Source: an uncultured archaeon (GTDB taxonomy: Archaea > Halobacteriota > Methanosarcinia > Methanosarcinales > Methanoperedenaceae). Taken from it: a DNA stretch of 58,349 nt. The position numbers and the translations under genes were made by a program. Below, piece after piece: positions 1 to 58,349 of the stretch; the stretch's first letter is position 1, and each line of letters begins with the position of its first letter. The notes beneath the pieces were generated by a model. It saw only the letters and a list, made by a program, of their open reading frames with translations, made no database searches and was not told the DNA's origin. The stretch covers positions 1 through 58,349 of the forward strand of contig CABMCA010000016.1 in NCBI GenBank assembly GCA_902384525.1, written 5' to 3'.

Positions 1-671
1 ATATCACCAATGAATGATTTTCTGGATATTGCTGCCAATATGGGTTTTTTAAAGATCCTGAGTCTTGCGATATTATCAATTGTTTCATAATCATATATCG
101 GGAGTTTTTCAGGAGTCCATTTTCCAACAGCCGGGTCGATGATAATTGAATCCCGTGAAATTCCACAATTTTGCGCCCGTTCAATTATTCTTCCCAGTGA
201 CTCTATTATTGCATCCATTCCCACAGGGTCACCCGGAATATTATTACTTGCCATCAATATTACAGGGCAGGCGTATTTTCCAGCCACGTCCATCATTTTT
301 TCATCATTTGTGAAGCCGCTCACGTCGTTTATTATTTTTGCACCCGCCAAAAGTGCTTCTTCTGCAAGGTCTGAGAACATCGTGTCAACTGAAATAGGTA
401 CAGGAATATCCGCAAGGGCACGAACAGCAGGTATCAGGCGCGATCGTTCTTCATCTTTTGATATTCTGGCAGCAAGAGGCCATGTTGAACGGGCGCCAAT
501 ATCGATAAGATCTGCACCTTCATTTATCATTTTGAGGGCAGCATCGCGGACATGAACGGGTGAAACCACGGAATTCTTATAGAAAGACTCTTTGCTGAGG
601 TTTATTACTCCCATTATCCTTACAGGTTGATCGTCCCCTACTTTCAAGCCTGCAATGGTTTTTTCTATCAC
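1..671 (-). CDS. Dihydropteroate synthase-like protein (partial, cut by window edge)
   Basis: Pterin-binding TIM-barrel protein of the dihydropteroate synthase family, cut at its C-terminal end by the start of the window. In this family the enzyme joins a pterin to an aminobenzoate-type acceptor; in methane-cycling archaea the product would feed tetrahydromethanopterin synthesis. Visible signatures are the first strand RIMGVINLSKESFY, the LIDIGARST segment that binds substrate, PISVDTM, and KIINDVSGF. The reading frame opens with GTG at 671-669; no better start is visible upstream. It is followed by a region of about 420 bases without a gene and is divergent from the cupredoxin gene. A second, longer DHPS-related gene lies near 35 kb. 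Family assignment is firm; which archaeal pterin step it performs is inference. Confidence 0.85.
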   Translation of the reverse strand, partial: MIEKTIAGLKVGDDQPVRIMGVINLSKESFYKNSVVSPVHVRDAALKMINEGADLIDIGARSTWPLAARISKDEERSRLIPAVRALADIPVPISVDTMFSDLAEEALLAGAKIINDVSGFTNDEKMMDVAGKYACPVILMASNNIPGDPVGMDAIIESLGRIIERAQNCGISRDSIIIDPAVGKWTPEKLPIYDYETIDNIARLRIFKKPILAAISRKSFIGD

Positions 672-950
672 GTTTTAACCTAATACTTTTTACCATTATA
701 AAAATGTAATCTTTATGGTTCATATTTTAATTTCATATATATTTATCAAGAAAAATATTTTAATATATTCGTCATTAACCATTAACTGTGCTTTGTGTTA
801 TTTTTGCACATGCTTGAATAAGGAGAAAAGAAGCCTGAATGACATTATAAAATCTTGAAATTGAGCGCAAATATAGTAATGAATTATATATTCAGGAAAA
901 AATAAGAGCAGATTATTAAAATATTAAAATTAAATGAACGATTGGATAAT

Positions 951-1043
951 TTTAAATACTATTGAAACCTTTAATGAATTGTTTGCCAGCGAGTGAACTA
1001 TGGGAGTGGGAATTTACCATGGGAAACTTATGCATCAGTTTCT
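951..1043 (+). promoter_or_regulatory. Promoter and conserved 5' leader of cupredoxin gene 1
   Basis: TATA-like box TTTAAATA at 951-958, then a leader block at about 978-1043 that begins where transcription should start (about 24 bases after the box centre). Nearly the same block sits at the same distance from a TATA box before the second cupredoxin gene near 39.8 kb. The first 23 bases are identical, and ATTGTTTGCCAGCGAGTGAA is common to both. The rest of the 672-1088 gap is AT-rich and shows nothing else. Confidence 0.6.
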
Positions 1044-1088
1044 TTAAAGAAAGATGGGGGAAAAACCAGGAAGTAAGAGAGGTTTGAC

Positions 1089-1631
1089 ATGAAAAAGACA
1101 TTGATTATCGGATTATTAGCAATATTTGTATTAGTAAGCGGATGTACATCAACAACTACGGTTAGACCTGCGGAACCAACACCAATAGCAACATCGACTC
1201 CAATGCCACCGATATCTATAGTAACACCCATACCTCCAGTGACACCCATACCAACTCCTACACCTACAAAAGAGACTTATACCCCTACACCGACACCTAC
1301 ACCTATACCTAAACTTACAACAACACCGATGCCCACAGCAACACCTAAACTCACAGCAACACCGACGCCCACAGAACAACCATCGGTAAATGTAAATATT
1401 ACTAACCTTAATTTTGTCCCAACTACTGTATACGTTCCAGTAGGTAAAACCGTAAACTGGATTAATAATGATAATGTTACACACACAATAACTTCAGTAA
1501 CAGGATCATTCGATTCAGGAAGTATCGATCCGGGTACCACATACAGTTACACATTTAATCAAACCGGAACATATGAATATAGTTGTACAATACATGCAAT
1601 CATACCACATGGAAGAGTAATTGTTACTTAA
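1089..1631 (+). CDS. Cupredoxin-type lipoprotein with long Thr/Pro linker
   Basis: Exported copper-protein-like lipoprotein of 180 residues. Residues 1-18 form a lipoprotein signal with lipobox LVSGC, so it should be anchored outside the cytoplasmic membrane. Residues about 25-95 are a Thr/Pro-rich spacer built from repeats such as TPTPTP. Residues about 97-180 are a plastocyanin/amicyanin-like domain with the first copper histidine in THTITS and the Cys-His pair in YSCTIH. The amicyanin pattern is C-x2-H-x2-M; here the Met position is Ile (CTIHAII), so the axial ligand appears lost. A GAGAGGT Shine-Dalgarno lies 5 bases before the ATG. The paralogue near 40 kb keeps Met and lacks the long spacer. 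A role in electron transfer at the cell surface is inferred from the fold. Confidence 0.85.
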   Translation: MKKTLIIGLLAIFVLVSGCTSTTTVRPAEPTPIATSTPMPPISIVTPIPPVTPIPTPTPTKETYTPTPTPTPIPKLTTTPMPTATPKLTATPTPTEQPSVNVNITNLNFVPTTVYVPVGKTVNWINNDNVTHTITSVTGSFDSGSIDPGTTYSYTFNQTGTYEYSCTIHAIIPHGRVIVT

Positions 1632-1980
1632 AAAAATCGATAAGGCTAAAGATAATAGGTCTCCATCGGCAGGTTTAACTGAGAAGGAATTAACACTATC
1701 TAAAAAAAGATCCAATAAAAAAAATCCTATTCTTGCAGCATTTTTATCATTTATCATACCTGGAGCAGGACAAATATATGAACAAGAAATAAAAAAAGGA
1801 ATTATTTATTTGATAATATCGATAGTTGTCCCAACTCTGGCTTTAGGTTTATTATATGAAAATAAGAATATGTACATTGCGATATTCGCATTCTTAATAC
1901 TGATTGCATATTTAATATTTAATATATATGTTACTGTTGAAGCGTATAGAATTGCAAAATTAACGGCTGTACAGTCTTAG
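1621..1980 (+). CDS. Small membrane protein, TM2-like
   Basis: Protein of 119 residues with a charged, Lys/Ser-rich N-terminus (about 40 residues) and three hydrophobic segments. The motif LSFIIPGAGQIYEQEIKKG followed by a hydrophobic helix resembles the TM2 and related two-helix domains. The function of such proteins is generally unknown. The frame opens directly after a stop codon, with TTG at 1621 as the first possible start, overlapping the end of the cupredoxin gene by 11 bases. A GGAAG sits just upstream. No ATG occurs before the membrane part, so the true N-terminus is uncertain. It is probably cotranscribed with the cupredoxin gene. Confidence 0.6.
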   Translation: MLLKKIDKAKDNRSPSAGLTEKELTLSKKRSNKKNPILAAFLSFIIPGAGQIYEQEIKKGIIYLIISIVVPTLALGLLYENKNMYIAIFAFLILIAYLIFNIYVTVEAYRIAKLTAVQS

Positions 1981-2104
1981 AGGAAGATGGATATAAAGGC
2001 CAAAGGTTTCAGGACTACACAACAAAAAGGTTACCTGAATTTTAACCTGATACTTTTTAAATACTCATAAGGTTTGTGTATACATCATTTGAACTCGAAA
2101 TAAA

Positions 2105-2123
2105 ATCATCATTCTATGATGAT
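2105..2123. promoter_or_regulatory. Palindrome upstream of cdrS TATA box
   Basis: Perfect inverted repeat with 8-base arms (ATCATCAT, spacer TCT, ATGATGAT). It lies about 20 bases upstream of the TATA-like TTTTATATAT near 2145 that would drive cdrS-ftsZ2. Its position suits an activator or repressor site; no factor is known from the sequence. Confidence 0.4.
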
Positions 2124-2161
2124 TATGACAACATCATATCGATACTTTTATATATCTTTGC

Positions 2162-2216
2162 GTCAGACAAAGTGTCAGACAAATGTCATACAAGTGGCGT
2201 ACAAAAGGCGTACACC
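2162..2216 (+). promoter_or_regulatory. Five-box repeat array before cdrS (probable RHH operator)
   Basis: Five degenerate 9-base boxes begin at 2162, 2174, 2185, 2197 and 2208: GTCAGACAA twice, GTCATACAA, GCGTACAAA and GCGTACACC. Spacing alternates 12 and 11 bases, about one helix turn. The array straddles the expected transcription start downstream of the TATA box at about 2145. Arrays of this kind are typical operators of ribbon-helix-helix proteins, and the next gene encodes one, so autoregulation is the natural inference. Confidence 0.55.
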
Positions 2217-2306
2217 TGTATGCACTTTGATGAACCCGTCTAAAATATGAAAAATATGAAAAATCTCAGGGTTCGTCAAACCCTCCCACAGGGAGTAACC
2301 AAAAAT

Positions 2307-2531
2307 ATGCAAAGAGTAACACTAAGGCTCCCGGAACAGCAATTAAAAATGATCGACATGTTAGTTGAGTTTGGTGAATTTCCGTCCGCTAGCGAAGCAA
2401 TCAGGACGGCTATAAGAGATCTAATCGATCAACGAAGTGAAAAATTGGTTGGCAGGATGCAATTGTTCGATAAAGCAAAAGAGCAGTCAAAGAATGCAGA
2501 GTCATTCCTGCTCTTAAAAGAGGAACAATAG
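2307..2531 (+). CDS. CdrS-like ribbon-helix-helix transcription regulator
   Basis: Short DNA-binding protein (74 residues from the chosen start) directly upstream of ftsZ. The ribbon strand [15 protein letters not shown], the two helices, and the [16 protein letters not shown] segment are a standard ribbon-helix-helix fold. In haloarchaea a small RHH protein called CdrS, encoded next to ftsZ2, is a regulator of cell division; family position and neighbourhood match here. The ATG at 2307 is preferred because the RHH strand begins there and a GGGAG lies upstream. An in-frame ATG at 2247 would add 20 residues. The gap to ftsZ is short, so the two are likely one operon controlled by the repeat array upstream. 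Confidence 0.8.
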
Positions 2532-2565
2532 AAGGAAAATAAAAAAATCATCTGAGGGGATGAAT

Positions 2566-3720
2566 ATGGAATCATTTGTACAGGACGCATTAAAATTCAA
2601 GGAAAAGGAAACAAATTTCAAGCAGGCAGCATGCGGCTCGTCTGAAGAGATAGATGAATTTGGAACACCAAAGATCGTTGTAGTCGGATGCGGTGGGGGC
2701 GGTAATAATACAGTAAATCGTCTTTATAACATCGGCGTTGCAGGCGCAGATACTATCGCAATAAACACGGATAAGATCCACCTGGATATAATCCAGGCAG
2801 ATAAAAAGATCCTGATAGGCAAATCAATAACAAGGGGATTGGGCGCAGGCGGGTTCCCGGAAGTTGGAAGAAGAGCCGCGGAACTTGCAAGGGGAACACT
2901 TGAGGATGTACTTAAGGATGCAAACCTTGTATTCGTCACAGCAGGAATGGGTGGAGGAACAGGAACAGGCGTTGCACCGGTAGTTGCACAGGTAGCAAAA
3001 GACCAGGGAGCAATTGTAATCGGAATGGTAACAAGCCCGTTCAAGGTAGAGCGCTCAAGGATGTTCAAGGCTGAGGAAGGTCTGGATGAACTGAGAAAAG
3101 CAGCAGACACCGTAATAGTTCTTGATAACAACAGGCTGCTTGATTATGTCCCGAATCTCCCGATAGACCAGGCATTTTCAGTAATGGACCAGTTGATATC
3201 AGAGACCGTGAAAGGTATTACAGAAACCATTACCCAGCCGTCATTGATAAACCTTGACTACGCAGATGTCAGGGCTATAATGAAGGGCGGAGGACTTGCA
3301 GTAATGCTTGTCGGTGAGGCAAAGGGACAGGATAAGGCAAAGGAAGTTGTAAGAGCTGCCTTGAATCACCCGCTGCTTGATGTGGATACAAAGGGCGCAA
3401 CAGGCTGCCTGCTCCACATAACCGGCGGAACTGATATGTCTCTCCATGAGGCGGAACAGATCGCTTCATCCCTGACATATGAGCTTGACTCTCATGCAAA
3501 CGTTATCTGGGGCGCAAGAGTAAAGAAGGAGTATGAAGGCAAGGTACGCTGCATGGCGATCATGACCGGTATCCACTCAGCCCAGATCATGGGACCCAAG
3601 GGAGACAGCATGCCGATGAGAAACAGCGCTTCTTCGGTCGAAGAGAAGATCAAAGTGGCTGTAGCATCTACAAGGAACAATAGCAGGAACAGGGGCTCAA
3701 TAATAGATCAGATCCTGTGA
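2566..3720 (+). CDS. ftsZ2: Cell division GTPase FtsZ (FtsZ2 type)
   Basis: Tubulin-like GTPase that forms the cytoplasmic division ring. Visible motifs are the nucleotide-binding GCGGGGNN (the usual Ala is Gly here), the tubulin signature GGGTGTG around residue 130, the [19 protein letters not shown] stretch, and the T7-loop region with INLDYADV. Overall similarity to archaeal FtsZ2 rather than FtsZ1 is clear in the N-terminal extension before the GTPase core and in the [15 protein letters not shown] segment. A GAGGGG Shine-Dalgarno at 2554-2559 abuts the ATG at 2560 but is 6 bases from the ATG at 2566, so 2566 is the better start. It follows the CdrS-like gene and ends before a strong hairpin terminator. 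Confidence 0.95.
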
Positions 3721-3756
3721 TATCCTGCAATTTAGACAAGAGGGTAACAGAGGCAT

Positions 3757-3791
3757 AGATCCGGCATATTGTTGTCGGATCTCTTTTTTTT
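3757..3791 (+). terminator. Hairpin terminator after ftsZ2
   Basis: Perfect 7-base stem AGATCCG / CGGATCT with a 12-base loop, followed by C and eight T residues. It sits 37 bases after the ftsZ2 stop and before the separate ilvD promoter. Confidence 0.8.
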
Positions 3792-3863
3792 GGCTTGGCA
3801 ATATTTTTGCCATTTTGCCGGCGGTATATTTAAAATATTTGAACTCATCTACAAACGGGTATC

Positions 3864-5528
3864 ATGAGAAGCGACAATATCAAAAAAGGACTTGAGCGTG
3901 CCCCCCACAGGTCTTTATTAAAAGCAGTCGGGCTGACAGATGAAGAAATGTCTTTGCCTTTTATCGGGGTTGTGAATTCCTGGAATGAAGTTATACCCGG
4001 CCATATTCATCTTGATAAGCTTGCAGAGGCGGTAAAAGCCGGAATCCGAATGGCGGGCGGGGTTCCATTTGAATTTAACACAATCGGAGTATGCGACGGC
4101 ATAGCAATGGGGCATACGGGCATGAAGAATTCGCTCCCCAGCAGGGAAATAATAGCTGACAGCATCGAAATGATGGTGGAAGCACACCAGTTCGACGGGA
4201 TGGTCATGATACCAACATGCGATAAGATCGTTCCTGGACATCTTATGGCTGCCGGGCGTCTTGATATACCCACTATAGTTGTAACAGGCGGGCCTATGAT
4301 GCCAGGTATCGTTGGTGATGAACCCCGCGATGTAATATCACTGTTCGAGGCTGTTGGAGCGCGCCAGAATAATAAGATATCAGACCAGGAATTAAAGATA
4401 CTTGAGGACTGTTCCTGCTGCGGAGCAGGTTCTTGTGCAGGCCTGTTCACTGCCAATACCATGGCCTGTGTGACTGAGGCGCTTGGCCTGAGTCTTCCCG
4501 GATGCGGGACAGCGCATGCGGTGGATGCAAAAAAAACAAGGATCGCAAAGCAATCAGGCATGAAAATCCTTGAACTTGTTAAAAAAGGAATAACAGCACG
4601 ATCCATAGTAACGCAGGAGTCACTTGACAATGCAATACGCCTTGATATGGCAATCGGGGGAAGCACAAATACTGCGCTGCATTTACCTGCAATAGCTCTT
4701 GAATACGGCCTTACCCTCCCGCTTTCGAGATTCGACCAGATCAGCAAGGAGACGCCTCACCTGATCAATCTGCGGCCCGGAGGTAATAAGTTCCTTATCG
4801 ACTTTGAACGCGCGGGAGGAGTTCCTGCAATACAGGAGCGCCTGCGATCAAAACTTTACCTGGATACATTGACAGTTACAGGGAAAAATCTCGATGAAAA
4901 CCTGAAAGAATATGTCATCATAAATCCGCGCGCAAATAAGGAGATCATTGCAAGCCTTGATTCTCCCGTACATGCAGAAGGCGGGATAGCCGTATTGCGG
5001 GGAAGCCTTGCTCCCGATGGCTCTGTAATAAAACAGACCGCAGTCAGCCAGAAAATGTTAAAACATTCCGGACCCGCCCGTGTTTTTGACAGTGAAGAAC
5101 AGGCAATGGCAGCCATAATGGCAAAGAAGATCAAACCGGGAGATTGTCTTGTGATCAGGTACGAGGGACCAAAAGGCGGCCCGGGAATGCGCGAGATGCT
5201 TTCTCCGACAGCAGCAATAGCCGGAATGGGACTTATTGATTCGGTTGCGCTCATCACAGATGGTCGATTCTCGGGCGGAACGCGGGGGCCCTGCATAGGT
5301 CATGTATCGCCCGAAGCAGCAGTTGCTGGCCCGATAGCTCTTGTCCGGGAAGGAGACACGATTGAAATAGACATACCAGGGCGTATGTTGAACCTTAAGA
5401 TATCAAAAGAAGAGTTTGAAAAAAGGCAAACATCATGGAAACCACCCGCGCCAAAAGTTACAAAAGGCTATCTTGCACGCTACCAGAAAATGGTAGGTTC
5501 AGCGGATAAGGGCGCTGTGATAGAGTAG
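3864..5528 (+). CDS. ilvD: Dihydroxy-acid dehydratase
   Basis: Iron-sulfur dehydratase of branched-chain amino acid synthesis; it turns 2,3-dihydroxy-3-methylbutanoate into 2-oxoisovalerate (and the isoleucine-pathway analogue). Length of 554 residues is normal. Cluster-ligand candidates are the Cys of [10 protein letters not shown] near residue 119 and those of [11 protein letters not shown] near 183-191; the [12 protein letters not shown] stretch and the C-terminal [20 protein letters not shown] motif are also typical. A TATA-like TATATTTAAA lies about 30 bases before the ATG, so it has its own promoter after the ftsZ2 terminator. Methyltransferase genes follow closely in the same direction. 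Confidence 0.97.
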
Positions 5529-5561
5529 CAGTAAAATCAAAAGACCAGGAGAATTTTTTAG

Positions 5562-6251
5562 ATGAATAAGCACCTGGATCTGAAAACTGTCGTCCTTATG
5601 GGAAGAACATTTGAAGAATATTATAAGATGTTCGACCTTGATAATGGATTGCTGAAAAATGAAATCTTGCTTGATGCAGCATCAGGTGTGAGTTCTTTCT
5701 GTGCAGAAGCAAATTCAAAAGGATTTAATGTGACAGCTTCTGATAAAATATATTTCCTTAGTCCTGATGAAATTGAGACTAAATGTGTCCAAGACCTTGA
5801 CTCGGTTATGGAACAGATGCCAGCTATTGCCGATATTTATTTATGGGATTTTTTCAAGGATATCCAATCACTGAAAGCCAATAGGGAAAAAGCATATAGG
5901 TCATTTCTGGAAGATTTCAAAAAATATGGGATAAAAAGATATAAACCAGTCGAATACCCTATAACGGATTTCAGGGATAAACAATTTACTATTTCTCTTG
6001 TATCCCATTTATTATTTCTTTATGAAGACAAACTGGATTATGATTTCCACAAGAAAACAATACTGGAACTTTTAAGAATAAGTTCCAGGGAAATTCGCAT
6101 TTTTCCGGTCGTAAATTTTAAAGGAATCAGATCAAGATATATTGAACTTCTTATGCGTGATGAGGATTTCAGGAATTTGAAGATATCAATAAAGAGAGTT
6201 GGTTACGAATTTATGAAAAACGCAAATGAGATGATGGTAATAAGAAAATGA
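5562..6251 (+). CDS. SAM-dependent methyltransferase-like protein
   Basis: Protein of 229 residues with a weak class I methyltransferase pattern: LLDAASGVSSFCAEAN around residues 35-50 fits the glycine-rich SAM loop, and VTASDKIYF the following strand. The remaining sequence has no catalytic motif that I recognise, so the substrate is unknown. It is preceded by AGGAG and lies 33 bases after ilvD. Its stop overlaps the start of the next gene (ATGA), so it is translationally coupled to the broken methyltransferase gene and, through it, to chorismate mutase. Confidence 0.6.
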   Translation: MNKHLDLKTVVLMGRTFEEYYKMFDLDNGLLKNEILLDAASGVSSFCAEANSKGFNVTASDKIYFLSPDEIETKCVQDLDSVMEQMPAIADIYLWDFFKDIQSLKANREKAYRSFLEDFKKYGIKRYKPVEYPITDFRDKQFTISLVSHLLFLYEDKLDYDFHKKTILELLRISSREIRIFPVVNFKGIRSRYIELLMRDEDFRNLKISIKRVGYEFMKNANEMMVIRK

Positions 6252-6804
6252 AATCATATCCGGACTGGCAGTATAATGAAATGAAGCAAGTAGGGACAAA
6301 CTACAATGATCCTGCCCAGGTTGAGGTATATGATTCGCAAATGGGACTGTTAAGAGACATAAAGAAAGAGAATGAAGAAATTATCAAGACCCTAAATCTC
6401 ACCAATAACCAGACTCTTATTGAATTCGGAACAGGTACGGGAAACTTTGCGATTGATGCTGCAAGGCATTGTAAAAAAGTATATGCCATAGATGTTTCTC
6501 CCCGGATGCTTGATTTTGCTCAAAGAAAGGCTGAAAGCAAGGGGATTTTAAATATTGAATTTCATAATGCAGGATTTCTGACTTATGAACATTCAGGAGC
6601 AAACGTGGATGCAATCGTTTCACAACTTGCGCTTCATCATCTTCCTGATTTCTGGAAATTGGGATCAGGGACGAATATTCAACTCCTGGCTGGATCATGG
6701 AAGCGCTGCTTCTGAGAGCTGGATTTACAATAGATGAGAAGCAGTATTCTGAAGGCTTTATTGCTGTTTATTTATGCACCAAGGAGTGCACTAAGGAGAA
6801 ATGA
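6248..6804 (+). pseudogene. Class I methyltransferase gene broken by internal deletion and frameshift
   Basis: The first part encodes a normal SAM-binding half: IEFGTGTGNFAIDAA (glycine loop), KVYAIDVSPRMLDFA, and VDAIVSQLALHHLPDFWK. Right after this, near 6656-6660, the frame runs into unrelated residues and stops at 6715. In another frame from about 6661 the same gene resumes with IRDEYSTPGWIMEALLLRAG and then FTIDEKQYSEGFIAVYLCTK, the usual C-terminal end of this family, ending at 6804. The middle (roughly 80 codons by family length, an estimate) is missing and the two halves are out of frame. The ATG overlaps the previous stop, and the old stop still overlaps the chorismate mutase ATG, so the operon spacing of the intact gene is preserved. 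Confidence 0.8.
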
Positions 6805-7094
6805 ATTTGTCAGAATGTAAAAGTATAGAAGAAGTGCGCGAGAACATTAACAGGATCGACCGGGAAATGGTTGAACTGATCTCGCAAAGAAGCCGCTATG
6901 TAGCGCAGGCTGCAAAATTCAAGAAAACAACGCAGGATGTGAAAGCTCCGTCACGCGTAGAGGAAGTAATATCAAAAGTGAGGGGCATTGCAGTTGAACA
7001 TGATCTTGACCCTGATATTGTGGAGAAGATATATCGCACGATGATCTCGTGCTTCATTGAATATGAAATGAAGGTACACGAGATGAAAAATTAA
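6801..7094 (+). CDS. Chorismate mutase (AroQ type)
   Basis: Monofunctional AroQ-fold chorismate mutase of 97 residues; it converts chorismate to prephenate for phenylalanine and tyrosine. The pattern VRENINRIDREMVELISQRS, then YVAQAAKFK, and the C-terminal helix with EKIYRTMISCFIEYE fit the family, including the Arg, Lys and Glu positions that bind the substrate. Its ATG overlaps the TGA of the broken methyltransferase gene. It lies in the ilvD transcription direction. The 266 bases downstream hold promoter-like AT-rich sequence for the helicase gene and a 21-codon ORF at 7130-7195 of doubtful meaning. Confidence 0.9.
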   Translation: MNLSECKSIEEVRENINRIDREMVELISQRSRYVAQAAKFKKTTQDVKAPSRVEEVISKVRGIAVEHDLDPDIVEKIYRTMISCFIEYEMKVHEMKN

Positions 7095-7360
7095 AAATTT
7101 CAATTCGGAAGTACTGATTTCTGACTTGAATGAAGCGAATTGAAGGGTATCATGGATGCCTTCTTGGCCTGGCAATTGTAATATCATCAAGATAACAAAG
7201 AAAATCGCACCTGAATATTAATACGATTTTAATTATAGAATTATTAATTAAATTGTATATTAAATCCTAAAGAGTCGAAGTACTATTGTTAAAACAAAAA
7301 TGATGAAATATTTATGCAAAGTATTATTATTCGGGACGTATTCTGTAAGCCTATAAAACG

Positions 7361-10300
7361 GTGGTATCTATTTCCTTAGACTCCCTCCTCTCAACCCTAA
7401 TACCCCGCCAGCTTGAAGCCATAAAGCACACACAAGCCCCCCAACTCATCCTTGCTGGCGCAGGCACAGGCAAGACCACGACCATCACCGCAAAGATCGC
7501 TTTCATGGTCGAGAAGGAAAACATCGACCCATCTCAGATCCTTGCTCTCACATTCTCCAGGGAAGCCGCAAGGAACATGCGGGATAAAATCGAGAAGCTC
7601 CTTCAGGGAAAGGAAGTGATCGTTAAGACATTCCACTCATTCTGCGCGGAACTCATCAAGGATCATGCTGACCGTTGCAGAGTTCCCGGCGACTTCAAGA
7701 TATTCGAAGAGATGGATTCAGCTATTTTTATATTCAGGGAACTCAGGATCGATGCAAGGATCGCCAGTCTGTACGCAAACACGATCGGAAAAGCAAAAGA
7801 CCTGAATATCTCAATAGATAAATTCAAAGAATTCTTGGAGACGTTAAAAAAACTAGTTCAGGTTATCGAAAAAGATGATAGCACATGGAAAGAACTGTAT
7901 CGGGAATCCAAATTCAAACTCAATACCTTCCATCTTCAGGAATTCAAAGATAAAGAAGATAAAAAGGCAGAACAGGCAGAGAAAAAGAGATACTCTGAAT
8001 TCATATACCTATATGAAGAATACCAGAAATATTCAAACTTCATAACAGCCTGGGAGAAATATGAAGAAAAGAAATCCAGTATAGGCGCCCTGGATTACGG
8101 CGACCTCAATAAGATCGCCCTCTGGTATCTCGATGTGTATGGTACGCAGGAATTGAACGACACCTACCGTTACATCATTATTGATGAATTCCAGGATACG
8201 AATTATGTCCAGTTCGAGCTGATAAAGAAGCTCACATCCGCGAATAAGAACATAACAGTGGTGGCGGATCCTAACCAGACCATATACGCATTCCGTGGAG
8301 CGTACACCAATAATATCGAGGAGTTCAAAAAGCAATTCTCTCTTTCAGATAAAGACATGGTGTCACTCGATGTCAGTTTCAGGTCAACCAATAAAATACT
8401 CAGAGTTGCCCACACCCTGATCGAAAAGAACTATGGAGAGGAGAAAAAGAAAGAATGTCAGCTCCTGAAAAATCACAAGGATCTTGAAGGAGAGAATGTC
8501 CGTATCATTGAAACAGAGGATGATAACGAGGAAGCAAGAGCCATAGTCGAGAAGATCGAGGTTTTCCTGGCACAGGGAATTCTGCCAAAAGATATAGCCG
8601 TATTATACAGGACACATGCCCAGGGACGAAAGGTAAGACAGGCTCTTGAAAACAGGGGTTTGCCTTTCCGCATCAAAGACGATACCGATTTCCTGAAACA
8701 ATCTGAAATTAAGACCGCTCTTGCTTACCTGTATATCATCAATAATATCTCTCATCCCACAGCCCGCGGAACAGAGGCGTGGTGGAGGATATTCCATTAC
8801 AATAATACCCTAAATCAGGAAGATTCCATCAGGATTGGAGAATACATCAAGAAAAAATGGGTCTCATTCCAGGAAGCCATCTATCATCATATTGGAGAAC
8901 TCGGATTTTCAAAGAGCGGACTTGAGACCATAAACAATGTAAAAAAGAGAATTGATTCACTATGCTCTAAGAAGAATCTTGACGTATCAGACCTGATCCT
9001 TGAGGTTTACGATCTATCGGGACTCTCAAGGCAATTCGTCCATACTGACACAAAACGCAGCAGGGAAGCGCTTTTAAACCTCAGGCGGCTTCATGAATTA
9101 GCCAGCAATTTTGAGGAGTTCCACGGAAAAGACCTGAATTTGTTCATCGATTATCTTGAGATCCTTGACGAGATGGATGGGAATCCGGCGCCGGCAAGGA
9201 TAGCTGATGAGGATGCCATAAACCTGATGACCATACACGCAGCTAAAGGCCTGGAATTCAGTGTAGTATTTCTCACCAACCTTGCCAAAGATAAATTCCC
9301 TCTGTACCGGGGAGGCGCAGAACCACTAATCCCGCCTGAATTGATGGAGCAATACAGGGATGTATTTGAGGATGATACAATCAAAGATATTGAAAAAGCA
9401 CTCAGGGAGCGCAAGAAAGAGATCAAAAAGGAAGAAGAGAGGCGGCTTGCGTATGTTGCATTAACGAGGGCTAAAGAATATCTTTTCCTGACACTGGCAA
9501 TCAAATATGCTAATGATGAAAGAGAGCCGTCTGAGTTCCTTACGGATATCAGATATGATAACTGGAGGGCAGGCGGGAATATCACAGTTGGAGATCTCAG
9601 TTATTTCAGGGATATTGATACAAAAGTAAGGGAAATGGTAAAGGACAGTGCGCTTGAGAGGGAAAAGGCTCTGAGAAAAATACTAGTCATCGAGTCGCTT
9701 GATTCTGGTGATTTTAATGAGATATTGAAAAATATGCTGCTGTATCAGGCTTTAAAGCTTGGAAACGCGCCAGATTTCAAGGAAGTTTTCAATTCCAACT
9801 GGGGAAAAATAGACCCTGCGCAAGATGCGCAGATTATTCTGGGTAAAATCAAAGAGAATAAGAATGGGTTGAAATTCAATCCTGTAACCATGACTTTCAG
9901 CTATTCCTCAATAAGTACTTATGAGAATTGCCCCAAGCAGTATGAACTCAAGGAACTCCTCAGGATGCCTACACGCGATTCAGAGGATTCTACGGGAGCT
10001 ATGAAAAGGGGAACTTTTGTTCATAAGGTGCTTGAGATAGTGGTAAGTGAGAAAATAACCACGAAGGAAAGGCTATACGAGATCAGGGACTCGGTCGCAA
10101 AAGAACCAGAATTCAGGGGCGTTGATGTTGAAGCTGCAACTGGAGCACTCGATGTATTCTGGGAGCGGAACAAAAATAGAATTGCGAATAACCTGATGGT
10201 TGAGCAAAGATTCGCTGTACCGCTTGGAGGGTTTACTTTCAAGGGATTCATTGACAGGGTGGATCTGATACAGGGGACAAAGAATGAGGTTGAGATCATA

Positions 10301-10630
10301 GATTACAAGACCGGAAAATCTGAACCCGGACCTGATGAGCGCTCAAAACAACTTTTGCTTTATGCCAGGGGTATTGAGCATGTTTATCCTCAATATAAAG
10401 TGAAAAGACTCACTCTTGAACAGCTTGGTCTTCCCAATCCCAGGACGTTTGAGCTGATCGATGGGAAGTTTGAGAGCGCGGGTGGCTCGCGGATGGAGGG
10501 GCTTGATGAGAATGCTGTTGATGGTATGATCGAGATTGCGAAGAAGATCGCGCATGATTATGAAAAGGGGTTTGAGAGGACGAAGGATGAGAAGGCTTGT
10601 GGGGAGTGTGGATATAAATTGTATTGTTAG
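7361..10630 (+). CDS. UvrD/Rep-family helicase fused to Fe-S RecB-type nuclease
   Basis: Large DNA-processing enzyme of 1089 residues. The N-terminal superfamily 1 motor has Walker A AGAGTGKTT near residue 32, motif II IIDEFQDTN near 274, VADPNQTIYAFRG, motif V TIHAAKGLEF near 625, and motif VI AYVALTRAKE. The C-terminal part from about residue 840 is a PD-(D/E)XK nuclease: GTFVHKVLEI, FKGFIDRVDLI, and EIIDYKTGK. A Cys in YENCPKQY together with the final CGECGYKLYC gives the C...C-x2-C-x5-C pattern of the Fe-S nuclease domain of AddB. One chain thus has motor and nuclease, as in Adn-type enzymes. GTG is the only start in frame after a stop. A role in double-strand break end processing is inferred. 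It stands alone, without obvious partner genes. Confidence 0.92.
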   Translation: MVSISLDSLLSTLIPRQLEAIKHTQAPQLILAGAGTGKTTTITAKIAFMVEKENIDPSQILALTFSREAARNMRDKIEKLLQGKEVIVKTFHSFCAELIKDHADRCRVPGDFKIFEEMDSAIFIFRELRIDARIASLYANTIGKAKDLNISIDKFKEFLETLKKLVQVIEKDDSTWKELYRESKFKLNTFHLQEFKDKEDKKAEQAEKKRYSEFIYLYEEYQKYSNFITAWEKYEEKKSSIGALDYGDLNKIALWYLDVYGTQELNDTYRYIIIDEFQDTNYVQFELIKKLTSANKNITVVADPNQTIYAFRGAYTNNIEEFKKQFSLSDKDMVSLDVSFRSTNKILRVAHTLIEKNYGEEKKKECQLLKNHKDLEGENVRIIETEDDNEEARAIVEKIEVFLAQGILPKDIAVLYRTHAQGRKVRQALENRGLPFRIKDDTDFLKQSEIKTALAYLYIINNISHPTARGTEAWWRIFHYNNTLNQEDSIRIGEYIKKKWVSFQEAIYHHIGELGFSKSGLETINNVKKRIDSLCSKKNLDVSDLILEVYDLSGLSRQFVHTDTKRSREALLNLRRLHELASNFEEFHGKDLNLFIDYLEILDEMDGNPAPARIADEDAINLMTIHAAKGLEFSVVFLTNLAKDKFPLYRGGAEPLIPPELMEQYRDVFEDDTIKDIEKALRERKKEIKKEEERRLAYVALTRAKEYLFLTLAIKYANDEREPSEFLTDIRYDNWRAGGNITVGDLSYFRDIDTKVREMVKDSALEREKALRKILVIESLDSGDFNEILKNMLLYQALKLGNAPDFKEVFNSNWGKIDPAQDAQIILGKIKENKNGLKFNPVTMTFSYSSISTYENCPKQYELKELLRMPTRDSEDSTGAMKRGTFVHKVLEIVVSEKITTKERLYEIRDSVAKEPEFRGVDVEAATGALDVFWERNKNRIANNLMVEQRFAVPLGGFTFKGFIDRVDLIQGTKNEVEIIDYKTGKSEPGPDERSKQLLLYARGIEHVYPQYKVKRLTLEQLGLPNPRTFELIDGKFESAGGSRMEGLDENAVDGMIEIAKKIAHDYEKGFERTKDEKACGECGYKLYC

Positions 10631-10809
10631 AATGGCGATGGCTTATTAAAATGGAAAGAGTTTATCAAGCTCATATATATTCGATTATTCACCAGGAGTT
10701 CTCAGTAACATATTCTAGCTGAAATGTCTGGAGATTATCGTTGACTCTTGATACATACATTAAGCTGCATATCGATAAATAAAGAATCTGGTATGTATAA
10801 CCACTTCAA

Positions 10810-11682
10810 CTAAATTCCTCTTTTCTCCTTATTTTCTTCAAATTTCATATACTCACGCAGATATTTGAACGGAAAAGGTACAACGGTACTTTGTCCAGTT
10901 CGAACAAAATCAACATTCATCGTGGGGAGAAGTTCCTTAAATATGAGTTTCGTTCCATCCACAGCTACAACCTTGCGTAGATGACAGGCGTCTTTAAATG
11001 AGAATTGAACATTCTCCCGACGATTTCCAACGAAGTAGTTAGCTTCAGAATCTGTTTCACCAAAATATTTGATATTTATGGATGAATCGAATAGTGCATC
11101 CTTACTTTGATTGTCTTTTGGAAAAATCAATCTTACACTATGGTTTTCAAGCAAGTAAGACCTCAACTTGGCTGCTACCTTTGAGTTCCTCCCGAGATTT
11201 GTATTTAACATCTTCCTGAAATCCTCTTTCAATAATTCTTGGGCGCCAATCTTGCGTAGCTCTTCTATTAGTAAATTTACTTTGTAATTATCCGTCTCAA
11301 AGGCTTTAACGAAGCATTGTTCAACAATCGAAGCAAATTCACTTCCTGTTCTCATACCTTCAGGAAGCATAGCATCTTTTTCAATAATTATTTTCTTGAT
11401 TCTAGTGAGGGCAGGAATGGTTATTTCTTCTGTGCCGAATATCAAATTCTTATCTCCATCCTCGGAAATGACAAGACCTTCCAAATGGAGATGTGTTTTC
11501 CATTCGTTGTTTCTCGCTTCGGTAATCAACTCTATATATTCTTGATATTCATTATTTCCAAAAGTGATATTTCCATCAAGCTCTCGGAACTTAAAATGTC
11601 CATCCGGTGAAATTTCCATAAGTACAATGCGTTTCGCTTCATCATCACAAGTGGCAAATGTCCAAATTTTTTTAAATTTCAA
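10810..11682 (-). CDS. Uncharacterised protein, TTG start
   Basis: Protein of 290 residues that I do not recognise. It has no signal peptide or membrane segment and is rich in charged residues. The N-terminal half alternates short strands (HLHLEGLVISEDGDKNLIF), and the C-terminal half contains a YFGETDSEANYFVGNRR stretch. No ATG occurs near the N-terminus; TTG at 11682 is the first usable start, and the frame is open further upstream to about 11733, reading into the remains of an alcohol dehydrogenase gene. The gene may therefore have lost its native start in the rearrangement that truncated its neighbour. Function unknown. Confidence 0.55.
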   Translation of the reverse strand: MKFKKIWTFATCDDEAKRIVLMEISPDGHFKFRELDGNITFGNNEYQEYIELITEARNNEWKTHLHLEGLVISEDGDKNLIFGTEEITIPALTRIKKIIIEKDAMLPEGMRTGSEFASIVEQCFVKAFETDNYKVNLLIEELRKIGAQELLKEDFRKMLNTNLGRNSKVAAKLRSYLLENHSVRLIFPKDNQSKDALFDSSINIKYFGETDSEANYFVGNRRENVQFSFKDACHLRKVVAVDGTKLIFKELLPTMNVDFVRTGQSTVVPFPFKYLREYMKFEENKEKRGI

Positions 11683-11692
11683 TTTTTCCCAG

Positions 11693-12069
11693 TCAAATAA
11701 GTCCAGATGACATTTTCCAACTTGAGGAGAAAGGGTTTATAAATGATGCAATTGCGAATTCGGCAAATGATCCTGACCCGCCCATTGTGATGCTGGCCTG
11801 CCCATAAATTTCATCGCCCTTTTCGAAACCTGAAACACCTTCTCCCACTTCTGCTACAACGCCTGAAAAATCTCCCCCCAAAGTTGCCGGGAACTGCAAG
11901 GGTGCCATTTGCTTCATATACCCTTCCCTGATTTTCCAATCAACAGGATTTACCCCAGATGCATGTACCTCGATGAGAAGCCGCCCCCGGGATACATTGG
12001 GTTTTGGCGCATTATTATTAATTTTAACAACTTCACTCCTCCGTAATTTTTAATTTGTGCCGCTTTCAT
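11693..12069 (-). pseudogene. Zinc-type alcohol dehydrogenase / quinone oxidoreductase remnant
   Basis: N-terminal piece of a medium-chain dehydrogenase. From ATG at 12069 it reads MKAAQIKNYGG; a one-base loss near 12037 shifts the frame, and the protein continues as EVVKINNNAPKP, LLIEVHASGVNPVDWKIREG, ATLGGDFSGVVAEVG, GDEIYGQ and GSFAEFAIAS. Homology stops near 11744 after the first third of the family length; the cofactor-binding domain is missing and unrelated sequence follows to a stop at 11693. Both a frameshift and a 3' truncation mean it cannot be functional. Confidence 0.8.
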
Positions 12070-12160
12070 GTTTTACCCCTTCTCTTAATCATATATTTTA
12101 TATCTATACTGGCAGGAATTCCATCCTTAAATTCTGTGCTGGGGATAATGAAATGTCTCT

Positions 12161-12796
12161 TTAGAATTTCCAGGCAAGAGTTACACCATCACGAATTGGG
12201 AGCATTACTACTTCCACACGTTTATCGTTATAGATATGTCTGTTGAATTCATCCATTGCATTTCCCGTTTCATCTTCCGGATTAATAACTGATCCACTCC
12301 AGAGCACATTATCAATCACCACTAGACCACCACGTCGGATTTTAGGTAAGCACAATTCCCAATAATTAATATAATTCACTTTGTCAGCGTCTATAAAAAC
12401 TAAGTCGAAGGGACCTTCAATGGTCTTAAGTGTTTCAAGTGCCGGCCCCAGCTTAAGTTCAATCTTCTTTCCGTGGGGACTCCGGCTCCAGTATTTTTTT
12501 GCGATTTCCGTAGTATCCATGTCAATATCGCATGTGATCAGCTTCCCATCGTCTGGTAATCCTTCTGCCATTAAAAGCGAACTGTACCCTGTGAATGTTC
12601 CTAATTCAAGGATTCGTTTTGCTCGAAGTAATCTCACCAGAATCCGCAGAAATGCCCCCTCAAGATGTCCTACTTCCATTTCTGGAAAAGCTGTATATGC
12701 AAAAGTCTCAGCGACAAGTTCTTGAAGAAGCTGTGACTCCGGTTCTGTGTGTTCCTGGCAATATTGCTCGATTTTTTTTGGCACAATTCTCTTCAT
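12161..12796 (-). CDS. O-methyltransferase (catechol/caffeoyl-CoA OMT family)
   Basis: SAM-dependent O-methyltransferase of about 211 residues. The SAM site is ILELGTFTGYSSLLMAEGL, followed by the acidic strand LITCDIDMD. The metal-binding segment DLVFIDADKVNYINYWE and the VVIDNVLWSG motif are characteristic of the divalent-cation dependent class, whose bacterial and archaeal members methylate catechol-like or small hydroxylated compounds. The substrate here is unknown. ATG at 12796 is chosen; an in-frame TTG at 12814 is less likely. It stands between two pseudogenes and may have its own promoter. Confidence 0.9.
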   Translation of the reverse strand: MKRIVPKKIEQYCQEHTEPESQLLQELVAETFAYTAFPEMEVGHLEGAFLRILVRLLRAKRILELGTFTGYSSLLMAEGLPDDGKLITCDIDMDTTEIAKKYWSRSPHGKKIELKLGPALETLKTIEGPFDLVFIDADKVNYINYWELCLPKIRRGGLVVIDNVLWSGSVINPEDETGNAMDEFNRHIYNDKRVEVVMLPIRDGVTLAWKF

Positions 12797-12810
12797 GCTT
12801 AATAATATAA

Positions 12811-13081
12811 TCAAAGGTAACTAAATATTAGCTCCCGAAAATTGATTAAATATACGTTTCTGACTTTTTGTTCCCGGAGTTTTTCGAGTATCTCACCTCC
12901 TGCTGGAAGATAACGATATTGATCTCAGGATATGAAGCGCAATCTTTAGCGCCTTTTCAGAATAAGGATCAGGCATTTCAAGGGTAAAGCAAAAATCATC
13001 TTTACCATGAATACCTGCCACGAAAAGTCTGGTGGGATTTGAGCTGCCTAATACTTTGAAAAACATTTCATCTCTTTTCAA
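12811..13081 (-). pseudogene. DUF2119-like gene reduced by internal deletion and frameshift
   Basis: The first residues, MFFKVLGSSNPTRLFVAGIHG, resemble the start of DUF2119 proteins of methanogens. The next part, DFCFTLEMPDPYSEKALKIA, looks like their C-terminal portion, so the middle of the protein appears missing. A frameshift near 12915 then ends the frame at 12893, while the continuing homologous-looking tail PAGGEILEKLREQKVRNVYL is read in another frame to 12811. Identification rests on memory of the family and is moderate. The start overlaps the DUF1638 stop, indicating former translational coupling. Confidence 0.55.
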
Positions 13082-13932
13082 GGAAACTTTTTAGCGTTCT
13101 GATAACTTTGCTCCGCTATCTTTTTACTCCCCTGAAGTTCCACGATCTTCAAATTGAAAAACCGCGCAAAATCCCTGACATTTTTATCGAAGTCAGGCTC
13201 ATATGAAAGCCCTGTATTGATCTTTGCAGCTCTTCCGTACAGCTTCAGAAACTTTTTATCAAACTCCGATGAAAGAATCACGTTATCCTTCGGCTTCTCC
13301 TCCCAGTTTGAAGCCCACATCGGGGTAAGGTAAAAAGTACCTGCACCCTCGCCATTAGCCAGGGCTCTGGCATAAACATCATTCCCGCCAAGCGCTGCGC
13401 TGATGCAGTCCTCAACAGTCTCACCTTTTTCATCTTTCAGAAAGTAAAGCTGGCAGCCAAGACTTTCAAAATCTTTTTCCAGATTCGCAAGCGAATGACC
13501 GCATGTGCCGTAGAAAATAAGAATCCTGTCTGAAAACCGGGACATTTCCATGATTTTCCTGTAAACTTCTACTCTTACCATTTCAACATCGGCGTGTAAT
13601 CCCCGTTTCAAGATATTAGCGATAACTGTTACTTTTACTTTTGGTTTATACTGGTTTTCCAGTTTGTGTCGAATTTTTTTGATAAAATGAAAGCAGCTGA
13701 GGGGTTTTAGGATTGCCAGAAGGAATTGGTTGTTTTCACGTATCAGGATTTCCGGAACCCTATCCAGGGGAACAAGCACGGGAAGGCATCCCAGGGATTT
13801 TAGCTTTCTTTGCAGCCCGAAATGTTCACTATTCTCTACCAGTATCAACTGGGCAAGCCCCCTATCGCCTGAGAGAACATATGCGAGTTCATCTTCAAGC
13901 ATACCGCATGCAATTATGCTTAATACTGGCAT
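13078..13932 (-). CDS. DUF1638 family protein
   Basis: Protein of 284 residues, soluble by appearance. The opening SIIACGMLEDELAYVL, the central IFYGTCGHSLANLEKDFESLGC, and the later tail match the DUF1638 family, which is found in methanogens and some bacteria, often near corrinoid methyltransferase genes. The biochemical role is unknown. Conserved Cys residues (ACGM, YGTCG, LGCQL) could bind a metal or corrinoid-related ligand, but that is speculation. No corrinoid protein gene is present in this window. It starts with ATG at 13932 and is followed with overlap by the DUF2119-like remnant. Confidence 0.8.
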   Translation of the reverse strand: MPVLSIIACGMLEDELAYVLSGDRGLAQLILVENSEHFGLQRKLKSLGCLPVLVPLDRVPEILIRENNQFLLAILKPLSCFHFIKKIRHKLENQYKPKVKVTVIANILKRGLHADVEMVRVEVYRKIMEMSRFSDRILIFYGTCGHSLANLEKDFESLGCQLYFLKDEKGETVEDCISAALGGNDVYARALANGEGAGTFYLTPMWASNWEEKPKDNVILSSEFDKKFLKLYGRAAKINTGLSYEPDFDKNVRDFARFFNLKIVELQGSKKIAEQSYQNAKKFP

Positions 13933-14067
13933 TTAAAATATTTCCGTTAGTTGACTATACATTGTTTTTATTTCGTTATGGTGCGATAAAGATATCTAGC
14001 ATTAAGAGAACAAAGTGAAAGAAGTGAAAATAATCCTGAAAAAAGACGAATTGAACATATAATTTGG

Positions 14068-14152
14068 TGCGGAGGATGGGATTTGAACCCACGAATTCCT
14101 TCGAAACCAGCCCCTCAAGCTGGCGCCTTTGACCTGTCTGGGCAACCTCCGC
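14068..14152 (-). tRNA. tRNA-Leu (anticodon GAG)
   Basis: Full class II tRNA on the minus strand. The acceptor stem GCGGAGG / CCTCCGC pairs perfectly, the anticodon stem CCAGC / GCTGG encloses loop TTGAGGG (anticodon GAG), a long variable arm follows (TTTCGAAGGAATTC), and the T arm GTGGGTTCAAATCCCAT is normal. CCA is not encoded. A TATA-like TTATAAATATT lies about 35 bases upstream, between the tRNA and the rpoD hairpin. Confidence 0.95.
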
Positions 14153-14189
14153 AAATGAATGCTTTCAAAGCATTATTAAATATTTATAA

Positions 14190-14217
14190 GATAAAAGAGA
14201 TCGCATTCTCTTTTATC
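14190..14217 (-). terminator. Hairpin at the end of the rpoD operon
   Basis: Perfect 11-base stem GATAAAAGAGA / TCTCTTTTATC with a 6-base loop. The stem overlaps the last bases of the rpoD stop codon, and the tRNA-Leu promoter follows at once. No long T-run follows, so it may be a terminator or a 3'-end stabilising hairpin. Confidence 0.55.
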
Positions 14218-15001
14218 AGAGGGAATCAACTATTTCACTTAATTGTTCGGCTCTCTTCTTAATACTAACTGCCGCTTCAAGAGCGATTTCTTTAGCGGTC
14301 AGGGCGCCTGTTGTTTCAAATGTCATAACAAAGGAGTCAGGTTTACTGGTCACCTTAATTGAATCCATATCGCATGTGTCTTCGCATAACCTGCACATGG
14401 AGCATTCAATTACATTAATGACCCTGACCTTATCGCCTTCCATTTTCAGGATATTGCGCGGGCAGACTTCAACGCAGCTTCCGCAATAATCGCATTCTCC
14501 GATGGTCACAACGGGCATATTCTTGAATCCTGCTGCGACTCCGGCCTGCCATTTACTGTGTTTCCTGCCTGTTCCAAGCCTCGCTATTGCTTCTACTACG
14601 ACTTTGTGCTTATCCTTGAGTTCCACAATTGGTATGGTTTTATCAGCCGGTTCCACCTGCGGATCAGCAGAAACCAGGTCGCCTGAATACACGACTTTCG
14701 GGCCTTCTGCGCTGAGTGTCAATGATAATTTGCATAAAGCGCATCCTGCTCCTTTACAGTTACATTCTTCAGGAAGCACATAGGATTTATTATCTGTTTT
14801 TAATGGGATCAATCCTAATCTTAAGGCAAACTGTTCATCAAACAATACAGAAGTATTTTCATAGATATTAACATCATCAATAGCCATTACCGGAACTTCT
14901 GCAAGGATGCTTCTTCTTAAAGCATTTGCAAATGATGCAGAAACATCAGATAGGACGAACCTTGCCTTGCGCTCTGATAATTCGATTATGTCAATATCCA
15001 T
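14216..15001 (-). CDS. rpoD: DNA-directed RNA polymerase subunit D (Rpo3)
   Basis: Archaeal homologue of the alpha-type assembly subunit of RNA polymerase, 261 residues. The N-terminal dimerisation domain contains FANALRRSILAEVPVMAI. A ferredoxin-like insert from about residue 165 carries CDYCGSCVEVCP and CSMCRLCEDTC, so two 4Fe-4S clusters look possible, as in other methanogen-type D subunits. An additional Cys cluster (CNCKGAGCALC) lies near residue 82. It is the last gene of the S13-S4-S11-D operon, starting one base after the S11 stop. Confidence 0.96.
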   Translation of the reverse strand: MDIDIIELSERKARFVLSDVSASFANALRRSILAEVPVMAIDDVNIYENTSVLFDEQFALRLGLIPLKTDNKSYVLPEECNCKGAGCALCKLSLTLSAEGPKVVYSGDLVSADPQVEPADKTIPIVELKDKHKVVVEAIARLGTGRKHSKWQAGVAAGFKNMPVVTIGECDYCGSCVEVCPRNILKMEGDKVRVINVIECSMCRLCEDTCDMDSIKVTSKPDSFVMTFETTGALTAKEIALEAAVSIKKRAEQLSEIVDSL

Positions 15002-15382
15002 TTACACACGCCTGCCCTTCTTAGGTTTTGTGCCGTCATGAGGTATCGGGGTAACATCCTCGATCCTGCCAATTTTTATTCCGGCACGTGCAAATGCCCT
15101 GATGGCAGCCTGCGCTCCTCCTCCGGGACTTCTCTGCATGTTGCCGCCTGGTGCTCTTACTTTTATGTGAATGCCCATTATTCCTTTGTCTCTTATCTTA
15201 TCAGCAATCTGGTTAGCCATCTGCATGGCAGTGTAAGGGGAACTCTCTTCCCTTGCAGCCTTTGTAACCATACCGCCGCTTGTTTTTGCTATCGTTTCAG
15301 CCCCTGTTAAATCAGTAATTGTTATCAGGGTATTGTTGAACGAGGAATATATATGAGCTACAGCCCATTTCTCAGTTGCCAT
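15002..15382 (-). CDS. rps11: 30S ribosomal protein S11
   Basis: Small-subunit protein uS11 of 126 residues. The signature [37 protein letters not shown], and the C-terminal [17 protein letters not shown] are canonical. It binds 16S rRNA at the platform. It lies between S4 and RpoD with almost no spacing, in the universally conserved archaeal order. Confidence 0.98.
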
Positions 15383-15385
15383 TAT

Positions 15386-15982
15386 TTAGCCTCCCATGGG
15401 GACATTTCTTGTTTCTTCCGGTTTTGTTGTTTCCTGGACAATATTCTTTACTACCTGTCCAGGTCTTGATGGATGAGATTCCTTCGATAATTCGGAACCT
15501 GTATAATAACCCAATGACAATTCCTCATTCGCTGGAACAAGATAGCCAGGTACGGTGATCTTTCTTCCTGCAACGGAAATGTGTCCATGGACAATAAATT
15601 GCCTTGCCTGTTTCGGGGTATTGGCAAGTCCCTGCTTGTGCACCTGGGTTTGAAGCCTTCTTTCAAGGAAATTATTTACATCAAGCGACAGGATGTCATC
15701 AAGTACGGAATCAGTCTTTAAGAGCCCATACCTTTTCAAACGGTTAAGAATATTTTCTCCATCTGTTTTCACATGCCCCTTAAGTTCTCCTTTTATACTT
15801 TCCGCAAGCAATTTTCTGGCAAGTTCCCTGTATTTCTTAAGTTCGCTGTGAGCTTTCCAGACTTCCCTCTTGTTCCTGAGGCCATATCTTTTTACAAGTT
15901 CAACCTCAGGTTCGATCCTGGATGCCTGCCACGGATGTTTGGGGGTGTTATATGATTTCCTGTTTTTTCCCGGGTAGCCCAT
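15386..15982 (-). CDS. rps4: 30S ribosomal protein S4
   Basis: Primary rRNA-binding protein uS4 of 198 residues. The archaeal-type N-terminus MGYPGKNRKSYNTPKHPWQ and the S4 RNA-binding domain with RRLQTQVHKQGLANTPKQAR and FIVHGHISVAGRKITVPGYL are clear. Its start overlaps the last base of S13 and it precedes S11 by 3 bases, so all are cotranslated from one message. Confidence 0.98.
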   Translation of the reverse strand: MGYPGKNRKSYNTPKHPWQASRIEPEVELVKRYGLRNKREVWKAHSELKKYRELARKLLAESIKGELKGHVKTDGENILNRLKRYGLLKTDSVLDDILSLDVNNFLERRLQTQVHKQGLANTPKQARQFIVHGHISVAGRKITVPGYLVPANEELSLGYYTGSELSKESHPSRPGQVVKNIVQETTKPEETRNVPMGG

Positions 15983-16698
15983 TATTTACCAGCTCCTTTT
16001 GTCTCTTCTTTCTTTTCGGCTTCTTTAGGTTTTGCCTGGAGAGTTGCACGTGAAACACCAACTGTTCTTCCTCTTCTGCCTGTTGATCTTGAACGCTGCC
16101 CACGTACTCTTAGACCACGCTCATGTCTTAATCCTTTATATGAACGCATTTTTTTCATTGTGTTCAAATCTTCATTAAGACCCAATAATACATCTGTCCC
16201 GATAAGATGCTTGTCTTCACCTGACATGATATCGTTTTGTTTATTAACCATCCATGACGGGAGAATAGTTGATATGTTGTCTACTGATGATTGTAATCTC
16301 TCTGTATCCGCATCGGAAACATAACCCAATATTGCTTTCGGATCAACAGCTGAATTAAGGGTTATGATTTTTGCCGCACGCCTGCCTATGCCTTTTATTC
16401 CTATCAGTCCATACTGGACGCTTTTTTTGCCATCAAGGTCAGTATTTGCAATACGCACAAAATGTTTGATCTCAGGGCCGGTTTCTTTGGCTTTGGGAAC
16501 TTCTTTCTTTCCTTCTTTCGGGGCGCCTTTACGATCTTTCTTTTCGTGTTCTTTTCCTTCCCCTTTCCCCTCGTGTTTCTTTTCCTGCTTCTTCTCTTTC
16601 TTCGCTTCCTGGGGAGCTGCTTCCTGCTTGGGAGCCTCTTTCTTAGGAGCTTCTTTCTTGGGTTCCTTCATTTCTTTTGTTTCTTCTTTTTTAGCCAT
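15982..16698 (-). CDS. rps13: 30S ribosomal protein S13 with long Lys/Glu-rich N-terminal extension
   Basis: Small-subunit head protein uS13, 238 residues against about 150-170 in most archaea. The core starts near residue 75 (KHFVRIANTDLDGKKSVQYG) and has IKGIGRRAAKII and the C-terminal RGLRVRGQRSRSTGRRGRTVG. Residues 1-74 are low-complexity Lys, Glu, Pro and Ala. An AGGAGG Shine-Dalgarno 5 bases before the ATG at 16698 supports this start, so the extension is real rather than an annotation error. A shorter Lys/Glu tail ends the protein. The gene is divergent from hisA. Confidence 0.96.
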   Translation of the reverse strand: MAKKEETKEMKEPKKEAPKKEAPKQEAAPQEAKKEKKQEKKHEGKGEGKEHEKKDRKGAPKEGKKEVPKAKETGPEIKHFVRIANTDLDGKKSVQYGLIGIKGIGRRAAKIITLNSAVDPKAILGYVSDADTERLQSSVDNISTILPSWMVNKQNDIMSGEDKHLIGTDVLLGLNEDLNTMKKMRSYKGLRHERGLRVRGQRSRSTGRRGRTVGVSRATLQAKPKEAEKKEETKGAGK

Positions 16699-16821
16699 AT
16701 TTTCCTCCTGTGGCTTTAGCCCCGGAATTATCCGGCGCAGCCCTCACATTTGGGCAGCCCTAATACTTTTGCATAGCATTTATATCTTATGTATCACTAT
16801 TGTCGAAAAAATGTGATAAAA

Positions 16822-17544
16822 ATGTTCAGAATAATCCCTGCAATCGACCTGAAAAATAGAAAATGCGTTTCCCTTGTCCAGGGTATTCCAGGTACGGAGA
16901 GAGTATCAATTGACAATCCTTTAGATGTCGCTTTGCGCTGGATAAGGGGTGGCGCTAAAATAATCCATCTCATTGACCTTGACGGCGCCATAGAAGGACT
17001 CCGTTTAAATAGTTCAATAATTGAATCGATAATAAAATTTTCCAGGATTGAAACGCAGGTAGGCGGCGGGATAAGGTCCAAAAAGGATGCACAGGATCTT
17101 CTTTCATTGGGCATAGACAGGATTATCCTTGGTACAGCTGCAATAAGGCAACCTTCCCTGGTTAAAGAACTCGCAGACGAATTCGGAGGCAACAGGATCA
17201 TGGTTGCCCTGGATTCAAAAAACGGCAAGGTTACCACACATGGCTGGGCTGAACAATCCACGTTCTCGGCTGTCGATCTTGGCAGGAAATTTGAAGAACT
17301 CGGAGCAGGAAGCATACTTTATACAGATATTAATACAGAAGGTTTATTACAGGGAGTAAACCCGGAGCCCACACGGGAACTTGTAGATTCCCTGGAAATC
17401 CCGGTAATAGCATCGGGCGGAATAACTACATTATCGGATATCGAAATAGTCAAAGGGACAGGAGCAAAAGGCATCGTTATCGGAGCAGCTCTGTATGTAG
17501 GGAATTTCACTCTGGGTGAAGCCCTGGAATTTGATGAAAATTAA
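16822..17544 (+). CDS. hisA: ProFAR isomerase (HisA)
   Basis: Fourth enzyme of histidine synthesis, isomerising ProFAR to PRFAR in a TIM barrel of 240 residues. FRIIPAIDLKNRKCVSLVQG begins the barrel with the catalytic Asp of AIDL; VGGGIRS and the second phosphate site VIASGGITTLSDI complete it. An in-frame ATG at 16789 exists, but the TATA-like TTTATATC at 16779-16786 would start transcription near 16805, so the ATG at 16822 is preferred. An inverted repeat (TATCAC...GTGATA, 16792-16818) lies just before the start. It stands alone, away from other his genes. Confidence 0.95.
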   Translation: MFRIIPAIDLKNRKCVSLVQGIPGTERVSIDNPLDVALRWIRGGAKIIHLIDLDGAIEGLRLNSSIIESIIKFSRIETQVGGGIRSKKDAQDLLSLGIDRIILGTAAIRQPSLVKELADEFGGNRIMVALDSKNGKVTTHGWAEQSTFSAVDLGRKFEELGAGSILYTDINTEGLLQGVNPEPTRELVDSLEIPVIASGGITTLSDIEIVKGTGAKGIVIGAALYVGNFTLGEALEFDEN

Positions 17545-17684
17545 AATTCGTATATCTTTGAAGTGAAAGAATGCTGCTAATTAACAAGTTTTAAATAGAG
17601 AATATGAGATTATAATCAGTCTTAAATATCAAGTAAAATGGAAAATGTTTCCATCTTGATACAAAATATTTCAGGAAGGCTAAT

Positions 17685-19709
17685 ATGAACTCCTATTTAT
17701 TTTTAGGAATTATTGCAATATACTTGATCGGGGCTATATCTGCCCTGATATTCAATAAAAAAAATCGCTTATGTACATATGCCTCATTTATATGCGCATC
17801 CATCGCATCGATTTTAGGAATTATTTTTTCATTTTCTGTACTACTTGGTAATACCTTTAATTACGTATCGCAAGGCTCAACACTGCTGAGTTATGGCTTT
17901 TACGTTGATAAATTGTCTGCATTCTTTATACTTGTCATATCAATAACAGGATTTGCGGTTTCTGTCTATTCAACAGGATATGTTACCGAATATTTCGGGA
18001 AAAAGAATATCGGTTACCTGGGATTCCTGTATAATATATTCATCCTTTCAATGGTCCTCGTAGTTTCTGCAAATAATGCGGTCATGTTCCTGATCGTCTG
18101 GGAATTGATGTCTATAATATCCTATCTTCTTGTTATGTATGAACATGAAAAAAAGGAAACAAGAAAAGCCGGTTTTATCTATATCGTGATGACCCATTTT
18201 GGGACAGGTTTCATCATTTTATCGTTCCTTATCCTTGCAAGTTCAACAGGCAGCTTTAATTTTGAAACTTTCCGCGGAGTTGGAAGCACTCTGCCCCCGC
18301 ACCTTAAGGACCTAGCTTTCATTTTTGCACTTATCGGTTTTGGCACAAAGGCAGGAATTGTTCCTCTCCATATATGGCTGCCATATGCACATCCTGCAGC
18401 TCCAAGCAATGTATCCGCACTCATGTCCGGAGTAATGATAAAAACTGCAATTTTCATGCTTATCCGTGTCTTTTTTGATTTCCTGGGCGCAGGGGTTGCC
18501 TGGTGGGGTATTATATTGCTGATAATAGCTTCAATTTCAGCACTTCTTGGTGTAATGTATGCCCTCATGGAACATGATATGAAACGCTTGCTTGCGTATC
18601 ACAGTGTTGAAAATATCGGAATTATCCTGATAGGCGTAGGAGTTTCAATGATCTTTATGGCTTCGGGACATCCTGACCTTGCAGCATTTGGATTAATAGC
18701 AGGACTATATCATACGATAAACCATGCAGTTTTTAAATCATTACTTTTCATGGGAGCAGGTTCCATAATATTTTCAACCCACACAAGGAACATAGAAGAA
18801 TACGGGGGACTTATCAAGAAAATGCCCTGGACAGCGCTCTTTTTCCTGATCGGGGCGATATCCATTTCGGCACTTCCTCCATTTAATGGCTTTGTGAGTG
18901 AATGGCTGACATTCCAGGCTCAATTACTAAGTATTAACCTTTCAGATAATATTACAAAAATACTTGTGCTTTTTAGCGGCGCTGGTCTTGCTCTTACAAG
19001 CGCTCTCGCAGCGGCCTGTTTTGTAAAAGCTTTCGGCGTCAGTTTCCTTGCTCTTCCAAGAAGCAGTCATGCCGAACATTCAAAGGAAGTACCTGTTTCC
19101 ATGTTGATCGGGATGTTTCTTCTTTCATCTATGTGCATTGTCCTTGGCGTAATGCCATTTTATTTCATAAAAATCATTGATTCAATATCCGCGCCGCTTG
19201 CAGGCGTAAGTATCATTTCCAGGATGAATTTTGACTATTCAATAGCTGCGATATCCTCTTCAACACCAGCGACCATATCGACTATATGGATCGCAATCCT
19301 GGTATTTGTGGTTTTGCCGCTTCCTGTCATTATGTATCTTCAATTCCGCCGGACCCCAACAGCAAAATATGAAACATGGGGTTGCGGGCAGCCTGTTTCA
19401 ACAGAAAGAAATGAATATACCGCAACTGCATTTTCAAAGCCGATACGCATGTGGTTCGGAGGCATCTTCAGACCTCACAGGGAAATACAGGCAATGTATT
19501 CGGACTCATCCTTCTTTAAAGAGAAAGAGACCTTTGAATCCGATATAGAGCCAGTATTCGAGAAATATCTTTATGATCCGGTGACCTGGGTAGTAGTGAC
19601 ATTATCAAGATTTATGAGAATAATACAGACCGGATATATCCAGACTTACCTGTTATATATACTTATCACGCTTGTAATTGCATTGATATATGTGGGTAGC
19701 GGCGGATGA
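17685..19709 (+). CDS. HyfB/NuoL-like proton-translocating membrane subunit
   Basis: Antiporter-like subunit of the complex I / group 4 hydrogenase superfamily, 674 residues with about 15 or more membrane helices. The proton-channel core contains FGTKAGIVPLHIWLPYAHPAAPSNVSALMSG and LLAYHSVENIGII, with the conserved Glu and Lys residues. The C-terminal part KYETWGCGQP and TAFSKPIRMWFGGIFRPH is typical of HyfB proteins rather than NuoL. In the family it works inside a multi-subunit complex, but no hydrogenase, Fpo or Mrp genes flank it here. It could pair with subunits encoded elsewhere or with a dehydrogenase module; that is open. Confidence 0.88.
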   Translation: MNSYLFLGIIAIYLIGAISALIFNKKNRLCTYASFICASIASILGIIFSFSVLLGNTFNYVSQGSTLLSYGFYVDKLSAFFILVISITGFAVSVYSTGYVTEYFGKKNIGYLGFLYNIFILSMVLVVSANNAVMFLIVWELMSIISYLLVMYEHEKKETRKAGFIYIVMTHFGTGFIILSFLILASSTGSFNFETFRGVGSTLPPHLKDLAFIFALIGFGTKAGIVPLHIWLPYAHPAAPSNVSALMSGVMIKTAIFMLIRVFFDFLGAGVAWWGIILLIIASISALLGVMYALMEHDMKRLLAYHSVENIGIILIGVGVSMIFMASGHPDLAAFGLIAGLYHTINHAVFKSLLFMGAGSIIFSTHTRNIEEYGGLIKKMPWTALFFLIGAISISALPPFNGFVSEWLTFQAQLLSINLSDNITKILVLFSGAGLALTSALAAACFVKAFGVSFLALPRSSHAEHSKEVPVSMLIGMFLLSSMCIVLGVMPFYFIKIIDSISAPLAGVSIISRMNFDYSIAAISSSTPATISTIWIAILVFVVLPLPVIMYLQFRRTPTAKYETWGCGQPVSTERNEYTATAFSKPIRMWFGGIFRPHREIQAMYSDSSFFKEKETFESDIEPVFEKYLYDPVTWVVVTLSRFMRIIQTGYIQTYLLYILITLVIALIYVGSGG

Positions 19710-19794
19710 AATCCGAACAAGTCTTAATTTTCACCATCCTCCAAAACCAAAAAATCATTCATTAAATTAATATACTTGCACAACCTTGTGAAAA

Positions 19795-19956
19795 ATGGAT
19801 AGGTGTGTTATAATTAAAAACGGATTTATTGATCTGGGATATGAAATATGGATGCGGTTACTGCAAAAGGTAGATCAACCCCAACTTTATGACCCACCCG
19901 GCGAGATTATTGAAATGCAGAATTCATCTGAACTATCCATTTGCCCCGAACATTAA
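19795..19956 (+). CDS. Possible small ORF of 53 residues
   Basis: Open frame starting MDRCVIIKNGFIDLGYEIW in the 243-base gap between the HyfB-like gene and the convergent MBL hydrolase gene. Its stop overlaps the hydrolase stop region by 4 bases. No Shine-Dalgarno is evident and I recognise no family. It may be the remnant of a larger gene or chance. The rest of the gap shows nothing. Confidence 0.25.
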   Translation: MDRCVIIKNGFIDLGYEIWMRLLQKVDQPQLYDPPGEIIEMQNSSELSICPEH

Positions 19957-20693
19957 TATTCAAATTCCATGCCATCATAACCAAGCGGCCACTCTTTTAT
20001 TGATTCATCATGCGGGGGGAATTTATGGCTCAGATGGGTCAGTATCACATTTTTTGCATTCAATTCCCTTCCAAGTTCCATCGCTTCCTTTGAATTCATG
20101 TGTTTGGCAATGATCGCTCGCGGTGGGATTATAGCATCCGCTATCAGAAGGTCAGGTTCAAACATTGCCTTAAGGGTTTTTTCCGGAATGTTCTTTGAAG
20201 TATCGCCTGTGATAACGACTTTTTTTCTGCCGTCTGTTATTAATACAGCTGCCGATTCTTCAAGGGGCGGATGTGTCACTTCAAGGAGCGTAAAATCAAG
20301 ACCGATAAGTGAAAAAGGCTCATAAATAATTACATCATGCCTCACAGGTTCCATGAAATAAAGATAATTCAATATATAATCCAGCGTATTCTTCAGGCCA
20401 TACACATTAACTCCATTCTGGATACGATGGAAATCTCCAAAACCAGCATAATGGTCATAATGGGCATGCGTCCAGACCACCCCATCAATATGGCTAATAC
20501 CTTTTTTCAAAAGCTGCCACCGCAAATCCGGGCTTGTATCAATAAGTACTTTTCCGCATTCCGATTCAACGAGAATTGAGAAACGAAGCCTCCTGCTTTT
20601 GCCACCCGCTATTGCATCAAGACATGTCGGGCAGGAACACCCTATTTTAGGTGTTCCTATAGCATCACCTGTTCCAAGGAGTGTTATTTTCAT
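19953..20693 (-). CDS. MBL-fold metal-dependent hydrolase (PhnP-like)
   Basis: Metallo-beta-lactamase fold hydrolase of 246 residues. The metal site is THAHYDH near residue 75, with TGDTSK and the later ILTHLSHKFPP providing further ligands. The N-terminal GTGDAIGTPKIGCSCPTC is the PhnP subgroup pattern, whose bacterial member is a cyclic phosphodiesterase; the archaeal substrate is not known. Its ATG overlaps the stop of the upstream AAA ATPase gene by 4 bases, so the two are translationally coupled and probably functionally linked. Confidence 0.88.
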   Translation of the reverse strand: MKITLLGTGDAIGTPKIGCSCPTCLDAIAGGKSRRLRFSILVESECGKVLIDTSPDLRWQLLKKGISHIDGVVWTHAHYDHYAGFGDFHRIQNGVNVYGLKNTLDYILNYLYFMEPVRHDVIIYEPFSLIGLDFTLLEVTHPPLEESAAVLITDGRKKVVITGDTSKNIPEKTLKAMFEPDLLIADAIIPPRAIIAKHMNSKEAMELGRELNAKNVILTHLSHKFPPHDESIKEWPLGYDGMEFEY

Positions 20694-21961
20694 GCACTTT
20701 CATCAAGCTTTTTCAAATGTGTCCGTTTATTGAACTCGGCAACTCCACGAATTAAATCCTGCTGTGTCAGGACGGTTCTTTCAGTTATAAGACCGTTAAG
20801 AACAGCTTCCCGTGCTATGAGGCGAAGATCCGAACCTGAGTATCCGTCTGAAATTTTTGCAATTTCCTCAGTATCAAAGGTGCCTTCGATGTTCCTCAAA
20901 ATAAGGTCGAGTATCTTTTTCCTCATGTCCTTATCAGGTAGTGAAAACTCAACAATCTCATCAAATCGCCTCCATGCAGCATGGTCAAGTATGTTGGGGT
21001 GGTTTGTTGCTCCTATGACCAGGACCCCATGTTCAACAAGGCTTATCTCATCAATGGCTTTAAGAAGGGTATTTACTGCCCTTTTCAATGCTGCATGCTC
21101 ATCCGTTGCCCTTGCTTTTGCCACAAAGTCGAATTCATCGATAAAGAGGATGCAAGGACTGAGGCGCCTTGCAAGTTCAAATACCCGGTCTATATTCTTT
21201 GCAGTCTCACCAAGGTACTGGTCGGCAATTTGTGAGAGTTTTACCTCCACTATGGGGATCTTAAGCTGCCCTGAAATAGCCCTGGCAACTGAGGTCTTTC
21301 CTGTTCCCGGCGGGCCAACGAACAATAATTTCCCGATTTCCCGAAGACCTATCCGCTTCAGGTAATCACGATATTGTATCGCTTTAGTCATTTTTTCGAT
21401 CTCATCTTCCTGTGCCTTGGTAAGGACAAGGTCAGAAATGTTCTGCTGGATATCTTCCGGCGCTACAATATGGGCAAGTTTAAGCATATCCTCTGAACCT
21501 TTTTCAGATTCGATGGTCTTGATCAGGGAGTTAATCCATTCCCTGCCGCTTTCTTTCGGCAGGATCGAAGCTTTTGCTTTCTTATAGCTCACCGGGAGTG
21601 AATCATAATTCTCAAAGAAAGAAGCAAGAACAGGATTTTTATTTATATTCTCAACCGCTTCAGGATGTTTTGTTACCCACTTTATGGCAAGATCAAAGAT
21701 GTTAAGTTTGATCTGGGAACCGAAATCTTCAAATTCAAGGAAAGGTAGTAATTTTGTACTATTTTTTACGTTTTCAATTCCATAAATGGATTTTATGTCT
21801 CCTTCAGTGACGTACATGGGACGCTTTACGGTTTTTTCTTTCTCATCCCAGTAATGTTTCCTTATTTTCTGGGGAAGATCATCTACGGTAAGCTTATCTG
21901 ACTGATTATACAGATGTGCTGTCAATACCAATTCTGTTATTAAAAATTTCTCATCTGTCAT
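20690..21961 (-). CDS. AAA-family ATPase
   Basis: ATPase of 423 residues. The N-terminal 200 residues have no motif that I recognise; from about residue 205 follows an AAA module with Walker A FVGPPGTGKTS, Walker B CILFIDEFD, sensor 1 GATNHP, and an arginine-finger region HAAWRRFDE. The C-terminal helical lid ends with SDGYSGSDLRLIAREA, as in proteasome- and FtsH-type AAA proteins. No protease domain or membrane segment is present, so it is more likely a remodelling ATPase. It starts with ATG at 21961 and overlaps the MBL hydrolase gene. Confidence 0.85.
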   Translation of the reverse strand: MTDEKFLITELVLTAHLYNQSDKLTVDDLPQKIRKHYWDEKEKTVKRPMYVTEGDIKSIYGIENVKNSTKLLPFLEFEDFGSQIKLNIFDLAIKWVTKHPEAVENINKNPVLASFFENYDSLPVSYKKAKASILPKESGREWINSLIKTIESEKGSEDMLKLAHIVAPEDIQQNISDLVLTKAQEDEIEKMTKAIQYRDYLKRIGLREIGKLLFVGPPGTGKTSVARAISGQLKIPIVEVKLSQIADQYLGETAKNIDRVFELARRLSPCILFIDEFDFVAKARATDEHAALKRAVNTLLKAIDEISLVEHGVLVIGATNHPNILDHAAWRRFDEIVEFSLPDKDMRKKILDLILRNIEGTFDTEEIAKISDGYSGSDLRLIAREAVLNGLITERTVLTQQDLIRGVAEFNKRTHLKKLDESA

Positions 21962-22155
21962 ATTTAAACTTCATTGTTACGTCTTGAAATAAGATATAGT
22001 TTACTCAAATATTCAACATGTATTCAACATATTATTTCAGGATTTCCATGCTCTCACCCCGCAAAGAATAAATACCATAATGCAATTGTTTGAACATTCA
22101 TCACGATTGATTGTTAAATAATATATAAATTATCTATTATTCTTGGAGAAATGAA

Positions 22156-22701
22156 ATGAAGGAAATTCGAATACATGGTCGCGGTGGACAGGGTTCTGTG
22201 ACCGCAGCAGAACTACTGGCCGTTGCCGCATTTGAGGATGGGAAATACAGCCAGGCCTTTCCTGCGTTTGGCGTTGAAAGAAGAGGCGCCCCAGTAACCG
22301 CATTTGTGCGTATTGATGACAAACCCATACGATTACGGAGCCAGATATATGAGCCGGATTATGTGGTTGTACAGGATGCAACGCTCGTTGATGTAGTAAA
22401 TATCGCTGCAGGGGCCAAACCTGATGGATTTATTTTAATAAACACGGAAAAAAGCCCGGATTCTTTTAATTTTAATACAAAAGCGATTGTCAAAACCCTG
22501 GATGCCACTAAACTTGCAATGGACATCATAGGAAAACCCATTGTTAATACGATCCTTGCAGGTGCTTTTGCCGGTGTCTCCGGTCTTATCAATCCTGAAT
22601 CCATTAAAAATGCCGTCATGGAAAGATTCCCTGGAAAAGTCGGTGAGAAAAATTGCCAGGCAATACAAACTGCATATGATCTTATGGAGGCCCAGCGATG
22701 A
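22156..22701 (+). CDS. porC: Pyruvate:ferredoxin oxidoreductase gamma subunit
   Basis: Gamma chain (181 residues) of the four-subunit archaeal pyruvate synthase. [19 protein letters not shown] and [17 protein letters not shown] are the family motifs. It is first in the order gamma-delta-alpha-beta, typical for archaeal por operons. AT-rich TATA sequence and GGAG lie just upstream; a second ATG at 22151 is out of frame. Its stop overlaps the porD start. The complex interconverts pyruvate and acetyl-CoA plus CO2 with ferredoxin, linking acetyl-CoA to gluconeogenesis. Confidence 0.95.
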
Positions 22702-22958
22702 AACTTATAATCAAGACAGTGACAAAACCAGGAAGCACGCGAGCTAATAAGACCGGAGCATGGCGTTCATTTATGCCTGTTTTTGATCATAAGCTATGCA
22801 GTAAATGCGGAATTTGCGGGATTTATTGCCCTGAAGGAGTTGTCAATAAATTGGAAAATGGTTATTTTGAGCCGGATTATGAATATTGTAAAGGATGCGG
22901 CGTCTGTGCTAACGAGTGCCCGAAGAAAGCCATCGTAATGGTGCTGGAGGGAAAATGA
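22698..22958 (+). CDS. porD: Pyruvate:ferredoxin oxidoreductase delta subunit
   Basis: Ferredoxin-like electron-transfer chain of 86 residues. Two complete 4Fe-4S motifs are visible: [12 protein letters not shown] and [12 protein letters not shown]. The N-terminal [12 protein letters not shown] is characteristic of the delta subunit. Overlaps porC by 4 bases at its start; its TGA overlaps the porA ATG. Confidence 0.95.
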
Positions 22959-24142
22959 GAAAGAATATGGTAGTTGTAGAAGGTTCGTATGCTGTGGCTC
23001 ATGCGGTCAAGGTATGCAGGCCAAATGTAATATCAGCATATCCGATCACCCCCCAGACGCATATTGTGGAAGATCTTGCACAGTTTGTTGCAGATGGTGA
23101 GATGAATTGTGAATATATAAACGTGGAATCGGAATTCTCAGCCATTTCAGCATTAATAGGAGCAAGCGCAACAGGAGCAAGGACATATTCATCGACCACT
23201 TCGCAGGGGTTGGCGCTTATGCATGAAGCACTGTTCAATGCCTCAGGAATGAGATTGCCAATTGTCATGACTGTTGTGAACCGTGCGCTTTCTGCCCCTA
23301 TCAATATATGGAATGACCAGCAGGATTCCATCTCACAGAGAGATACAGGCTGGATACAGCTTTATGCTGAAGACGTACAGGAATCAGCAGACATGACCCC
23401 GCAGATTTACAAACTTGCTGAGGATGAAGATGTTTTGCTTCCTGCAATGTCCTGTATGGACGGATTCATTCTTTCCCATGTATATGAACCTGTGATCTTA
23501 CTTGAGCAGAGCCTCACTGACGAGTTCCTTCCTGCTTATGATCCCGAGTTCGTTCTTGATACAAAGAATCCTATGTCATTTGGTGCTTTTGCTGATCCAA
23601 GTACGTACACGGAGTTTCGGTACAAACAGGAAAAAGCAATGGGTGTAGCCTTAGAGAAGATAGAAAAGATCGCAAATGAATTCAAAGATATCTATGGAAG
23701 ATATTATGGCGGTCTTATAGATGGTTATGTACTTGATGACGCTGAAATAGTTATAATGGCAATGGGTTCGATCATAGGAACTGTAAAAGATACTATCGAT
23801 GAACTTCGAACAGAAGGAGAAAGTGTCGGACTTCTGAAGGTCCGGTCTTTCAGGCCATTCCCGACAGAGGCTATAAGGAAAGCCCTGAAGAACGCAAAGG
23901 TCGTCATAACTCTTGATAAGAATATTTCTATCGGAAAGAATGAAGGGGCACTTTGCACTGAAGTCAAGGCATGTCTCCATAACACAGACAATAGAGTGCC
24001 GGTTATTGGTTTCATGCTTGGTCACGGGGGACGCGATATTCCCATAAACATTATCAAAAAAATTATCAATAAGGCAAAGTTAGTTGAAAAAGGTATATTT
24101 ATAGAAAGCGAATTTGCTGACCTCAGGGAGGATCTGGCATGA
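22955..24142 (+). CDS. porA: Pyruvate:ferredoxin oxidoreductase alpha subunit
   Basis: Alpha chain (395 residues) with the pyruvate-binding and domain I functions. [30 protein letters not shown] and [17 protein letters not shown]-like segments are standard; the C-terminal part has [13 protein letters not shown]. An in-frame ATG at 22916 lies inside porD, but the ATG at 22955 overlaps the porD stop (ATGA), the usual coupling, so it is preferred. Followed by porB with another 4-base overlap. Confidence 0.95.
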
Positions 24143-25011
24143 GCCTGTTAAAACCCGGTCATCGCGGATGCGCAGGTTGCGGAGATGCTTTTGCAGGAAA
24201 ATTCGTTCTTGATGCGCTTGGTGAGGATGTTGTAATCGTCAGCCCGACAGGATGTCTGGAAGTATTTACTACACCATATCCTGAATCTGCATGGGGCGTA
24301 CCATGGATACATTCTCTTTTTGAGAATGCAGCAGCTGTTGCTTCAGGCGTTGAAGCAGCGATGAATGCGCTTGGTAAAAAGAACAACACAAAAATAGTGA
24401 TAATCGGAGGAGATGGCGCCACCTTTGATATTGGCTTGCAGGCAATATCGGGCGCATTTGAGCGAGGGCATGATATAACCTATATCTGTGTTGATAATGA
24501 GGCTTATATGAATACGGGTATCCAGCGTAGCGGTGCCACACCGTTATATGCAAGCACAACTACAAGCCCCCACGGCAAAGTCTCGATCGGGAACCCCCAG
24601 CATAAAAAAAATATGCCTGCTATAATTGCAGCCCACGGATCGCCTTATGTGGCAACAGCTTCGATCGGATATGCGCCCGATATGATAAAAAAAGTGAAAA
24701 AGGCAGCCCAGGTAAAAGGCCCCACTTATGTTCATGTTCATGCGCCTTGCTGCACGGGCTGGAAATTTGACAGCTCAAAAACCATAGAAGTGGGCAGGTT
24801 AGCAGTTGAGACCGCAATGTGGCCGCTATATGAGATGGAAAACGGCGAGGTCACAAACGTCAGGAAGATCAAGAACAGAAAACCTGTGGAAGAATACCTG
24901 AAAGTCCAGGGACGCTTCAAACATCTTTTTACCATGGACGGAAAAAATGAAGGTATCAAAAAGGTACAGGCGATAGCTGACTGGAATGCAAAACACTTCG
25001 GGCTTGAGTAG
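24139..25011 (+). CDS. porB: Pyruvate:ferredoxin oxidoreductase beta subunit
   Basis: Thiamine diphosphate-binding chain of 290 residues. The motif [37 protein letters not shown] is the ThDP/Mg site. Cys residues in GCAGCGDAF and a later CCTG pair are the expected ligands of the proximal 4Fe-4S cluster. It closes the operon and is followed at once by a strong hairpin terminator. Confidence 0.95.
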
Positions 25012-25023
25012 GAACTTTAGCAT

Positions 25024-25053
25024 AAATCGTCCTTGATCAAGGGCGATTTTTTT
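25024..25053 (+). terminator. Hairpin terminator after porCDAB
   Basis: Stem of 12 bases, AAATCGTCCTTG paired with CAAGGGCGATTT (one G-T wobble), a 2-base loop, and seven T residues at the 3' side. Only 12 bases after the porB stop. Confidence 0.85.
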
Positions 25054-25082
25054 CATCTCTTTTCTTGTCGGATTATATCTGA

Positions 25083-25790
25083 TTATCTTGCCATAGCCCG
25101 GTTTCTAAGGTCTTTCGGCAGTTTTTCTATGGCATAACGCAAAGCTGTTCGCGGCATCATTTTTTTATTTTTCATTACATAATCAAACACTTGTTTTTGA
25201 TGTGATTGACTTGCCACTTTAAGCATCCAGCCGTAACCTTTTTGGACTAAATCATCCTGATCCGAAAGCAAAATGTCAGCAATCTCACAAATATCTTTTA
25301 AAAATTTTCCTTGTTTCGCTGGGATTATTAAAGAAACAGCCGATGCACGTCTCTTCCAACGATTTCCAGACCTGGCCCACTTTTTAAGCTCTGATACATA
25401 AGCTGGATACATTTCTAAAAAAGCACCGACAGTATGATTGCAAAGAGTATCGCAAGATGCCCAATTGCTCACATAATCATCTAACCATCTTTCAAATACT
25501 TTCAAGTCTTTTTCTTCATAGGCATTATGTATATAATAAGACCAATTGCAGGCGATAAAAGATTCTTCCATGTATCCGGAACACCACAACTCATCACACA
25601 AATCAAAAATTTCCTTGTTACTTTTATCCTTTATTGTATTAAAATATTCTTTTCCAATTTTGCTTACAATTGAAGTTTTTATTCCATAAATATTAACTTT
25701 TTCTTTAAAAAAATTCTGCCCACTTTTTTTTATTTTCTCATCACTATTTTTCTCCAAATCTTTCCTAATTTGTAAAATTATTTGATTCAT
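25083..25790 (-). CDS. DNA alkylation repair protein (AlkD-like)
   Basis: HEAT-repeat DNA glycosylase family protein of 235 residues, expected to remove cationic alkylated purines from DNA. The segment YVSNWASCDTLCNHTVG places a Trp and an Asp four residues apart, as in the active site of bacterial AlkD, and NRWKRRASAVSLI supplies the Arg-rich DNA-facing helix. Length is normal. It has its own promoter region: a CACTATAAATC on the minus strand near 25890. The leader in between is GC-rich with a possible GCAGC / GCTGC hairpin. Confidence 0.85.
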   Translation of the reverse strand: MNQIILQIRKDLEKNSDEKIKKSGQNFFKEKVNIYGIKTSIVSKIGKEYFNTIKDKSNKEIFDLCDELWCSGYMEESFIACNWSYYIHNAYEEKDLKVFERWLDDYVSNWASCDTLCNHTVGAFLEMYPAYVSELKKWARSGNRWKRRASAVSLIIPAKQGKFLKDICEIADILLSDQDDLVQKGYGWMLKVASQSHQKQVFDYVMKNKKMMPRTALRYAIEKLPKDLRNRAMAR

Positions 25791-25955
25791 AATTAATTAC
25801 AGTTTTAGAATGATTACTGACATTATAACCATTTCTCAGACATGGAATTGAGGTGCAGCCCGCCTGAGCGCTGCCCCTGACCGGGATTTATAGTGCGGGA
25901 AGGGGAAGAGATGAGAATTCGTGTTTACAAAAAAAAAAGAAATTTAATCAGTTTG

Positions 25956-26000
25956 TTACTTTTTGGGTTTTGGTTTTCCTTTTGTTACTTTCTTTGCCAT
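25956..26000 (-). CDS. Candidate 14-residue basic microprotein
   Basis: A tiny gene with a full set of signals on the minus strand. A TATA-rich stretch (ACATATATAAAG, about 26055-26066) lies about 30 bases before the expected transcription start. An AGGAGG Shine-Dalgarno follows at about 26011-26016. ATG at 26000 opens a frame reading MAKKVTKGKPKPKK and ends in TAA. A run of ten T residues follows the gene near 25929-25938 and could terminate it. The product would be extremely basic (8 Lys of 14). I recall nothing definite in any database. It lies in the 355-base gap between alkD and hdrB; the rest of the gap is the alkD leader and shows nothing else. Confidence 0.5.
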   Translation of the reverse strand: MAKKVTKGKPKPKK

Positions 26001-26145
26001 AAGTTTTTGCCTCCTGACCTTAAAAAGTCTATGTAAATATAATAACTTTATATATGTAAATCTTTCTGAGGATTTATTAAGCAAGATGATGAGGGGATTC
26101 AATAAACCGTAAAAATCCACACTCCTGATTCCCTGGGTTTAAAGT

Positions 26146-27054
26146 TCATTTGACAGATGTATCTTTTTTCTGTATCTTAGCGATCTTATCTTCAAATTCA
26201 GGGCTCCTGACAGCATTGAGGTGCAGCCCGACTTCTTCAGGGGTATAGCCGAATGCCAGACCGAGAAGCTGGCTGTAATGAACGACTGGAATATTGTAGG
26301 TTTTTCCTGCTTTTGCAAGTTCTACCTGCCCGCCATCGTACTGCAGATGACAAAACGGACATGCTTCTACAATGCAGTCAACACCAGCTTTTTTGATCCG
26401 GTCCAGTTTATATTCTGTCATCTTAAATGAAGTCTCAAGCATTGCTGAACGGACACCTCCACCAGCGCCGCAGCAACTTGTTTTTCCTTCATACGGGACA
26501 CTTACCGCGCCTGTTGCTTCAACAAGTTCATCAAAAAAGACCGGGCATTCCGCACCCCCGACTTTCCTTTCTTTTGTTGGTTTCAGGAGATGACAGCCGT
26601 AATGCACAGCGACTCTTAGAACAAGTGGTTTTTCAATTAATTTATTCAGGTTTTTTGCACCGATTTCTTTACTGAGGAATTCAATTATATGCCTGACCTC
26701 AATAGTACCTTTATACTCCTTATTGATCTTTTTAAGATGTAAATTCACTTCATTTCGAAGGGCTGCGTCGTTCTTTAAGATATTATTGGCATCCATGAGG
26801 GAACTGAAGCAGCCATTGCAGACCGTCAGTATATCCGTGTTATTTTCTTCGGCCAGCACTATGTTCCTTGAAGCGATCGTGAGCCATGTTACTTTATCAA
26901 ACGAACGGAATATCCCGGGCGCAGGACAGCATGAAGCTTCCTTTAGCTCACTCCATTTTAACCCTAGCCGGTCAAGGATTAACCTTGTGGCTTTTTCGAT
27001 GCCAGGATAACGGTTCGGGATCACGCATCCCAGGAAAAGAGATAAGTCCTTCAT
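26146..27054 (-). CDS. hdrB: HdrB-like heterodisulfide reductase subunit (CCG protein)
   Basis: CCG-domain protein of 302 residues. Two Cys-rich modules are visible: SCCPAPG with CNGCF, and HYGCH with SCCGAGGG and ACPFCH, the pattern that holds the two noncubane 4Fe-4S clusters of HdrB. In methanogens HdrB reduces the CoM-S-S-CoB disulfide; in other archaea related proteins act on other thiols or quinone-linked partners. It overlaps hdrC by 4 bases. No hdrA or hdrDE gene is present in the window, so the electron donor is unknown. Confidence 0.9.
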   Translation of the reverse strand: MKDLSLFLGCVIPNRYPGIEKATRLILDRLGLKWSELKEASCCPAPGIFRSFDKVTWLTIASRNIVLAEENNTDILTVCNGCFSSLMDANNILKNDAALRNEVNLHLKKINKEYKGTIEVRHIIEFLSKEIGAKNLNKLIEKPLVLRVAVHYGCHLLKPTKERKVGGAECPVFFDELVEATGAVSVPYEGKTSCCGAGGGVRSAMLETSFKMTEYKLDRIKKAGVDCIVEACPFCHLQYDGGQVELAKAGKTYNIPVVHYSQLLGLAFGYTPEEVGLHLNAVRSPEFEDKIAKIQKKDTSVK

Positions 27055-27494
27055 TCTTTTACCAGCTCATTAAAACCGCATGATTCAAGAAGTATTTTTA
27101 CATCATTTAGCGCCTTCGGGTATTTACTTACTGTCTCAGGCTGCGAAAGCCCGATTTTTTCCCTGATTGCTATGTGAATATCATCAATTGGGACGGCATG
27201 CCCTACCTCAATAAGAAATTTGCATACAACCCTGTGGGCAGGCAGTATCCTGCCTTTTTTCACAGCTTCGGCACGAAGGGAAAGGATGGCATCTGTGACT
27301 TTTATTCCACGCGGGCATCTTTCCTGGCAGTTATAGCAGGTCGTACACATCCAGAGATCACACTGGTCTGAGATGTCTTTTTTTATGGAATCTTTAACGA
27401 TCCGTCTAACATTCAGGCTTGTGTACTTTCCAGAGGGGCAGCTTCCCGTACATGTACCGCACTGAAAACAGGAGAGAATCTCGGAATTTTTCAT
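27051..27494 (-). CDS. hdrC: HdrC-like heterodisulfide reductase subunit
   Basis: Iron-sulfur protein of 147 residues with two 4Fe-4S motifs, CFQCGTCTGSCP near residue 9 and CTTCYNCQERCP near residue 50, followed by a helical C-terminal part. This is the classical HdrC layout that passes electrons to HdrB. ATG at 27494; a TATA-like CTTAAATAC sits about 30 bases upstream. It is first in the hdrCB pair and divergent from the tandem hairpin RNAs. The region 27495-27827 has no gene for a protein but holds those RNA elements. Confidence 0.9.
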   Translation of the reverse strand: MKNSEILSCFQCGTCTGSCPSGKYTSLNVRRIVKDSIKKDISDQCDLWMCTTCYNCQERCPRGIKVTDAILSLRAEAVKKGRILPAHRVVCKFLIEVGHAVPIDDIHIAIREKIGLSQPETVSKYPKALNDVKILLESCGFNELVKE

Positions 27495-27549
27495 TGTGGG
27501 AATTATGTGAATACTTGTATTTAAGACTTTGAGAGAAAAGATGACAAAG

Positions 27550-27573
27550 TATAAATATCATAATGCTTATGAT
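27550..27573 (+). promoter_or_regulatory. TATA box and palindrome of hairpin RNA A
   Basis: TATAAATA at 27550-27557 overlaps by one base a perfect inverted repeat (ATCATAA, spacer TGC, TTATGAT; 27557-27573). The box centre is about 28 bases before the first base of the hairpin. A protein on the palindrome would cover the start site. The same arrangement recurs at unit B. Confidence 0.55.
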
Positions 27574-27580
27574 TATATAT

Positions 27581-27646
27581 GACGAGCGGTCGGATTTTTT
27601 TAAATAACCCACCACTCCCACTCCCCGTCCGCTCGTCAATGTTTTT
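27581..27646 (+). ncRNA. Putative small RNA A (stem-loop with C-rich loop)
   Basis: A self-complementary unit of about 57 bases: GACGAGCGG at the start pairs perfectly with CCGCTCGTC at 27629-27637, and CGG/CCG can extend the stem after one mismatch. The loop holds a T-run and a C-rich stretch (ACCCACCACTCCCACTCCCC). A run of five T residues follows at 27642-27646. It shares loop sequence and layout with unit B, while the stem sequences differ in a way that keeps pairing. Function unknown; C-rich loops can pair with Shine-Dalgarno sequences of target messages. Confidence 0.55.
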
Positions 27647-27711
27647 CATATATTTTCCCAAAATATAGGATCAGGATAATCATATTATTATCATTACTTG
27701 TGAAGAAAAGA

Positions 27712-27731
27712 TTAAATATGATACGTATCAT
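27712..27731 (+). promoter_or_regulatory. TATA box and palindrome of hairpin RNA B
   Basis: TTAAATAT at 27712-27719 overlaps a perfect 14-base palindrome ATGATACGTATCAT (27718-27731). The box centre is about 29 bases before the hairpin of unit B, the same distance as in unit A. Confidence 0.55.
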
Positions 27732-27743
27732 AGTTATGCATTA

Positions 27744-27807
27744 CGTGCGGTCGGATTTTTTTAATAACCTACCACCCCATACCTCTGACCGCCCGTTTAT
27801 GTTTTTT
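27744..27807 (+). ncRNA. Putative small RNA B (stem-loop with C-rich loop)
   Basis: Stem CGTGCGGTCGGA (27744-27755) pairs with TCTGACCGCCCG (27784-27795) with one mismatch and one G-T wobble. The loop TTTTTTAATAACCTACCACC and following CCATACC is closely similar to that of unit A. Six T residues at 27802-27807 follow, as in a terminator. It ends just before the convergent PDO gene. Together with unit A it forms a tandem pair, each with promoter, palindrome, hairpin and T-run. Confidence 0.55.
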
Positions 27808-27827
27808 CGACTGGCAAAAAAGCAAAG

Positions 27828-28490
27828 TTAAGAGTACATTGGATTGTAGGCAGAGCGTAGCGCCAATGCTATCTGTTCAATAAATATCTCAGGAGGTTGT
27901 GCACCTAAGAATGAAGTATCATTGTTGATCACAATGTGAGGAACGCTCATAACGCTGTACCTCTGGGCAAGGTAAGGGAACTCAACCAGTTCTATTACAT
28001 CAGATCGAATATTTTCATTTTCAATTGCAAACTGGTGCGCTGTCCTTGCCGCTTTAGGGCAATACGGGCACGTTGGTGAAACAAATACCTGCAAATGCAC
28101 GGGTTTTTTTATTTCTGCAAGCTTTGTCTTTAATGCATCGGATAATGATGTTTTTCCCTTAGAAACATCAATTATCGTATCGATGAAAGCCGCCAGTTCA
28201 TATCCCGCAGGTACGCCATAATATCTGATGCCATAATCAATTTTTCCCACAATTGCTATGGCAGGGATGTTTTTAATCTTATAGTTCATGGCTTCATCCC
28301 CATTCAATACAAGGTCATATACTTTTACTTTTATTTTTTCTGATAATGTCCCCAATTCAAGCACCATCTCTCTTGTTTCCTTGCAGAACTGGCACTCAGA
28401 CTCCTGTGAAAAAACAATAAGTTCCACATCGTCTGCAAGGCCCACAAATTTTTTCAGGATATTTTGCTTATCGCTCTCCTGGAGCACCAT
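27828..28490 (-). CDS. Protein disulfide oxidoreductase (glutaredoxin-like, PDO type)
   Basis: Cytoplasmic redox protein of 220 residues made of two thioredoxin-fold halves. Each half has a CXXC site: CQFC near residue 34 and CPYC near residue 140, the latter followed by a cis-Pro segment MSVPHIVIN. This is the archaeal PDO/glutaredoxin-like architecture, which reduces or forms protein disulfides with help of a thioredoxin reductase. It is the last gene of a three-gene operon with the ArsR regulator and a small membrane protein, 4 bases after the latter. Confidence 0.9.
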   Translation of the reverse strand: MVLQESDKQNILKKFVGLADDVELIVFSQESECQFCKETREMVLELGTLSEKIKVKVYDLVLNGDEAMNYKIKNIPAIAIVGKIDYGIRYYGVPAGYELAAFIDTIIDVSKGKTSLSDALKTKLAEIKKPVHLQVFVSPTCPYCPKAARTAHQFAIENENIRSDVIELVEFPYLAQRYSVMSVPHIVINNDTSFLGAQPPEIFIEQIALALRSAYNPMYS

Positions 28491-28494
28491 AAAA

Positions 28495-28674
28495 TCACTC
28501 TACTGATTTTAAGAGTTTTTCCATTCTTTCAAGGGATTTTTTTGATTCCTTGAGTTCCATTAATATCATATAGGTCAAATAGACCGATATAAGACCAAAA
28601 ATAATGACAACTATTATAAGTGTGTTTATAGACACTTCTGAGGTTGAACCGAACATTGAATCCATCATCGACAT
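28495..28674 (-). CDS. Small single-pass membrane protein (59 residues)
   Basis: Short gene between the ArsR regulator and PDO. From ATG at 28674 the protein starts MSMMDSMFGSTSEVS with four Met residues, then a single membrane helix (TLIIVVIIFGLISVYLTYMI), then a Lys/Glu-rich amphipathic tail. A GGAG lies 8 bases before the start. The upstream stop is 4 bases away, so translation is coupled. No family recognised; the Met-rich start and the neighbourhood suggest a metal or redox link, which is inference only. Confidence 0.75.
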   Translation of the reverse strand: MSMMDSMFGSTSEVSINTLIIVVIIFGLISVYLTYMILMELKESKKSLERMEKLLKSVE

Positions 28675-28678
28675 GATT

Positions 28679-28972
28679 TTACTCCTTTTTTATTATCTCC
28701 TTGATTCTACTTAATGAAAGTACTAATTCAAAATTCTTTGCTTTAAAGTATTTCTTTGTATATGGTGGCTCCTCAAAATGCCTTATCTCACTTTCCACAA
28801 GACCGGCATTTTCAAGTTTCTTAAGGTGAAGATATAATAGCGGGCGTGAAATTCCCACTTCCTTGGCAAGCTCAGATACATAACACTCACATTCGGCAAG
28901 TGTTGCCAGGATCTTTAAGCTATGTTCGTTGCCAAGAGCATTTAGCATTTCCGCAAGGGATTTCTTATCCAC
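28679..28972 (-). CDS. ArsR-family HTH transcription regulator
   Basis: Winged-helix regulator of 97 residues. LGNEHSLKILATLAE, CECYVSELAKEVGISRPLLYLHLKKLENAGLVESE is the standard ArsR helix-turn-helix. The Cys pair in ECECY sits where some family members bind metal or sense thiol oxidation, which could make it a redox or metal sensor. Starts at GTG 28972. It is first in the operon regulator-membrane protein-PDO. A 21-base palindrome lies just upstream (29022-29042). Confidence 0.88.
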   Translation of the reverse strand: MDKKSLAEMLNALGNEHSLKILATLAECECYVSELAKEVGISRPLLYLHLKKLENAGLVESEIRHFEEPPYTKKYFKAKNFELVLSLSRIKEIIKKE

Positions 28973-29021
28973 CTTTTCACCGATTGACTAAAAGAATCTT
29001 AACATATTTAAAATAAAGTAA

Positions 29022-29042
29022 TTTACTATTTATGATAGTAAA
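29022..29042. promoter_or_regulatory. ArsR-type operator before the regulator gene
   Basis: Perfect inverted repeat TTTACTAT-ttatg-ATAGTAAA, 50 bases upstream of the regulator start and close to the TATA region (AACATATTTAAAATAAAG, 29001-29018 on the plus strand). The half-site TACTAT recurs before the Met-rich gene, which suggests one regulon. Confidence 0.55.
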
Positions 29043-29054
29043 TATACTGGAAGA

Positions 29055-29867
29055 TCATTCTACTTCCAGCACTTTTTCGAATGTACCATGCCAGCTGTGA
29101 TACCAGACAGCGCCTGTGTTGCTGTTAACGCTGAGCATACCGTAAATATTTCCGTCTTTTGTTACTTCCATTGTGTAATAACCGTAAAAATCATCCGCAC
29201 CGCTCGCTTTCGTTCTAGGCAGGTTCCTGTCAAGATATTCCTGTGCATTCTTGAGAGCTTGTTCTTTCGACACTTTCGTTCCTGTTTCTTGTATATTCAT
29301 ATGCCCGTATTTTGAATTCCACATCATGTTCGGTCCCATTTCAGGAACTACTGCATCTGTATATTTGTTAATGAGGAGTTCAAAAGCATATTTGCCTGTG
29401 CTCTTCTCTTTTATCCCTGCATAGAAGTTATTTTCGAATTGCAGTACCTCAGCGATCTTGAGGTCATTATTTCCAGTCTTTGCAAGATATTGCTCCACTG
29501 ATGTCTTTGCTTCATCAATGGTTATGGGGGTTGAATTTTCCCCATAGCCTGTGGCATTTGCTCCGCAGTGATTTCCGTAACCGGATATATTGCCGGTCAT
29601 CATTCCACTGCTACCCATCATACCGGCTCTGTTTTTGCCCATCATTCCGTTACCTCTTCCATAGCCTCCCATCATGCCATTATCAGGTCCATAACCGCTC
29701 ATCATGTCGCCGCCCATCATACCGATTCCATTCCCGCTCATCATTCCATTACCCGTCCCGAAGTTACCCATCATGCTATTCCAGAAATCACCAGGACTTG
29801 CCACGGCATAACCTGCTCCCAGGACTACAATGATCGCTGCTATGACCAGGATCGTTTTAGTGTTCAT
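29055..29867 (-). CDS. Exported Met/Gly-rich protein with PepSY-like domain
   Basis: Protein of 270 residues with a signal peptide or anchor (residues 1-24, ending AVASPGD). Residues about 25-105 are a low-complexity Met/Gly/Asn stretch with repeated GMMGG-type units, which can bind soft metals such as copper(I). Residues about 112-270 contain two PepSY-like repeats (ITIDEAKTSVEQYLAK and VSKEQALKNAQEYLDRN). A possible metal buffer or sensor at the cell surface; not tested. It lies directly upstream of the ArsR operon in the same direction, with an operator-like repeat in its own promoter. Confidence 0.75.
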   Translation of the reverse strand: MNTKTILVIAAIIVVLGAGYAVASPGDFWNSMMGNFGTGNGMMSGNGIGMMGGDMMSGYGPDNGMMGGYGRGNGMMGKNRAGMMGSSGMMTGNISGYGNHCGANATGYGENSTPITIDEAKTSVEQYLAKTGNNDLKIAEVLQFENNFYAGIKEKSTGKYAFELLINKYTDAVVPEMGPNMMWNSKYGHMNIQETGTKVSKEQALKNAQEYLDRNLPRTKASGADDFYGYYTMEVTKDGNIYGMLSVNSNTGAVWYHSWHGTFEKVLEVE

Positions 29868-29920
29868 ATTTTTGTCACCTTTGATATTTTATTATTTATT
29901 TCATGTGTAAGTTTTTCTTA

Positions 29921-29944
29921 CATAGTATAATTTAACTTACTATG
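29921..29944. promoter_or_regulatory. ArsR-type operator before the Met-rich gene
   Basis: Inverted repeat CATAGTA...TACTATG with a 10-base spacer, overlapping the TATA-like region (AGTATAATTTAAC) of the gene on the minus strand. It shares TACTAT/ATAGTA half-sites with the operator at 29022-29042. Confidence 0.5.
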
Positions 29945-30025
29945 GTATAAAGATTTCGCCGTTTAAATTTTGAAAACCCTGTCTTTTAGGAACTTTTAAT
30001 TCATCATCGCCCCAATTTGATTATT

Positions 30026-31384
30026 ATGAGCGATGCCTTGAGAACCGACCTGTACCAGTTGACCATGATGCAGGCATACTGGAAATCCGGGCATAACCCG
30101 GAAGCTACATTTGATTATTTTGTACGTAAAATTCCCTCAGGCTCTTATCTCATAACCGCAGGATTAAGCTATCTTCTTGATTACATTGAAAACCTGCATT
30201 TTGAGAATGATGACATAGAATATTTGAGTACCCAGGATTTTGATGAAGAGTTCCTCAAGACCTTACGGGATTTCAAATTCACAGGTGACATACTTGCAAT
30301 GCCAGAAGGGAGCATTGTATTTCCGATCGAACCGATAATAAGAGTAACGGCTCCCATAATCGAAGCCCAGCTTGTGGAAACGTTCCTGCTCAATAAAATG
30401 AACTTCTCAACACTGATTGCCACTAAAGCCTCGCGCGTGGCCTATGCTGCAAAAGGAAGAGCGATAGCAGAATTCGGATTGCGCCACGCCCAGGGGGACG
30501 GGCATCTTGAAGCAACCCGCGCAACGTACATCGGGGGCTGTGCTTCCACATCCAACGTGCTTGCCGGAAAAAAATTCGGCATCCCGGTATCAGGAACAAT
30601 GGCACATTCATTTGTGACGAGTTTTGACCATGAGATCGACTCTTACCGCGCCTATGCCGATGCCTTCCCTAAACGATGTTTCCTGCTCATTGACACCTAT
30701 AATACCATTGAAGGCGCAAAAAAAGCCGTTATTGTGGGAAAGGAGCTTGAAAAAAAAGGTGAGAAGCTTCTTGGTGTAAGGCTTGACAGCGGGGATCTAT
30801 GCGAGCTTTCAAGGCATGTCCGCAAAATCCTGGACAACGGCGGCCTTGAATATGCAAAAATAGTTGCAAGCGGGGATCTCAATGAGTGGAAAATTGACGA
30901 GCTTATGAATAATGGCGCAAGGATCGATATATTCGGGGTCGGTACGGAACTTATAACAGGACGTCCCAGTCCTGCGCTTGATGGAATATACAAACTTTCA
31001 GACATTGTAGAGAACGGGAAGCATGTTCCCAAGATGAAACTCTCTGAAGAGATCGTAAAAACAACCCTTCCAGGGAAAAAAATAGTCTGGCGCATAATGG
31101 AAAACGGTAAGTTCAAAAACGATATCATAACACTTGAGAATGAGATCGTTAATGAGGGGGTGACCTTATTGGAAACTGTTGTCAGGAAGGGAAAAATTGT
31201 ATGTGGCAGACCATCATTGACTGAGATACGGCAAAATGCAGCCATGAAATTCTCAAAGTTACCGGATATTTATAAAAAACTTGAGGGTGCGCCTGCATAT
31301 CCGGTTGAGTTCAGCAGGGGATTGACGCAACTTAGAGCTGATATTGTTGAGAAAATTAAAAGGGAAGAGATAGGGCAGGAATAA
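30026..31384 (+). CDS. pncB: Nicotinate phosphoribosyltransferase
   Basis: NAD salvage enzyme of 452 residues that joins nicotinate to PRPP. TDLYQLTMMQAYWKSG at the N-terminus, TMAHSFVTSFDHEIDSYRAY containing the phosphorylated His, LLIDTYNTIEGAKKA and GVRLDSGDL are family motifs. ATG at 30026 is preferred over an in-frame TTG at 30017. It stands alone after an AT-rich promoter. The next gene is convergent. Confidence 0.95.
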   Translation: MSDALRTDLYQLTMMQAYWKSGHNPEATFDYFVRKIPSGSYLITAGLSYLLDYIENLHFENDDIEYLSTQDFDEEFLKTLRDFKFTGDILAMPEGSIVFPIEPIIRVTAPIIEAQLVETFLLNKMNFSTLIATKASRVAYAAKGRAIAEFGLRHAQGDGHLEATRATYIGGCASTSNVLAGKKFGIPVSGTMAHSFVTSFDHEIDSYRAYADAFPKRCFLLIDTYNTIEGAKKAVIVGKELEKKGEKLLGVRLDSGDLCELSRHVRKILDNGGLEYAKIVASGDLNEWKIDELMNNGARIDIFGVGTELITGRPSPALDGIYKLSDIVENGKHVPKMKLSEEIVKTTLPGKKIVWRIMENGKFKNDIITLENEIVNEGVTLLETVVRKGKIVCGRPSLTEIRQNAAMKFSKLPDIYKKLEGAPAYPVEFSRGLTQLRADIVEKIKREEIGQE

Positions 31385-31430
31385 GTAGGAAAATAAAATA
31401 TCTCACCTCATAATCGACATTGTTTCATGT

Positions 31431-31943
31431 CTATGTCTTCTTCTTTTTTTTTATGTCCTCCCTTTTTATTATAATTGATATCAAGATGACAATAAGTAAT
31501 AATATTGCAACTCCAAAATTTTCACTCGATATCATAGGTTCTCCTATCTGGCTCATATCTATGAAATCATTGCTAATTCCAATATTAAATTTCATACCCT
31601 TCTCGAAAATTAATTCAATCACGGAATAGAATATGCCGTTATAAAATGGATATAATAAAAATATTCCTCCATCAAATATATCAAGCAATAAATGGGAACC
31701 GAGATAGAAACATATTATTCCAGAAACCTCTCTCATATCTGTCATGAATATGAATATCAAGATTGGGACAATCAAAATAAATATGTTATGAAGAGTCGCT
31801 CTGTGAAATAGAAAAATATCAGCATCTGGAAGAATACCAAAAAAACTGAGTAAAATTATATTTTTCGGATGTATACTCAATCGTTTCGAAAATATTAGTA
31901 ATATCGTAATCGGAATAAATATATGATTAAATAGTGATGACAA
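31431..31943 (-). CDS. Membrane-bound metal-dependent hydrolase (YdjM/DUF457 type)
   Basis: Integral membrane protein of 170 residues with about four helices. FGILPDADIFLFHRATLHNIF holds the conserved Asp and His residues of this family, and YLGSHLLLDIFDGG repeats the His-x3-Asp pattern. The family is predicted to be metal-dependent hydrolases of membrane lipids, but the substrate is unknown. Ends in a Lys-rich tail. AT-rich composition exceeds that of the neighbours. Convergent with pncB. Confidence 0.75.
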   Translation of the reverse strand: MSSLFNHIFIPITILLIFSKRLSIHPKNIILLSFFGILPDADIFLFHRATLHNIFILIVPILIFIFMTDMREVSGIICFYLGSHLLLDIFDGGIFLLYPFYNGIFYSVIELIFEKGMKFNIGISNDFIDMSQIGEPMISSENFGVAILLLIVILISIIIKREDIKKKKKT

Positions 31944-32096
31944 GATTTTTCACCTTCAATATTATGAAGTTAAATTTTGCAATAACCGGAATATCGCTAC
32001 TATCGCATTTATCTTTATTGTAACACTCACGATAAACCGAAATATTTTATAAGCACGAACTACATACAGATAAAAACAGGGGTTAAATCAATCCAT

Positions 32097-33086
32097 GTGG
32101 TCTTCGAAGGTTCAGGGGGAAATTCCAAATTTTTGATAACTGATGAATTAAAAAACAAATACACTGGCTGTATGCTTGGGGCTGCAATAGGTGATGCCCT
32201 GGGAAAAAAAAATGAAGGAGTACGAAGAGAAGAAATTCTCATAATGGGATACATAAAGGATTATGGCAGGGCGCCAGAGGGAAGTCTTGGGGATAAATTA
32301 AGGGCAGGACAATATACAGATGATACTGAACAAATGCTTGTCCTTGCCCAATCCTTGATCGCCTGCAATGGTTTTGATGCTGCTGATTTTGCCATAAGTA
32401 TTGCAAAATGGGGAGGGGAAGTCCGAAATGATCCTGCGAGAAGTCCATTTATCGGGCCTTCAAGTTCTTCTGCTATTGAGAAATTAAATTCAGGTATTTC
32501 CTGGAAAGAATCAGGGAGTGATATACCATCCTGCGGTAGTGCAATGAGAGTGGCCCCAATCGGACTTTTTTATGACCGCCTGGAAAACGTGGAATCTAAT
32601 GCAGTCCTTTCCTCAATACCGACGCATAAAAGTAAAGGGGCAATTGCAGGCGCAGTGGCAGTTGCGGTAGCCGTCCGATCTGCAATTGAGGGAGATGATC
32701 GCTCTGAAATCATGAGGAAAACCTGTGAAAGAGCATCAAACCATGACATTGGCCTTGCAACGAAGATAGAACTGGCTTACGAATCGCGAAATGAATTACC
32801 GGATACGGTTTTTGCCAGGCTTGGAACATCATATTACGTGTACGATACCGTCCCTTCTGCCTTTTATTGTTTTTTCAGGTATTTTGAAGAACCTGAAATG
32901 GCGATCATCGAATCTGTGAATGCTGGCGGGGATACGGATTCTATTGGCTGTATAACAGGCGCTTTGTGCGGAGCGTTTCATGGCATTGAGTGTTTTTCTA
33001 AAAAATGGATCAATGATCTTGAAAACAAGGACGTGGTGGAGAATATCGCTATCTCACTTTTTAAGATATCTTCCCATTTCTTGTGA
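32097..33086 (+). CDS. ADP-ribosylglycohydrolase family protein
   Basis: DraG-like hydrolase of 329 residues that removes ADP-ribose from proteins or small molecules. Typical features: GCMLGAAIGDALGKKNEG, the metal-binding QYTDDTEQML, a CGSAMRVAPIGL segment, and the second metal site GGDTDSIGCITGALCGAFHG. The frame opens with GTG at 32097; there is no ATG in frame nearby, so the start is uncertain. Its end overlaps the end of a convergent 53-codon gene by 33 bases. The target protein is unknown. Confidence 0.88.
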   Translation: MVFEGSGGNSKFLITDELKNKYTGCMLGAAIGDALGKKNEGVRREEILIMGYIKDYGRAPEGSLGDKLRAGQYTDDTEQMLVLAQSLIACNGFDAADFAISIAKWGGEVRNDPARSPFIGPSSSSAIEKLNSGISWKESGSDIPSCGSAMRVAPIGLFYDRLENVESNAVLSSIPTHKSKGAIAGAVAVAVAVRSAIEGDDRSEIMRKTCERASNHDIGLATKIELAYESRNELPDTVFARLGTSYYVYDTVPSAFYCFFRYFEEPEMAIIESVNAGGDTDSIGCITGALCGAFHGIECFSKKWINDLENKDVVENIAISLFKISSHFL

Positions 33087-33215
33087 TTCTAACTCAAAAA
33101 GAACCGGATGCTTCAGAATTTTGATATGGTTACCTGAAATATAAAGCTCTTCAATTTTCTTTCCAATGATACCAGCTTTTAATAATTCTACTCTTTCTTC
33201 AGGAGTTTCAAGCAT
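33054..33215 (-). CDS. Small uncharacterised protein (53 residues)
   Basis: Compact gene starting MLETPEERVELLKAGIIGKK and continuing IEELYISGNHIKILKHPVLF. It has a GGGGA before the ATG and keeps a full frame to the stop. The helix-then-strand pattern resembles small archaeal and bacterial proteins I have seen beside toxin or transposase genes, but I cannot name the family. It overlaps the 3' end of the convergent ADP-ribosylglycohydrolase gene by 33 bases, an unusual arrangement that is maintained without disrupting either frame. Confidence 0.55.
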   Translation of the reverse strand: MLETPEERVELLKAGIIGKKIEELYISGNHIKILKHPVLFELESQEMGRYLKK

Positions 33216-33385
33216 ATTGATTTATCCCCAATTCTTTAAGAATATTTACTAACCGTAACGAAGCTTGACTTCACACACCCTTATTTTGCCAACCTTTTAC
33301 CCGTTTTATATTACAATACTATGCTTGTAGATAAATATTTCGATATGCTTTGAAATAATCCAACAATCTTTAAAGATAAAATTTA

Positions 33386-33446
33386 GAGGTTGGGTAAAAA
33401 AACAAATTTTGGATAGGATAGGTCTTTTGCCACTAACCCCAACCTC
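33386..33446. other. Long hairpin in intergenic region
   Basis: Nine-base perfect stem GAGGTTGGG / CCCAACCTC with a 43-base loop, in the 290-base gap before mqnC. Its size is close to the tandem hairpin RNAs at 27.6 kb, but no clear TATA box at the matching distance or T-run follows. The rest of the gap shows nothing. Confidence 0.3.
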
Positions 33447-33505
33447 ATGCTAAATCTGTTTTGACATAGTAATAAAGCTTATTGTCCATAATAAAGAAAA
33501 TTGTT

Positions 33506-34708
33506 TCAATATCGTTCAATGATATTATACAATGTATCTCTTTTTGCCACAGGACGTCCCAATTTCCTGGCAGCATGTATAAATTCGTCAATGCTCTTGC
33601 TGTGAAAAGGCACACCTGCGGCGCGGACAACATTTTCCTCGATCATTGTCCCACCCAGGTCATTTGCGCCAAAATCCAATGCCATTTGTGCAACATCGAT
33701 GCCCTGGGTCACCCAGGAGGCCTGGATGTTCTGAATGTGACCATCAAGAAGAATTCTTGATACAGCAACCATTTTGAGGTAATCTATTCCGGTTGAAGTC
33801 CCGATCAATCCTGTATTCTCGGATTGGAAAGTCCAGGGTATGAATGCCGTAAAACCATGATACTTTTTCTGCATATCCCGCACCCTGATTATGTGTTTTA
33901 TCCTTTCTTCCAGGGTTTCTTCATGCCCGAAGACCATTGTAGCAGTTGTCGGGATACCCAGTGAGTGCGCTGCCAGCATTACTTCCTGCCATTTCTTCCA
34001 TCCGATCTTTTTTGGTGAAACAGAATCCCTTACCCTGTCATCAAGTATCTCTGCTCCGCCCCCTGGTATTGAATCAAGTCCCGCCTCATGAAGGCGCGAG
34101 ATCGTTTCTTTTATCCCGGCGCCGTATAACTTTGAGATATGCACGATCTCAGGAGGGGAGAATGCATGCATCTGGACATTGAACTTTTTCTTAACCTCTT
34201 TTAGCATTTTTTCATAATATTCAATGGGAATATCAGGGTTCAATCCACCCTGTATGAGTATCTGGGTCGCTCCCAACCTGACAGCTTCGTCAACCTTTTC
34301 AAGTATCTTCTCAATGCTTAGCACATAGGCGTCTTTTGCATCGGGTTCACGGTAAAAAGCACAGAATTTGCATTTAGATGTGCAGATATTCGTATAATTT
34401 ATGTTGCGGTCAATAACAAATGTGACAAGATCCCCGGCGCTTCTTTTTCGTAAAGTATCTGCGGCTGCTCCCAGGAGATTAAGATCATTACATCCGAGCA
34501 GTTTTTTTCCATCACCCAGATCAAGTGGATCGATACTATTAGTTATATTATTATTTATATTATTATTTATATTATTATTTATATTATTATTTATATTATT
34601 ATTTATATTATTATTTATATCAAGTGATCCGTTATTCACTGCACGACCAAGAATTTCTGTAATTTCAGTGTTATCGGATAATTGTTTTATTATATCAAAA
34701 TTTGTCAT
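33506..34708 (-). CDS. mqnC: Cyclic dehypoxanthinyl futalosine synthase (MqnC) with Asn-repeat insert
   Basis: Radical SAM enzyme of the futalosine route to menaquinone, 400 residues. The cluster site is INYTNICTSKCKFCAFYREP. HAFSPPEIVHI, LDSIPGGGAEIL, FTAFIPWTFQ, and IQASWVTQG are all MqnC-type rather than CofH-type. Residues 31-54 are six perfect INNN repeats encoded by a 12-base tandem repeat, an insertion relative to the family that lies before the catalytic domain. The start overlaps the end of the upstream gene by 14 bases. CofH (deazaflavin synthesis) is the nearest alternative, judged less likely. It implies a menaquinone-based respiratory chain. Confidence 0.9.
   Translation of the reverse strand: MTNFDIIKQLSDNTEITEILGRAVNNGSLDINNNINNNINNNINNNINNNINNNITNSIDPLDLGDGKKLLGCNDLNLLGAAADTLRKRSAGDLVTFVIDRNINYTNICTSKCKFCAFYREPDAKDAYVLSIEKILEKVDEAVRLGATQILIQGGLNPDIPIEYYEKMLKEVKKKFNVQMHAFSPPEIVHISKLYGAGIKETISRLHEAGLDSIPGGGAEILDDRVRDSVSPKKIGWKKWQEVMLAAHSLGIPTTATMVFGHEETLEERIKHIIRVRDMQKKYHGFTAFIPWTFQSENTGLIGTSTGIDYLKMVAVSRILLDGHIQNIQASWVTQGIDVAQMALDFGANDLGGTMIEENVVRAAGVPFHSKSIDEFIHAARKLGRPVAKRDTLYNIIERY
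34547..34618. repeat. 12-base tandem repeat inside mqnC (6 units)
   Basis: Six exact copies of a 12-base unit (ATTATTATTTAT on the plus strand), encoding INNN each time on the minus strand. Because the unit length is a multiple of three, copy-number change would add or remove four residues without a frameshift. Confidence 0.95.
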
Positions 34709-36191
34709 CCTGGGAATAGCTCCTCTTGAATTTCAATGCAATTTCAGCTTTCATAAGTTCTCTCCCCAGATAAGCAGCATGGTCAAGACGTGAAATAAGT
34801 CCGCGTTCGATAATGGTATCCAGTATATCCTTCGCCGTCGACCCGGCTATTGGATTATCTCTGTCAATAACATTTCGCACTATTATTTTTCCAGGGATTA
34901 CCTTACTGTTACGGATCATATCATCTGTCAACTCTATCTTAAAACATCCAGCCGGGTCAAGCTGCCATTTTTCACTGCCTTTTGCTTCTATGATATATCC
35001 GGGCATCAACCCAAATTTCCGCCTGCGCTTTTCCTTTATTACCAGCATGTCAACTCCAAGATCCTTTGGCGCACTTTTCCTGTCCCTGGAAAGCATCATC
35101 ATTATTGAAGTAATCTTTAATTCGTTGACACTGTCATGAGCCTTATGACTGAATTCCGGTGTAAATAAGATATTTGCATCAAGCTCCATTGCAATGCTTG
35201 AAAGAATCGCATGGATCCCGATAGAATCTGCATCAACAAGTTCAGTCACATTACCCAGACCGAAGAATAAAGGCGTAGCTCTGTCGCGTTTCCTGAATTC
35301 ATAATACCTGTTGATCGACTGTGTAAGACCATGACCTGCAGGTTCAAGCACAGGGTCAGCGATAATATTTTTGATCCCAAGATCCCGTGCTGATCTTATG
35401 TTCTGGAAAAGACTTTCAATATCACCTGTTTGATCAGGAATTAAGACCGAAGCCGTATGATGCCGGATTATTTTATCCTTCACTTTATCGATATTTTTTG
35501 AATTAAGGCTCAAAACAATGTCTATCCCTGCATCAACTGCCTCATTTAATGATTCAGGATCAAGCGTATCGATGGAGAGGGGAATATCAGTTACGGATCT
35601 TGCAGTTTCAACAGCTGTCCTGACCTTGCTGATCGATGTATCTAATGAAATCCCAAGATCAATAATATCCGCACCGCATTCTACAAAATAAATTATTTTA
35701 TCAATAAGCTCGTTCTTATTCATTGAGCCGGCATCCACAATTTCAGCCATTACCTTCATGCGGGAATTCCCGCCGATCTTCACTGATTTTAACAATAAAG
35801 GCGAATCTGCTGTTTGTTCCAGTTCAAACACTTTCTGGAATGCATTGGAACGCTTTTTCTCGGTCAATAGCTCACATGCCGGTATACTTGATGAAAAATC
35901 CAGCCCTTCTGAAAACGAGAGTACAAAACCAAGGTCCACCGCATGCTTTGGTCCAAGTCTTATCGGGATACCAACCTCCTTTTCAAGCCCTGGAAAATCA
36001 CCGTTTGCCAAGCCGGGAATAAGTATCAGGTCATATTTTTTTGAAGGGAAGGAACGCCTCAGCAGAGCCGGGGTTGTAAATGCTGCGACCTCGATATCAA
36101 GAACAAGAACATCAGCCCCATCATTAACAGAAGCTTTTACTGTATTGCTTGCAAGCTTTCCTGTAACCACCAGAATATTCATTTTTCTCAT
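34695..36191 (-). CDS. Dihydropteroate synthase-related protein
   Basis: Protein of 498 residues with a DHPS-like TIM barrel in its middle part (GGNSRMKVMAEIVDAG, ADIIDLGISLDTSIS, LSIDTLDPESL, NIIADPVLEPAGHG, LFFGLGNVTELVDADSIG). It has an additional N-terminal domain (ILVVTGKLASNTVKASVND) and a C-terminal part with PGYIIEAKGSEKWQLDPAG. This is the methanogen-type DHPS-related family, whose precise reaction is not established; a role in pterin cofactor synthesis is inferred from the fold. It precedes and overlaps mqnC and follows marC by 7 bases, forming one long minus-strand operon. Confidence 0.85.
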   Translation of the reverse strand: MRKMNILVVTGKLASNTVKASVNDGADVLVLDIEVAAFTTPALLRRSFPSKKYDLILIPGLANGDFPGLEKEVGIPIRLGPKHAVDLGFVLSFSEGLDFSSSIPACELLTEKKRSNAFQKVFELEQTADSPLLLKSVKIGGNSRMKVMAEIVDAGSMNKNELIDKIIYFVECGADIIDLGISLDTSISKVRTAVETARSVTDIPLSIDTLDPESLNEAVDAGIDIVLSLNSKNIDKVKDKIIRHHTASVLIPDQTGDIESLFQNIRSARDLGIKNIIADPVLEPAGHGLTQSINRYYEFRKRDRATPLFFGLGNVTELVDADSIGIHAILSSIAMELDANILFTPEFSHKAHDSVNELKITSIMMMLSRDRKSAPKDLGVDMLVIKEKRRRKFGLMPGYIIEAKGSEKWQLDPAGCFKIELTDDMIRNSKVIPGKIIVRNVIDRDNPIAGSTAKDILDTIIERGLISRLDHAAYLGRELMKAEIALKFKRSYSQDDKF

Positions 36192-36198
36192 TTAGACT

Positions 36199-36870
36199 TT
36201 AACCCGCCAGTTTAAACGTATAAATATTCCATATCCCGTCTGCAATAAACCCGACTGCTATGGCCCCGAGGAAAAGACCCATAAGCCGTGTCATCACAAG
36301 CATGCCTGTCATTCCTACGACCTTTCTAAAATAATCTGAATATCTGAAAATCAGGAAAGTAATGATAAAAATAATCAGTATTGCAACAACTTCAATTAAT
36401 ATCACTGTTTGCAGATTGAGAGAATAATCCTCAATTCCTTTCGTTAAATACAGGATTATTGTCGTTATGGCCCCTGGCCCTGTCAGCATTGGCATGGCCA
36501 TTGGAAAAATTGAGATGTTTTCCCTGTGTACAGCTTCAGATAATTCTTCGGATGTAATACTTTCTCTTGAAGTTCTCGCAAAAAGCATATCCATGGCAAC
36601 AAGGAACAGTAAAATTCCACCTGCTACCCTCAGGGAATCCACAGTAATCCCGAAAAAATTCATTATATAATTCCCTGATATCGTAAATATTATCGCAATT
36701 ATACAGGCAATAACTGCAGAACGCTGTGCTACATAATTCTTATCCTCTTCTTTCATATTGGAGGTCATGGAAATAAACGCCATCACTCCGCTGACAGGGT
36801 TTATGATCGAAAATAATGCAGTAAAAACAGAAATAAAGAATGTGGTCTCAGAGGTCATTTCTTCTCCCAT
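36199..36870 (-). CDS. MarC-family integral membrane protein
   Basis: Six-helix membrane protein of 223 residues. [19 protein letters not shown] near the N-terminus and the second half motif [20 protein letters not shown], each with Asn/Gly-Pro breaks in mid-helix, mark the MarC/NAAT family, once linked to drug resistance and in some archaea to amino acid transport. ATG at 36870 overlaps the upstream hps-rraA gene by 16 bases; an in-frame ATG at 36858 would nearly remove the overlap. The transported substrate is unknown. Confidence 0.88.
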
Positions 36871-38147
36871 TTCTCAAGATATAATACTTCAGAAAGCGTT
36901 TTTCCCCTTGTTATTTCATCACGTATTCGCCGCTCGTTCTTTTCAACCTCCACAGCCCGCCTTGCTATCTCATATGCCCGTTCCCGTGGTATTACGACAA
37001 CGCCGTTATCATCTCCAACGATAAAATCTCCTGGTTTTACGGTCTGCCCCCCGCACTGTATTTCGGTATTTATCTCCCCGAAACCTTTCGGCTCGCCTGC
37101 ATTCGGGACAATTGATGTCGCAAAAACAGGAAAATTAAGCCGCCTGATATCATCAACATCTCTTACCGCGCCATCTATTACAACGCCTGCCACGCCTTTA
37201 TTGATGCTGCTCAACGTTGCAAGTTCTCCCCACGGGGCCACATGGGTGCTGTTGTTATTGATAACGATAACATCACCAGGAAGTGCAGCATTTATTGCTT
37301 CCACAGGTTTTGCCCAGTCTCCGGGAAATGTCTGTACTGTGACAGCTCTTCCCACTGCTTTTGTCCCTTTGCAAATCGAATGGATATCTTTCATAGCGCC
37401 TTTCCTGTGCATGGCATCCGAGATATTGGGGGTAGAGACATGTTTTAGAAGATCGATGGTCTTCTCATCGATCGATTTTTCAGGTTCGATTGATAACTGC
37501 GGCAGATCCAGACTTTCGCGGATCGCTCTTGCAGATGCCGTAACATTGGATGATCTGACAATATTTCCGCCGACTATGACAATACTTGCACCGGATAATA
37601 CTGCTGCTGCTGTACTCTTTGCATCAATCCCACCTGCGACCGCAATGGGTACATTCATCTTAAGCGACTTGAGAATGGAAAGAGGATCTTCTCCCATCAT
37701 CTGCTGGTCGATCCCGACATGAATATTTATATAATCGATACCGAGTTCTGCAAGTTCTTTAGCTCTTTTTGCCGGACTTTTCGCAGAGATCAGATCGGCC
37801 ATTATTTTCACCCCATATTTGCGCGCTGATCTTATAGCGTCCTGTATCGTGGAATCATCAGCGCTCCCGAGCAAAATAACGACATCAGCACCGGCTTTGG
37901 CTGCCATTTCTACTTCCATTGCCCCCGTGTCTACCGTTTTCATATCAGCCAGGATAATCCGGTCAGAGAATGCTGCTTTTAGTTTCCTTAAAGCATCCAT
38001 GCCTTCGCTTTTGATCAATGGTGTTCCAGCTTCTATCCAGTCAGCGCCACCATCTATCGCTTCTCTGGCGATCTGGATAGCGCGTTCTGTCTCCAAAACA
38101 TCAAGAGCCACCTGTAGTACCGGTTTGATATAAATCACCTTTTTCAT
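36855..38147 (-). CDS. Hexulose-6-phosphate synthase fused to RraA-like domain
   Basis: Two-domain protein of 430 residues. The N-terminal 210 residues are the hexulose-6-phosphate synthase barrel ([57 protein letters not shown]), which links formaldehyde with ribulose 5-phosphate; in methane-cycling archaea it is thought to make ribulose 5-phosphate in reverse. Residues about 230-410 are an RraA/methyltransferase-like domain ([44 protein letters not shown]). This fusion is known in methanogens. It is the first gene of the operon through mqnC. Confidence 0.92.
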
Positions 38148-38273
38148 AAGTTAGCGTATGTGAATAAAGATTTAATGGTTAAAATAACTGGAAGATTTGC
38201 AAGACAAGATCTATTCATTTTTCAACCAGCACTCCTATTCATGCTGAATAATTCTAGTTCCCGAAAATCTATC

Positions 38274-39392
38274 TCATAAATTGAATCGCAGCAAACCACC
38301 AACGCCGCCGAGATCCTGCAATATCGGATTATCATCAACGAACTCAATCTTTGCGCCTGTTCGTTTAGCGAAATCGATGATCTTTTCTATTACATCGACC
38401 TCAGCCACTTTACCGCTGCAGTTTGGACATTTATCCTTTATACCGGAATCGAAAAGCTGGCATTTCTCGCAAATCCAACCACTGAGTTTATCACCTCTGC
38501 TTACAAGTAGCAATTCTATTTGACCGTTTTTCACCGTATCGATTACTTCGTTCAGACCATAGACCGCAAGGCTGTGCTTCAGAATCTCCTCCTTTAATCG
38601 AGCCACGTCCTTTGAAACCGTCTCTTTTTCATCTTTCCGGACTGCCTCTTCAGCCTTTGAAACAAGACACCCATCGGCTTCATCAAAATCTGCATCAATC
38701 AAATCCAGGAGTAAGCCCTTAAGCTCATTCGGCAGAAAATCCAGAAGCAATATCTTCGCTTCACCCGGACCGGCAATTATGATCTTGACAACATTATCTT
38801 TCGAAAATAGTTTTACCATCCCCTCCGAGACTTCTTTCAGAAAATGCTCTATCTCTCCCTGCCTCAACCTCTGGAAACGCGCCTGCGACATCCCGCCTTT
38901 TTTGTGCTTATTCATGATATCCTTGGCAATCCTGTTTTTATCTTCTATCTTGCCAGAGGAAACGACATATATTCTTGCCCGGTGACTATCGAGAACGACC
39001 AGTCCGAATGTTTCATAGTCTTCTATCAATCGTGCAACTGGTCGGATATACGGCGATGTAGCCACGACCATCAGGTCTTCAATTGGCAGCCCCAATTTAA
39101 ATGCTTTAAAAAAATCGTGTTCATTCGATGCGAATATCACATGCCCTTTCTGCCCCTCCTCCCTGTCGTTCGTAACCAGATATTTCTCGATAGTCTGCAT
39201 TGTCTTATCAAAATTCTCAGTTAACTCGCTGTTCCCTTTTAACACTGATCTGCATGCCTTTTTTCGTTTCTCAATAAATCTCTCATTTGTTTTTTCCAGA
39301 TTAATATACAGGCTAACGAACGATTCTCTGCTCTTCAGGTCATAAATTTCTGAGAGGTTTTTGATACCTATCTCTTTCAGGTCAGAAAGCAT
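38274..39392 (-). CDS. eRF1-like protein without stop-codon motif (Vms1/baeRF type)
   Basis: Release-factor-like protein of 372 residues. The central domain has KKGGMSQARFQRLRQ near residues 165-179, in the place of the eRF1 GGQ loop; here the Gln comes as GxxQ, as in Vms1-type peptidyl-tRNA hydrolases. The C-terminal domain carries a zinc ribbon, CEKCQLF and CPNC, as in archaeal aRF1. The N-terminal domain begins like aRF1 (SFVSLYINLEK) but shows no NIKS motif, so stop-codon reading is unlikely. A role in rescue of stalled ribosomes is inferred. ATG at 39392 is chosen because GGGAG lies 5 bases before it; ATG at 39404 and TTG at 39413 are alternatives. Confidence 0.75.
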   Translation of the reverse strand: MLSDLKEIGIKNLSEIYDLKSRESFVSLYINLEKTNERFIEKRKKACRSVLKGNSELTENFDKTMQTIEKYLVTNDREEGQKGHVIFASNEHDFFKAFKLGLPIEDLMVVATSPYIRPVARLIEDYETFGLVVLDSHRARIYVVSSGKIEDKNRIAKDIMNKHKKGGMSQARFQRLRQGEIEHFLKEVSEGMVKLFSKDNVVKIIIAGPGEAKILLLDFLPNELKGLLLDLIDADFDEADGCLVSKAEEAVRKDEKETVSKDVARLKEEILKHSLAVYGLNEVIDTVKNGQIELLLVSRGDKLSGWICEKCQLFDSGIKDKCPNCSGKVAEVDVIEKIIDFAKRTGAKIEFVDDNPILQDLGGVGGLLRFNL

Positions 39393-39772
39393 ATGTTCTC
39401 CCATCCAGTACAATTAATTGACCAGGTGTCAATTTGATTATTGTAGTTAAAATTATATTTTTCATTTATTTATCCTCCTCATTACACTTTTATCAAGTCC
39501 CTGCTTTTTGTCATAATTCCGAAAATAGCTATTTATGTATTTCTTGAAATTTTTTATCAAAACAGTATACTATTGATTAAACGTTCATATATCTAGACAC
39601 TATATATAACTATAGTAACAAAAATTCGTAATTATGACCTATTCAGAACCTAAAAAAGAAATAATAAGAATTAATTAACCGCACAGCACCACAACCGACA
39701 ACACTATAATTCATGATTGCTTTTTCAACTATATTTTACTGTCGTTTAAAATTAAATGAATGGTCAGAAAGT

Positions 39773-39866
39773 TTTAAATACTAATAAAGTAGTCAGTATA
39801 TTGTTTGCCAGCGAGTGAACTACAGGGGTGGGAATTTACCGTGCCTACTCATGCATCAGTTGCCTA
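39773..39866 (+). promoter_or_regulatory. Promoter and conserved 5' leader of cupredoxin gene 2
   Basis: TATA-like TTTAAATA at 39773-39780 and the conserved leader from about 39800, at the same spacing as before gene 1. AAAATTAAATGAA upstream of the box is also common to both copies. The leader here is followed by about 70 further bases absent from copy 1 before the shared GAAATATGGG-type stretch resumes. The remaining part of the 39393-39987 gap is AT-rich without other signals. Confidence 0.6.
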
Positions 39867-39987
39867 TTGCATCAATATCCTGGCGCTTGAGATGGCACAT
39901 TCCCTTAATTTAAATCCCGCCTGGAAAACAATCGGTTAAAGAAATATGGGAAAAATACAGAAATCTCATATTGTAAAGGAGGTTAAC

Positions 39988-40362
39988 ATGAAAAAGACAT
40001 TGATTATTGGATTGTTAGTTATATTTGTATTAATAAGCGGATGTACCACAACAACTACGACCAGACCCGCGGAACCAACACCAGCAACAACATCAGCACG
40101 GATATCCACAGAACAACAGATAAATATTAAAGACTTTAATTTCGTTCCCAATATTGCAGAAGTCCCAATGGGAACAACCGTGACCTGGGTCAATGATGAT
40201 AATGTTCCACACACAATAACCTCAGTATCAGGCTCATTCGATTCAGGAAGTCTCGCTCCAGGTAAAACATACAGTTATAAATTTAATCAAGCCGGAACAT
40301 TTGAATATAGCTGTACAAACCATCCAAGCATGCCGCACGGGAAAATAGTCGTGAGAGGTTAA
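39988..40362 (+). CDS. Cupredoxin-type lipoprotein (compact paralogue)
   Basis: Exported blue-copper-like lipoprotein of 124 residues and close paralogue of the gene at 1.1 kb. Lipobox LISGC ends the signal. After a short Thr/Ala spacer the cupredoxin domain runs from about residue 45 (DFNFVPNIAEVPMGTTVTWVNDDN) with His in PHTITS and the ligand set CTNHPSM near the end, exactly the C-x2-H-x2-M spacing of amicyanin. All four copper ligands are therefore present. A GGAGGT Shine-Dalgarno 5 bases from the ATG fixes the start at 39988 rather than 39946. Likely a surface or pseudoperiplasmic electron carrier. Confidence 0.9.
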   Translation: MKKTLIIGLLVIFVLISGCTTTTTTRPAEPTPATTSARISTEQQINIKDFNFVPNIAEVPMGTTVTWVNDDNVPHTITSVSGSFDSGSLAPGKTYSYKFNQAGTFEYSCTNHPSMPHGKIVVRG

Positions 40363-40365
40363 ATC

Positions 40366-40515
40366 ATGAGTGTAATAGATACATTAATTGTGATTCTGAT
40401 AATACTGTGGTTATTGGGAATGTTAGGTTCAGTTGGTAGTTTAATTTATATATTGCTGGTCATTGCTATCATCTTGATACTGCTCAGAATCATAGAAGGG
40501 CGTCATCCTTTATAG
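40366..40515 (+). CDS. Small membrane protein, lmo0937/DUF5670 type
   Basis: Hydrophobic protein of 49 residues with two membrane helices (TLIVILIILWLLGMLG and YILLVIAIILILLRIIEG) and a short basic end. This matches the short lmo0937-type proteins often induced by stress in bacteria and present in some archaea. Only 3 bases separate it from the cupredoxin stop, so both are cotranscribed. Molecular role unknown. Confidence 0.75.
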   Translation: MSVIDTLIVILIILWLLGMLGSVGSLIYILLVIAIILILLRIIEGRHPL

Positions 40516-40656
40516 CCAGTATAGAAAAGGAAGCAATGGAAACTGAATAGCAGCTGAAAACACACAAAGGACAGGACAATTGTTTTCTAGTATCTAAAAT
40601 TATTAGAAAAATATTGTTTTCTGTAAATAAAAACTATCAAGTAAGGAGTGGAATAT

Positions 40657-41340
40657 ATGTATATATTTAACTGGGAGAATGTTCCAGGGAAAGATAACGG
40701 AAGACTCATAGAATATCTGGAACAGAAGTATGGTGTTGATTGGGTAAGGACAGCAAAAATTGAAAAAATCGGTAACAACGAGATAAGAATTGCTACTGAA
40801 AAAAATTTTCTTTCATTAATACTTAACAATCAAAAAACCAATGTAATTTTAAAAATCAACAATGTTAGAACTGATGAATTCAGTGTGAAGATCGAAAATG
40901 GTAACGTGAACATATACAAAGATACCCAGCAAGTCACCAGAAAAGAAGTAAAACTGGAAAGCGGTTATCCCTATGCTGTCCTGGGCGGACTTGTAATCGC
41001 GGGCCTGATTATCGTGGCCTTTCTGGGATACTCTGGCGTCCAAAGCGCTGGAATATTCTCCACGCGTGAGGCATTCTTCGTGATAGGCGCCTCAATACTT
41101 ATCCTGACGGCAGCATCGATTTACCTGCTCTTCACGCTGCGCAACACCATCAGTGTCCTCAAGATCCACGAGGAGGAACTGCAATCTGCGCGCGATGCGG
41201 CACAAGAGGAACGACTCGCCTCGCTGGAGAGCACACTACCCGGGGCGACCACTTCACCGGGCCCACGCGTCGACGCTCTGGAGCCGCAACTTGCGAGCCT
41301 GGAGAAACGGATCACTGCCCTGGAAGTCAAGCGCCCCTAA
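40657..41340 (+). CDS. Membrane protein with N-terminal NWENVPG domain and coiled-coil tail
   Basis: Protein of 227 residues in three parts. Residues 1-90 are a soluble domain with NWENVPGKDNGRLIEYLEQK and TEKNFLSLILNNQKTNVILK that I recall from several methanogen-related proteins of unknown function. Residues about 105-175 hold two membrane helices. The tail to the end is a predicted coiled coil (EEELQSARDAAQEERLASLE; LEPQLASLEKRITALE). The 3' part is clearly richer in GC than the 5' part, which may point to fusion of two gene pieces. ATG at 40657 with GGAG upstream is preferred over GTG 40648. Confidence 0.7.
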   Translation: MYIFNWENVPGKDNGRLIEYLEQKYGVDWVRTAKIEKIGNNEIRIATEKNFLSLILNNQKTNVILKINNVRTDEFSVKIENGNVNIYKDTQQVTRKEVKLESGYPYAVLGGLVIAGLIIVAFLGYSGVQSAGIFSTREAFFVIGASILILTAASIYLLFTLRNTISVLKIHEEELQSARDAAQEERLASLESTLPGATTSPGPRVDALEPQLASLEKRITALEVKRP

Positions 41341-41400
41341 GTTTAGCCGGAGCGCAAATAAGTAAATTACAGTCAGATAAATAAGAAACGGAGGAATACT

Positions 41401-41580
41401 ATGAAAAGCAGCACAAGAGATGAGGTTGAAAGCAAAGTTCACAAAATAAAGGGTGAAATCAAGGAAACTGCAGGGCAGCTCCTCGATAATCCCAAAATGG
41501 AAGCCGAAGGCACAGCAGAAAAAATTGTCGGGAAAGTTCAAGAAAAGACCGGCCAAGTCAAGAAAGTCTTTGGGAAATAG
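41401..41580 (+). CDS. CsbD-like stress protein
   Basis: Small hydrophilic protein of 59 residues. KVHKIKGEIKETAGQLL and EGTAEKIVGKVQEKTGQVKKVFGK form the repeated CsbD helix pattern; in bacteria such proteins are induced in general stress. A GGAGG lies before the ATG (start of the line of the gene). It follows the membrane-protein gene and probably belongs to the same stress-like cluster. The 240 bases downstream hold a short Cys-containing open stretch of doubtful meaning and then the ccm promoter. Confidence 0.8.
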   Translation: MKSSTRDEVESKVHKIKGEIKETAGQLLDNPKMEAEGTAEKIVGKVQEKTGQVKKVFGK

Positions 41581-41822
41581 AACCTTTTCCATACAATGCG
41601 GAAAATGTGAAAAGAACTATCTCAGGGAGAAAATGATCTGTACTCTCGGATGTCTGGGCTCTTATGCTGATTCCTCTTTGAAGCATAGCAGATTTCACTG
41701 ATTTTCCTTCTTTTTTCTTTCGTGAGAATATCATTTTCAGGTTCTAGACATGCTGCATAGTATCAACACAGAAAATATAAAGCCTGTATGAGATTATCTA
41801 GTACCAGACAGGAGAAATCAAT

Positions 41823-42530
41823 ATAATCTCAATTGAAAAGCTTTCAAAAGTATTCGGCACTAATATTGTCCTTCGAAATATCGATCTCAAGATTGAAAAA
41901 GGTGAATTCCTCACAATATTTGGCCCCAACGGCGCAGGAAAAACAACGCTCATCAAGATAATGGCAACGCTTGTCACTCCTACTTCCGGGAAGGTCCTTA
42001 TCGAAGGTCTTGACATCAAGGAAAATCCGATTGAGATCAGGAAGAAAATCGGTGTCATCTCGCATGAAACCTATCTTTACACCGAACTGACAGCAGCTGA
42101 AAATCTCAGGTTCTTCGGGAAGATGTATGACACACCCAAGCTTGAAGAAAGGATCGATGAATTAATAAAGCAAGTGGGTCTGACCTACAGGAAAAATGAC
42201 CGCGTGAGGACTTTTTCCCGCGGGATGAAACAGCGTCTCTCGATAGCAAGAGCCCTTATACATGATCCGCCAATTCTTTTTCTTGATGAACCCTATACCG
42301 GACTGGACCAGCATGCCATAGCAACATTTGACAGAATACTCGGAGGCATGAATGCTATGGATAAAACAAGGGTACTTATTTCGCATGATATAGAGCATGG
42401 CATTTCATTATGCGACAGGGCAATAATTCTCACAGGCGGGAATATTGCCCATGAGATGACAGAGAACGAGATCAGTGACCTGCTCCAGTGCAGGGCTATT
42501 TATGAAAAACATGTGGAGGAACGAAAATGA
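41823..42530 (+). CDS. ccmA: Heme exporter ATP-binding protein CcmA, non-standard start
   Basis: ABC transporter ATPase of about 236 residues for heme export in cytochrome c maturation. Walker A FGPNGAGKTTLIKI, the signature FSRGMKQRLSIARALI, Walker B PILFLDEPYTGLD, and the switch His in VLISHDIEHG are complete. The first ATG in frame (41961) lies after Walker A, so the real start must be upstream, but only ATA (41823), ATC and ATT codons are available between it and a stop at 41799; no ATG, GTG or TTG occurs. Homologous proteins begin where ATA 41823 stands, and GGAG lies 8 bases before it. Overlaps ccmB by 4 bases. Confidence 0.85.
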   Translation: MISIEKLSKVFGTNIVLRNIDLKIEKGEFLTIFGPNGAGKTTLIKIMATLVTPTSGKVLIEGLDIKENPIEIRKKIGVISHETYLYTELTAAENLRFFGKMYDTPKLEERIDELIKQVGLTYRKNDRVRTFSRGMKQRLSIARALIHDPPILFLDEPYTGLDQHAIATFDRILGGMNAMDKTRVLISHDIEHGISLCDRAIILTGGNIAHEMTENEISDLLQCRAIYEKHVEERK

Positions 42531-43216
42531 AATTCCTTGAAATCGCAAAAAAAGACCTGAAAGCGGAATTTCGCACAAAGCAGATGCTGAATTCCATGGT
42601 GATCTTTGCACTTCTTGTGATTGTGATCTTTAGCTTTGCATTCGGGAATGAAGCCACAATATTCGTGTCAAATCTTAATAAAAAGATAGTTGACCTGCTT
42701 GCCCCTGGTATGCTCTGGATAGCGTTCACGTTTGCAGGGATGCTCGGGCTATCACGGTCATTTGCAGGTGAAAAGGAAGAGGGATGCCTTGAAGGACTGA
42801 AACTTTGCCCGGCCGACAGGAGCGCAATATATAATGGGAAAGTCCTGTCCAATGCGGTTTTGATGTTCCTTATGGAAATGGCAACGCTACCGATCTTTGT
42901 TGTGCTTTTCAGTTATGATATTAAAAACATTCCGGGCCTGATCGTTGTGATAATCCTGGGTACTTTGGGGTTCATTTTTGTGGGAACACTTCTATCTGCG
43001 CTCACTGTAAATACACGAACCCGCGAGATCCTTCTTCCGGTTATTTTATTCCCGGTTCTTATCCCTGTGATACTCTCCGCAGTAACTGCGAGCGGAACGA
43101 TGCTTGCAAATGGGGATTTTTCGGATGTTGCAGGAGAGATGCAGATACTTGTAGTTTATGACATTATATTTTTTGTAGTAGCGCAAATGGTATTTGAATA
43201 TACGATCGAAGATTAA
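42527..43216 (+). CDS. ccmB: Heme exporter permease CcmB
   Basis: Membrane subunit of the heme exporter, 229 residues with six predicted helices. FLEIAKKDLKAEFRTKQMLNSM at the N-terminus, RSFAGEKEEGCLEGLKLCPADRSAIYNGKVL in the first cytoplasmic loop, and GTLLSALTVNTRTREILLPVILFPV are typical CcmB stretches. ATG overlaps the ccmA stop. Works with CcmA and CcmC to deliver heme outside the membrane for attachment to c-type cytochromes. Confidence 0.93.
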   Translation: MKFLEIAKKDLKAEFRTKQMLNSMVIFALLVIVIFSFAFGNEATIFVSNLNKKIVDLLAPGMLWIAFTFAGMLGLSRSFAGEKEEGCLEGLKLCPADRSAIYNGKVLSNAVLMFLMEMATLPIFVVLFSYDIKNIPGLIVVIILGTLGFIFVGTLLSALTVNTRTREILLPVILFPVLIPVILSAVTASGTMLANGDFSDVAGEMQILVVYDIIFFVVAQMVFEYTIED

Positions 43217-43280
43217 AAAACTGAATAATCGATTTTATGGAACGAAAATTGATGGATTGTTTAGGATAATATTATGAGAC

Positions 43281-44003
43281 ATGCGAACTAATTCTGTGAA
43301 TAATATGCTTAAAAAAATCATTTATGCAATAACTACTGTGTTGATATTGATCTCGGTATATTTAGTGTTTTTTATTGCGCCCATCCCCATAGATCCAGGG
43401 TCGGCAGCTGGTGACCCGAATAATTTTAAAATATTCTATTTTCATCTTCCCATAGCAATATCCGCGTATCTATGTTTTGCAGTTGTGTTTGTTTCAAGTA
43501 TCCTGTATCTTAGGGGCAAGAAACAAAAATGGGATATGTTATCGTTATCAGCGGCTGAAGTTGGAGTAGTATTTGCCTTCCTGACGCTTGTGAGCGGGTC
43601 AATATGGGGAAAGTCTGCCTGGAATGCGTACTGGGTATCATGGGATGTCAGGTTGAATACATCACTTATACTGTTCTTAATATACCTGTCTTACCTGATG
43701 ATCCGCCAGGCTGTAGAGGAACCTGAAAAAAGAGCACGGCTTTCAGCGGTTTTCGGTATAATCGGTTTTATAAGCGTCCCGATCAGTTTTCTTTCTGTCC
43801 GTTTCTATTCAAAGATGCATCCCTGCGTTGTTCCGCCATGTCCAAGCGGCGGGGGTGGGGGTATAGGCGGAGTAGTCCTGTACTATCTCCTTTTCAATTT
43901 TGCTGCATATTTCCTGCTGGCAGCTACACTTATGATGCTGCGGATGGATAATGAGAGATTGAAAGAAAAAGCAAATGAATTGAAGAGAAAAAGCAATCTC
44001 TAA
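43281..44003 (+). CDS. ccmC: Heme exporter subunit CcmC
   Basis: Six-helix protein of 240 residues that binds heme for cytochrome c maturation. The Trp-rich heme motif is visible as WGKSAWNAYWVSWDVRL near residue 115, with flanking His residues (FYFHLPIAISAY and the later KMHPCVV). A Gly-rich loop CPSGGGGGIGG is an unusual feature in the last periplasmic-side loop. It follows ccmB by 64 bases. The start at 43281 is uncertain; ATG 43305 (MLKKIIYAI) is possible. No other ccm genes follow in the window. Confidence 0.9.
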   Translation: MRTNSVNNMLKKIIYAITTVLILISVYLVFFIAPIPIDPGSAAGDPNNFKIFYFHLPIAISAYLCFAVVFVSSILYLRGKKQKWDMLSLSAAEVGVVFAFLTLVSGSIWGKSAWNAYWVSWDVRLNTSLILFLIYLSYLMIRQAVEEPEKRARLSAVFGIIGFISVPISFLSVRFYSKMHPCVVPPCPSGGGGGIGGVVLYYLLFNFAAYFLLAATLMMLRMDNERLKEKANELKRKSNL

Positions 44004-44031
44004 TAATTTTTTAGAGAATAAAAAAAAAGAT
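43998..44031. terminator. Convergent terminator between ccmC and rps3ae
   Basis: A hairpin CTCTAA / TTAGAG overlaps the ccmC stop, and a run of eight A residues (T on the minus strand) adjoins the rps3ae stop. It could serve both directions. Confidence 0.45.
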
Positions 44032-44619
44032 TTATGAGGCTACTGCGCCCGGCTCAGCCTCAATTTCAGTTTTCCTGACCTCTACCCTGCGAAGAGGATA
44101 GATGGGTTTGACATCATGATATATACTGGCAGACAGTTTTCCTGTTACAACATCCTGGACGAACTGCTCCATATCCATTTCCCTGGCTTTTCCTTCAATA
44201 ACCTGATTCATTATCTGGCGGATAGCTTTTACCTGAGCCTCTCGTGCCCTTTTTATGGTAAAACACGATGGTTTTACTCTTATGGTATAACCGTCCTTTG
44301 TTTTGACTGAAACATTAGTTTCAACAGATGATGTCTCTCTCTTAACGAGTGAGCGCAGATAATCCTGGGTCAGTTGATGACCCATGTATTTTGTATAAGC
44401 GACATCGCCGCCCACACGGTCAATTTTCAGGATCAGCTTGGTATTCTGCTTGGAAAGATCATTTGTCAGCTCCCCAAGTGTAACTTCGATGTTTCTTCCA
44501 ACCAGCTTTTCCGGCTCATCAGCAATGGTTTCTCCGATGTTTGATTTCCCGAACATGTCAGGTGCAACAAGGTTGTACCATTTCTTTGCTTTCCAGCCTT
44601 CTGTCTTTGTAACTGCCAA
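44032..44619 (-). CDS. rps3ae: 30S ribosomal protein S3Ae (eS1)
   Basis: Archaeal/eukaryal small-subunit protein of 195 residues. KWYNLVAPDMFGKSNIGETIAD at the N-terminus, GHQLTQDYLRSLVKRETSS, and RREAQVKAIRQIM-like sequence are canonical. It starts with TTG at 44619, supported by GGAGG 7 bases upstream; the family start MAVxK fits. It is encoded singly here, convergent with ccmC and followed upstream by the DUF1805 gene in the same direction. Confidence 0.95.
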   Translation of the reverse strand: MAVTKTEGWKAKKWYNLVAPDMFGKSNIGETIADEPEKLVGRNIEVTLGELTNDLSKQNTKLILKIDRVGGDVAYTKYMGHQLTQDYLRSLVKRETSSVETNVSVKTKDGYTIRVKPSCFTIKRAREAQVKAIRQIMNQVIEGKAREMDMEQFVQDVVTGKLSASIYHDVKPIYPLRRVEVRKTEIEAEPGAVAS

Positions 44620-44770
44620 TTAATTTCCTCCAGGTATATATAATATGATTAAAATGTGAAAAGTATTCACAAAATCATGCGTTTAATAGAGCAATGGATA
44701 CTTAATACTTTTGGAGATTTCTTTAAATAGAGGGAATTTCCCCATCTTGAGGATTGTTAAAAAGAAATAA

Positions 44771-45058
44771 TCAAAACATCCTGTTCAGCGCCTCTTTTGC
44801 AGCCATTCCAACTATTATTCCCCGTTTCTTTGCTTCTTCTGAAACATCCACAGCTTTTGAGTTCAAAACATCCTCAAAGCTCCTGACTCCGGTAACCCTC
44901 ACGGCCACATCTCCGAGTTTATTAGCAATATCCATATTGAGATACCCGCACATGACAAAGCCGCACCCTGCGCGGATAACCAGCAGCGGAGCATGTTCCA
45001 TATCCATCTTAAGCCCGATCGCGCTCCCTTTTTCAAGATTTACCTGTTCAATTAGCAT
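44771..45058 (-). CDS. DUF1805 family protein
   Basis: Protein of 95 residues. The motif APLLVIRAGCGFVMCGYLNMDIANKLGDVAVRVTGV with two Cys residues is characteristic of DUF1805 (YunC-like), a small alpha/beta protein of unknown function. It may be ancient, as it is common in archaea and Firmicutes. ATG at 45058. Neighbours are S3Ae and a cysteine desulfurase; no functional link is obvious. Confidence 0.8.
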   Translation of the reverse strand: MLIEQVNLEKGSAIGLKMDMEHAPLLVIRAGCGFVMCGYLNMDIANKLGDVAVRVTGVRSFEDVLNSKAVDVSEEAKKRGIIVGMAAKEALNRMF

Positions 45059-45117
45059 AAGTACAGGTTGTATCTACCGATAGAAATATTTTAGTATTGA
45101 TGTTTGAAGAACTCTAC

Positions 45118-46350
45118 CTACGGACTGAACAACCCGATCGTCTTTCCCAGCGTATCCACAAATTTCTTCGCTTCATCCTCAGTATTATACAAATATAGCG
45201 AAGCCCGCACCGCAGCCTCGCATTTCCTGTAATTGAACCAGGAATGCACGCAGAATGCTCCTGAGCGCACTTCTATGTTCTCGGTCTCATCAAGAATAAG
45301 GGCGATATCATGGGCATCACCGCCTTTTGGAAGCTCGACCGTGAATGAAATAATGCCCCCCCTCAGTTTCGCATCATCGGGGCCTATGATCTTTAATCCT
45401 GGCATGTCTTTTATTCCTTTTGTGATAATTGTATTGAGCCGCTTTTCATGCTCCTCGATATTCGACAATCCCACATCGCTGATATAATCCACTGCCGCTC
45501 CGGAACCTATGATGCCAGCATAATTCTGGAGACCTGCCTCGAATTTCTCAGGAGTGGGCAGGAATTTCGCACTTTCATACGTTGTGTCGCTTACCGTATC
45601 CCCACCAACGATGAAAGGTGCGATCTCTTCAAGCAGGTGATGTTTACCATAGAGCACACCCATGCCTGTCGGTCCTACCATCTTATGCACGGAAAGAGCG
45701 AAAAAATCAACATCAAGCGCCTTTACATCCACATGCTTGTGAGGTGCGCTCTGGGCTCCGTCAAGCATCACGAGCGCGCCCCGGTCATGGGCGATCTTTA
45801 TGATTTCTTTTACCGGGATTGTATAGCCGTCAAGGTTCGCGGTATGTGCCATACTTACAAGCCGCACATTCTTATTTTTATCAAATATTTCGGAAAATGC
45901 ATCAAGGTCGAAGGTATTGTCAGGATTTGAATAGACGATAATATGTTTTATCCCTCTTTTATGCACCTGCACCTGCCAGGGAACGAGATTTGAATTATGT
46001 TCCCTGTCTGTTGTGAGTACAATGTCGCCATTTTTGAAATCCAGCGAACTGGCAACAAGATTTAACCCTTCAGTTGTGTTTCGTGTAAAAATAATCTCTT
46101 CGGGGCAGGATGCTCCAAGGAATTTCTGGAATTTCTCCCTGCTTAGTGTGACTTTTTCATCCACTTTTTTTGCCATCTTGTGAATAGAACGACCGCCGCA
46201 TACTGGATATTCGGTATAATATTCATTCATCGCATCTATTACAGGCTTTGGCTTCAGGGTCATGCATGCATTATCTAAATAGATAGAGTATTTACCATTC
46301 CACTTTTTTCCCAGTGCCGGGAAATCACGGCGGATTTTCTGGATATCCAT
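45118..46350 (-). CDS. sufS: Cysteine desulfurase (SufS/CsdA type)
   Basis: PLP enzyme of 410 residues that takes sulfur from cysteine for Fe-S clusters and other uses. YLDNACMTLKPKPV, REHNSNLVPWQ, MLDGAQSAPHKHVDV, and the PLP Lys in ALSVHKMVGPTGMGVLYG are visible. The active-site Cys lies in RSGAFCVHSWFN near residue 365 (type II desulfurase). It has no scaffold or SufBCD genes nearby. The Cys at the N-terminus (DNACM), where most relatives have Ala or Ser, is a slight oddity. Confidence 0.93.
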   Translation of the reverse strand: MDIQKIRRDFPALGKKWNGKYSIYLDNACMTLKPKPVIDAMNEYYTEYPVCGGRSIHKMAKKVDEKVTLSREKFQKFLGASCPEEIIFTRNTTEGLNLVASSLDFKNGDIVLTTDREHNSNLVPWQVQVHKRGIKHIIVYSNPDNTFDLDAFSEIFDKNKNVRLVSMAHTANLDGYTIPVKEIIKIAHDRGALVMLDGAQSAPHKHVDVKALDVDFFALSVHKMVGPTGMGVLYGKHHLLEEIAPFIVGGDTVSDTTYESAKFLPTPEKFEAGLQNYAGIIGSGAAVDYISDVGLSNIEEHEKRLNTIITKGIKDMPGLKIIGPDDAKLRGGIISFTVELPKGGDAHDIALILDETENIEVRSGAFCVHSWFNYRKCEAAVRASLYLYNTEDEAKKFVDTLGKTIGLFSP

Positions 46351-46392
46351 TATAGATACTCCAATGCTAAAATCAAATATATAGTTTAATGT

Positions 46393-46977
46393 TTACCAGT
46401 TTTGTGCAAGTACCTCATAATATGACTGCGGATGCTTGCATGCAGGGCATTCCTCAGGAGCTTCTGTGCCTTCATGGATATAACCGCAGTTCCTGCAGTG
46501 CCATTTTACAGTTTTATTTTTCTTAAAGACAGAACCTTCCTTTAAGTTATTTATCAGCTGTCTGTACCGCATTTCATGGAACTGTTCCACCTCGGAAATT
46601 TCCGTAAAAGACTCAGCTACTTCCAAGAATCCCTCTTTTTCTGCAACCTTTGCAAATCCTGGGTACAGGGTTCCCCATTCAAGTTTTTCCCCTTCTGCTC
46701 CTGCAAACAGATTTTCTGCTGTGTTCCCGATAACTCCTGCAGGATACATTGCAGTTATCTCCACATTCCCGCCCTGGAGGTGATTGAAGAAAACCCTGGC
46801 ATGTTCTTTTTCATTGTCCGCAGTCTCAAGAAAAATCGCAGATATTTGTTCATATCCTTCATTTTTTGCGGCGCTGGCAAAGTAAGTATAACGGTTCCTT
46901 GCCTGGGATTCCCCTGCAAAAGCTGCAAGAAGGTTCTTTTCAGTCTGGCTTCCTTTAAAATTTTTTTCTGATATCAT
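46393..46977 (-). CDS. Rubrerythrin
   Basis: Peroxide-scavenging diiron protein of 194 residues. The ferritin-like domain has AAFAGESQARNRYTYFASAA and ETADNEKEHARVFFNHL, and a second pair of ligands in EISEVEQFHEMRY. The C-terminal rubredoxin domain binds iron through CRNCGYIHEG and CPACKHP. Reduces hydrogen peroxide in the cytoplasm of anaerobes. Its start lies just after a remnant of a PIN-domain gene. Confidence 0.95.
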   Translation of the reverse strand: MISEKNFKGSQTEKNLLAAFAGESQARNRYTYFASAAKNEGYEQISAIFLETADNEKEHARVFFNHLQGGNVEITAMYPAGVIGNTAENLFAGAEGEKLEWGTLYPGFAKVAEKEGFLEVAESFTEISEVEQFHEMRYRQLINNLKEGSVFKKNKTVKWHCRNCGYIHEGTEAPEECPACKHPQSYYEVLAQNW

Positions 46978-46983
46978 GATTTT

Positions 46984-47121
46984 GACTTCCCGTCTTTAAT
47001 ATGTTTTTTAAACTTATAAAGCATCCAGAAAAATTCCTTTCTCTTGAGACTATCTTATCTGCTCCATTCCTGATAGCGATACCTGCTATAAGTGCATCAA
47101 GATCGTATCAAGGACAATCAT
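46984..47121 (-). pseudogene. PIN-domain (VapC-like) gene remnant
   Basis: Both ends of a PIN-domain protein remain without its centre. ATG at 47121, overlapping the trpG stop (ATGA), begins MIVLDT, the typical PIN start, and hits a stop after 11 codons. In another frame from about 47101 the C-terminal half continues DLDALIAGIAIRNGADKIVS and RERNFSG, the usual PIN ending, running to the rubrerythrin gene. Short CTTGAT repeats flank the joint. An antitoxin gene is not visible. Confidence 0.6.
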
Positions 47122-47747
47122 TTCCTGTGCCTCGCAGAGGCTCTTATTTTCCTGCAATCATCTTCTATATCATCCAGTGTTTTGCTATCTTTCAGGAAAT
47201 TCTCCACTATCTTCAATCCCTGCGGCGTAAGCACGGACTCAGGATGGAACTGCAATCCATATATCGGCCTTTTCTTATGCTTGATTCCCATAATTATCCC
47301 ATCTTCTGTCCGCGCTGTCACATCAAGCACTTCAGGCAATCTTGTAATAGCAAGTGAATGATACCTTCCTCCGACAAGTGGATCGGGCAACCCCTGGAAG
47401 ATTCCTTTGCCGTTATGGTTTATAGGACTTGTTTTCCCGTGCAGCGGCCCTGAAGGGGAATGAGATACCTCGCCGCCAAAAGCTACAGCTATCGCCTGGT
47501 GGCCGAGGCATACGCCAAGTACAGGTACGGTTGATTCCCTGATAATATCAAGACAATTCCCTATATCCCTGGGGTTTGCAGGATGACCGGGGCCTGGTGA
47601 GATCACAATAGCATCAGGGTTTATATCCCTGACTTCTTTTAGTGAAATTGTGTTGGGAACGACAATGGTATCGGGCTCAAATATGGAGACATAATCTACA
47701 AGGTTCCAGACAAAGGAATCCTTGTTGTTTACGAATAATACTTTCAT
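47118..47747 (-). CDS. trpG: Anthranilate synthase component II (glutamine amidotransferase)
   Basis: Glutaminase subunit of 209 residues that supplies ammonia to TrpE. The class I amidotransferase triad is visible: Cys in PVLGVCLGHQAIAVAFGG, and His-x-Glu in YGLQFHPESVLTPQG. PGPGHPANPRDIG is the oxyanion part. The ATG overlaps the trpE stop by 4 bases. Last gene of the trpDFEG operon. Confidence 0.95.
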   Translation of the reverse strand: MKVLFVNNKDSFVWNLVDYVSIFEPDTIVVPNTISLKEVRDINPDAIVISPGPGHPANPRDIGNCLDIIRESTVPVLGVCLGHQAIAVAFGGEVSHSPSGPLHGKTSPINHNGKGIFQGLPDPLVGGRYHSLAITRLPEVLDVTARTEDGIIMGIKHKKRPIYGLQFHPESVLTPQGLKIVENFLKDSKTLDDIEDDCRKIRASARHRK

Positions 47748-49267
47748 GTTCCTCCGATAGCCTTTATCATTGCAGCCATCTTGCGCTCCGTCTCGTTATA
47801 CTCATATTCGGGATCAGAATCTGCAACTATGCCGGCGCCAGCCTGGACAATTGCCTTCGGCCCATTCTTTATTATCGTCCTTATTACGATGGCAAAATCA
47901 GCATCCCCATTCCACGAATAATAACCCACGCCTCCGCCGTATATTCCGCGGGCATCTTTTTCAAGGCCATGTATTATCTCCATCGCGCGGATCTTTGGCG
48001 CGCCTGACAGGGTCCCTGCCGGGAATATAGCGCGTGTGGCATCGAACTGGTCGCATTCATCACGAAGTTCCCCGGATACCGTGCTTTCGATATGCTGGAC
48101 ATGGGAATATTTGATCACGGACATGAAATCATCGACTTTCACGGTCCCGCCTTTTGAAACCATCCGTACATCGTTTCGCCCCAGGTCAACAAGCATCACA
48201 TGTTCAGCCCTCTCTTTCTCGCTGCCAAGCATTTCTTTTGCAAATTCTTCATCTTCTGCCCGGGTTTTGCCGCGCGGGCAGGTGCCTGCAATGGGGTTGA
48301 TTATGACTTTTCTATTGTGAACAGACATTAAGGTCTCAGGGCTTGCACCTATGATCGCAGTACCGTCAAACTCAAATAGATACATATAAGGGCTTGGATT
48401 AACGCTTCGCAGGGAAGTATATAATTCAAGCGGGGTCTGGTCAGTGATTACCTCATACGTTCGCGAAAGTACCACCTGGAAGATATCCCCGTCAATAATA
48501 TGTTGTTTTGCTTTCCTGACAATTTCTTCATATTCGCTTTTTTCCATATTGCTGTTGATCTTTAAAGGTTTATTTTTTTCAAGAGCAGAAGGTCGGGCAG
48601 ATTCAATTGTTGAAGCAAGTTTATTCGCATCTTCAAGCGCCTTATTGTAAATCTCTCCTGCATCATCCCCGCCAGGAATAAACGGTGTAATGACAATAAA
48701 TGTCTCATTGGTGAGATGGTCAAATACAATGGTTTTGGTAGTAAGCGCAAACTGCACATCAGGTGTGAGGCTTTTCCCGGAAGAGATATCCAGCCAGCAG
48801 TCATACACCATATCATAAGCGCAAAAACCGATAGCGCCTCCAAGAAATGTTTGCCTGTCAAAACCCACACCTTTGAATTTAACATCCTTTGCCGAAAAAG
48901 CAGCTCTTAGAGCATCCATTGTATCAAAACCGGCTTTAATCCTGCCTTTTTTTCCTTTGTAAAATTCACAGACTTTCAAAAGTGAGGATTCTATTAATCC
49001 TATAAAATCAGTCTTGTGCTGGTAGTCAAGTGATATCATGCGGTTCTTTACCGTAACTATGGCATCGGGTTGTGAGCCCACAAATGAAAACCGGGCATGC
49101 TTTTTTTCTTTCTCGACTGATTCAAGAAGATACGCGCATTTTTTATCAAGCGAGGCATAAAGTTCAAGCGGTGAACAATCTGCGTTCACTTTTGCTTTAA
49201 GCTGGATTATCGCTGGTCTGTCTTCTGCGAGGCGAATGAATTCCTCTGCACCAATATCAAATTTCAT
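47744..49267 (-). CDS. trpE: Anthranilate synthase component I
   Basis: Chorismate-using subunit of 507 residues. CAYLLESVEKEKKHARFSFVG contains the LLES element of tryptophan feedback binding, so inhibition by tryptophan is expected. The catalytic half has GDIFQVVLSRTYE, PIAGTCPRGKTRAEDE, HVMLVDLGRNDVRMV, and AGTLSGAPKIRAMEII. Overlaps trpF at its start and trpG at its end by 4 bases each. First committed step of tryptophan synthesis. Confidence 0.96.
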   Translation of the reverse strand: MKFDIGAEEFIRLAEDRPAIIQLKAKVNADCSPLELYASLDKKCAYLLESVEKEKKHARFSFVGSQPDAIVTVKNRMISLDYQHKTDFIGLIESSLLKVCEFYKGKKGRIKAGFDTMDALRAAFSAKDVKFKGVGFDRQTFLGGAIGFCAYDMVYDCWLDISSGKSLTPDVQFALTTKTIVFDHLTNETFIVITPFIPGGDDAGEIYNKALEDANKLASTIESARPSALEKNKPLKINSNMEKSEYEEIVRKAKQHIIDGDIFQVVLSRTYEVITDQTPLELYTSLRSVNPSPYMYLFEFDGTAIIGASPETLMSVHNRKVIINPIAGTCPRGKTRAEDEEFAKEMLGSEKERAEHVMLVDLGRNDVRMVSKGGTVKVDDFMSVIKYSHVQHIESTVSGELRDECDQFDATRAIFPAGTLSGAPKIRAMEIIHGLEKDARGIYGGGVGYYSWNGDADFAIVIRTIIKNGPKAIVQAGAGIVADSDPEYEYNETERKMAAMIKAIGGT

Positions 49268-49911
49268 GTCATTCTCGCGTTATTTATAAAATCTATAACT
49301 TTCATTTCATCTTTTCTTCCATCGGTCTCAACGCCTGATGCCGTATCGACTGCATGTGGCCGGACACATTGAACCGCAGCTTTTACATTCTCCGGGCTCA
49401 GGCCGCCGGCTAATATCACAGGAAGACCAGCGTTCAGAACGACTTTTGAACTTAATTCCCAGTTGTGCGTAACACCAGTTCCCCCGGTCTTCCCATCAAG
49501 AACAGTATCAAGCAGTACTGCATCAGCTATTCCCGAAAGGTCTTTTACAAGATCAATTAGCATATCCGCATCAGCATGTATTGAAACGGGAATTGTTTTG
49601 ATGAGTTTCACGCCTGTTTCTCTTATCTTCTTAAGTTCTTCAAAGGGGAGTGAATTATGAATCTGGGCGGCAGTGGGCTTTGCTACATGGATCATATTGA
49701 TAGCTTCATCCGCACTTTCTGGCATGATGACGAGTACAGAGGTCACAAAAAGCGGCACATGGGCTATTAATCTTGACGCTTCAGAAAGAGTGATCTTCCT
49801 TGGAGAATCAACAGGCACTTCGGTGATAAATCCCACTGCATCCGCACCTGCATTAATTGCCACGGCAAGGTCGCGTTCACTCTTTATACCGCATATCTTT
49901 ACTTTCATCAT
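49264..49911 (-). CDS. trpF: Phosphoribosylanthranilate isomerase
   Basis: TIM-barrel isomerase of 215 residues. The active-site Cys is in KVKICGIKSERD at the N-terminus, the Asp acid in AVLLDTVLDGKTGGTG, and phosphate binding in PVILAGGLSPENVKAAV and AVDTASGVETDGRKD. It lies between trpD and trpE. ATG at 49911 with close spacing to trpD (10 bases). Confidence 0.94.
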   Translation of the reverse strand: MMKVKICGIKSERDLAVAINAGADAVGFITEVPVDSPRKITLSEASRLIAHVPLFVTSVLVIMPESADEAINMIHVAKPTAAQIHNSLPFEELKKIRETGVKLIKTIPVSIHADADMLIDLVKDLSGIADAVLLDTVLDGKTGGTGVTHNWELSSKVVLNAGLPVILAGGLSPENVKAAVQCVRPHAVDTASGVETDGRKDEMKVIDFINNARMT

Positions 49912-49921
49912 TCAACCCTTT

Positions 49922-50950
49922 TTATAAGAACCGTGCAAGTTTTTCAGGCTCTCCTGCCGTGTTTACGAGTTCTTTCAGCTTGTTTAGCGCTGCGCCGCTA
50001 TCTATTACTTTATTTGCCAGATTTATTCCGGCTGCAAGATTTTCCGCATTTGCGCTAACAAAGAGTGCTGCACCTGCATTTACAGCAATGATATCCCGTT
50101 TTGCTCCTTTTTTGCCTTTTAGAACATCCACGATATCCTTTGCATTTTCTTCTGGTGTGCCCCCGGCGATATCGCCCATTGCAGCGCGCTTAACACCAAG
50201 TTTTTCAGGTGTTGTAGTGTATTTTGTAAGCTTTCCGCTATTCAGTTCCACAATTTGTGTTTCACCGGTTGTCGAGATCTCATCCATGCCGCTGCCGTGG
50301 ACAACAAGCGCCCTTTTTGTTCCCAGGATATTGAGTACGTTTGCCATTGGCTCACATAGGGAGCTGTCAAATACACCTATCACCTGCGCCTTTGCATTCG
50401 CGGGATTTGTTAGCGGCCCAAGGATATTGAAAACAGTCCGGAAACCCAGGTCGCGCCTTATCTGCCCCACACGCTTCATCGAAGGATGAAATACCGGGGC
50501 AAGCATGAACCCGATGCCAACTGTCTCAATTGTCTTTTCCACCTGTGCGGGAGGCGCATCTATCTTTACACCGAGTTCTTTTAGCACATCAGCACTTCCA
50601 GATCTTGAAGTGATAGAATAATTCCCGTGCTTTGCAACAGGAACGCCTGCTCCTGCAACCACAAGCGCTGCGCCAGTGCTTACATTAATTGTTCCCGTTG
50701 AGTCGCCGCCTGTCCCGCAAGTATCGATAAGTATCCCGTTGACTTTCGGGTTAATGATATTGGCGGCTTTCTTCATTCCCAATGCAAGTCCTGCGATCTC
50801 GGCAGGTATTTCGCCTTTCATTTTCATGGCCGTTAAAAATGCTGCTATCTGGATGTCAGTCGCATCGGTAAATATTTTATATATCGCAAGCTGTGCCTCT
50901 TCTGTTGTGAGGTGTTGTTTCTGGATAAGTTTATTGATATAGTCTTTCAT
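49922..50950 (-). CDS. trpD: Anthranilate phosphoribosyltransferase
   Basis: Enzyme of about 342 residues joining anthranilate to PRPP. The PRPP loop DTCGTGGDSTGTINVSTGAA, KHGNYSITSRSGSADVLKELG, and FMLAPVFHPSMKRVGQIRRDLGFRTVFNILGPL are standard. First gene of the operon. ATG at 50950 is preferred over ATG at 50959 because the latter directly abuts the first TRP-box-like repeat; the expected transcription start from a TATA-like sequence near 50985 falls near either codon. Confidence 0.95.
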   Translation of the reverse strand: MKDYINKLIQKQHLTTEEAQLAIYKIFTDATDIQIAAFLTAMKMKGEIPAEIAGLALGMKKAANIINPKVNGILIDTCGTGGDSTGTINVSTGAALVVAGAGVPVAKHGNYSITSRSGSADVLKELGVKIDAPPAQVEKTIETVGIGFMLAPVFHPSMKRVGQIRRDLGFRTVFNILGPLTNPANAKAQVIGVFDSSLCEPMANVLNILGTKRALVVHGSGMDEISTTGETQIVELNSGKLTKYTTTPEKLGVKRAAMGDIAGGTPEENAKDIVDVLKGKKGAKRDIIAVNAGAALFVSANAENLAAGINLANKVIDSGAALNKLKELVNTAGEPEKLARFL

Positions 50951-50959
50951 AAAGATCAT

Positions 50960-50995
50960 TGTACATTCATGTACATTAATGTATAATTACGTACA
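50960..50995. promoter_or_regulatory. Four TRP-box-like repeats in the trpD promoter
   Basis: Hexamers TGTACA (50960), TGTACA (50970), TGTATA (50980) and CGTACA (50990) recur at exactly 10-base intervals. TGTACA is the known TRP box bound by TrpY, the tryptophan-responsive repressor of Methanothermobacter. The array covers the TATA region of trpD and ends next to the TATA box of the divergent gene. Tryptophan-dependent repression of trpDFEG is the natural inference; no trpY gene is in the window. Confidence 0.7.
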
Positions 50996-51020
50996 TCGTA
51001 TATAAAAGTTACCCTTTAAT

Positions 51021-51935
51021 ATGAGAAAAGTAATTATGTGTAGCATGAATCAGCAGTTGGCATATAAATTACTGGCAGCCTTTCTTGTATTTACAATGTT
51101 AGGCTCGGTATTCGCTTATTTTTTCATAGGGGCAAAAGACAACACCACGCAGCAAACCAATAATCCGAATACGGATCTGGGTAAATACGACCCGAGCTTA
51201 TGGACGATTAACCAGCCGTTCTATTCTATTTCTGATTCTCTCAAAATGACGCCCCCGGGGGCTGAAGTAGCATATTACGTGGATCTTGAAAGCATGACCC
51301 CGCAAATGATGCAATGGACAAGATCGGAAAGTACAATGATCGGCGGATTAATTCAGGAAGTAGATACAAAGCTCTATAAATCGAATGCTACAAAATTATA
51401 TTACGCAGGGATCCGGGAAGGAAATAACAGCTCACTGCTTCTTTTAAGCACAATGATGACCCAGAATAATGATTTTGAATATATAGTTGTACCTGATACC
51501 AACATTTTGGTACGTCAGGAAAAGGATATTTATGGGATGTATAACATAATGGGAACACCTGTTATTTTTGCTCCACCCCAGACTGCTGAAAATGTTCTGG
51601 AAATTATTTATGGGCAAAATAAAACAAATACATCATATGATCAGTATGAAAGACTTATAAGTAAAGTGGAACCAGCGCCGTTCCAGATTGTTAATTCAAA
51701 TATAACATTTGCCAGGCAGTTCTACTTTGGCGTTGGAATTGTCAATGGAAGTTATGAAAGAACCACAGCTTATCTTGATGCAAACTCAACTGTTTTGAGA
51801 AAACTTAACCAGTCAAAAGCCAACAGCACACAAAAAGGTTTCGAACAATATCAAGTCAATCAGAGTGGAAATTATACCGTTGTTAAAATAGTATCACCAG
51901 AACTGTTCACAGTTTTGAATGAGGAGACATCCTAG
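51021..51935 (+). CDS. Exported or membrane-anchored protein of unknown function
   Basis: Protein of 304 residues with one N-terminal hydrophobic segment (KLLAAFLVFTMLGSVFAYFF) and an extracytoplasmic remainder that carries about ten N-x-S/T sequons, as expected for archaeal N-glycosylation. No known domain is recognised. A TATA box (TATATAAAA, 50998-51006) suggests transcription starts after 51021, so ATG 51036 or 51045 may be the true start. It shares its promoter region with the TRP-box array, but nothing links it to tryptophan. Confidence 0.65.
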   Translation: MRKVIMCSMNQQLAYKLLAAFLVFTMLGSVFAYFFIGAKDNTTQQTNNPNTDLGKYDPSLWTINQPFYSISDSLKMTPPGAEVAYYVDLESMTPQMMQWTRSESTMIGGLIQEVDTKLYKSNATKLYYAGIREGNNSSLLLLSTMMTQNNDFEYIVVPDTNILVRQEKDIYGMYNIMGTPVIFAPPQTAENVLEIIYGQNKTNTSYDQYERLISKVEPAPFQIVNSNITFARQFYFGVGIVNGSYERTTAYLDANSTVLRKLNQSKANSTQKGFEQYQVNQSGNYTVVKIVSPELFTVLNEETS

Positions 51936-52028
51936 GCGCAAAATATATAGCATATCATGCTGTAGAAAGCGCCGATACTTTTATTCAAATGAATGATGAA
52001 GGATAAAATCCTGAAGGAAGTAATTAAT

Positions 52029-52400
52029 ATGGCACAACCAACCTATATAAAATTTGAAGTTCCCGCTGAACTATCCAATAAAGCATTAGAAGCTCTTGAG
52101 ATGGCACGGGATACTGGAAAGATCAAGAAGGGAACAAACGAAGCCACAAAAGCGATCGAGCGCGGTATCGCAAAACTTGTAATAATAGGCGAAGACGTAA
52201 ATCCGCCTGAAATTGTCATGCATCTTCCCGCACTTTGCGAAGAAAAGAATACACCTTATATATATGTGAAAAAACAGGTGGAACTTGGTGCAGCAAGTGG
52301 ATTAAGTGTGGGCAGCGGCGCAGCTGCGATTGTTGAACCTGGAAAAGGTAAAGAGCTTGTAGAAGAAGTGGCACAGAAAGTCCAGGCATTAAAGAAGTGA
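52029..52400 (+). CDS. rpl7ae: 50S ribosomal protein L7Ae
   Basis: Kink-turn RNA-binding protein of 123 residues, part of the large subunit and of box C/D, H/ACA and RNase P particles. [59 protein letters not shown] and [12 protein letters not shown]-like end are canonical. ATG at 52029 gives the family start (MAxPxYIKFEVP); an in-frame ATG at 51993 is less likely. First gene of the operon that runs to aIF5B. Confidence 0.96.
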
Positions 52401-52404
52401 GATC

Positions 52405-52620
52405 ATGGCTGATGAAGATGCAGGATATCCTGCCGAAATAGTTGAGATCGTAGGCAAGACCGGCATGCATGGCGAAGCCATGCAGATACAGTGCCGGGTA
52501 CTGGATGGCAGGGATAAAGGCAGGATCATTACCCGGAATGTCGTGGGACCGGTAAAACTTGGTGATACCCTGATACTGCTTGAGACCTCACGAGAAGCAA
52601 AGAAATTAATGTCAAGGTGA
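52405..52620 (+). CDS. rps28e: 30S ribosomal protein S28e
   Basis: Protein eS28 of 71 residues. [26 protein letters not shown] and [27 protein letters not shown] are diagnostic. It follows L7Ae by 4 bases and precedes L24e by 4 bases, with GTGAG sites for translation in each gap. Typical archaeal order. Confidence 0.97.
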
Positions 52621-52624
52621 GATC

Positions 52625-52819
52625 ATGGAAAAAAGAAAATGCTCATTCTGCGGAGGTGCAATTGAACCCGGTACAGGCAAGCTATATGCCAGGAAAGATG
52701 GAACTGTGTTCTATTTTTGCTCCTCTAAATGCCAGAGTAATTTGAATCTCGGCAGGATCCCAAGAAAGGTCGCATGGACCGAAGCTGGGAGGAAAGCCAG
52801 GGGAAAAACAGCAACATAA
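52625..52819 (+). CDS. rpl24e: 50S ribosomal protein L24e
   Basis: Zinc-finger protein eL24 of 64 residues. Its CSFCGG and CSSKCQ pairs form the zinc site; [17 protein letters not shown] and [14 protein letters not shown] complete the family signature. Lies between S28e and Ndk in the same message. Confidence 0.97.
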
Positions 52820-52828
52820 GGTGAGATA

Positions 52829-53281
52829 TTGGAGCGTACATACGTGATGGTTAAACCCGATGGAGTGCAGCGTGGTATTATCGGTGAAGTTATAAGCAGG
52901 ATCGAGCGGCGTGGACTCAAAATAGTGGCTATGCGTATGAATACGATGTCACTTGATTCTGCAAAGAAACACTATGCTGAGCATGCGCAAAAACCATTTT
53001 TCAACTCCCTGATAAGTTTCATAACATCAGGGCCATCGGTTTCGATGGTAATAGAAGGGAAAAATGCAATAACTGTGATGCGCGCAGTTAACGGCGCTAC
53101 CAACCCCGTTAATGCTGCTACGGGAAGCATACGCGGCGATCTGGCACTGGATACAGGACGCAATATCGTCCATGCAAGTGATTCTCCTGAATCCGCGACC
53201 AGGGAAATAACCATCCATTTTAAGGAATCCGAAATAGCAGGATATACAAGGGCCGACGAAGCCTGTATATACGAAAATTAA
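52829..53281 (+). CDS. ndk: Nucleoside diphosphate kinase
   Basis: Enzyme of 150 residues that balances nucleoside triphosphates. [25 protein letters not shown], the [22 protein letters not shown] core, and the catalytic His in [18 protein letters not shown] are visible. Starts with TTG at 52829, supported by GGTGAG 9 bases upstream and the family start ERTY. Cotranscribed with the ribosomal genes, as in many archaea. Confidence 0.96.
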
Positions 53282-53337
53282 AGTTTCCTTTTTAAAAAAC
53301 GCTCCTTATTATATACTTTTAACATTATCTATAGAAT

Positions 53338-55101
53338 ATGGGCGAAAATCTGCGCACCCCCATCGTATGCGTGATGGGACATGTGGATCACGGTAAGACA
53401 TCACTTCTTGATAAGATAAGAGGAACCACAATAGCAGAGCGTGAAGCAGGGCTTATAACCCAGCATATCGGAGCGACAGAAGTACCGCTTGAAATTATAA
53501 AACGTGTATGCGGCCCGATATTTAAGGGAGATACAAAGGTCCCGGGGCTTCTTTTTATCGATACTCCCGGCCACAGGGCATTTACTACCCTGAGGGCTCG
53601 CGGCGGGGCGCTTGCTGATCTTGCAGTTCTTGTTGTGGATGTAAATGAAGGATTCCAGCCCCAGACGCTTGAAGCTGTGGAAATCCTCAAGAGATTCAAA
53701 ACCCCATTTATTGTAGCAGGAAATAAGATCGATAAAATACCCGGATGGAATCCGCAACCAGGAAAGCCGTTCATATTATCTTTTCCTGAGCAGACCGGGT
53801 TTGCACAAACCGGACTTGATGAAAAAATATATGTGATCATAGGCAAACTCTATGAAATGGGCTTAAGCTCTGACAGGTATGACAGGGTGCGGGATTTCCA
53901 GCGAAACATCGGTATTGTGCCCGTGAGTGCGAAAACAGGAGAGGGCATACCGGATCTTCTTATGATATTGATGGGACTTGCCCAGAAATTCCTTGAAAAA
54001 GACCTTGAGTACAGGGCTGTCGGTCCGGGCGTCGGGACTGTTCTTGAAGTAAAAGAAGAGACAGGTCTTGGAACAACGCTTGATGTGATATTATATGATG
54101 GAGAATTAAACGTAGGCGACACGATCGTTGTGGGAAGTAGAAACGCCCCTATTTCAACAAAAATACGAGCCCTGTTAAAGCCAAGACCGCTTTCCGAGAT
54201 GCGCTCCGAAGAGAAATTCAAACAGGTAAAGAAAGTCGTGGCAGCTTCAGGTATCAAGATCGCAGCTCCATCGCTTGAAGGAGCGCTTGCAGGATCCCAG
54301 ATCCGTGTAGCTACAGGCAATATTGATGAAGTGGGAGCCGCCATTAGATCCGAAATAGACTCAGTACGGATTGAAACCGAATCTAACGGCGTATTGATCA
54401 AATCAGATACGATCGGCTCACTTGAAGCCCTTGTGAACGAGTTGAAAAAGGAAAATATTCCAATCCGAAAGGCCGATATAGGAGACATTTCAAAACGTGA
54501 TGTGGCTGAAGTAAAAACAATCAAGGACCCTCTATTTGCAGTAATTCTGGGATTTGAAGTAGATGTTTTGCCGGACGCAAAAGAAGAACTATCAGGTTCA
54601 GATATAAAATTATTTACAAATAATGTCATTTATCGCATAATAGAAGATTATAAAAAATGGGTAGAGGAACAAAAGCAACTTCTTGAGAAAAAACGTTACG
54701 AGACAATTATCAAACCAGGACGATTTATTATCATGCCAGACTGTACGTTCAGGCAAAGCAAGCCAGCAGTTGTTGGTGTGCGTGTCATGGGCGGTATCAT
54801 TAAAACAAATCTTGAAGTAATGAAAGAGGACGGCACCATTGTTGGAATAATAAAAGGAATACAGGAGAACAACGAGAATATAAGCGAGGCTAAGGCTGGA
54901 AAAGAAGTGGCTATGGCTATCGATGGGCCGATAGTTGGTCGCCAGATAAAAGAAGGGGATACGCTTTATATTGATATTCCCGAAAAGCATGCGAAAATCG
55001 CAGAACAGGAATTGTTCGAAGCCATGAAAATTGAAGACAAAGAAACCCTCATCGCATTCATGGAGATCAAACGCAGAGGTAATCCTTTCTGGGGAAAATA
55101 A
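53338..55101 (+). CDS. infB: Translation initiation factor aIF5B (IF2 homologue)
   Basis: GTPase of 587 residues for subunit joining. G1 GHVDHGKTSLLDKIRG, G2 with the switch region LITQHIGATEVPLE, G3 FIDTPGHRAF, and G4 AGNKIDKI are complete. The later domains contain GVGTVLEVKEETGLGTTLDV and VRVMGGIIKTNLEV. It is of the short archaeal type, starting at the G domain. A TATA-like TTATATACTTTT before it suggests an additional internal promoter after ndk. Confidence 0.97.
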   Translation: MGENLRTPIVCVMGHVDHGKTSLLDKIRGTTIAEREAGLITQHIGATEVPLEIIKRVCGPIFKGDTKVPGLLFIDTPGHRAFTTLRARGGALADLAVLVVDVNEGFQPQTLEAVEILKRFKTPFIVAGNKIDKIPGWNPQPGKPFILSFPEQTGFAQTGLDEKIYVIIGKLYEMGLSSDRYDRVRDFQRNIGIVPVSAKTGEGIPDLLMILMGLAQKFLEKDLEYRAVGPGVGTVLEVKEETGLGTTLDVILYDGELNVGDTIVVGSRNAPISTKIRALLKPRPLSEMRSEEKFKQVKKVVAASGIKIAAPSLEGALAGSQIRVATGNIDEVGAAIRSEIDSVRIETESNGVLIKSDTIGSLEALVNELKKENIPIRKADIGDISKRDVAEVKTIKDPLFAVILGFEVDVLPDAKEELSGSDIKLFTNNVIYRIIEDYKKWVEEQKQLLEKKRYETIIKPGRFIIMPDCTFRQSKPAVVGVRVMGGIIKTNLEVMKEDGTIVGIIKGIQENNENISEAKAGKEVAMAIDGPIVGRQIKEGDTLYIDIPEKHAKIAEQELFEAMKIEDKETLIAFMEIKRRGNPFWGK

Positions 55102-55207
55102 CCGACGGATTTGAGAAAATCAGATGGCAATGAGATTTTTTTCACACATGCTACACAATAACTATTATATAACTGTATAACGTAATAACTGCGTAAGAGG
55201 ATACAAA

Positions 55208-55564
55208 ATGTCGATACTTGACGTAACGGAAGACCAGATCTTCCAGACTTTAGGCAAAGGGAGAGATCCCAATTTCAAGCCTATAGAAAAGGCCAGGCCC
55301 GCAATAGTAAAACCTAAAAAAACATGTTCTATCAACCAGAATGTAAGGGCTGTAGCAAAAGTTGCACAACCCCTGGAACAGGTTGTTAAACCTGAAATAA
55401 TAGTTACTTCACCGCAAAACGATGATTCGGTTAAGAAGCTTACAGAAGATTTGAATGAACTGAACAACCGCGTTAATGGGATACAGAAAATGGTAAAATG
55501 GTATGTAATACCCCAATCCGTAGTCGTTATGGTTCTGATCATTGCTATTGTGGTAAAAAGCTAA
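55208..55564 (+). CDS. Uncharacterised protein with C-terminal membrane anchor
   Basis: Protein of 118 residues. The N-terminal 60 are Pro/Lys-rich and soluble; residues about 72-95 (KLTEDLNELNNRVNGIQKMV) form a short coiled coil; the end has one membrane helix (IPQSVVVMVLIIAIVV). The cytoplasmic N-domain and tail anchor suggest a membrane-associated adaptor, but I recognise no family. Own promoter upstream (TATATAACTG). Function unknown. Confidence 0.65.
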   Translation: MSILDVTEDQIFQTLGKGRDPNFKPIEKARPAIVKPKKTCSINQNVRAVAKVAQPLEQVVKPEIIVTSPQNDDSVKKLTEDLNELNNRVNGIQKMVKWYVIPQSVVVMVLIIAIVVKS

Positions 55565-55614
55565 TTCTTGAACCAACCGATATTTTATTGTATTAGCAAT
55601 CCTTCTTGGGGGAC

Positions 55615-56802
55615 ATGAAATATATTGTCCTCGTCGGCGATGGGATGGCCGATTATCCTATTCCGGAACTTGGTGGTTTGACCCCACTTCAGGCAGCAGA
55701 TACCCCTAATATGGATTTTATTGCAAAGCATGGAAAATGCGGTGTCGCAAAAACCGTGCCCGATGATAAGCAGCCGGGCAGCGATGTTGCGAATCTTTCA
55801 ATAATGGGATATGATCCTGATAAATATTATTCAGGCCGCGGTCCGCTTGAAGCCGCAAGTATAGGAATATATCTTGAAAAAGACGATATCGCTTTCAGGT
55901 GCAATCTTATTACAGAGAAAAACGGGTTGATTGCGGATTATAGTTCAGGCCATATTTCAAGCGAGGAAGCCGGTATCCTGATAAAAGCTGTAGATAAAGA
56001 ACTTGGCAAATCGTGCCGATTCCATGCAGGCGTAAGTTACAGGCATCTGCTTGTAATGAAACGTGCAGAGTTTGCACAGTGTACCCCGCCTCATGATGTA
56101 GTAGGGCAATCGGTTGAAGATGTATTGCCGCGCGATGAGGATTCGCAGTTTTTGATCTCACTCATAAAAGCATCACAACCTGTTCTTGAAAACCACGAAG
56201 TCAATAACAAGAGAAAAAAAGCAGGGAAGAACATAGCCAACCTTATCTGGCCATGGGGACAGGGAAAGGCGCCTGAAATGCCTCTTTTTAAAGATATGTT
56301 CGGGGTTTCGGGTTCGATAATCTCGGCTGTTGATCTTTTAAAAGGGATCGGGAAATATGCAGGTCTGAATGTCATCGATGTTCCGGGAGCCACAGGATAT
56401 CTTGATACTAATTTCTCCGGAAAAGCACAATATGCACTTGATTCACTAAAAGAACGGGATTTTGTCCTTGTGCATGTCGAAGCGCCTGATGAGGCAGGAC
56501 ATATGGGAAATATAGAAGCAAAAATAAAAGCTATTTCTGATTTCGATGAGAAAGTGGTAGGAGGTATGCTTAATGAACTTGGCGGATTCGGGGATTATAA
56601 AATACTTGTTTTACCTGACCATCCAACCCCCATTTCCATAAAAACGCATACAAGAGAACCAGTTCCCTTTGCAATTTATTCTTCTGTGGAAAGTGCTGAT
56701 TATGTGGACAGGTATGATGAATTCGCGGCAAAAGAAGGGATTTTCAGGCTTGTGGAGGGACACAGGCTGATGAATTTACTGATCGGAAGAAGCGGAAAAT
56801 GA
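55615..56802 (+). CDS. apgM: 2,3-bisphosphoglycerate-independent phosphoglycerate mutase (archaeal type)
   Basis: Glycolytic/gluconeogenic mutase of 395 residues of the alkaline-phosphatase superfamily. MKYIVLVGDGMADYP supplies the first metal Asp; DVANLSIMGYDPDKYYSGRGPLEA has the catalytic Ser; FVLVHVEAPDEAGHMGN and LPDHPTPISIKTHTREPVPF hold the other metal ligands. ATG at 55615 is preferred over TTG 55606. Ends 7 bases before the SemiSWEET gene. Interconverts 3- and 2-phosphoglycerate. Confidence 0.95.
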   Translation: MKYIVLVGDGMADYPIPELGGLTPLQAADTPNMDFIAKHGKCGVAKTVPDDKQPGSDVANLSIMGYDPDKYYSGRGPLEAASIGIYLEKDDIAFRCNLITEKNGLIADYSSGHISSEEAGILIKAVDKELGKSCRFHAGVSYRHLLVMKRAEFAQCTPPHDVVGQSVEDVLPRDEDSQFLISLIKASQPVLENHEVNNKRKKAGKNIANLIWPWGQGKAPEMPLFKDMFGVSGSIISAVDLLKGIGKYAGLNVIDVPGATGYLDTNFSGKAQYALDSLKERDFVLVHVEAPDEAGHMGNIEAKIKAISDFDEKVVGGMLNELGGFGDYKILVLPDHPTPISIKTHTREPVPFAIYSSVESADYVDRYDEFAAKEGIFRLVEGHRLMNLLIGRSGK

Positions 56803-56809
56803 GGCTGTT

Positions 56810-57076
56810 TTGAAGGAAATGTACTGGTATTTAATAGGGATTGTTGCCGCATTGCTGACTACATTTGGTTTTGTGCCCCAGATAATCAAAATGCATAAAA
56901 CCAGATCCTCAAAGGATGTGAGCCTTGTAACTTTATGCCAGTTCAGTGCAGGTGTTTTCTTGTGGACGTTGTATGGGATACATCTTGGGGATGCCATTAT
57001 CGTTATGGCGAATGCTATCAGTTTTTTAATTCTTATAGTAGCGATCTGCGTGTATTATTATTATTCTAAAAAATAG
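56810..57076 (+). CDS. SemiSWEET/PQ-loop transporter
   Basis: Three-helix membrane protein of 88 residues. FGFVPQIIKMHKTRSSKDVSL has the PQ motif, and TLCQFSAGVFLWTLYGIHLGD completes the triple-helix bundle of SemiSWEET proteins, which work as dimers and move sugars or other small solutes. TTG at 56810 or ATG at 56819 could be the start; GAAGGA lies between. It follows apgM closely and may be cotranscribed. Confidence 0.88.
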   Translation: MKEMYWYLIGIVAALLTTFGFVPQIIKMHKTRSSKDVSLVTLCQFSAGVFLWTLYGIHLGDAIIVMANAISFLILIVAICVYYYYSKK

Positions 57077-57101
57077 TTACTTTTCCACAATTGTAACTTT
57101 T
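57075..57101 (+). terminator. Short hairpin terminator after SemiSWEET
   Basis: Stem AGTTAC / GTAACT with a 12-base loop, followed by TTTT after the last stem base. The stem overlaps the stop codon of the SemiSWEET gene. Confidence 0.45.
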
Positions 57102-57107
57102 AATATT

Positions 57108-57515
57108 TTATACGGTATAATATAAAAATATTATTCCCAGGATCATAAGCGCTATAGTCAATAAAATAGCAATGATCGCATATCGTTTGTCAGAACCAAA
57201 AACAATCGGTATTGGACCGATCAATATTACACCTCCACCTTTTACTTTTGTTTCAGGTTCCGTATCTAAAACTTGAATGCTTTTTTTTCCGGGAGTTTCA
57301 TTTCTTCTCCCGATGAAAAACATCAACAGCATCAGGACAACGCCAATAAGCATCGCTATCACCGTGATCTCAGGGGATGTCCCGAACGCTATGGGGATAG
57401 GGCCGATCATAATAAGACCGCCGATATTTGTTTTTTGCGAGGAAACTATAGTCCCTATGAAAACCATTGCAAAACCAATGAGTATCAGGATAATATCTGT
57501 TTTAATTAATTTCAT
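57108..57515 (-). CDS. DUF131-like membrane protein with duplicated motif
   Basis: Protein of 135 residues with four membrane helices in two halves. Each half holds nearly the same motif: GGLIMIGPIPIAFGT and GGVILIGPIPIVFGS. This motif is known from the archaeal TIGR00304/DUF131 family, usually once per protein, so this looks like an internal duplication or fusion of two copies. The loop between is charged and polar. Its start overlaps the DUF366 gene end by 4 bases. Function unknown. Confidence 0.75.
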   Translation of the reverse strand: MKLIKTDIILILIGFAMVFIGTIVSSQKTNIGGLIMIGPIPIAFGTSPEITVIAMLIGVVLMLLMFFIGRRNETPGKKSIQVLDTEPETKVKGGGVILIGPIPIVFGSDKRYAIIAILLTIALMILGIIFLYYTV

Positions 57516-58072
57516 AGGCTTTTTGTTTTAACGATATCGCCTTCAATATCCTCAATTTCACGGACAAAATTATCTGCGATATCTTTTGCGACTGCTTTCC
57601 AGTCTTTTATCCCCATTTCAGTTAGTGCGGCAGTCCTGACATCGTGAGGCGTTCCCTGTGTTGTGATATTGATACCGCAATGGATTTTTTCACTTGTTAC
57701 ACCCGCACTTGCAATGCTTACAGTGAGTTTTCCGTTATCCACAAAAAGATCGTCACCATTCCGGGTTGTTTTTATGCCGTGTTTTCCAAGCACATCCCTT
57801 ATGTTTACGATAAGTAGGCGCTGCATGTAATAAGCAAGCTGCATACTTGCAGGTGAATCAAATCTCTCTACAATAAAATGGATCAGGTCGTCGCCCTTTA
57901 TGGTTTTCCCTGCTTTCTCATCTTCAAGGTCCTTCATGTTTTCAAACGTCACATCCATGGGGCCGTGGAAAATCACTATGGAATCGCCTTTGATTCCCAT
58001 ACTGTAAGCCCATAATGGCGCGATCTGGGAGCCGTCGTATTTTATTGCATTCGGAAGGATTATTGAGTTCAT
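57512..58072 (-). CDS. DUF366 family protein
   Basis: Archaeal protein of about 186 residues. AIKYDGSQIAPLWAYSMGIKGDSIVIFHGPMDV and TVSIASAGVTSEKIHCGINI are typical of DUF366. Its role is not established. The frame is open upstream to 58228, but the family start corresponds to ATG 58072, and a TATA-like TTATTATAGATAC lies about 30 bases before it, so the shorter form is chosen. Its stop overlaps the DUF131-like start. The last 277 bases of the window show nothing further. Confidence 0.8.
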   Translation of the reverse strand: MNSIILPNAIKYDGSQIAPLWAYSMGIKGDSIVIFHGPMDVTFENMKDLEDEKAGKTIKGDDLIHFIVERFDSPASMQLAYYMQRLLIVNIRDVLGKHGIKTTRNGDDLFVDNGKLTVSIASAGVTSEKIHCGINITTQGTPHDVRTAALTEMGIKDWKAVAKDIADNFVREIEDIEGDIVKTKSL

Positions 58073-58349
58073 GATAGTTAGATCTTTATTGTTTTTGTAT
58101 CTATAATAAGTGAAACTATTTGAGGATATTTCTAATTCAAAAGACATATCTTTACGGGAATCCATGAGCCTTCTTATTGACACTTCTGCCTTATAGCTGC
58201 CAGAAATGCTGATGATAAAAATCGGCACAATCCTAAAATCCAGTGATTTGCCGATTCTATCGACGGAAAAGAGAACAACCTGATAACAAATCTATCTCCA
58301 TAAACGACAATTATCGAAAAGTTAACTATTTTTTAAGGCAAAGACCAAA

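Follow-up and report, generated by a model that had tools for sequence, protein, structure and literature searches.

The window (i.e., the whole stretch of 58,349 nucleotides that was analyzed) derives from the 2.92-Mb genome of a Candidatus Methanoperedens archaeon and contains two hairpin units arranged as a tandem direct repeat, both on the plus strand (27580 to 27638 and 27741 to 27798). The pair is flanked on one side by hdrC and hdrB (TIGR03290 and TIGR03288) and on the other by the genes for a protein disulfide oxidoreductase (TIGR02187) and an ArsR-type regulator. This setting, to which an earlier sequence-only reading had drawn attention, is true of the window but is no feature of the family described below, in which the copies of the same subgroup in related genomes adjoin rtcA-like, trkA-like, and other genes. 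The component parts listed in that reading for both units (i.e., TATA boxes, palindromes, stems, and T-runs within the loop and 3' of the stem) were all found, and each unit presents them in the order TATA box, A/T-rich operator-like element, hairpin, and T-run. The start-to-start distance is 160 to 161 bases, not 163 as had been stated.

In unit 1, the TATA box (TATAAATA; 27550 to 27557) has a BRE-like AAAG immediately on its 5' side and occupies a position that is fixed across the family. It is followed by an operator-like (NAT)n array (ATCATAATGCTTATGATTAT; 27557 to 27576) that includes the palindrome ATCATAA-TGC-TTATGAT (27557 to 27573). The hairpin (27580 to 27638) is supported by its fold and by two covariance models (R1, 75.4 bits; the broader R2, 54.2 bits). 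Its stem arms, as assigned from the fold, span 27580 to 27593 (5') and 27625 to 27638 (3'), and its loop holds a U-run (27595 to 27601) and the conserved C-rich sequence AACCCACCACTCCCACTCCCC (27606 to 27626). The T-run 3' of the stem (27642 to 27646), where T is enriched throughout the family, is a likely archaeal termination signal. In unit 2, also on the plus strand, the TATA box (TTAAATAT; 27712 to 27719) was assigned from its sequence and family position; the palindrome that follows (ATGATACGTATCAT; 27718 to 27731) matches the (NAT)n array weakly (4/6) and is retained as ATGATACGTATYAT or ATGATAAGTATCAT at three loci of related genomes (L002, L003, and L004). The second hairpin (27741 to 27798; R1, 61.7 bits; R2, 39.1 bits) has stem arms at 27741 to 27755 and 27784 to 27798, a U-run at 27756 to 27762, a C-rich loop that has diverged from the family consensus (AACCTACCACCCCATACCTC; 27766 to 27785), and a T-run at 27802 to 27807, again within the region of family-wide T enrichment. 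Both units fold stably as plus-strand RNA (z = -5.8 for unit 1 and -4.3 for unit 2), with none of 200 shuffled sequences folding as well, and an R2 scan of the window returned these two units and no other match up to E = 10.

A BLAST comparison with 60 relatives revealed clear homologs (E < 1e-7); these came from the majority of the remaining genomes of the genus and from one genome of a sister genus. The homologous DNA has an identical layout, in which the stems drift and the loop is almost unchanged. The covariance-model search of related genomes that had been suggested as a check gave at least one R1 match for each of the 34 Methanoperedenaceae genomes examined, and R2 matched 174 of the 186 genomes of the order and 220 of the 238 genomes of the class Methanosarcinia. 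R2 does not match everywhere, since two genera (g22 and g23) and one family (f6) within the class were negative. The copy number is 2 to 21 per genome in the Methanoperedenaceae and mostly 1 to 6 elsewhere; the window genome contains approximately 15 convincingly scoring members, among them another tandem group on contig C119. Thus, the units proposed to be a pair of small RNAs do appear to be RNA units, but they represent one tandem locus within a class-wide, multicopy family rather than merely a pair. For neither the window units nor the homologous hairpins of Methanosarcina and other genomes did any Rfam 15 model score above its gathering threshold, a search at a permissive threshold gave chance matches only, and our literature search found no report on small RNAs of Methanoperedens. 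This family of hairpin small RNAs, present in nearly all methanogenic and methanotrophic archaea of one class, is apparently not catalogued, and one of its members may already be known as Methanosarcina mazei sRNA41. Among viral contigs, the family pattern occurred twice (L061 and L062), and the L061 occurrence is a G+C-rich chance match.

Conservation of the structure is evident at the level of the family. The earlier argument from stems that vary in sequence yet remain paired carries little weight within the window pair, the 5' arms of which are nearly identical, but it holds strongly family-wide: among 72 distinct members, 11 of the 13 stem pairs have compensatory changes altering both sides, and double-change cells number 119, compared with 42.6 in shuffles. 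The covariation of the stem is 0.387 (shuffled, 0.201). On the sense strand, the stem core (nine pairs) includes 29 G-T and no A-C combinations, an asymmetry that the smaller seed alignment (A2) does not exhibit by itself (3 versus 3). The occurrence of G-T without A-C indicates that selection for pairing acts on the plus-strand RNA. The R1 score in the window is likewise strand asymmetric (75.4 versus 24.5 bits). Of 162 members, 129 have a TATA box that begins between positions -34 and -28 relative to the stem (11.5 +- 3.5 in shuffled sequences). Among 51 members from outside the Methanoperedenaceae, none of which was used in model building, 45 have the box between -37 and -27 (shuffled, 7.6 +- 2.6). 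T is enriched immediately 3' of the stem across the family. From the TATA spacing and the 3' T enrichment, transcripts are predicted to begin no more than a few bases from the stem and to end just past it. The family has two of the features expected of an independent archaeal sRNA gene, i.e., its own TATA promoter at the correct distance and a structure under selection. The central claim of the sequence-only reading, that these are untranslated hairpin RNAs which are regulated, are transcribed from their own promoters, and have a C-rich loop that is conserved, is supported by the promoter positions, the covariation, and the conservation in relatives, and we regard the units with high confidence as members of a regulated RNA gene family.

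The loop of the family consists of a U-run followed by CUAACCCCCACUCCCC and hardly varies, while the stems do. Of 178 distinct members, 156 have a run of at least five T residues and 147 have the loop word CCACTCCC. In single-strand folds, the C-rich part of the loop is unpaired. Since the paralogs share this loop, they probably also share the same partner. In Methanosarcina members, the C-rich module is repeated two or more times per loop; some loops in this genus (L256, L258, and L260) are much longer and contain three or more CCCC blocks, the stretch at L260 being free of an open reading frame of 100 amino acids. Hairpins that combine the same type of loop with other stems were also observed. 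At L005 and L006, a second hairpin in divergent orientation lies on the minus strand approximately 150 bp from the main (NAT)n-type unit; its stem is different (GTGACAGGT or GTGGCAGGT), while its loop is unchanged. Another hairpin (L074; G000:C96:13836-13897; E = 0.03), with an unrelated stem (AGGACAGCAGCATG) and a loop of the same type (a T-run followed by ACCACCACCATTCC), is situated directly downstream of a gene for a small winged-helix regulator and is possibly a distant family member.

The upstream elements differ among the family members. The inverted repeat TTCGN8CGAA lies 5' of 31 of 163 units, yet the 492 kb of DNA around the units contain it just 38 times. In one subgroup, the element is TTCGTATATATACGAA, located 10 bp behind the TATA center, which matches exactly the box reported for the regulator MsvR (TTCGTAN4TACGAA; PMC3729527). 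MsvR is encoded in the window genome (258 bits; cutoff, 220), and an MsvR-type motif is located 49 bp upstream of the msvR start, as it is in other Methanoperedens genomes. The gene (L348:1935-2675; minus strand of G000:C11) is preceded by the inverted repeat TTCGTACATAAACGAA, and this arrangement recurs elsewhere in the family, in several genomes and often alongside a predicted methyltransferase gene. In two subgroups (b and c), to which the window pair does not belong, the box lies between TATA and start in genomes that encode MsvR. On the basis of these sequence matches, MsvR probably controls one subgroup. The M. acetivorans MsvR is reported to bind DNA only in the reduced state (PMC3729527), so oxidation would be expected to induce RNAs with an MsvR box. 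Subgroup b has the looser inverted repeat TTCGN8CGAA, positioned at the predicted start, and this repeat could alternatively be a 5' hairpin of the RNA. At L066 and approximately 20 orthologs of this subgroup (stem, AGATAAGCGGG), a second small hairpin (GTTCG..CGAAC) precedes the main stem at the predicted 5' end and may be either a structural part of the RNA or a start-site operator for MsvR. About a dozen genomes have the main hairpin of subgroup b with an identical sequence. On contig C119, locus L220 (G000:C119:15469-15809) contains three tandem members, each preceded by an MsvR-type box, TTCGN8CGAA.

The window pair belongs to subgroup a, in which the promoters carry a 3-bp periodic (NAT)n array: at least five of six AT steps are present in 24 of 28 promoters (expected, 2.2). 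Unit 1 has 5/6 steps, while unit 2 has only 4/6. The palindromes previously read as operators stand as operator candidates in the form of this array; their dyads in subgroup a did not exceed dinucleotide shuffles, and dyad symmetry was rejected as proof of an operator. The Fur box is GATAATGATAATCATTATC, which (NAT)6 arrays resemble, and the subgroup a promoters carry such Fur-box-like (NAT)6 sites. Fur itself was discarded as the regulator, given that searches for the protein gave weak winged-helix matches only (about 20 to 30 bits; absent from half of the genomes) and that the other (NAT)6 sites do not precede metal genes. In G000, (NAT)6 sites number 40, versus 5 for the reversed pattern. 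None of the 24 site clusters that were examined falls within a predicted gene of at least 100 amino acids, and the sites front varied genes (multiheme cytochrome-like, flavodoxin-like, and glycosyltransferase). They possibly form the regulon of one further factor.

One alternative is that the units are a DNA element (a mobile repeat, a MITE, or a replication or recombination hairpin) and no RNA gene, and multiple scattered copies, changing neighborhoods, and frequent tandem arrangement are compatible with such an element. We nevertheless hold this to be very improbable, because the TATA spacing is fixed, G-T wobbles are present and A-C pairs absent, the model score is asymmetric by strand, and the diverging stems still pair; terminal repeats and a transposase were not seen. 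The constant promoter distance, inside and outside the Methanoperedenaceae, also sets aside scattered repeats that lack promoters. For the RNAs themselves, the sequence-only reading had suggested binding of the C-rich loop to Shine-Dalgarno sequences. As a general activity, this would make them anti-Shine-Dalgarno RNAs that broadly decrease translation by mimicking the 16S 3' end; the loop is exposed, and its CUCC is complementary to GGAG, a sequence enriched ahead of start sites. However, across 348 start regions of the window genome, strong pairing with the real loop was found in 5.7%, compared with 5.0 +- 1.3% for composition-matched shuffled loops, whereas the 16S anti-Shine-Dalgarno sequence, used as a positive control, gave 5.2% versus 2.3 +- 0.8% for its shuffles. 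Since the loop performs like its shuffles while the control works, a general anti-Shine-Dalgarno role is not supported, and we consider it improbable. The suggested target prediction with the loop found no near-perfect complement before any gene of the window genome. Two exact additional complements were rejected as targets, one located within a coding frame (L357) and the other in an apparent degenerate family copy on the opposite strand (L358). Action on a few specific mRNA targets is possible, as with M. mazei sRNA154 and sRNA41.

The main rival, ranked next after mRNA pairing, is that the U-run and the C-rich loop form a recognition site for an RNA-binding protein (Lsm/SmAP or a C-rich binder), which the RNAs would sequester or guide as CsrB does with CsrA. 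The loop word is nearly invariant class-wide despite the drifting stems, to an extent that exceeds the needs of simple Shine-Dalgarno pairing; the C-rich module is repeated within Methanosarcina loops; and pairing by the loop is not above that of shuffled loops. A single motif per hairpin, as found in most species, is a poor design for a sponge, however, and those sRNAs of the class that have been studied experimentally target ribosome binding sites. We therefore view protein binding as a serious but less than likely explanation. Base pairing with mRNA, as the effector step, comes close to an even prospect.

On balance, we favor, with some reservation, free-standing regulated hairpin RNAs that carry different operators; most likely, they are regulated sRNAs that act in trans on a small number of specific mRNAs. 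Each unit would be its own gene for a regulatory RNA of about 55 to 75 nucleotides, formed as one long hairpin. Transcription is predicted to be driven by an archaeal TATA promoter, to begin at most a few bases from the 5' end of the stem, and to stop at the T-rich stretch 3' of the stem. The paralogs would respond to different operators, one subgroup to the redox repressor MsvR and that of the window to a factor reading (NAT)n arrays. The exposed C-rich loop would pair with short G-rich segments close to the start of the target mRNAs, and different stresses would thereby converge on one posttranscriptional output. RNA structure, promoters, family membership, and MsvR boxes were read from sequence, and we infer the trans action, the mRNA pairing, and the inducing signals. 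The copies look like a multi-input layer of RNA control placed under different genetic switches, including a known oxygen/redox switch. More speculatively, and in our estimation rather unlikely as a whole, they may form a class-wide network in which a near-invariant loop on up to approximately 20 paralogs per genome, each under a different transcription factor (MsvR for redox, a (NAT)n-reading factor, and others), addresses a single conserved partner, which may be an RNA-binding protein dedicated to these RNAs and titrated by them.

To our knowledge, a family, a regulator, or a target has been assigned to only a few archaeal sRNAs. A large family common to methanogens and anaerobic methanotrophs, with a regulatory element at every promoter and a shared effector loop, would link redox sensing by MsvR in a concrete way to control at the RNA level in strict anaerobes. 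It is testable in genetically tractable Methanosarcina and would be an addition to Rfam.

Among known systems, CsrB and RsmZ resemble the present family in having a conserved motif in hairpin loops, which is repeated in some members (Methanosarcina), but here the motif is C-rich instead of GGA and mostly occurs once per RNA. We know of no CsrA-type partner for the family. Published accounts of M. mazei sRNA154 and sRNA41 describe both as masking the ribosome binding sites of mRNAs encoded in trans (PMC5867862, PMC6560208, PMC11456600). Both are intergenic sRNAs from the same order as the present family; sRNA154, however, is described as having two loops and encoding a small protein, while the members described here are single untranslated hairpins. 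The cold-box sRNAs of Methanolobus psychrophilus, conserved multicopy sRNAs of the same order, comprise nine cold-induced copies that share an upstream cold box (PMC5378194). They are set apart by this description and by the finding of only two model matches in the genome taken as M. psychrophilus (G133). The MsvR regulon is matched by the box in the promoters, by the presence of MsvR, and by the motif upstream of msvR; small-RNA targets are not mentioned in the portion of the published account consulted (PMC3729527), and the MsvR promoters reported here are candidate sites. The type is already known in bacteria, where multicopy sRNAs with a C-rich loop include LhrC. Listeria LhrC1-5 are reported to comprise several paralogs per genome, all with a CU-rich single-stranded motif, and to be stress induced by transcription factors (PMC4132741, PMC5880928). 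The present family likewise has several copies with a common C/CU-rich single-stranded motif and would work like LhrC, with no claim of homology. It differs in being archaeal, in its class-wide age, and in the different operators of its copies, as opposed to one shared regulator. As far as the literature was searched, the novelty lies in an archaeal class-wide family, in operators that differ between paralogs, and in the link to MsvR.
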